Virus record (IMG/VR): IMGVR_UViG_3300022592_000191
Coordinates: 1 to 20,188 of that record
Reading direction: 5' to 3' (one strand)
Origin: a virus
Length of the DNA: 20,188 bases
Part shown: in pieces, positions 1 through 20,188 of the stretch
Numbering within the stretch: the first letter of the stretch is position 1
Layout: each line of letters opens with the position of its first letter
Notes under the pieces: model-generated
Database searches by the model: none
What the model saw: only the letters and a program-made list of their open reading frames with translations
What the model was told of the DNA's origin: nothing
Translations under genes and position numbers: made by a program

Positions 1-2
1 GA

Positions 3-254
3 ACAAAGAATATTAGAGAAGTCTATATGCACTGTCTTTCTGAAAATGGTGCAATGAAACATATTGCTCGTAAGAACGATATGACTGTTGTTAGCGAGTC
101 TGGCGAAACTGATGCGAACGTAGAAGTGAAACCAGGAACTCCATTTACTGCCATGACCGATGCGTACTTGGATAGAATTGCTTTATACGATATGATCTAT
201 AAATCAAACATCAAAGTATTCAATACATTAATCGGAGATGCTGCCAGTAACTAA
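3..254 (+). CDS. Unknown phage protein, probably 5'-partial
   Basis: The frame is open from the left edge of the window, so the gene may begin upstream; the first ATG inside is at 27, preceded only by a weak purine-rich AGAGAAG. The visible part is about 83 residues, soluble-looking, with a helical start (NIREVYMHCLSENGAMKHIA), a middle rich in Glu/Asp/Thr, and a C-terminal helix (AYLDRIALYDMIYKSNIKVF). I see no signal peptide, membrane segment or catalytic motif and do not recognise the family. Its stop codon TAA lies inside the CTAAATAC element that probably drives the next gene. It could be a complete 75-residue protein starting at 27 or the tail of a larger one; the sequence here cannot decide. 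Confidence 0.6.
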   Translation, partial: TKNIREVYMHCLSENGAMKHIARKNDMTVVSESGETDANVEVKPGTPFTAMTDAYLDRIALYDMIYKSNIKVFNTLIGDAASN

Positions 255-258
255 ATAC
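251..258 (+). promoter_or_regulatory. CTAAATAC late-promoter-like element
   Basis: CTAAATAC resembles the T4 gp55-dependent late promoter TATAAATA. It overlaps the stop codon of the preceding gene and lies upstream of the gene at 326. By T4 geometry transcription would start near 264. Similar CTAAATA sites occur at 15057 and, twice, at 18388 and 18404, all at gene borders. Confidence 0.5.
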
Positions 259-291
259 TGGTATGAGAGCAAAAGTTTCCAAAGACCTTAT

Positions 292-318
292 TTCCTTCGT
301 CACGATACGACGAGGGAA
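292..318 (+). promoter_or_regulatory. Hairpin sequestering the RBS of the gene at 326
   Basis: TTCCTTCGTC (292-301) pairs with GACGAGGGAA (309-318) over 10 base pairs with one G-U, closing a 7-base loop. The Shine-Dalgarno GAGGG (312-316) of the next gene lies in the 3' arm, so the folded RNA would block translation. No U-run follows, so it is not an intrinsic terminator. T4 is known to use RBS-masking hairpins on some late genes to silence early read-through transcripts. Confidence 0.55.
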
Positions 319-325
319 TTGGATC

Positions 326-472
326 ATGAAGATTTCTGTTTATCGTACCAAAGAAGTGTTAGTGATTGCACAAAACTATTATGAACCAGAGAGAGTTTTG
401 ATTCGCCAGTTTAACAACCAAGAACTTGCGGCAAATTTTCTCGACTACTTAGCGAATGAGGATTCAATATGA
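326..472 (+). CDS. Small unknown phage protein (48 aa)
   Basis: A 48-residue protein starting MKISVYRTKEVLVIAQ, with beta-like N-terminal and helical C-terminal halves (NNQELAANFLDYLANED). I do not recognise it. The start at 326 is chosen because GAGGG lies 9 bases upstream; an in-frame ATG at 263 would add 21 residues but has no ribosome binding site and sits almost at the predicted late transcription start. The stop overlaps the next start as ATGA, suggesting translational coupling. If the upstream ATG is used after all, the hairpin at 292-318 falls within coding sequence. Confidence 0.6.
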   Translation: MKISVYRTKEVLVIAQNYYEPERVLIRQFNNQELAANFLDYLANEDSI

Positions 473-762
473 GCGTGAAGGTATTTAAACTTATCAATGG
501 TGAGGAAATTATCTCACAAGCAAAAGAGAACGCATCTGACTGGGAACTGGACACTCCAGCATCCATTATGATGCAACAGACCGAAAAGGGTGTGGGTGTG
601 GGTATTGCTCCATACATGCCTTATGCAGCTGGACTGGTCACTCTCTATAAGACTGGTGTAACCAGCGTAGCTGACCCAGATCCAAAGATGGAAAACGAGT
701 ACAACAGGGTTTTTGGATCGGGCATCCAAGTTGTCCCAGCCAGTGCCCTTGCTGGACTGTAA
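469..762 (+). CDS. Conserved small phage protein, possibly Sm/Lsm-like
   Basis: 97 residues. The N-terminus MSVKVFKLINGEEIISQ followed by a strand-rich middle (WELDTPASIMM, VGVGIAPYMPYA) and a conserved-looking tail (NEYNRVFGSGIQVVP) resembles a short beta-barrel protein that I recall as common in marine T4-like phages and that has an Sm-like look. That resemblance is from memory and by eye, so the RNA-binding idea is only a hypothesis. The start has a GAGGA ribosome site and overlaps the previous stop (ATGA). It is the last gene before a terminator, so it ends a transcription unit. Confidence 0.75.
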   Translation: MSVKVFKLINGEEIISQAKENASDWELDTPASIMMQQTEKGVGVGIAPYMPYAAGLVTLYKTGVTSVADPDPKMENEYNRVFGSGIQVVPASALAGL

Positions 763-802
763 ACCCTCCAAAGTCCTCCAAAATCGTCCCAAAAAGACTC
801 CG

Positions 803-828
803 AGACCCACTCCAGTAGTGGGTCTTTT
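803..828 (+). terminator. Rho-independent terminator
   Basis: AGACCCACT (803-811) and AGTGGGTCT (817-825) form a perfect 9-bp stem with a 5-base loop, followed by TTT and a C. It lies 41 bases after the stop of the gene ending at 762 and fits an intrinsic terminator for that unit. Confidence 0.85.
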
Positions 829-867
829 CACATTCCAAGACCCTACCAGTAAGACTTCCAGACCCAA

Positions 868-894
868 AATAACCCTACCACCAGAAGGGTTATT
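868..894. terminator. Second hairpin, possible reverse-strand terminator
   Basis: AATAACCCT (868-876) pairs with AGGGTTATT (886-894), 9 bp with a 9-base loop. On the + strand no T-run follows; on the - strand the stem is followed by TTTT. It may insulate the downstream promoter from antisense or read-through transcription. Confidence 0.5.
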
Positions 895-905
895 GAAAAT
901 AGTGC

Positions 906-934
906 TTTACTTTAATTCAATATTCAGGTATACT
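906..934 (+). promoter_or_regulatory. Sigma-70 / T4-early-like promoter
   Basis: TTTACT (906-911), a 17-base spacer and TATACT (929-934). The context CTTTACTT resembles the -35 region of T4 early promoters (GTTTACTT). Predicted start is near 941, giving a leader of about 25 bases before the ATG at 966. It follows the two hairpins, so it opens a new transcription unit that includes the ligase. Confidence 0.75.
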
Positions 935-965
935 TAATGTATAGGATGAGAAAAGGAAAGTGAAA

Positions 966-1253
966 ATGTTAAAAAATGCTCGGTTGGCTTCTGTTGGTGA
1001 TGTGATTCGTGGCTATGATTTTAAACCTATGGCTGGTCGTGAAGACTGCTATGTTGAAGGTAAGGTTCTCTCCGCTGGTTACCAAAAAGCTGCTGGTTAC
1101 GATGCGTTTGAAATTCTGTGTACTCGCGATGTGTATGCTGGCGAGCGTCAGTATGAAGGTGTGAAAGGTTCCCGTGTTGGTAAAATTGTTTATGTTCCGT
1201 TCGAAGTCAGCTTCATGGAATATGATGGTCGTGTTTTGAACTTGTCCAAATAA
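966..1253 (+). CDS. Conserved phage protein of unknown function (95 aa)
   Basis: 95 residues, beta-rich, with segments SVGDVIRGYDFKPM, YVEGKVL and KIVYVPFEV. The composition suggests a small single-domain barrel; no catalytic motif is visible. Similar small proteins are, as far as I recall, common in large myophages without a known role. The ATG at 966 is preferred over an in-frame GTG at 960 because AAGGA lies 8 bases before the ATG and only 2 before the GTG. It is the first gene after the early-type promoter at 906-934, so it is probably expressed early. Confidence 0.75.
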   Translation: MLKNARLASVGDVIRGYDFKPMAGREDCYVEGKVLSAGYQKAAGYDAFEILCTRDVYAGERQYEGVKGSRVGKIVYVPFEVSFMEYDGRVLNLSK

Positions 1254-1268
1254 TTGAGGAGTTATATT

Positions 1269-1472
1269 ATGAATGTTATCTACAAATCCAAATCTCAAGT
1301 CCGCAACGAAACAGCCGATGCTGTTGCAAAATTCCTAAAGTCTGGTGGTACCATTGAGGTTGTTAAGGCACGAAAAGCACCGAAGCAACTTATGCGTGGT
1401 AAGACAACTCGTGTTGCTTCCACTGGTACTTCTGGTTTCGCTGTTGGCTATCCACGTAAATCTGGCATCTAA
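1269..1472 (+). CDS. Small basic unknown protein (67 aa)
   Basis: 67 residues, basic (many Lys/Arg), with a helical first part (NETADAVAKFLKSGGTIEVVKARKAPKQ split by glycines) and a Gly/Ser/Thr-rich tail ending YPRKSGI. Its charge would suit nucleic-acid binding, but that is only inference. AGGAG seven bases upstream fixes the ATG at 1269; the TTG at 1254 would overlap that ribosome site. I do not recognise the family. Confidence 0.65.
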   Translation: MNVIYKSKSQVRNETADAVAKFLKSGGTIEVVKARKAPKQLMRGKTTRVASTGTSGFAVGYPRKSGI

Positions 1473-1482
1473 GGAGAGTTGA

Positions 1483-1818
1483 ATGAACTACGGTAAAATG
1501 AGTACTGATGAATTGGCTGGTTTGTTTTCTGATTATTACAAAGACACCCATGGTAGTCGTCCTCGTTTCGTAGACTTCAACGATCGCGATGAACTCATCC
1601 GTCAGTTAGAGTTGCTCAATAGTTACCACGACAAAATGCAGGAAACCTTTGAGGGTCGTGAGGAACTCCGTGAGTCTGGTTGGATTATTCAAGAAACTGA
1701 TCCAGAGATGCAGAAGATGGCATATTTCCTTGCCAAGGAACGTGACCAGTGGAAATTGGAAAACTGGGGTGAATCTTTCAATGAAGCAAGACACTATGAG
1801 TTAAAGGTAGCAGCATGA
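1483..1818 (+). CDS. Conserved phage protein with YYKDTHGSRPR motif
   Basis: 111 residues, acidic and helical. The motif DYYKDTHGSRPRF near residues 17-29 followed by a helical segment (DELIRQLELLNSYHDKMQET) is one I have seen in many phage proteins of unknown role. No catalytic residues can be assigned. A strong AAGGAGAG ends 4 bases before the ATG. The stop overlaps the next start (ATGA). Confidence 0.75.
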   Translation: MNYGKMSTDELAGLFSDYYKDTHGSRPRFVDFNDRDELIRQLELLNSYHDKMQETFEGREELRESGWIIQETDPEMQKMAYFLAKERDQWKLENWGESFNEARHYELKVAA

Positions 1819-2000
1819 GAGTCTTTCAAGAAACAACTAAGTGGAAGGACAATGTTCCGAACCACATCTACTATCTTACTGACAACAAAGAAAAGATGGT
1901 TGCGTTTTATAATGTGACCACTGGTAAGGTAAAGAAGTTTATTAAACCAATACAGTTTAATATGCGTTATAGAACTTTTAAGGAATTGAAACACAAATGA
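1815..2000 (+). CDS. Small unknown basic protein (61 aa)
   Basis: 61 residues, Lys-rich (11 or so Lys), with alternating hydrophobic stretches (NHIYYLTDNKEKMVAFYNV) that suggest a small beta-sheet protein. Not recognised. It overlaps the gene before it and the ligase after it by ATGA junctions, so all three are probably translationally coupled. Confidence 0.65.
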   Translation: MRVFQETTKWKDNVPNHIYYLTDNKEKMVAFYNVTTGKVKKFIKPIQFNMRYRTFKELKHK

Positions 2001-3313
2001 ATATTAACACTTTCCTAGAGAGCCTAGCGGCAAATAATTCTCGTAACTTCAAGATCGAGCAACTAAATGCAAATAGCGATAACGAAGTGCTACGTGATGT
2101 AGTCCGCTTGGCTCTCGACCCATTCACTCAGTTTTACATTCGTAAGATTCCTGAGTATGAATTTGTGGGCGAGGGTTCTGAGCATCAAACAAGTTTGGAG
2201 ATGGCACTACAGAATCTGTATTTTCTGTCTAGCCGTGAAGTCACTGGCAATGCAGCGATTGCTCATCTGAGAGCAATTCTTTCTGGGCTAACTCCAGATG
2301 ACGCAAAGGTAATTGAGCGTGTCATTAAGAAAGATCTGAAGTGTGGCGTATCAGTGTCAACTGCCAATGATGTTTGGATGGGGTTGATCAAAGAATATCC
2401 AGTTATGTTGTGTTCTGGTTATGAGCAGAAGCTGGTTGATAAAATTAAATTCCCTGCTTATGCACAACTGAAGATGGATGGTATGCGTTTCAATGCAATC
2501 GTTCGTGATGGTAAATGTGAATTTAGGAGCCGAAATGGAAAAGAAATACTATTACTGGGTAACCTTGAGCAAGAATTTATTTCTCTTGCTGGTGATATTG
2601 ATTGCGTGTTCGATGGTGAACTTCTGGTTATGTTTCCTGGTGATCATCAGTTTGCTGATCGGCAGACTGGCAATGGAATCCTTAACAAAGCCAACAAAGG
2701 AACAATCTCGCAAGTAGAAGCTGCCATGGTGCATGCAACTGTATGGGATGTCATACCTTATGCATATTTCACTGATGGGTATTGCCCAACACCATACGCA
2801 ACTCGGTTCGCATCATTGGAAGTAATGACCAAGAAGCAACCAAGTAAAGATAAAAAAATTTGGCTGGTTACAAGCGACATTGTAGAAACTCTTGAGCAGG
2901 CTACAGAGATTTTCAATGGTTATCTGACTCAGGGTCTTGAGGGAATTATCCTTAAGGATGGCTCTGGCGTATGGGAAGATAAACGTGCAAAACACCAGAT
3001 TAAATTCAAGGGTGAACTTGAGTGCGATCTTAAGATTGTTGCAGTTGTAGAGGGTGAAGGTAAAGCTGCAGGAATGTTAGGTGCAATTATCTGTGAGTCT
3101 GCCGATGGTGTTGTAAAAGTTAATGTCGGTTCTGGTTTTAAAGATTCGCAACGAAAACAATACTGGGCTGAAAATTTAGTTGACAAAATTGTCGCAGTCA
3201 AGTATAATGTTAGAATACAGAATAAACAGGGTGAAGACTCTCTCTTCCTTCCTGTCTTTGTAGAAATTCGTGAAGATAAAGATGTTGCAGATTCTAGTAA
3301 GGATATTAAATGA
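1997..3313 (+). CDS. 30: ATP-dependent DNA ligase, T4 gp30-like
   Basis: Seals nicks in DNA during phage replication and repair by ATP-dependent adenylation of a lysine and then of the 5' phosphate. The 438-residue protein has the helical N-terminal domain followed by the adenylation domain. Motif I is AQLKMDGMR with catalytic Lys159, the same position as in T4 ligase; motif III is VFDGELLV near 204-211; motif IV is EGIILK at 315-320; motif V is IKFK near 335-338. The OB-fold part follows (VNVGSGF) and the protein ends soon after LREDK-like IREDK. It is about 50 residues shorter than T4 gp30 (487), mostly by lacking the loop after motif III and the C-terminal tail. It overlaps both neighbours (ATGA). 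An exact consensus promoter lies within its 3' end. Confidence 0.95.
   Translation: MNINTFLESLAANNSRNFKIEQLNANSDNEVLRDVVRLALDPFTQFYIRKIPEYEFVGEGSEHQTSLEMALQNLYFLSSREVTGNAAIAHLRAILSGLTPDDAKVIERVIKKDLKCGVSVSTANDVWMGLIKEYPVMLCSGYEQKLVDKIKFPAYAQLKMDGMRFNAIVRDGKCEFRSRNGKEILLLGNLEQEFISLAGDIDCVFDGELLVMFPGDHQFADRQTGNGILNKANKGTISQVEAAMVHATVWDVIPYAYFTDGYCPTPYATRFASLEVMTKKQPSKDKKIWLVTSDIVETLEQATEIFNGYLTQGLEGIILKDGSGVWEDKRAKHQIKFKGELECDLKIVAVVEGEGKAAGMLGAIICESADGVVKVNVGSGFKDSQRKQYWAENLVDKIVAVKYNVRIQNKQGEDSLFLPVFVEIREDKDVADSSKDIK
3180..3208 (+). promoter_or_regulatory. Exact consensus sigma-70 promoter inside the ligase gene
   Basis: TTGACA (3180-3185), 17-base spacer, TATAAT (3203-3208); all 12 key bases match. 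It lies in the last tenth of the ligase gene and would start a transcript near 3215, about 95 bases before the gene at 3310 and ahead of the exonuclease and polymerase. Confidence 0.75.
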
Positions 3314-3528
3314 TTCTTGATATGCTGATAAAGCCAAAGCGTTTATTCGATGTAAACGACAAGAAAGATGTTCAGGTATACACAAACTTTTTAAAAACTG
3401 GAGCATGGGGTAGAAATACCTGTCCATTTATTTTAGAGTTTCCATATTTGACTATTCCCGATATGATCAAAGATAAGTTGATTCATAATTTTTTGAAAGT
3501 TAAAAAGTCAGATTGGAAGGACTGGTAA
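3310..3528 (+). CDS. Small conserved unknown protein (72 aa)
   Basis: 72 residues, with the segment CPFILEFPYLTIPDMIKDK in the middle and a basic C-terminus. I recall similar short proteins in T4-like marine phages, but no function. It overlaps the ligase stop by ATGA and the next start by TAATG. It is the first gene after the internal promoter at 3180-3208. Confidence 0.7.
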   Translation: MILDMLIKPKRLFDVNDKKDVQVYTNFLKTGAWGRNTCPFILEFPYLTIPDMIKDKLIHNFLKVKKSDWKDW

Positions 3529-3890
3529 TGAAAGTTGCTATTAATCGTTGCTGGGGTGGGTTCGGTATCTCTGATGCTGCATTCGAGAAGTTGCTAACTC
3601 GTAAGGGTATTGAGTTTGACTCTGTACCAGCAGATAGTCATTTGATCGGCAACTCGTATTACCTCAAGGGACATGTTGGTGACGATGAACATTATCTCTC
3701 TGAGTATGTCATAACTTCGAATCGTGCCGATCCAGATTTGATTGCTGTTCTTGAAGAGATGGGTAAAGAAGCATGGGGTTGGGCAGCTGAGATTGTCATT
3801 GTGAATATTCCTGACGATGTTAAATGGCACATCGATGATTATGATGGAATGGAACATGTAGCTGAAGATCATAGGACATGGTATGAATGA
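3528..3890 (+). CDS. Conserved phage protein (MKVAINRCWGGFG family)
   Basis: 120 residues beginning MKVAINRCWGGFGISDAA and ending in a segment with IPDDVKWHIDDYDGMEH then HRTW. This start-and-end pattern belongs to a small acidic family found in many unrelated phages, with no known function that I can state. The ATG at 3528 is preferred over 3513 because the family starts MKVAINRC and because the TAATG overlap matches other junctions here. The last bases overlap the next gene by 8 nt. Confidence 0.8.
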   Translation: MKVAINRCWGGFGISDAAFEKLLTRKGIEFDSVPADSHLIGNSYYLKGHVGDDEHYLSEYVITSNRADPDLIAVLEEMGKEAWGWAAEIVIVNIPDDVKWHIDDYDGMEHVAEDHRTWYE

Positions 3891-4278
3891 AGAACACGTA
3901 AATTATTTGAAGAAGGTTTACCCAGAACTATACGACAACGATACAAAGTATGGTGGGTTTGCGATTGGGGATGGTTGGTTCAACATCATCAATCAACTAT
4001 CACAAAACATTCAACATCATCTGAAATGGAAGAACAAAGATACTGAGGTTGTTCCTCCAGTTATCATTGAACAGATCAAAGAAAAGTTTGGTTCACTTCG
4101 TTTCTACTATCAGGGTGGTGACGACTACATATCTGGTCTAGTTTCAATGGCTGAGTCAATGGCTGGTGTTACCTGCGAAACCTGTGGTGATGTCGGTGAG
4201 AGTCGTAATGGTGGATGGATTCGTGTTCTGTGTGACCACCATGAAGAATTATATCAATCAAGGAAAAACAATGGATAA
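3883..4278 (+). CDS. Conserved phage protein with C-terminal zinc-binding motif
   Basis: 131 residues. The N-terminal two thirds are alpha/beta with GGFAIGDGWFNIINQL and IEQIKEKFGSLRFYYQGGD. The C-terminal part has CETCGD (near 98-103) and CDHHEE (near 117-122), a CxxC...CxxH spacing that suggests a single small zinc site. It resembles a family common in phages with an unknown role. AGGA at 3873-3876 lies 6 bases before the ATG. Confidence 0.75.
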   Translation: MNEEHVNYLKKVYPELYDNDTKYGGFAIGDGWFNIINQLSQNIQHHLKWKNKDTEVVPPVIIEQIKEKFGSLRFYYQGGDDYISGLVSMAESMAGVTCETCGDVGESRNGGWIRVLCDHHEELYQSRKNNG

Positions 4279-4567
4279 ACAAACTAATGTATGGGTAATG
4301 GTTGACACAGTGCTCACATATCGTATGCGATATTGTGTTCAGGCACCATCGTCACATCCTGAGTATGCCCTTGATGATGTATCAATGGAAACTGCCAAAG
4401 AGTTTTCTCAGTTATACATCGGTGAACAAATTATGTCATACCGAACCGTCAGCGAAGAAGAAGCACTGGCTCAGTGTGACATTGATAACGACTACTGTAA
4501 AAAGTGGGACAATGAACATAAAATTAAAACCTTCTTTACAAAAGAAGGCGAACATAGGGAACTATAA
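4271..4567 (+). CDS. Conserved phage protein (98 aa), unknown function
   Basis: 98 residues, with VWVMVDTVLTYRMRYCVQ, HPEYALDDVSMETAKEFSQ, YRTVSEEEAL and DNDYCKKWDNEHKI. This arrangement recalls a short alpha/beta family of T4-like phages without assigned function. The start at 4271 has AAGGA 7 bases upstream and overlaps the preceding gene by 8 nt; its stop overlaps the exonuclease start as TAATG. Confidence 0.75.
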   Translation: MDKQTNVWVMVDTVLTYRMRYCVQAPSSHPEYALDDVSMETAKEFSQLYIGEQIMSYRTVSEEEALAQCDIDNDYCKKWDNEHKIKTFFTKEGEHREL

Positions 4568-5133
4568 TGTTTGTATTTGACGTGGAAACTTTAGGGGTAG
4601 AATCAACGAGCGTGATTCTATCAGCAGCACTTGTATATTTCAATCCAGAAGATAAGCCATCTTATCAAGATCTGTTGGATAATGCACTGTTCGTTAAACT
4701 GAAATCGAAGGATCAAGTTGAACGATTGAAACGAACTGTTGATATTGGAACGATTGAGTGGTGGCAGAATCAGCATGAGTATGTTCGTTCTGTTTCTCTT
4801 GAACCGAAGTCCGATGATATGCTTGCAGAAGATGCTATCACTGCATTGCATAACTATATGAACAAGTACCCAAATGCAAGAAGCCAAACTATGTGGACAC
4901 GTGGTTCACTTGATCAGATGGCCATTGATTCATTGTGTAAGAAAGTTGACATGCAACTGCTTACAGGGTATAATGTATACCGTGATGTGAGAACTGCCGT
5001 TGACATTCTCACTGGTTCTGAAAATGGTTATTGCAATGTAGACTATCCTGGATTCGAGCGTGCCTCTGTTATTAAACACCACCCAGTCCATGACTGTGCA
5101 CTTGACGCAATGATGCTTATGTATGGAAAATAA
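4567..5133 (+). CDS. dexA: DEDDh 3'-5' exonuclease, T4 DexA-like
   Basis: A DnaQ/RNase T-fold exonuclease of 188 residues (T4 DexA is 227). Exo I is FDVET with Asp5 and Glu7; Exo II is around RGSLDQMAID with Asp116; Exo III is HDCALDAM with His175 and Asp180, the HxxxxD spacing of the DEDDh class. It probably degrades DNA 3' to 5' for repair, recombination or host DNA breakdown. It lies just before the polymerase, which has its own proofreading domain, so the two are separate nucleases. DexA is the best match by context; another phage DnaQ-type nuclease is possible. An exact consensus promoter lies within the gene. Confidence 0.85.
   Translation: MFVFDVETLGVESTSVILSAALVYFNPEDKPSYQDLLDNALFVKLKSKDQVERLKRTVDIGTIEWWQNQHEYVRSVSLEPKSDDMLAEDAITALHNYMNKYPNARSQTMWTRGSLDQMAIDSLCKKVDMQLLTGYNVYRDVRTAVDILTGSENGYCNVDYPGFERASVIKHHPVHDCALDAMMLMYGK
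4946..4974 (+). promoter_or_regulatory. Exact consensus sigma-70 promoter inside dexA
   Basis: TTGACA (4946-4951), 17-base spacer ending in GGG, TATAAT (4969-4974). The -10 lies in an inverted repeat, GGTATA-ATG-TATACC (4967-4981). The transcript would start near 4981, about 155 bases before the DNA polymerase gene. Confidence 0.75.
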
Positions 5134-5136
5134 TTA

Positions 5137-7632
5137 ATGCGATTTTATACCAATGTGTTTCCCTTCGGTAACGAAATGCGTGTCCGAGGATACGAAGATG
5201 GTAAACCCTTTAGTGAAAAAATAGAATTCTTTCCAACCCTGTATGTGCCATCCAAGAAGTCAGATTCTAGATGGCGCACACTTGATGGTCAGATTGTAGA
5301 TGAAGTTCGTCCAGGAACTGTCAAGGAAACACGTGAGTTCGTGAAAACCTATGACGATGTTTCTGGATTCAGCATTTATGGGAATACCAATTACGTTTAT
5401 CAATTTATCAGCGATATGTGGGAAAGCGACATTCGTTTTGACCCAGAACATGTTCGCACGTTTTACATTGATATTGAAACATCAACCGAGAATGGTTTCC
5501 CAGATATTAAATCTGCCAATGAAGAAATCCTTCTTATCACTGTAAAAGACAGTAAGACTAAACAGATTATTACATTTGGTTCACGTCCATTCTATGGAAA
5601 CACACGTGACGATGTTCAGTACATTCAATCAACAAACGAACTGCAACTTCTGAAGGACTTCCTGTCTTTCTGGTCAAAGAACTATCCCGATATCGTCACT
5701 GGTTGGAACACCGAGTTCTTCGATATACCTTATCTCATTCGCAGAATAGAAAGAGAACTTGGCGAGCAATATTCTAAGAAACTTTCGCCATGGGGTTTTA
5801 TCAATGAACGTAAAACATTCATCAAGGGTAACGAAGAAATTCACTACGATATCCATGGTATCTCTCATCTAGATTATCTTGCTCTCTACAAGAAATTCAC
5901 TTATCAGAAACAAGAGTCATATCGTCTTGACTACATTGCCGAACAAGAACTCGGCGATAAAAAGAAAGTCAATCCTGGCGATGACTTCAAAGCATTTTAC
6001 ACACATCACTGGGAAGACTTCGTTCTCTATAACATTCATGACGTAGAGTTGGTTGAGAAGTTGGAAGATAAGATGCGTCTTATCGAGTTGAACCTAACCA
6101 TGGCGTATAACGCAAAGATTAACTATGAGGATGTTTTCTCACAGGTAAGAATGTGGGATGCGATTATCTACAATCACTTGCGTAAAAAGCATGTTGTTAT
6201 TCCAACCAAATCCTATGGTGCTGGCAAGGATACACAATTTGAAGGTGCTTACGTTAAAGATCCACTGATTGGTATGCATAAATGGGTTGCGTCATTTGAC
6301 TTGAACAGTCTATATCCGCACTTGATTATGCAATACAACATCAGTCCAGAAACATTGACACTTGAAAAGATTCCATGTTCAGTTGAGAAGTTGTTGAACC
6401 AAGAGGTTGACACTTCCTATGCAAAACAAAGGGATCTGACCATGACTGCGAACGGATGGTGTTATCGCAGGGATGTTAAAGGTTTCATGCCAGAGTTGAT
6501 GGAAAAGATGTATTCCGACCGAAGCAAATTCAAGAAACAAATGCTCCGTGTTCAACAGGACTACGAACATGATAAATCCAACAAGAGTTTGGTCAAGGAA
6601 ATCTCTCGACTGAATAACCTGCAGATGGCAATGAAGATTGCGTTGAACTCTGCTTATGGTGCCATGGGTAATCAGTATTTCCGTTACTTCGATATTCGTA
6701 TGGCTGAAGGTATTACCACTTCTGGTCAGTTGTCTATTCGTTGGATGGCAAACGAGTTTAATCGTTATATGAATAAGATTATGAAGTCAACAGATAAAGA
6801 CTACGTAATCGCAATTGATACTGACTCAATCTATCTGACACTTGAAGATCTTGTTGAACATGTTTGCGCAGGTAAAACTGACGAGCAGAAAATCAAGTAT
6901 ATGGATAAGATCTGCGAAGATATGTTCCAACCATTCATTGATTCGACATATCAAAAGTTGGCTGACTATATGAATGCGTATAGTCAAAAGATGATTATGA
7001 AACGAGAGGTGCTTGCCGACAAGGCAATCTGGACTGCAAAGAAGAGATACATATTGAATGTACACAACTCAGAGGGTGTTCAGTTTGCCAAACCCAAGCT
7101 AAAAGTCATGGGTCTTGAGATGGTCAAGTCGTCAACTCCAATGGTTATCCGTGACAAGTTGAAAGACTCCATTGAGGTTATCCTTGATGGTGACGAACGT
7201 AAGTTGCATACATATATCAATAACTTCCATCAGGAGTTTAAGAAGATGCCAGTTGAGGATATCTCTTTCCCACGTGGCGTCAATGGTATGAAGACTTATT
7301 CTGGTTCGTCAATCTATTCCAAAGGCACACCTATCCATGTTCGTGGTTCTCTTTTGTTCAATCACTACATAAAAAAGATGGGTCTTGACAAGAAGTATCA
7401 ACCTATCAAAGATGGTGACAAGATTCGTTTCGTTTATGTCAAAAAGCCAAACCCATTCAACGAAGATGTCATTGCATTCCCAAGTGAACTTCCAAAAGAG
7501 TTTGGTTTGCATGACTTTATCGATTATGATCTGCAGTTTGAAAAGACTTTCCTTGATGCAATGCAAACTGTAATCCAACCACTTGGATGGAACACTGAAG
7601 AAAAAACAAATCTGGAGGACTTCTTTGGATAA
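5137..7632 (+). CDS. 43: DNA polymerase, family B, T4 gp43-like
   Basis: Replicative polymerase of 831 residues (T4 gp43 is 898), apparently intact and uninterrupted. The proofreading domain has Exo I YIDIET with Asp112 and Glu114, the T4 numbering; Exo II NTEFFD ending at Asp196; Exo III YNIHDVE with Asp302. The polymerase domain has motif A FDLNSLYP (Asp388), motif B KIALNSAYGAMGN (500-512) and motif C IDTDS (Asp561, Asp563). The C-terminus ends NLEDFFG, the short acidic-aromatic tail expected to bind the gp45 sliding clamp. The last codons also hold the GGAGG ribosome site of the next gene. It follows the exonuclease by 3 bases and is served by the promoter at 4946-4974. Confidence 0.97.
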   Translation: MRFYTNVFPFGNEMRVRGYEDGKPFSEKIEFFPTLYVPSKKSDSRWRTLDGQIVDEVRPGTVKETREFVKTYDDVSGFSIYGNTNYVYQFISDMWESDIRFDPEHVRTFYIDIETSTENGFPDIKSANEEILLITVKDSKTKQIITFGSRPFYGNTRDDVQYIQSTNELQLLKDFLSFWSKNYPDIVTGWNTEFFDIPYLIRRIERELGEQYSKKLSPWGFINERKTFIKGNEEIHYDIHGISHLDYLALYKKFTYQKQESYRLDYIAEQELGDKKKVNPGDDFKAFYTHHWEDFVLYNIHDVELVEKLEDKMRLIELNLTMAYNAKINYEDVFSQVRMWDAIIYNHLRKKHVVIPTKSYGAGKDTQFEGAYVKDPLIGMHKWVASFDLNSLYPHLIMQYNISPETLTLEKIPCSVEKLLNQEVDTSYAKQRDLTMTANGWCYRRDVKGFMPELMEKMYSDRSKFKKQMLRVQQDYEHDKSNKSLVKEISRLNNLQMAMKIALNSAYGAMGNQYFRYFDIRMAEGITTSGQLSIRWMANEFNRYMNKIMKSTDKDYVIAIDTDSIYLTLEDLVEHVCAGKTDEQKIKYMDKICEDMFQPFIDSTYQKLADYMNAYSQKMIMKREVLADKAIWTAKKRYILNVHNSEGVQFAKPKLKVMGLEMVKSSTPMVIRDKLKDSIEVILDGDERKLHTYINNFHQEFKKMPVEDISFPRGVNGMKTYSGSSIYSKGTPIHVRGSLLFNHYIKKMGLDKKYQPIKDGDKIRFVYVKKPNPFNEDVIAFPSELPKEFGLHDFIDYDLQFEKTFLDAMQTVIQPLGWNTEEKTNLEDFFG

Positions 7633-8173
7633 TATTAGAATCATTAAGACTGGCATAAATGTCAGTCGCATTCTCTACGAACTGGAACAGTATCCAGAAG
7701 ATTGGGGTCATCAACGCAATGTTAAAGATACAGAGTCTTTGCTTGATAGAGGATACAAAGATGTCGAGGCTGATGTTCTGCAGTTAATCATGGGTGGTGT
7801 TGAGAAGTCAGAAGACTTTGTTGGTGATAGTGAACTTTGCATTATTACACCAGCATATCACAAACACAAATACATTGTGAACTTTTTGAAACGACACTTC
7901 AAGAATGTCAGTCGTTGTGGTTTTCTTAAGTTGCCAGTTGGCGGCACAGTAGGACTACATATTGACGAGGGAACCTACTATGATACACGTGATAGATACC
8001 TTCTTTCAATACAGGGCAGATATCGTTACTTTGTTGGTGACGAATATGTAGATGTAGAGCCAGGAACTCTGTTGTGGTTTAACAATAAACTACCTCATGG
8101 CACTGAAAACATTGGAGATGTCCCTAGGATTACTTTTGTATTTGATGTTCCTCATAGCAAGAATAATCCATAA
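7625..8173 (+). CDS. Asp/Asn hydroxylase-like 2OG-Fe(II) oxygenase
   Basis: 182 residues by the start chosen here. The double-stranded beta-helix core has HID (His112, Asp114), a distal LPHG (His158) and PRITFVFDV with Arg168, giving the HxD...H...R set that binds iron and 2-oxoglutarate. The segment LLSIQGRYRYFVGDEY followed by EPGTLLWFNN resembles the aspartyl/asparaginyl beta-hydroxylase branch. Substrate unknown: a protein side chain, a small molecule or a nucleic acid are all possible. The start is TTG at 7625 because GGAGG (7614-7618) lies 6 bases upstream; no ATG is suitable, as the one at 7583 lies deep in the polymerase gene. It overlaps the polymerase by 8 bases. Lacks the clamp-like tail of the larger oxygenase. 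Confidence 0.8.
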   Translation: MDNIRIIKTGINVSRILYELEQYPEDWGHQRNVKDTESLLDRGYKDVEADVLQLIMGGVEKSEDFVGDSELCIITPAYHKHKYIVNFLKRHFKNVSRCGFLKLPVGGTVGLHIDEGTYYDTRDRYLLSIQGRYRYFVGDEYVDVEPGTLLWFNNKLPHGTENIGDVPRITFVFDVPHSKNNP

Positions 8174-8202
8174 TTGACATACAAAGAAATAAAGGGTATA
8201 AT
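8174..8202 (+). promoter_or_regulatory. Exact consensus sigma-70 promoter before thioredoxin-uvsX
   Basis: TTGACA (8174-8179), 17-base spacer ending GGG, TATAAT (8197-8202). It begins right after the stop codon of the hydroxylase. Start near 8209 leaves a leader of about 29 bases including GGAGG before the ATG at 8238. It is the clearest intergenic promoter in the window. Confidence 0.9.
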
Positions 8203-8237
8203 ATGAGTATAGAGTTGATATTAAAATTGGAGGATAA

Positions 8238-8489
8238 ATGAAAGCATTGAAATTTTCAGCATCATGGTGTGGTCCATGTCAGGGATTGAAGACAGTTGTT
8301 GCTGGCGCAGAAGGCAAGCATAATGTCGAGATCGTAGATTATGATATTGACACATGCGGATCTATCACATCCCAATATCACATTCGTGGTGTTCCTACAA
8401 TGATTCTTCTCAATGACGAAGGTGGCGAAGTCAAACGCCATGTTGGTATGATGGATGAGAAGACGTTACTTGAATTTTTAAAGGGGTAA
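8238..8489 (+). CDS. Thioredoxin-like protein
   Basis: 83 residues, short for a thioredoxin (usually about 105) and nearer glutaredoxin size, but with the thioredoxin active site WCGPC (Cys11, Cys14) and the cis-proline loop GVPT (Pro53). It would act as a cytoplasmic dithiol reductant, for example for a phage or host ribonucleotide reductase; that partner is not in this window. The N-terminal strand and helix of classical thioredoxin are missing, as is usual for small phage redoxins. GGAGG precedes the ATG. It is the first gene behind an exact consensus promoter and shares that transcript with uvsX, 2 bases downstream. Confidence 0.9.
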   Translation: MKALKFSASWCGPCQGLKTVVAGAEGKHNVEIVDYDIDTCGSITSQYHIRGVPTMILLNDEGGEVKRHVGMMDEKTLLEFLKG

Positions 8490-8491
8490 AC

Positions 8492-9562
8492 ATGGGTCTT
8501 TTAGACAAACTAAAAAGTAATTCATTGGTCAAGGATGCTTCTGTCCTTAGCCAATCTAAATTCTTCACTAAGAAGGATATGATTCAAACGCAGATTCCTG
8601 CATTGAATGTGGCACTCTCTGGTGAACTGGATGGTGGTTTCGTTCCTGGACTTACACTTTGGTGTGGTCCGAGTAAGCATTTTAAATCTATGTTCTCTTT
8701 GCTAATGGCAAAGGCATATATGGACAAGTACCCAGAAGCAGTTATGATTTTCTACGACTGTGAGTTTGGTACACCACAGGCATATTTTGAATCACTTGGT
8801 ATTGACCAAGATCGTATTCTTCACGTGCCGATTATGAACATGGAAGAATTTAAGTTTGACTGTTTGAAGCAGTTGGAAAACTTGGATCGTGGTGATCGTG
8901 TTATCTTTGTTATCGATTCACTTGGTAACATGGCATCTAAGAAAGAAATGGAAGATGCACTTGAAGGTAAGTCTGTTGCCGACATGTCCCGTGCAAAACA
9001 AATGAAGTCGATCTTCCGTATGATCACTCCATATTTGAATCGTCTTGACATTCCAATGGTTGCTGTTAATCACATCTATATGGAACAGGGTTTATATCCA
9101 AAGGCAATCGTATCTGGTGGAACTGGTATCTACCTTTCTGCAGATAACATCTACATCATTGGTCGTCAACAAGAGAAAGAAGGAACTGAGGTTATCGGTT
9201 ACAACTTCATTATCAATGTTGAGAAATCTCGCCATGTCCGTGAGAAGTCAAAGATTCCAGTTTGCGTTAAGCATGAGGGTGGTCTTTCTCGTTGGTCTGG
9301 TTTGCTTGAGATGGCACTTGAATCTGGTCATGTTATTAAACCAAGCAATGGTTGGTATTCTAAAGTCGATCGTGAGTCTGGTGAAGTTGAAGAAAAGAAA
9401 TATCGTATCAAAGATACAGATACAAAAGACTTCTGGCTTCCAATTTTGACTTCACCATCTTTCCGTGCATGGGTAAAAGAAAATTACCATGTATCAAATG
9501 GTGACATGATTAAGGACGAAGACATTGAAGCTGAACTTGCTGCAATGATGGAAGACGAATAA
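8492..9562 (+). CDS. uvsX: UvsX-like RecA-family recombinase
   Basis: Strand-exchange protein for recombination-dependent replication and repair, forming ATP-dependent filaments on single-stranded DNA. 356 residues (T4 UvsX 391). Walker A is GPSKHFKS (59-66), with the phage-type GPSKxFKS pattern rather than the bacterial GPESSGKT; Walker B is VIFVID (137-142). The putative DNA-binding loops lie around SRAKQMKSIFRM and VSGGTGIYLSAD. The acidic C-terminus ends AAMMEDE, typical of RecA-like proteins. Transcribed with thioredoxin from the promoter at 8174-8202, with AAGGGG as ribosome site. Confidence 0.95.
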   Translation: MGLLDKLKSNSLVKDASVLSQSKFFTKKDMIQTQIPALNVALSGELDGGFVPGLTLWCGPSKHFKSMFSLLMAKAYMDKYPEAVMIFYDCEFGTPQAYFESLGIDQDRILHVPIMNMEEFKFDCLKQLENLDRGDRVIFVIDSLGNMASKKEMEDALEGKSVADMSRAKQMKSIFRMITPYLNRLDIPMVAVNHIYMEQGLYPKAIVSGGTGIYLSADNIYIIGRQQEKEGTEVIGYNFIINVEKSRHVREKSKIPVCVKHEGGLSRWSGLLEMALESGHVIKPSNGWYSKVDRESGEVEEKKYRIKDTDTKDFWLPILTSPSFRAWVKENYHVSNGDMIKDEDIEAELAAMMEDE

Positions 9563-9563
9563 T

Positions 9564-9890
9564 ATGCAAAAGATGCGTGGTCACGTTGTGATGGAAAACA
9601 AACACAATGGTAATCGTGCGATAAAGTTGACAGACAAACCGTATGAGGGTATAATTTTCTCATACGGTGCTGTTTCCTTTGAAGAAGTTGATGACCATTT
9701 AAAGATTAAGTTTGATTATGATATTCATAATGATGCTGGATACGATCTAGTCAAAGAAGAATTTGAACAATATCTTGGCGACTTCCTTCAGGAACTTATC
9801 CGTTACGGTCTAGAAAATAATGAACTAATTTACACAGGTGGAATTGATGAGAATAGAACAGGCGATCCTATCGAACCTGATACACAATGA
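9564..9890 (+). CDS. Conserved protein between uvsX and helicase, unknown
   Basis: 108 residues, acidic, with a beta-rich first half (KPYEGIIFSYGAVSFEEV) and a helical second half (YDLVKEEFEQYLGDFLQEL, then NNELIYTGGIDEN). A similar small protein between uvsX and gene 41 is, as I recall, seen in marine T4-like phages; no function known to me. In-frame ATGs at 9573 and 9591 are alternative starts; none has a strong ribosome site. The coding sequence contains an exact consensus promoter embedded in a perfect inverted repeat, and its 3' end overlaps the helicase gene by 44 bases. Confidence 0.75.
   Translation: MQKMRGHVVMENKHNGNRAIKLTDKPYEGIIFSYGAVSFEEVDDHLKIKFDYDIHNDAGYDLVKEEFEQYLGDFLQELIRYGLENNELIYTGGIDENRTGDPIEPDTQ
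9627..9655 (+). promoter_or_regulatory. Exact consensus sigma-70 promoter before the helicase
   Basis: TTGACA (9627-9632), 17-base spacer ending GGG, TATAAT (9650-9655), inside the small gene at 9564. Start near 9662, about 185 bases before the helicase ATG. The spacer shares ACAAA at positions 2-6 and GGG at the end with the promoter at 8174. Confidence 0.75.
9638..9668. promoter_or_regulatory. Perfect 10-bp inverted repeat around the -10 box, candidate operator
   Basis: ACCGTATGAG (9638-9647) is repeated inverted as CTCATACGGT (9659-9668) around an 11-base centre that contains TATAAT. Arm centres are 21 bp apart, two turns of B-DNA, so a dimer could contact both arms on one face. A repressor bound here would block the promoter. 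As RNA it is a 10-bp hairpin without a U-run. The regulator is unknown. Confidence 0.6.
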
Positions 9891-11244
9891 AGAATATTGC
9901 CGTAAGGTAGTTCCACATTTGAAGCGTGAGTATTTTGCAGATAGAAAAGAAGCAGCAATTGCTTCTTTGTTACTTTCGTTTTTTGAGCAGTATAATAAAC
10001 CAGCTAGTCCTGAGATTTTGTCCATTGAAATTGGCAATCTCAAGGGATATACTGACAAAGAGATTCCTGAGTTACAGGAATATGTTAAACAACTAACTCA
10101 TGAAGAATCGAATCAAGAATGGTTGATTCAACAAAGTGAGAAGTTCTGTAAAGACAGGGCAGTTTATAATGCTATTCTTGGATCTATTAAAATCATCGAG
10201 GGAAACGATAAGAATCACACGCAAGATGCCATCCCCTCTATTTTGTCTGAAGCACTTGCTGTTTGCTTCGATAACCATGTCGGTCATGACTATCTTCAGG
10301 ATGCTGAATCTCGCTATGATTTTTATCATAGGGTGGAAGAGAAAGTTCCATTCGATCTTGACATGTTCAATAAAATCACTAAGGGTGGTTTGTCAAAGAA
10401 AACCCTTAACATCGCACTTGCTGGTACTGGTGTCGGTAAGTCTTTGTTTATGTGCCATGTTGGTGCTTCTGTTTTAATGCAGGGTAGAAATGTTCTTTAC
10501 ATCACAATGGAGATGGCTGAAGAACGTATCGCCGAACGTATTGATGCAAACTTATTGAATCTTACGATGGATGAGTTGAAGGTAGTTGATCGCGATATCT
10601 TTGAGAATCGTCTTGGTAAAATCTCTGACAAAACTAAGGGTAAACTTATTGTCAAAGAATATCCAACTGCCTCTGCCCATGCTGGTCACTTCCGTGCTCT
10701 ACTTGAAGAGTTGAAGTTGAAGCGTGAGTTTAGTCCAGATATTATCTTCATTGACTATCTGAACATTTGTGCAAGTCAGCGTATGAAGATGGGTGCTTCT
10801 GTGAACTCTTATACATATATTAAGTCAATCGCAGAAGAACTTCGTGGTTTGGCAGTTGAGTATAATGTTCCGATTGTTTCTGCAACACAAACAACTCGAT
10901 CTGGTTATACGAACTCTGACCCAGGACTTGAAGATACTTCTGAATCTTTTGGCTTGCCAGCGACAGCCGACTTTATGTTTGCGTTGGTGTCGAATGAAGA
11001 GTTGGAAGCATTGAATCAAATTATTGTTAAGCAGTTGAAGAATCGTTATAATGACCCAGGATATTATAAGCGATTTGTGATTGGTATTGATCGAGCGAAG
11101 ATGAAACTGTATGATGTTGAAGCATCTGCTCAAGAAGGTTTAAGTGATAGTGGTTCCAAAGATGACGACAAACCTTTATTCGATAAAAGTGATTTTGGTA
11201 GACGAATACATAATGAGTCGGGATTTAAAGGGTTCAAGTTTTAG
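9847..11244 (+). CDS. 41: Replicative DNA helicase, T4 gp41 / DnaB family
   Basis: 465 residues (T4 gp41 475). A helical N-terminal domain of about 170 residues precedes a RecA-like motor: Walker A GTGVGKS (193-199), Walker B IIFIDYLN (299-306), a SATQTTRSGY sensor-like segment and a DTSESFGLPATADF segment as in gp41. It forms the hexamer that unwinds the fork 5' to 3' and works with a primase not in this window. The start at 9847 has AGGTGG 6 bases upstream; GTG at 9838 overlaps that site and is less likely. The first 44 bases overlap the preceding gene. The C-terminus ends FKGFKF, without the clamp-like tail. Confidence 0.95.
   Translation: MRIEQAILSNLIHNEEYCRKVVPHLKREYFADRKEAAIASLLLSFFEQYNKPASPEILSIEIGNLKGYTDKEIPELQEYVKQLTHEESNQEWLIQQSEKFCKDRAVYNAILGSIKIIEGNDKNHTQDAIPSILSEALAVCFDNHVGHDYLQDAESRYDFYHRVEEKVPFDLDMFNKITKGGLSKKTLNIALAGTGVGKSLFMCHVGASVLMQGRNVLYITMEMAEERIAERIDANLLNLTMDELKVVDRDIFENRLGKISDKTKGKLIVKEYPTASAHAGHFRALLEELKLKREFSPDIIFIDYLNICASQRMKMGASVNSYTYIKSIAEELRGLAVEYNVPIVSATQTTRSGYTNSDPGLEDTSESFGLPATADFMFALVSNEELEALNQIIVKQLKNRYNDPGYYKRFVIGIDRAKMKLYDVEASAQEGLSDSGSKDDDKPLFDKSDFGRRIHNESGFKGFKF
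10025..10053 (+). promoter_or_regulatory. Possible sigma-70 promoter within the helicase gene
   Basis: TTGAAA (10025-10030), 17-base spacer, TATACT (10048-10053); 10 of 12 bases match the consensus. It is deep in coding sequence and far from the next start, so it may be fortuitous. Confidence 0.3.
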
Positions 11245-11253
11245 GAGAAAAAT

Positions 11254-12606
11254 ATGGTAAAGGTAATTGTAGCAGATAGAAAACACGATTGTTCCCATCT
11301 GGTTGGGCAATTCTTAGATGAGTCACACTACGACATTCTTATTGAAGAAGACTGTGATGTGTATATGCCAGCAACCTGCGATATCGGAACACAATCAGCA
11401 TGTGAATTAAATCGCGATTGTGCCGCATGCGATAAGGGCACTGATGAGCAACGCATTGCGTTTAAGTTCCGCAAGAACTTCTTCACGAAAGAACAACAAG
11501 ATGCAGCATATGCTGGTCTGCGTGAAGCTGCAACCGAAACTCAAAACCGTGGAGCTGCAGCTGGACCACGTGGTGAGAAGTTGGGTAATCGTGAGTGGGT
11601 TCGTGAATATGAATACGACATCGTTGAGTATTTTATGAATCCAGTTGACAATCTTTTCGGTGAAGATCCGATTGAAGAAATTAAGAAGAAGCATGCTGGT
11701 AAGCGTGAGGCTATCTCCAATCGTAACAATGTTTGGTCAATCGAACGCACAAAAGAAATCAACTTCAACTTTGAAGAGTGGGTTGAAAAGACACGCAAGT
11801 TGCCAAAAGAAGAACAGATCAAAGAAGGAAACTTCGTTGCTGATAAGTTAATCTGCGCAACTACCTATGCCAACTCTGTGTTCTCTGGTATCGCTGGTTG
11901 GTTCGATCGTTATCCTCGTATTCCTTATGGTCGTGCAACTGCATATACCGCAAAGAATCCAGAGAAGTTTGCCCTTGCGTTTCCATTCCTACAAACTTTG
12001 GCAAAAGGTTTCAAGGATTTGATGCCATGGCGATATAACAATCAGATGGAAGCGATTAAGAAAATTGATCCAGCATTCATTGTTCCAGGAACTCCGTTCA
12101 CAACTATTACTGTGAACAAAACATTCCGCACTGCTGCTCACTATGACGCTGGTGATTTTTGGCCAGGACTTTCAAACCTGTTGGTTCTGTCAAACAATGG
12201 TAACTACACTGGTGGATATTTGATTGCACCTGAGTATCGTGTTGCAGTTAATGTGCGTCCTGGCGATCTGTTATTGATTAACAATCACGAAGTTCTGCAT
12301 GGCAATACACCTATCGTTCTTGGTGACGATGAAGCTGAACGAATCTCTTTGGTATGTTATCTTCGTGATGGTATGCTTCAACTTGGTTCAAAAGACTATG
12401 AAGACTGCCGTTATCAGTATGTCGAAGATCGTAAAAACAATAAGGAACATCCACTGCAACGTAAGTTGTGGAATGGTGTGTCTGAAGGTATGTGGGCACA
12501 GGATGAATGGTATGACTATCTGAGAAATAAACTTGGTCAAGAAGTTCTTGAGAAGTATCACCCAGAGTCTATCAAATCAAATTCACTTGATGAGTTCTTC
12601 GGATGA
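11254..12606 (+). CDS. TET/JBP-like 2OG-Fe(II) dioxygenase with clamp-type tail
   Basis: 450 residues. The catalytic barrel lies at about 275-375: FTTITVNKTFRTAAHYDAG with His296 and Asp298, NLLVLSNNGNYTGGYLIAPEY, a second iron ligand in HEVLHGNTP (His349) and AERISLVCYLR with Arg363 for 2-oxoglutarate. This pattern looks like the TET/JBP branch, enzymes that hydroxylate the 5-methyl group of thymine or 5-methylcytosine in DNA; phage members are known and tend to sit next to glycosyltransferases. The N-terminal 75 residues hold six cysteines (13, 34, 42, 50, 56, 59) and may bind metal. The last residues SLDEFFG resemble the polymerase tail. It overlaps the cytidylyltransferase (ATGA) and has AGGAGA before its start. 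The 2OG fold is secure; the TET/JBP placement and DNA substrate are inference. Confidence 0.8.
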   Translation: MVKVIVADRKHDCSHLVGQFLDESHYDILIEEDCDVYMPATCDIGTQSACELNRDCAACDKGTDEQRIAFKFRKNFFTKEQQDAAYAGLREAATETQNRGAAAGPRGEKLGNREWVREYEYDIVEYFMNPVDNLFGEDPIEEIKKKHAGKREAISNRNNVWSIERTKEINFNFEEWVEKTRKLPKEEQIKEGNFVADKLICATTYANSVFSGIAGWFDRYPRIPYGRATAYTAKNPEKFALAFPFLQTLAKGFKDLMPWRYNNQMEAIKKIDPAFIVPGTPFTTITVNKTFRTAAHYDAGDFWPGLSNLLVLSNNGNYTGGYLIAPEYRVAVNVRPGDLLLINNHEVLHGNTPIVLGDDEAERISLVCYLRDGMLQLGSKDYEDCRYQYVEDRKNNKEHPLQRKLWNGVSEGMWAQDEWYDYLRNKLGQEVLEKYHPESIKSNSLDEFFG

Positions 12607-13013
12607 GAAGCGGATTTACCTGCTCCACATTTGACCTGCTGCATGCTGGTCACATACTAATGCTTAAAGAAGCACGGGAACAGTGTGACTTTTTGGTAGT
12701 GGGATTGCAAACTGATCCCACTATCGATCGTCCAGATACAAAGAACAAACCAGTTCAAAGTGTAGTTGAACGCTGGATTCAACTAGACGCTGTTAAATAT
12801 GTTGATCAGATTATTGTATATCAAACTGAGAAAGATCTTGAAGACTTGCTGAAGATTCTTGACATTGATGTAAGAATCCTCGGTGATGAGTATGCAGAAA
12901 AACCTTTCACTGGCAAAGAAATTTGCCTTGCAAGGGGAATTGAGCTATACTTTAATAAACGGGAACATTCTTTCTCCACAACTGAATTGAGACAAAGGGT
13001 TAAACAATTATGA
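12603..13013 (+). CDS. Cytidylyltransferase-like nucleotidyltransferase (TagD/RfaE type)
   Basis: 136 residues, the whole length of a single-domain nucleotidyltransferase such as glycerol-3-phosphate cytidylyltransferase. The signature HxGH is in FDLLHAGH (His14, His17), and FSTTELRQR near the end corresponds to the (I/F)STTxxR motif. It would join CTP or ATP to a phosphorylated polyol, sugar or pyridine compound, releasing pyrophosphate. It lies between the TET/JBP-like dioxygenase and the glycosyltransferase with ATGA overlaps on both sides, so it probably makes an activated donor for the same pathway. Substrate cannot be read from the sequence; a role unrelated to DNA modification remains possible. 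Confidence 0.85.
   Translation: MRSGFTCSTFDLLHAGHILMLKEAREQCDFLVVGLQTDPTIDRPDTKNKPVQSVVERWIQLDAVKYVDQIIVYQTEKDLEDLLKILDIDVRILGDEYAEKPFTGKEICLARGIELYFNKREHSFSTTELRQRVKQL
12923..12951 (+). promoter_or_regulatory. Candidate sigma-70 promoter before the glycosyltransferase
   Basis: TTGCCT (12923-12928), 17-base spacer, TATACT (12946-12951), 9 of 12 consensus bases. It is 59 bases before the glycosyltransferase ATG, inside the cytidylyltransferase gene. Confidence 0.4.
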
Positions 13014-14353
13014 AAATTATGATGGTAATGCATACCTTCAATAACTTCGGTGGTATTATTAACCACTGTGAGCATTTAATGGCTGGTTTAAAAGAATTGG
13101 GTCACGAAGTTACCTTTGCTTATCTCAAGGGTAACAAAACTGTTAAGCCAGTTGAAATCCCACAACAATTGAGTGAAGGATGGGAGATTGGTATTGGTTC
13201 TGGTTATCCAGTGCATCAGGGTGATGGTTGGATGGCTCCATATTATTCTTACAAAGTTAAAGAATCCATTGACCAGTTCGTTAAGGATGCGAATCAGCAT
13301 GACTTAGTAATCTGGCAATCTATCTTTGGTTTCAAGAATAAAGATACTGAGCAATATCTCGATTGGCTTCCTATGATTGAGAAGGTAACTGCCAAGCAGA
13401 TGCCAATCATTCACGACGCAAACCTGAAGAAGTTGTACCCATGGATTAAACTGTTTGAACATAAGTTCTGTGCAGTTGCCTGCGTGCATCCAGCAGCATA
13501 TGAGTCAGCTGACTTTCTTGATGTTCCACGTGCAATGATTTTGAATCCTCAAGACATTGCTGGTATTCCAGAAACTCCACCATTCGCTGGTCGTGAAAAT
13601 AAATTACTGTCGATTCAAACTTTCAAACGATGGAAGCGTGTCGATGATTTAGTTCGTGCTGTTCCATATATGCCAAATGTAAAAACCTTGGTAGGTGGCT
13701 ACGGTATGGAAGCTGCATATATGATGTCCAAGGATAAGTGTAAAGAAGAATATTATGCAACAAAACAATATGACCCAGATGTTTCTCCAGACAGAGAAGG
13801 AAAGCGTATCTGGGAAAACGCTGAGAACAGTGGAAACTTCGAGTATCTCGGATTCATCTCTGGAGCAAAACGTGACGAAATCTTGGCAACAAGTAAGTTC
13901 CTCGTTGATCCATCTTGGAGTAACACTTACGGCGAGCACTTTAACCGTGTGGTTATCGATGCAATGCGTATCGGCACAGTTCCTATTGCCGTAAACTTCG
14001 GTGTGTCAAACAACGAAGAAGGTATGGGTGTGGTTCTGAAAGCTGGTGTCAACTATTGTATGTTGAAAAAGGCATTTACACCGAAACAGTATGGCGAAGC
14101 GATTCAAGAGTACTGCAATATGGATGAAAATACCTACCGTCAGATTCAGCTAAATAATTACGAACTAATTAAACAGTTTGACCGTAAGGTTATTGCTCAG
14201 CACTATATCGATCTGGCAGAGCAGAAACCGACTGGTTATCTGAATGAGTTGAAGACCAAGACTAATCATGACCCTGCCATGCAAAAAGATGCGCAAAAGA
14301 TGTTCGATGAACACTTCGAAGTAAAAGCAACCCTGGACTCACTATTTGGATAG
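13010..14353 (+). CDS. GT-B glycosyltransferase (GT4-like) with clamp-type tail
   Basis: 447 residues. The N-terminal Rossmann half begins MKIMMVMHTFNNFGGIINH, with the glycine-containing acceptor-side loop of GT4 enzymes. The C-terminal half begins near 195 with KLLSIQTFKRWKRVDDLVRA, a typical start of the GT4 donor domain, and has DPSWSNTYGEHFNRVVIDA (about 300-318), the E-x7 acidic region that contacts the nucleotide-sugar. It should move a sugar or polyol to an acceptor. Its place behind a TET/JBP-like oxygenase and cytidylyltransferase suggests modified DNA bases as acceptor. The C-terminus TLDSLFG matches the polymerase-type clamp tail; T4 alpha-glucosyltransferase is reported to contact the gp45 clamp. 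A cell-surface or virion acceptor is the alternative. Confidence 0.85.
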   Translation: MKIMMVMHTFNNFGGIINHCEHLMAGLKELGHEVTFAYLKGNKTVKPVEIPQQLSEGWEIGIGSGYPVHQGDGWMAPYYSYKVKESIDQFVKDANQHDLVIWQSIFGFKNKDTEQYLDWLPMIEKVTAKQMPIIHDANLKKLYPWIKLFEHKFCAVACVHPAAYESADFLDVPRAMILNPQDIAGIPETPPFAGRENKLLSIQTFKRWKRVDDLVRAVPYMPNVKTLVGGYGMEAAYMMSKDKCKEEYYATKQYDPDVSPDREGKRIWENAENSGNFEYLGFISGAKRDEILATSKFLVDPSWSNTYGEHFNRVVIDAMRIGTVPIAVNFGVSNNEEGMGVVLKAGVNYCMLKKAFTPKQYGEAIQEYCNMDENTYRQIQLNNYELIKQFDRKVIAQHYIDLAEQKPTGYLNELKTKTNHDPAMQKDAQKMFDEHFEVKATLDSLFG

Positions 14354-14365
14354 AAAGGACTGAAA

Positions 14366-15055
14366 ATGAAGTATCTACAAAATTTAGATTTCGATTTTAT
14401 AGAAATGCTGAATTTTGAGGAGCGTCCTTTTCGGGCTAAATTCAATCCCTCTAAAATCTGGGATGACTTAGATAGATGTAAAAATAACGCCACTAACTTG
14501 AGGAACTACTTCAAGAAGTGGCGTTTCAGCATTGTATTTCATAAAGAAAACAAACCAACCAAATGTATAATGGTAGGTGGTGGTTACTATACAGATGAGT
14601 GTCGTTCAGAATTAGATATCTGGACTGGCAGTGATACAGACTACAACAAATACCAGTTTACGGATTCGTCATGGAATCGCTTTAAGTTTAGAGTTATTCA
14701 GGTTGCAATGCATGAGATAATCCACTGTCGCCAGTACTATGGAAAGCATGAGGAATACACAAAGGGTAAAGTCTACTACAAGAAAACTGGCATAAAGAAG
14801 ATTGATGAGAACCGTGAATACCATGCTGGAAAAGATGAGATCGAAGCATATGCACACTGCGTCTATCTGGACTTCAAAACCAAGCGACCAACCATTCCAG
14901 TTGCCACCCTTATCCGTTATGCCAAAACATACAAAGTCTCCAAAAACCTAACTGGCATTCAAAAGTTATTCAGAACAGACAAAAACAATGGGGTAATTCC
15001 CCTTCTTCTACGTAAAATACTCGTCTGGGAACGTAAATACAAACATTTTGCTTGA
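14366..15055 (+). CDS. Putative zinc metalloprotease-like protein
   Basis: 229 residues with a zinc-binding helix AMHEIIHCRQYY (HExxH near residues 114-118) and, about 50 residues later, KDEIEAYAH, which offers the third glutamate ligand, as in gluzincin-type proteases. The C-terminal third is basic and helical. I see no signal peptide or membrane segment, so it would act in the cytoplasm or virion. The natural substrate is unknown, and some HExxH phage proteins may not be proteases. It follows the glycosyltransferase by 12 bases with an AAAGGA ribosome site, and ends in the -35 box of the next promoter. Confidence 0.7.
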   Translation: MKYLQNLDFDFIEMLNFEERPFRAKFNPSKIWDDLDRCKNNATNLRNYFKKWRFSIVFHKENKPTKCIMVGGGYYTDECRSELDIWTGSDTDYNKYQFTDSSWNRFKFRVIQVAMHEIIHCRQYYGKHEEYTKGKVYYKKTGIKKIDENREYHAGKDEIEAYAHCVYLDFKTKRPTIPVATLIRYAKTYKVSKNLTGIQKLFRTDKNNGVIPLLLRKILVWERKYKHFA

Positions 15056-15080
15056 CCTAAATACAATTATCTGGTATAAT
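15052..15080 (+). promoter_or_regulatory. Near-perfect sigma-70 promoter with extended -10, plus a CTAAATAC site
   Basis: TTGACC (15052-15057), 17-base spacer, TATAAT (15075-15080), with TG at 15072-15073 as an extended -10. CTAAATAC (15057-15064), a late-promoter-like site, lies inside the spacer, so early and late transcription could use the same 30 bases. Start from the -10 box would be near 15087, making the ATG at 15088 almost leaderless; the late site would start near 15070. Confidence 0.7.
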
Positions 15081-15087
15081 TATACTA

Positions 15088-16161
15088 ATGGGTCAACTGA
15101 TGCAAGTAAAAGATAAACAATTAATTCCGTCTGCGTTTCAAATCGCCGATGGATCACACATGTCATTGACGGACTTAATGACAGCTGTAAAGAATAAACT
15201 AACATCCAAGGGGTTTGGTTTAACCTCTGGTGTTCAGAAGGCATGTCTCCATATACTGAATGAATCCGCAAAAGGTAACTCTTCTTTTGCCCATGACCAA
15301 GGAACATTGACCGACCAAGAGTATAACATTATTCTTAAAGACTTTGGTGAAATTTCTGGTGCAGCTTATATGCTCAAGACAGAATCATCAAAGTATAAGG
15401 CAGTTACGTTTCCAACTGGCAACGAAAAGTTAGTTGACTATGTTATGGTCACTAAGAATGGATTGAAAGAAAGTTATTCTGCCAAGGCAGGACAGGGTGG
15501 TAAACCTTCAATCGTTTCAGTAATGCCAATTTTCGAACAGATGGTTAGAAACAACCAGCTCGATAATAAGTATAAAACTGCCACATGGGTTCTCTATCAT
15601 TTGGGTAAAGAACAGACAAACGCATTGTATCTTGGACCATTGCAGGCAGCTGAGCATTTAAACACTAAAGGTTATCAGGCACTGTTGGCATTGTTGAAGG
15701 ATAAGTCGTTGAAGACTGGATATGTTTCTGGTATTCCAACTGATAAGCATCTAGAAGCTGCAGTTGTTAACTGCGGTAACTATGAGAACTTCATTAAGGT
15801 TACTAAAAAGTATTACGATGCAGCTGGTTATTCAAACAATATAAATGTAGAAGTCACTAAAAGAATTTTAGGCAAGACGTATGATAGAAAGCGTTATGGA
15901 TTATTGCACTATCCAATAACAGCGGAATTAGTTAAGTGGTTGAACACTGACGCAAATCATGCTAAAGATTTATTGACAAAAGCTGCCAACACATTATCAG
16001 TTACACAAATTTACTTGGATAAAAAGGGACAAAATCTCCAGTATACAGTTAAGGGATTCTCTGAAGCAGAATTCTCTTTCGGATCTCCAAGTAGCGCACC
16101 ATATCCAACTAATAATCGAATTGGGTTCACAATGAAAAAGACCCCACAACCAAAAGGATAA
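15088..16161 (+). CDS. Conserved phage protein (357 aa), unknown function
   Basis: 357 residues, soluble. The N-terminal region has LTSKGFGLTSGVQKACLHIL and a helical segment around EYNIILKDFGEISGAAYML. A central stretch, FPTGNEKLVDYVMVTKNG followed by SYSAKAGQGGKPS, has an Asp and, after a turn, SxK spacing that could be the core of a PD-(D/E)xK-type nuclease, but this is weak. The C-terminus becomes Pro/Ser/Lys-rich. I recall similar proteins in marine T4-like phages without a function. The start has no Shine-Dalgarno; an in-frame ATG at 15100 is an alternative. It lacks the capsid-targeting decamer of the next genes. Confidence 0.75.
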   Translation: MGQLMQVKDKQLIPSAFQIADGSHMSLTDLMTAVKNKLTSKGFGLTSGVQKACLHILNESAKGNSSFAHDQGTLTDQEYNIILKDFGEISGAAYMLKTESSKYKAVTFPTGNEKLVDYVMVTKNGLKESYSAKAGQGGKPSIVSVMPIFEQMVRNNQLDNKYKTATWVLYHLGKEQTNALYLGPLQAAEHLNTKGYQALLALLKDKSLKTGYVSGIPTDKHLEAAVVNCGNYENFIKVTKKYYDAAGYSNNINVEVTKRILGKTYDRKRYGLLHYPITAELVKWLNTDANHAKDLLTKAANTLSVTQIYLDKKGQNLQYTVKGFSEAEFSFGSPSSAPYPTNNRIGFTMKKTPQPKG

Positions 16162-16164
16162 ACA

Positions 16165-16602
16165 ATGTTACACTTTAAAGAATATCTAAAAGAGGAAGCT
16201 GAAGGTGCCAAGCTAAAGCACATTACGCACCCAGAAGATCGTCCTCTTCACCATGGTCATGCTGGGTTTGAACATGCATTTAACGCACTTCATCAGGCGC
16301 ATAACCAAATCAAATCAAAACAAAGTTCACACAAGTTAACAATGAAGTATGATGGTTCACCATCTATCGTGTTTGGTCATCATCCAAAGAATGGTAAGTT
16401 CTTCGTTGCAACTAAATCTGCATTTAATAAAAATCCAAAGATCAATCATACGCATGAAGACATTGAAAAACATCATGGTCATGCTCCAGGATTGGCACAC
16501 AAACTACATGCTGCACTTGAGCATCTACCAAAGGTAACTCCGAAGCATGGTGTTTATCAGGGCGATTTGATGCATGCTGGAAAGGAAGATCACCATGAGT
16601 AA
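16165..16602 (+). CDS. N-terminal half of a split KxDG ligase-fold protein, capsid-targeting start
   Basis: 145 residues. Motif I of the nucleotidyltransferase (DNA/RNA ligase, capping enzyme) superfamily is KYDGSPSIVFG with Lys61, followed by a possible motif around FVATKSAFNK and motif III at YQGDLM (131-136). The protein then stops, while related phage proteins, as I recall them, continue into SFTPNTI-type sequence in one chain; that part is encoded by the next ORF. The N-terminus MLHFKEYLKE fits the T4-type capsid-targeting pattern, with L-K-E as cleavage site. It is His-rich, about 24 of 145 residues. If active, Lys61 would take AMP or GMP; whether it is active without the other half is unclear. 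AGGA precedes the ATG. Confidence 0.75.
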   Translation: MLHFKEYLKEEAEGAKLKHITHPEDRPLHHGHAGFEHAFNALHQAHNQIKSKQSSHKLTMKYDGSPSIVFGHHPKNGKFFVATKSAFNKNPKINHTHEDIEKHHGHAPGLAHKLHAALEHLPKVTPKHGVYQGDLMHAGKEDHHE

Positions 16603-17362
16603 AGTTTCATTTACACCAAACACTATCACCTACACAGCTAAGGGTGATGAAGCCAAGAAGATTAAGAAGTCTAAAGTTGGCGTAGTAGTTCACACCAAGT
16701 ATCATGGTAAAGACATTGAACATATGCATGCTGAGCATGATGTTGACCATGAGAACTTCAAACACCATGAAGATGTTCACCACCATGGCGCAGAAAAAGA
16801 ACTGGAACATGTTCACCATACTCCAGAAAAAGAAGCAGAGTTCCATCGTCATATGGCTGCAGCGAAACATATCCATGACACTCATGGTAAGAAAATGTAT
16901 CCAGCTACAGAGAAACACTCTGGCGAAGCTGGCCACTTAGCTTCTTATTCAAATGCAGTTATCAAGAATAATGAGCACCCATCGGCAGAAGGTTTCAAGA
17001 AACATGTCGAGGGACATTACGAAAAAGCAGCTGCCAAGTTAAAGACAGAAGCTGGTAAAGCAAAGAAACGTGCAGAAGGTGCGTCGCACACTGAGCATAT
17101 CGAAAAGAATAAAGAGCACTATGGTCATCTATTGCAGATGCACCATCACCTACAGTCTGCCAAGAATGCATTGGTTAATTCTCTTGACACTCATGAAGGT
17201 CGTTATGAGCATCATATCAATGGTAAGAAAACTAAGCCAGAAGGTTACGTTGTTCACCATGAACATGAAGGTCAATCTCATCCAAGTAAGTTAGTCAATC
17301 GCCATGAGTTCGCAAAAGCAAACTTCGAACGTGGGGCAGCAAGAAAAAAGGAAGCTGAATAA
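16595..17362 (+). CDS. C-terminal half of the split KxDG ligase-fold protein, very His-rich
   Basis: 255 residues starting MSKVSFTPNTITYTA. It continues the preceding protein: KVGVVVHTKYHG corresponds to the segment after motif III, PEGYVV (215-220) fits motif IV and SKLVNR (231-236) fits motif V. The start at 16595 is supported by AAGGAAG (16582-16588) 6 bases upstream; it overlaps the stop of the first half (ATGAGTAA). His is about 39 of 255 residues by my count, with clusters such as HVHH and MHHH, so metal binding is possible. It has no capsid-targeting decamer, so it would need to bind the first half, or be fused by frameshifting, to be packaged. A sequencing frameshift is less likely given the clean ribosome site. 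Confidence 0.75.
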   Translation: MSKVSFTPNTITYTAKGDEAKKIKKSKVGVVVHTKYHGKDIEHMHAEHDVDHENFKHHEDVHHHGAEKELEHVHHTPEKEAEFHRHMAAAKHIHDTHGKKMYPATEKHSGEAGHLASYSNAVIKNNEHPSAEGFKKHVEGHYEKAAAKLKTEAGKAKKRAEGASHTEHIEKNKEHYGHLLQMHHHLQSAKNALVNSLDTHEGRYEHHINGKKTKPEGYVVHHEHEGQSHPSKLVNRHEFAKANFERGAARKKEAE

Positions 17363-17781
17363 TGTTATCATTTTCTGAATACCTAGAAGAATCAAAAGAT
17401 CCTTGTTGGAAAGGATATAAAATGCTCGGTATGAAAAAGAAGGGAAATAAAGAAGTCCCTAATTGCATACCAGAAGATAAAGAACACAAGTGTGGTTGCG
17501 AAAAAGAATGCGAATGTGAAACTGTTTCTGAAGATGCCAAAGGATATAAGAATCCAACTGGTGGTTTGACTCAGAAAGGTCGCGACCATTACAACAGAGA
17601 AACTGGTGGGCATTTAAAGGCACCAGTGACAACTCCACCATCAAAATTAAAAGTAGGAAGTAAAGCTGCCAATCGCAGAAAATCTTTCTGTGCCAGAATG
17701 TCTGGTGTTGAAGGTCCAATGAAAAAACCAAATGGCGAACCTACTCGTAAGGCACTCGCACTAAGAAAGTGGAATTGCTAA
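17362..17781 (+). CDS. Small Cys-containing phage protein (DUF6321-like), capsid-targeting start
   Basis: 139 residues in three parts: the decamer MLSFSEYLEE (targeting-like, L-E-E cleavage), a Cys-rich section (CWKGYKMLGMKKKG, NCIPE, then HKCGCEKECECE, seven Cys in about 35 residues) and a conserved basic C-terminus (GGLTQKGRDHYNRETG, SKAANRRKSFCARMSG, KALALRKWNC). The last part matches a phage domain of unknown function that I remember as DUF6321. The Cys and His content suggests zinc binding and the basic tail nucleic-acid binding, both inferred. Starts in TAATG with the preceding stop and ends in TAATG with the next start. Confidence 0.75.
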   Translation: MLSFSEYLEESKDPCWKGYKMLGMKKKGNKEVPNCIPEDKEHKCGCEKECECETVSEDAKGYKNPTGGLTQKGRDHYNRETGGHLKAPVTTPPSKLKVGSKAANRRKSFCARMSGVEGPMKKPNGEPTRKALALRKWNC

Positions 17782-18395
17782 TGTTACGTTTTCTAGATTT
17801 CCTTAAAGAGTCTGCCTCTGATAAACACCATGTTATCACTGTTGGACGTATGCAGCCACCGACAGCTGGACATGAGAAAGTAGTCGATAAGGTTCATGAG
17901 GTCGCAAAGAAACACAATGCAACTCACCATGTGTATCTCTCTGGTTCCCATGATGCCAAGAAGAACCCACTTTCTCCAGAGTCTAAAGTTAAGCATGCTA
18001 AGAATGCCTTTCCAAAGACGCATGTCTCTGCACTTGCCAAAGGCGAAACTCCACTGCATGCAGCTGCAAAGGCACAAAAAGAAACTGGCGCACACCACCT
18101 GCATGTTGTAGTTGGATCTGATCGAGTTAAGTCTACCCATGATCTTTTACACAAGTACAACAATGTAAAAGAAAAGCATGGTCACTACAATTATAAGTCC
18201 ATCACTGTCCACTCATCTGGCGAGCGTGATGAGAACGATAAGGGAACTGCTGGTGTATCAGGAACAAAGATGCGTGAACATGCTGCATCTGGAAACGAAA
18301 AAGAGTTTCATAAAGGTCTTCCATCTAAGATGAAACCAGAGCATAAATCCGCTTTATACCATGATTTGCGTAAGTCAATGGGGCATACTAAATAA
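17781..18395 (+). CDS. Nucleotidyltransferase (NMNAT/cytidylyltransferase-like), capsid-targeting start
   Basis: 204 residues. After MLRFLDFLKE (targeting-like, L-K-E) comes VITVGRMQPPTAGHEKVV (about 18-35), the GRxxPxxxGH form of the HxGH motif, and later VSGTKMR (159-165), the counterpart of ISSTxxR. These mark the NadM/NadR-type or cytidylyltransferase superfamily; some phage members are NMN adenylyltransferases. It would use ATP or CTP with NMN or another phosphate substrate. The ATG at 17781 is chosen over GTG at 17769 because of the TAATG junction and because it puts the decamer at the N-terminus. His-rich like its neighbours. Its C-terminal segment (KMREHAASGNEKEFHKGLPS) is close to one in the next protein, so the two are paralogues. 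Confidence 0.8.
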   Translation: MLRFLDFLKESASDKHHVITVGRMQPPTAGHEKVVDKVHEVAKKHNATHHVYLSGSHDAKKNPLSPESKVKHAKNAFPKTHVSALAKGETPLHAAAKAQKETGAHHLHVVVGSDRVKSTHDLLHKYNNVKEKHGHYNYKSITVHSSGERDENDKGTAGVSGTKMREHAASGNEKEFHKGLPSKMKPEHKSALYHDLRKSMGHTK

Positions 18396-18425
18396 TAAAG
18401 CGACTAAATAATATACTGATATAAT
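18387..18425 (+). promoter_or_regulatory. Tandem late-promoter-like repeats with an extended -10 box
   Basis: ACTAAATAATA occurs twice, at 18387-18397 and 18403-18413, 16 bp apart; each contains CTAAATAA like a T4 late promoter. The first overlaps the stop codon of the preceding gene. Downstream, TGATATAAT (18417-18425) is an extended -10 without a -35. All would drive the gene at 18441. Confidence 0.55.
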
Positions 18426-18440
18426 TTATAGATGGGTACA

Positions 18441-20188
18441 ATGAAGAACTACAGACAGTTATTGAAAGAACTACCGTCCAGATCGGTCGTGTTTGCATAC
18501 GGCAAATTCAACCCACCGACAACTGGACATGAACTGCTTGTAAAGACAGTTAAAAAATTGGCAGAACAAAGAAATTCTGACCACATCATCTTCGCTTCCC
18601 CATCTAAAGATACTAAAACTTCTCCACTTGTAGTCGAGAAGAAGATTCATTATCTGGAAATTATGTTTCCAAATACTAAGTTCAATGCAGCCGATGAAGA
18701 TACTAAGAATATAATCTCCATTGCCAAAGAACTTAATGAGAAGTATAAGAACATCGTTCTGGTTGCTGGCGAGGATCAGGTTACAGAGTTAACTGCATTA
18801 TTGAACTCTCGCAATGGTAAAGACTTTCGTTTTGAATCCATTGAAGTAATTGCCGCTGGAACTCCAGATGCTGATGATGTGAAGATGCGTAACTTTGCAT
18901 CTAAAGGTTTATACGAACAATTTAAACAGGGATTACCAAGCGTAATTCGTGACATCGATAGTCGTCGTCTGATGAATGATATTCGTCAGGGTCTTGGACT
19001 TGAGATTGTAAAAGAAGAAATTAAATTAGTTAAAGATAATATTCGTGAACAATATTTCCGTGGTGAGATCTTCAAACTTGAAGAAATCGTTGAGTCGGAT
19101 GGTGTTGTTTATAAGATTGTTAAACGTGGTTCGAATCACTTGCTTCTACAAACTGAAGAAGGTAACTTAGTCAGTAAATGGATTCAAGACGTAACACCAT
19201 CAAAGAGAGAATTTATGGTAGAGAAATTTAAAGTTTGGGTAGAAGGCGTAATTCAAAATAGCGGGACTGACCAGATTAGTTTCGTTGGTTCTGTTGCCGA
19301 CAAAGAAGCAGTTTCTTCTACCGATGAGAAGCCAAACAAAAAAGTTAAAAAGTACAAAGACATTTCCTTCGGTCCAGATATGAACGATGGAAAGATTAAT
19401 GTCTCTGAACAACATGAGCCACCAATTGACCATGGTACTGAACAGGCTGGTGTTGGTGCTCAACAAGTAATGGCAATGCATAATCTTCCTGGTAAAGTTG
19501 GACATACATTACATCCAACAGGAAACGATAATGTTCGTCGCCGTAAAATTGCATATACTCTCGGTGAAGATCAGCATGACTTATACGACTTGGCTCAGTC
19601 TCACAAAGAAACTGCAGAGAAATCAAAGTCAAAAGGAAACATGGGCGCATATCATGCTCATATGGTTCTACACCATGAAACACTTGGTGGCTGGCATGAA
19701 GCTAAAGGACGTAGTTCTTCTGCCGATCGTGAATACGAAAAAGCTGAACACCATCACAATCAGTCATTGAAGCATCCATATATGACTGAATCTTTTCACC
19801 ACACTAAAGTAACAGATGGTGAGAATGGCGCAAAGATAGTTAGCCATGGCGATCACATTAAGATTGTTGTTCCAACTGAACATCACAAAGTGATGAAGGG
19901 ATTACAACATGGCGAACACCATTCCTTCAAGAATCACAATGATGAAGAGTGGGGAATTATTAAACATGGTAACAGTTATGTGTTCAAACCACATAGTATG
20001 GATACTGGTGTTTATGGTGGATTTGCATGTCAGGTTCCGTGTGATCACTTTCATGGTGGAAAAGATACTGAAACTCAAGAAGTTTCTGAAGCGCACAAGA
20101 TTGGCGACAAAGTTATTATGACCAGAGGTCCAAAAGATGTTGTTGGAAAAACTGGTCATGTTGGTGAGATTCGTAAGCGTTGGGCTGG
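18441..20188 (+). CDS. Large nucleotidyltransferase-fusion protein, 3'-partial, capsid-targeting start
   Basis: The frame stays open to the right edge, so at least 582 residues are present and the end is missing. The start at 18441 gives MKNYRQLLKE, the fourth targeting-like decamer; an in-frame ATG at 18432 would add MGT. A nucleotidyltransferase domain follows: VVFAYGKFNPPTTGHELL, LVAGEDQ and KMRNFASKGLYEQFKQGLPS, the last two shared with the preceding protein. Then comes a segment (about 180-265) seen after such domains in other phages, as I recall. The rest is long, hydrophilic and His-rich (HHHNQ, EHHSF), and near the edge HKIGDKVIMTRG followed by GKTGHVGEI resembles a KOW motif. Function beyond the nucleotidyltransferase is unknown. 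No clear Shine-Dalgarno. Confidence 0.85.
   Translation, partial: MKNYRQLLKELPSRSVVFAYGKFNPPTTGHELLVKTVKKLAEQRNSDHIIFASPSKDTKTSPLVVEKKIHYLEIMFPNTKFNAADEDTKNIISIAKELNEKYKNIVLVAGEDQVTELTALLNSRNGKDFRFESIEVIAAGTPDADDVKMRNFASKGLYEQFKQGLPSVIRDIDSRRLMNDIRQGLGLEIVKEEIKLVKDNIREQYFRGEIFKLEEIVESDGVVYKIVKRGSNHLLLQTEEGNLVSKWIQDVTPSKREFMVEKFKVWVEGVIQNSGTDQISFVGSVADKEAVSSTDEKPNKKVKKYKDISFGPDMNDGKINVSEQHEPPIDHGTEQAGVGAQQVMAMHNLPGKVGHTLHPTGNDNVRRRKIAYTLGEDQHDLYDLAQSHKETAEKSKSKGNMGAYHAHMVLHHETLGGWHEAKGRSSSADREYEKAEHHHNQSLKHPYMTESFHHTKVTDGENGAKIVSHGDHIKIVVPTEHHKVMKGLQHGEHHSFKNHNDEEWGIIKHGNSYVFKPHSMDTGVYGGFACQVPCDHFHGGKDTETQEVSEAHKIGDKVIMTRGPKDVVGKTGHVGEIRKRWA

Follow-up and report, generated by a model that had tools for sequence, protein, structure and literature searches.

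Four neighbouring proteins encoded in the analysed window (the whole viral stretch of 20,188 nucleotides, from a water-borne phage related to T4) begin with a common N-terminal sequence, M-x-x-[FY]-x-x-[FYL]-L-x-E. This tag is real and its origin by chance is excluded. Very probably it is a capsid-targeting sequence of the T4 type, through which the four proteins would be loaded in the head, to be ejected with the DNA. Tags of the T4 type are short N-terminal sequences; they anchor their proteins in the core of the prohead, and the gp21-type protease then cuts them off behind (I/L)xE.

Position and spread of the decamer

The genes discussed below are the following:

15088-16161, + strand: upstream gene of the same run, without decamer; 25% identity (E 5e-16) to a gene of phage C48C1
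16165-16602, + strand: DUF6267 chain A (145 aa), first half of an RNA-ligase-like nucleotidyltransferase (PF19782, 5e-48; phrog_455), with motif I KYDGSP and QGD; decamer MLHFKEYLKE at 16165-16194
16595-17362, + strand: DUF6267 chain B, second half (PF19782 positions 131-373), with motifs EGY/EGF and KLVNR and no decamer
17362-17781, + strand: Cys-rich basic protein with a C-terminal DUF6321 (PF19846, 1.5e-27); decamer MLSFSEYLEE at 17362-17391, at a TAATG junction
17781-18395, + strand: NMNAT/PPAT-like (cytidylyltransferase-like) protein with PPTAGH and SGTKMR (phrog_3041, 4.6e-55); decamer MLRFLDFLKE at 17781-17810, at a TAATG junction
18441-20188, + strand, cut by the window end: second cytidylyltransferase-like protein (PF01467, 7e-6; phrog_3041); decamer MKNYRQLLKE at 18441-18470

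All four decamers are present where the sequence-only reading had put them, on a set of proteins that comprises two enzyme types and one Cys-rich protein. After residue 10 the protein bodies show no mutual match, except for the two cytidylyltransferase-like proteins (30% identical). The decamers had also been said to sit at starts favoured by TAATG junctions, which is correct for 17362 and 17781 but not for 16165 and 18441: the ATG at 16165 lies 3 bases after the preceding stop, and an in-frame ATG lies 9 bases upstream of 18441 (18432). As the ATG corresponding to 18432 is out of frame in L005, 18441 is the likely start. Each of the four window proteins thus has, at a true start that relatives back, an N-terminal decamer terminating in (I/L)xE. 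The split ligase-like protein, which had been counted as tagged, carries the decamer on its first ORF (16165-16602) and not on its second (16595-17362).

We compared 3,024 placements of the decamer's residue classes, the true one included. The true placement gave 4 start-codon matches in the window versus a permuted mean of 0.026, no other placement reaching 4, and 18 start-codon matches in 12 other contigs/genomes versus a permuted mean of 0.8. Strict matches occurred at 22 of 5,104 near-start ATGs and at 2 of 8,004 internal ATGs (13 genomes or contigs; Fisher p=1e-7). Searching DNA for the tag with a degenerate pattern recovered 124 environmental ORFs, which fall in 59 unrelated groups (the reversed pattern, used as a control, gave 13 matches from about 5 sequences), and the tagged families include ADP-ribosyltransferase, SAM lyase and adenylate kinase. 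It is hardly credible that the pattern arose by chance or reflects a nucleotide-level signal for translation start instead of a protein tag: two of the starts do resemble each other in their early codons and in having a TAATG junction, but the permutation control, the recurrence of the residue pattern in these 59 groups and the codons at positions 4, 7 and 8, which vary synonymously and conservatively, already contradict this explanation. Among the families examined, the decamer is not found mainly on replication proteins, a distribution that had been named beforehand as speaking against packaging. It is present in 62 of 80 DUF6267 relatives, Stenotrophomonas phage DLP6 being a cultured carrier of a tagged DUF6267, and in its exact form in 34 of 74 cytidylyltransferase relatives, with a form shorter by one residue in about 21 more (counted by eye). 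Sites of the same type as the end of the decamer, e.g. FLTE|A, terminate the capsid propeptides of these phages.

Within T4 the strict pattern matched exactly IPII and IPIII (ipII, ipIII), to which the relaxed pattern added gp24, Alt and one non-gene. The start MKTYQEFIAE, ascribed to IPI-IPIII in the sequence-only reading, applies to IPII and IPIII but not to IPI, which starts MKTFKEFTSTTTPVSTITE. Starts that come close to the pattern but lack E10 also occur on enzymes not known as cargo, such as T4 thymidylate synthase (MKQYQDLIKD). The capsid-targeting sequence of T4 IPI, IPII, IPIII and Alt goes back to Mullaney and Black 1996, as relayed in PMC5694885. The window tags share with it the length of 10, an aromatic or hydrophobic residue at 4 and 7, I/L at 8 and E at 10; a small residue often comes next after E10, and MKTFKEF is common to T4 IPI and environmental tags. 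What differs is the cargo, here RNA-ligase-like, NMNAT/PPAT-like and DUF6321 proteins, and the tagged phages, which belong to other clades in which tag cleavage is predicted, whereas it is known for T4.

The tagged proteins and their surroundings

The ligase-like DUF6267 is genuinely split at the gene level. The start ATG of chain B (16595) overlaps the stop of chain A as ATGAGTAA, and this ATGA(G/C)TAA junction is common to the window and 38 other contigs, for which reason a sequencing error, suspected in view of ten relatives with one ORF, was rejected. For chain B, a longer ORF start is possible at 16574. The tag is found on the first chain only, and in the structural model it forms a short helix, after which comes a linker modelled at low confidence. 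The motifs of covalent nucleotidyltransferases are all present (I, KxDG; IV, EG(F/Y); V, KxV): KxDG and QGD are invariant in the DUF6267 alignment, as are K62, D64, G65, E369, G370 and K385 in 16 relatives. DUF6267 resembles the RNA ligases (Naegleria Rnl, T4 Rnl1/Rnl2, Trl1) in its KxDG, EGF and KxV motifs and, more tentatively, in the fold of its model, which looks ligase-like: RNA/DNA ligases make up most of the VIA-align rows (Z about 8 at an rmsd of 3.8 for 184 residues), and the unrelated Hsp70 reaches Z 6-7. Foldseek alone retrieved nothing significant with this model, and no convincing match came from comparing profiles of DUF6267 and of the cytidylyltransferases with the sequences of solved structures. 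Unlike the RNA ligases, DUF6267 lacks a significant sequence match to solved ligases, contains a large helical insertion and, both in the window and in the 38 other contigs, is encoded as two chains; its activity is putative. A second protease site was considered as a general feature of DUF6267 and rejected, the loop (F/Y)(I/V/L)xEA being confined to one clade of relatives.

The two cytidylyltransferase-like proteins have the (T/H)xGH active-site motif (PPTAGH at 17781, PPTTGH at 18441) and the nucleotidylyltransferase fold (Z 13-15 in the fold comparison, in which the PPAT, NadD and NadM rows tie). The C-terminal SxT(K/E)xR motif is present as SGTKMR in the 17781 protein and lost in the 18441 protein, the gene of which continues in contig G003/L056 to base 1876 (overlap with G003). 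The DUF6321 protein has 8 Cys and a net charge of +14 after residue 10.

The distant C48C1 match of the 15088 gene sits just upstream of the DUF6267 gene of that phage, and the tagged module adjoins the replication genes uvsX and dnaB. The window, which is a genome fragment, contains no gp21, gp22 or gp23. The search for a gp21-type protease, proposed in the sequence-only reading, located gp21 and gp23 in a relative's contig (G001), and both are present in 10 of the 15 decamer contigs of at least 40 kb; their presence was rejected as discriminating evidence, since both also occur in 5 of 5 decoy contigs (three of which look like the same virus). The late-promoter-like box CTAAATA occurs 5 times in the window versus 3.1 expected, three of the five lying just upstream of 15088 and 18432; 21 of 100 shuffles reach 5, and these boxes were set aside as evidence.

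Tagged proteins in virions of related phages

Every strict-pattern protein is a virion protein in T4, S-SM1 and S-CREM2, three phages with virion data. The single strict match of S-SM1 is the cytidylyltransferase T4-GC190, which was found in purified virions (PMC3037559), and both strict matches of S-CREM2 (2/2) are listed in its virion MS table (PMC10665884). By the same table, 5 of 6 S-CREM2 proteins that match the relaxed pattern at annotated starts are virion proteins (p=0.003); gp175, a relaxed-pattern match, was not detected in virions. The virion NMNAT of S-SCSM1 starts MKSFLQFLKEA (PMC9602691) and the virion cytidylyltransferase of S-SZBM1 starts MRFRQFIIEA (PMC9146016), and four cyanophages (S-SM1, S-SCSM1, S-CREM2 and S-SZBM1) are reported to have a cytidylyltransferase orthologue with the decamer in their virions. 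The untagged DUF6267 protein adjoining the tagged cytidylyltransferase of S-SZBM1 is not in the proteome table (PMC9146016), and HTVC008M has zero strict matches at its start codons.

The cytidylyltransferase-like proteins of the window resemble these NMNAT-like proteins from purified virions (S-SM1 T4-GC190, S-SCSM1 ORF91, S-CREM2 ORF154, S-SZBM1_140) in having a related domain and the decamer. They differ in that the window has two copies, one without SGTKMR. The cyanophage papers (PMC3037559, PMC9602691, PMC10665884, PMC9146016) give no targeting signal. Because proteins with the same start were found in purified particles of related phages, the phage head probably also contains the four window proteins, which would be delivered along with the DNA; the virion detection of tagged relatives thus lends good support to the packaging that had been predicted for them.

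It is very unlikely that the decamer serves a role outside the head, for instance in localising proteins early in infection through a common helix or in attaching them to a host or replication complex, with virion detection due to contamination. The authors of the S-CREM2 (PMC10665884) and S-SCSM1 (PMC9602691) studies concede that CsCl preparations may contain abundant non-virion proteins, the module has uvsX and dnaB as neighbours and tag cleavage in the relatives is a prediction, but the same positions match the T4 internal proteins, gp24 and Alt, tagged proteins were detected in virions of several independent phages, and the capsid propeptides end in the same site. We also consider it improbable that the decamer binds scaffold or core to bring proteins into the prohead for assembly alone, after which they would be destroyed or stay inert and would not be delivered as active enzymes. 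The T4 core proteins are indeed cut to peptides by gp21 (PMC5694885), and scaffold and protease were likewise detected in S-CREM2 virions (PMC10665884); against this, the proteins that carry the tag are folded enzymes whose catalytic motifs are conserved, and in T4 the same tag is found on effectors that are injected (PMC3012670).

Proposed head loading and delivery

According to the favoured reading, head loading followed by ejection, the decamer would dock its carrier proteins in the prohead core and be removed by a gp21-type prohead protease after (I/L)xE, i.e. at residue 10, while the untagged chain B of DUF6267 would enter the head bound to chain A. The packaged proteins would then sit in the head and be ejected together with the DNA, so that nucleotide/NAD chemistry and RNA sealing or adenylylation, their putative activities, could start at once in the host. 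More speculatively, the T4-like phages of lakes and seas might use one portable head-loading tag for many unrelated injected effectors, as a general delivery system; DUF6267 might be a two-chain ligase of which only A is tagged and B rides along (in the window and 38 contigs), and in a sister clade the loop at this split, which there carries (F/Y)(I/V/L)xE|A, might be cut by the prohead protease, which may activate the enzyme in the head.

The principle is known from T4, and the spread of the tag and the present cargo appear unreported in open-licence papers: a search of this literature for the decamer, DUF6267 and DUF6321 found only T4-GC190 (PMC3037559), and none of these papers was found to connect capsid targeting with cyanophages. 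The cyanophage virion papers describe NMNAT-like enzymes and kinases in particles and leave undecided whether these are cargo or contamination; the decamer offers a mechanism, and it allows cargo to be predicted from sequence, a rule that can be checked against existing proteomes. With the RNA-ligase-like enzyme genuinely split, its second half would need some other route into the head. The findings suggest that the signal known from coliphage T4 occurs widely as a portable tag for the delivery of many enzyme families, some of which, such as the SAM lyase and the ADP-ribosyltransferase, have plausible roles in counter-defence.

The shared decamer and its distribution relative to chance

The sequence-only reading had claimed that four neighbouring proteins share a decamer resembling the T4 capsid-targeting sequence, and inspection of the right end of the 20,188-base window confirmed all four starts:

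16165, DUF6267 chain A, MLHFKEYLKE
17362, Cys-rich DUF6321 protein, MLSFSEYLEE
17781, cytidylyltransferase-like protein, MLRFLDFLKE
18441, second cytidylyltransferase-like protein, MKNYRQLLKE

The last gene probably starts at 18441 and not at the in-frame ATG at 18432: L005, a relative, has its counterpart of that upstream ATG in another reading frame, 10 bases ahead of the decamer's first base. None of the four proteins is a duplicate of another: when their bodies past residue 10 were compared, only the two cytidylyltransferase-like proteins matched (30% identity). The order uvsX, dnaB-type helicase, DUF6267/cytidylyltransferase module recurs in the Kyanoviridae phages HTVC008M (Pelagibacter) and Melnitz (Methylophilales). 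A contig overlapping the window end, L056 (G003), completes the second cytidylyltransferase-like gene (1-1876) and encodes a 718-aa protein that starts with a near-variant of the decamer, MKNYKQIMED (2334-4490).

The window and 12 other contigs/genomes were scanned at the near-start ATGs of their ORFs with a strict pattern (M..[FY]..[FYLI][LI].E), and matches were concentrated at these ATGs rather than at internal ones (22/5,104 vs 2/8,004; Fisher p = 1e-7). When the same four residue classes were tried in every possible arrangement of positions (3,024 sets), the true set gave 18 matches outside the window (mean 0.82, SD 1.09), a number reached by one other set only, which has the identical four positions with the two aromatic classes swapped; inside the window it gave 4 matches (mean 0.026), a count that no other set attained. 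In T4 the strict pattern recovered ipII and ipIII and nothing else. A relaxed pattern (M..[FYLMIW]..[FYLMIW][LIVMF].E) added two proteins that we take, from their sequences, to be gp24 and Alt, and one opposite-strand ORF that is probably no gene. The gp21 protease cuts N-terminal propeptides off gp24, Alt and the internal proteins in T4 (PMC5694885). The T4 IPI start quoted in the sequence-only reading was wrong: IPI starts MKTFKEFTSTTTPVSTITE, and its residues 1-7 are identical to those of many environmental tags.

Elsewhere in the window, genes for a Tet/JBP-type 2OG-Fe oxygenase (11254-12606), a small nucleotidyltransferase (12603-13013) and a glycosyltransferase (13010-14353) overlap in that order, possibly forming a cassette that hypermodifies DNA bases or attaches sugars. 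The ORF at 14366-15055 (229 aa, HEIIH motif, no Pfam family above cut-off) possibly encodes a zinc metalloprotease-like product.

Tagged proteins in virions and across families

The cytidylyltransferase T4-GC190, detected in purified S-SM1 virions by Sullivan et al. (PMC3037559), starts MKKFSAFLNE/A (the slash marks the predicted cut site) and is the sole strict match found in all but 1,999 bases of S-SM1. Both strict matches in S-CREM2 appear in its virion table (PMC10665884):

gp6, SAM hydrolase, MKDFDSFLEE
gp154, cytidylyltransferase, MKNFSSFLTE/A

The relaxed pattern adds the virion proteins gp13, gp14 and gp136, leaving gp175 as the only one of six matching annotated starts undetected in virions (Fisher p = 0.003; 219 ORFs, 52 in virions); the virion protein gp12 carries RFASFMAE/A a little inside its annotated start. 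Virion-detected as well are the S-SCSM1 NMNAT (MKSFLQFLKE/A; PMC9602691) and the S-SZBM1 cytidylyltransferase (MRFRQFIIE/A; PMC9146016). The DUF6267 neighbour of the latter has no decamer (MAKNTHLEHLED) and is missing from the proteome table (PMC9146016). The tag is also present in Syn9 and P-SSM2 relatives. The S-CREM2 and S-SCSM1 authors warn that abundant proteins may persist through CsCl purification, and the passages of the virion papers that were covered say nothing of a targeting sequence.

Relatives found via DUF6267 carried the tag on DUF6267, cytidylyltransferases, Cys-rich proteins and other, unrelated products. It was present at 62 of 80 diverse DUF6267 loci and, in exact form, at 34 of 74 cytidylyltransferase loci; by hand count about 21 more of the latter have a one-residue-shorter form such as MKTFKDIRE/A. 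A search at the DNA level with degenerate codons for MK(T/S)FK(Q/E)(F/Y)xxE matched at least 120 stretches, with at least 124 ORFs (≥ 40 aa) in at least 59 groups lacking mutual similarity past residue 12; the reversed codon order gave 13 matches, from about five sequences. Among the matches listed, 118/124 ORFs were preceded by an in-frame stop no more than 30 codons away, position 8 (F, L, I, M or V allowed) was L/I in 101/124, and the unconstrained position 11 was S/A in 75/124 ORFs but in 23/59 group representatives. The tagged families among them included cytidylyltransferase, DUF6267, adenylate kinase, ADP-ribosyltransferase, SAM lyase, DUF6321, HD hydrolase, GNAT acetyltransferase, HAD phosphatase and a lytic-transglycosylase domain. 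The tagged ADP-ribosyltransferase of sequence L250 (6037-6816; ART-PolyVal, 1e-23) is of a class comparable to T4 Alt. Two further sequences, L173 (2357-3913) and L233 (6502-9422), have four tagged genes in succession with unrelated bodies, which suggests cargo islands.

Cytidylyltransferase-like proteins and the divided DUF6267

For the cytidylyltransferase-like model PPAT, NadD and NadM tied at Z 13-15; SGTKMR is retained in the 17781 protein and absent from the 18441 protein. In some relatives a P-loop (GGPGSGKD) follows this domain, in tagged form in L006 (7253-9049) and L008 (5338-7476), which recalls the NMNAT-plus-kinase arrangement of NadR.

The DUF6267 of 16 relatives keeps KxDG, QGD, EGF and KxV. 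In its model (pLDDT 81, pTM 0.80) residues 4-9 form a short helix and residues 8-19 a low-confidence linker, and the body is folded; the body's top structural rows are RNA ligases, at a Z of about 8 that is modest taken alone, and we infer a ligase-type covalent nucleotidyltransferase. DUF6267 is a single ORF in ten relatives, which raised the suspicion of a sequencing error, but 38 other contigs recovered by a junction search rule this out:

Window 16574-16602 (ATGAGTAA) and contigs L440-L477, two-gene split of DUF6267, overlapping genes, ATGA(G/C)TAA

The 38 include the contig of L327 (~72% DNA identity), which is broken at the identical place. In 38/38, chain A is tagged and about 146-149 residues long, and chain B starts M(S/T)K(K)VSFTPNTITYT. 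The same junction with a tagged chain A throughout therefore shows that the split is genuine, and the two chains are probably translationally coupled parts of one ligase-like enzyme. The split point corresponds to a loop that, in one clade of single-ORF relatives, holds FLTEA, FIVEA, YIVEA or similar, by its form a putative prohead-protease site.

Proposed packaging, trimming and delivery

Major capsid propeptides of the same phages end in sites such as FLTE/A, FLSE/A, ILTE/T and LLTE/A (cut positions inferred from T4). The gp21-like protease that the earlier reading had suggested seeking was found, with gp23, in the 105-kb relative G001, whose DUF6267 is tagged; this presence is not discriminating, because decoy contigs encode both.

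The principle of the tag is already known from T4. New, as far as the open literature goes, are its connection with enzymes found in virions of marine T4-like phages, the range of families that carry it and a conserved two-gene ligase-like enzyme with only one chain tagged. The tagged proteins are very likely packaged in the head via a T4-type capsid-targeting sequence, and by analogy with T4 their residues 1-10 would probably be removed; chain B is predicted to enter the head bound to chain A, or else would remain outside. The tagged proteins would then, with somewhat less assurance, be ejected with the DNA and, as fold and motifs tentatively hint, might act early in infection in NAD/nucleotide metabolism and RNA sealing.
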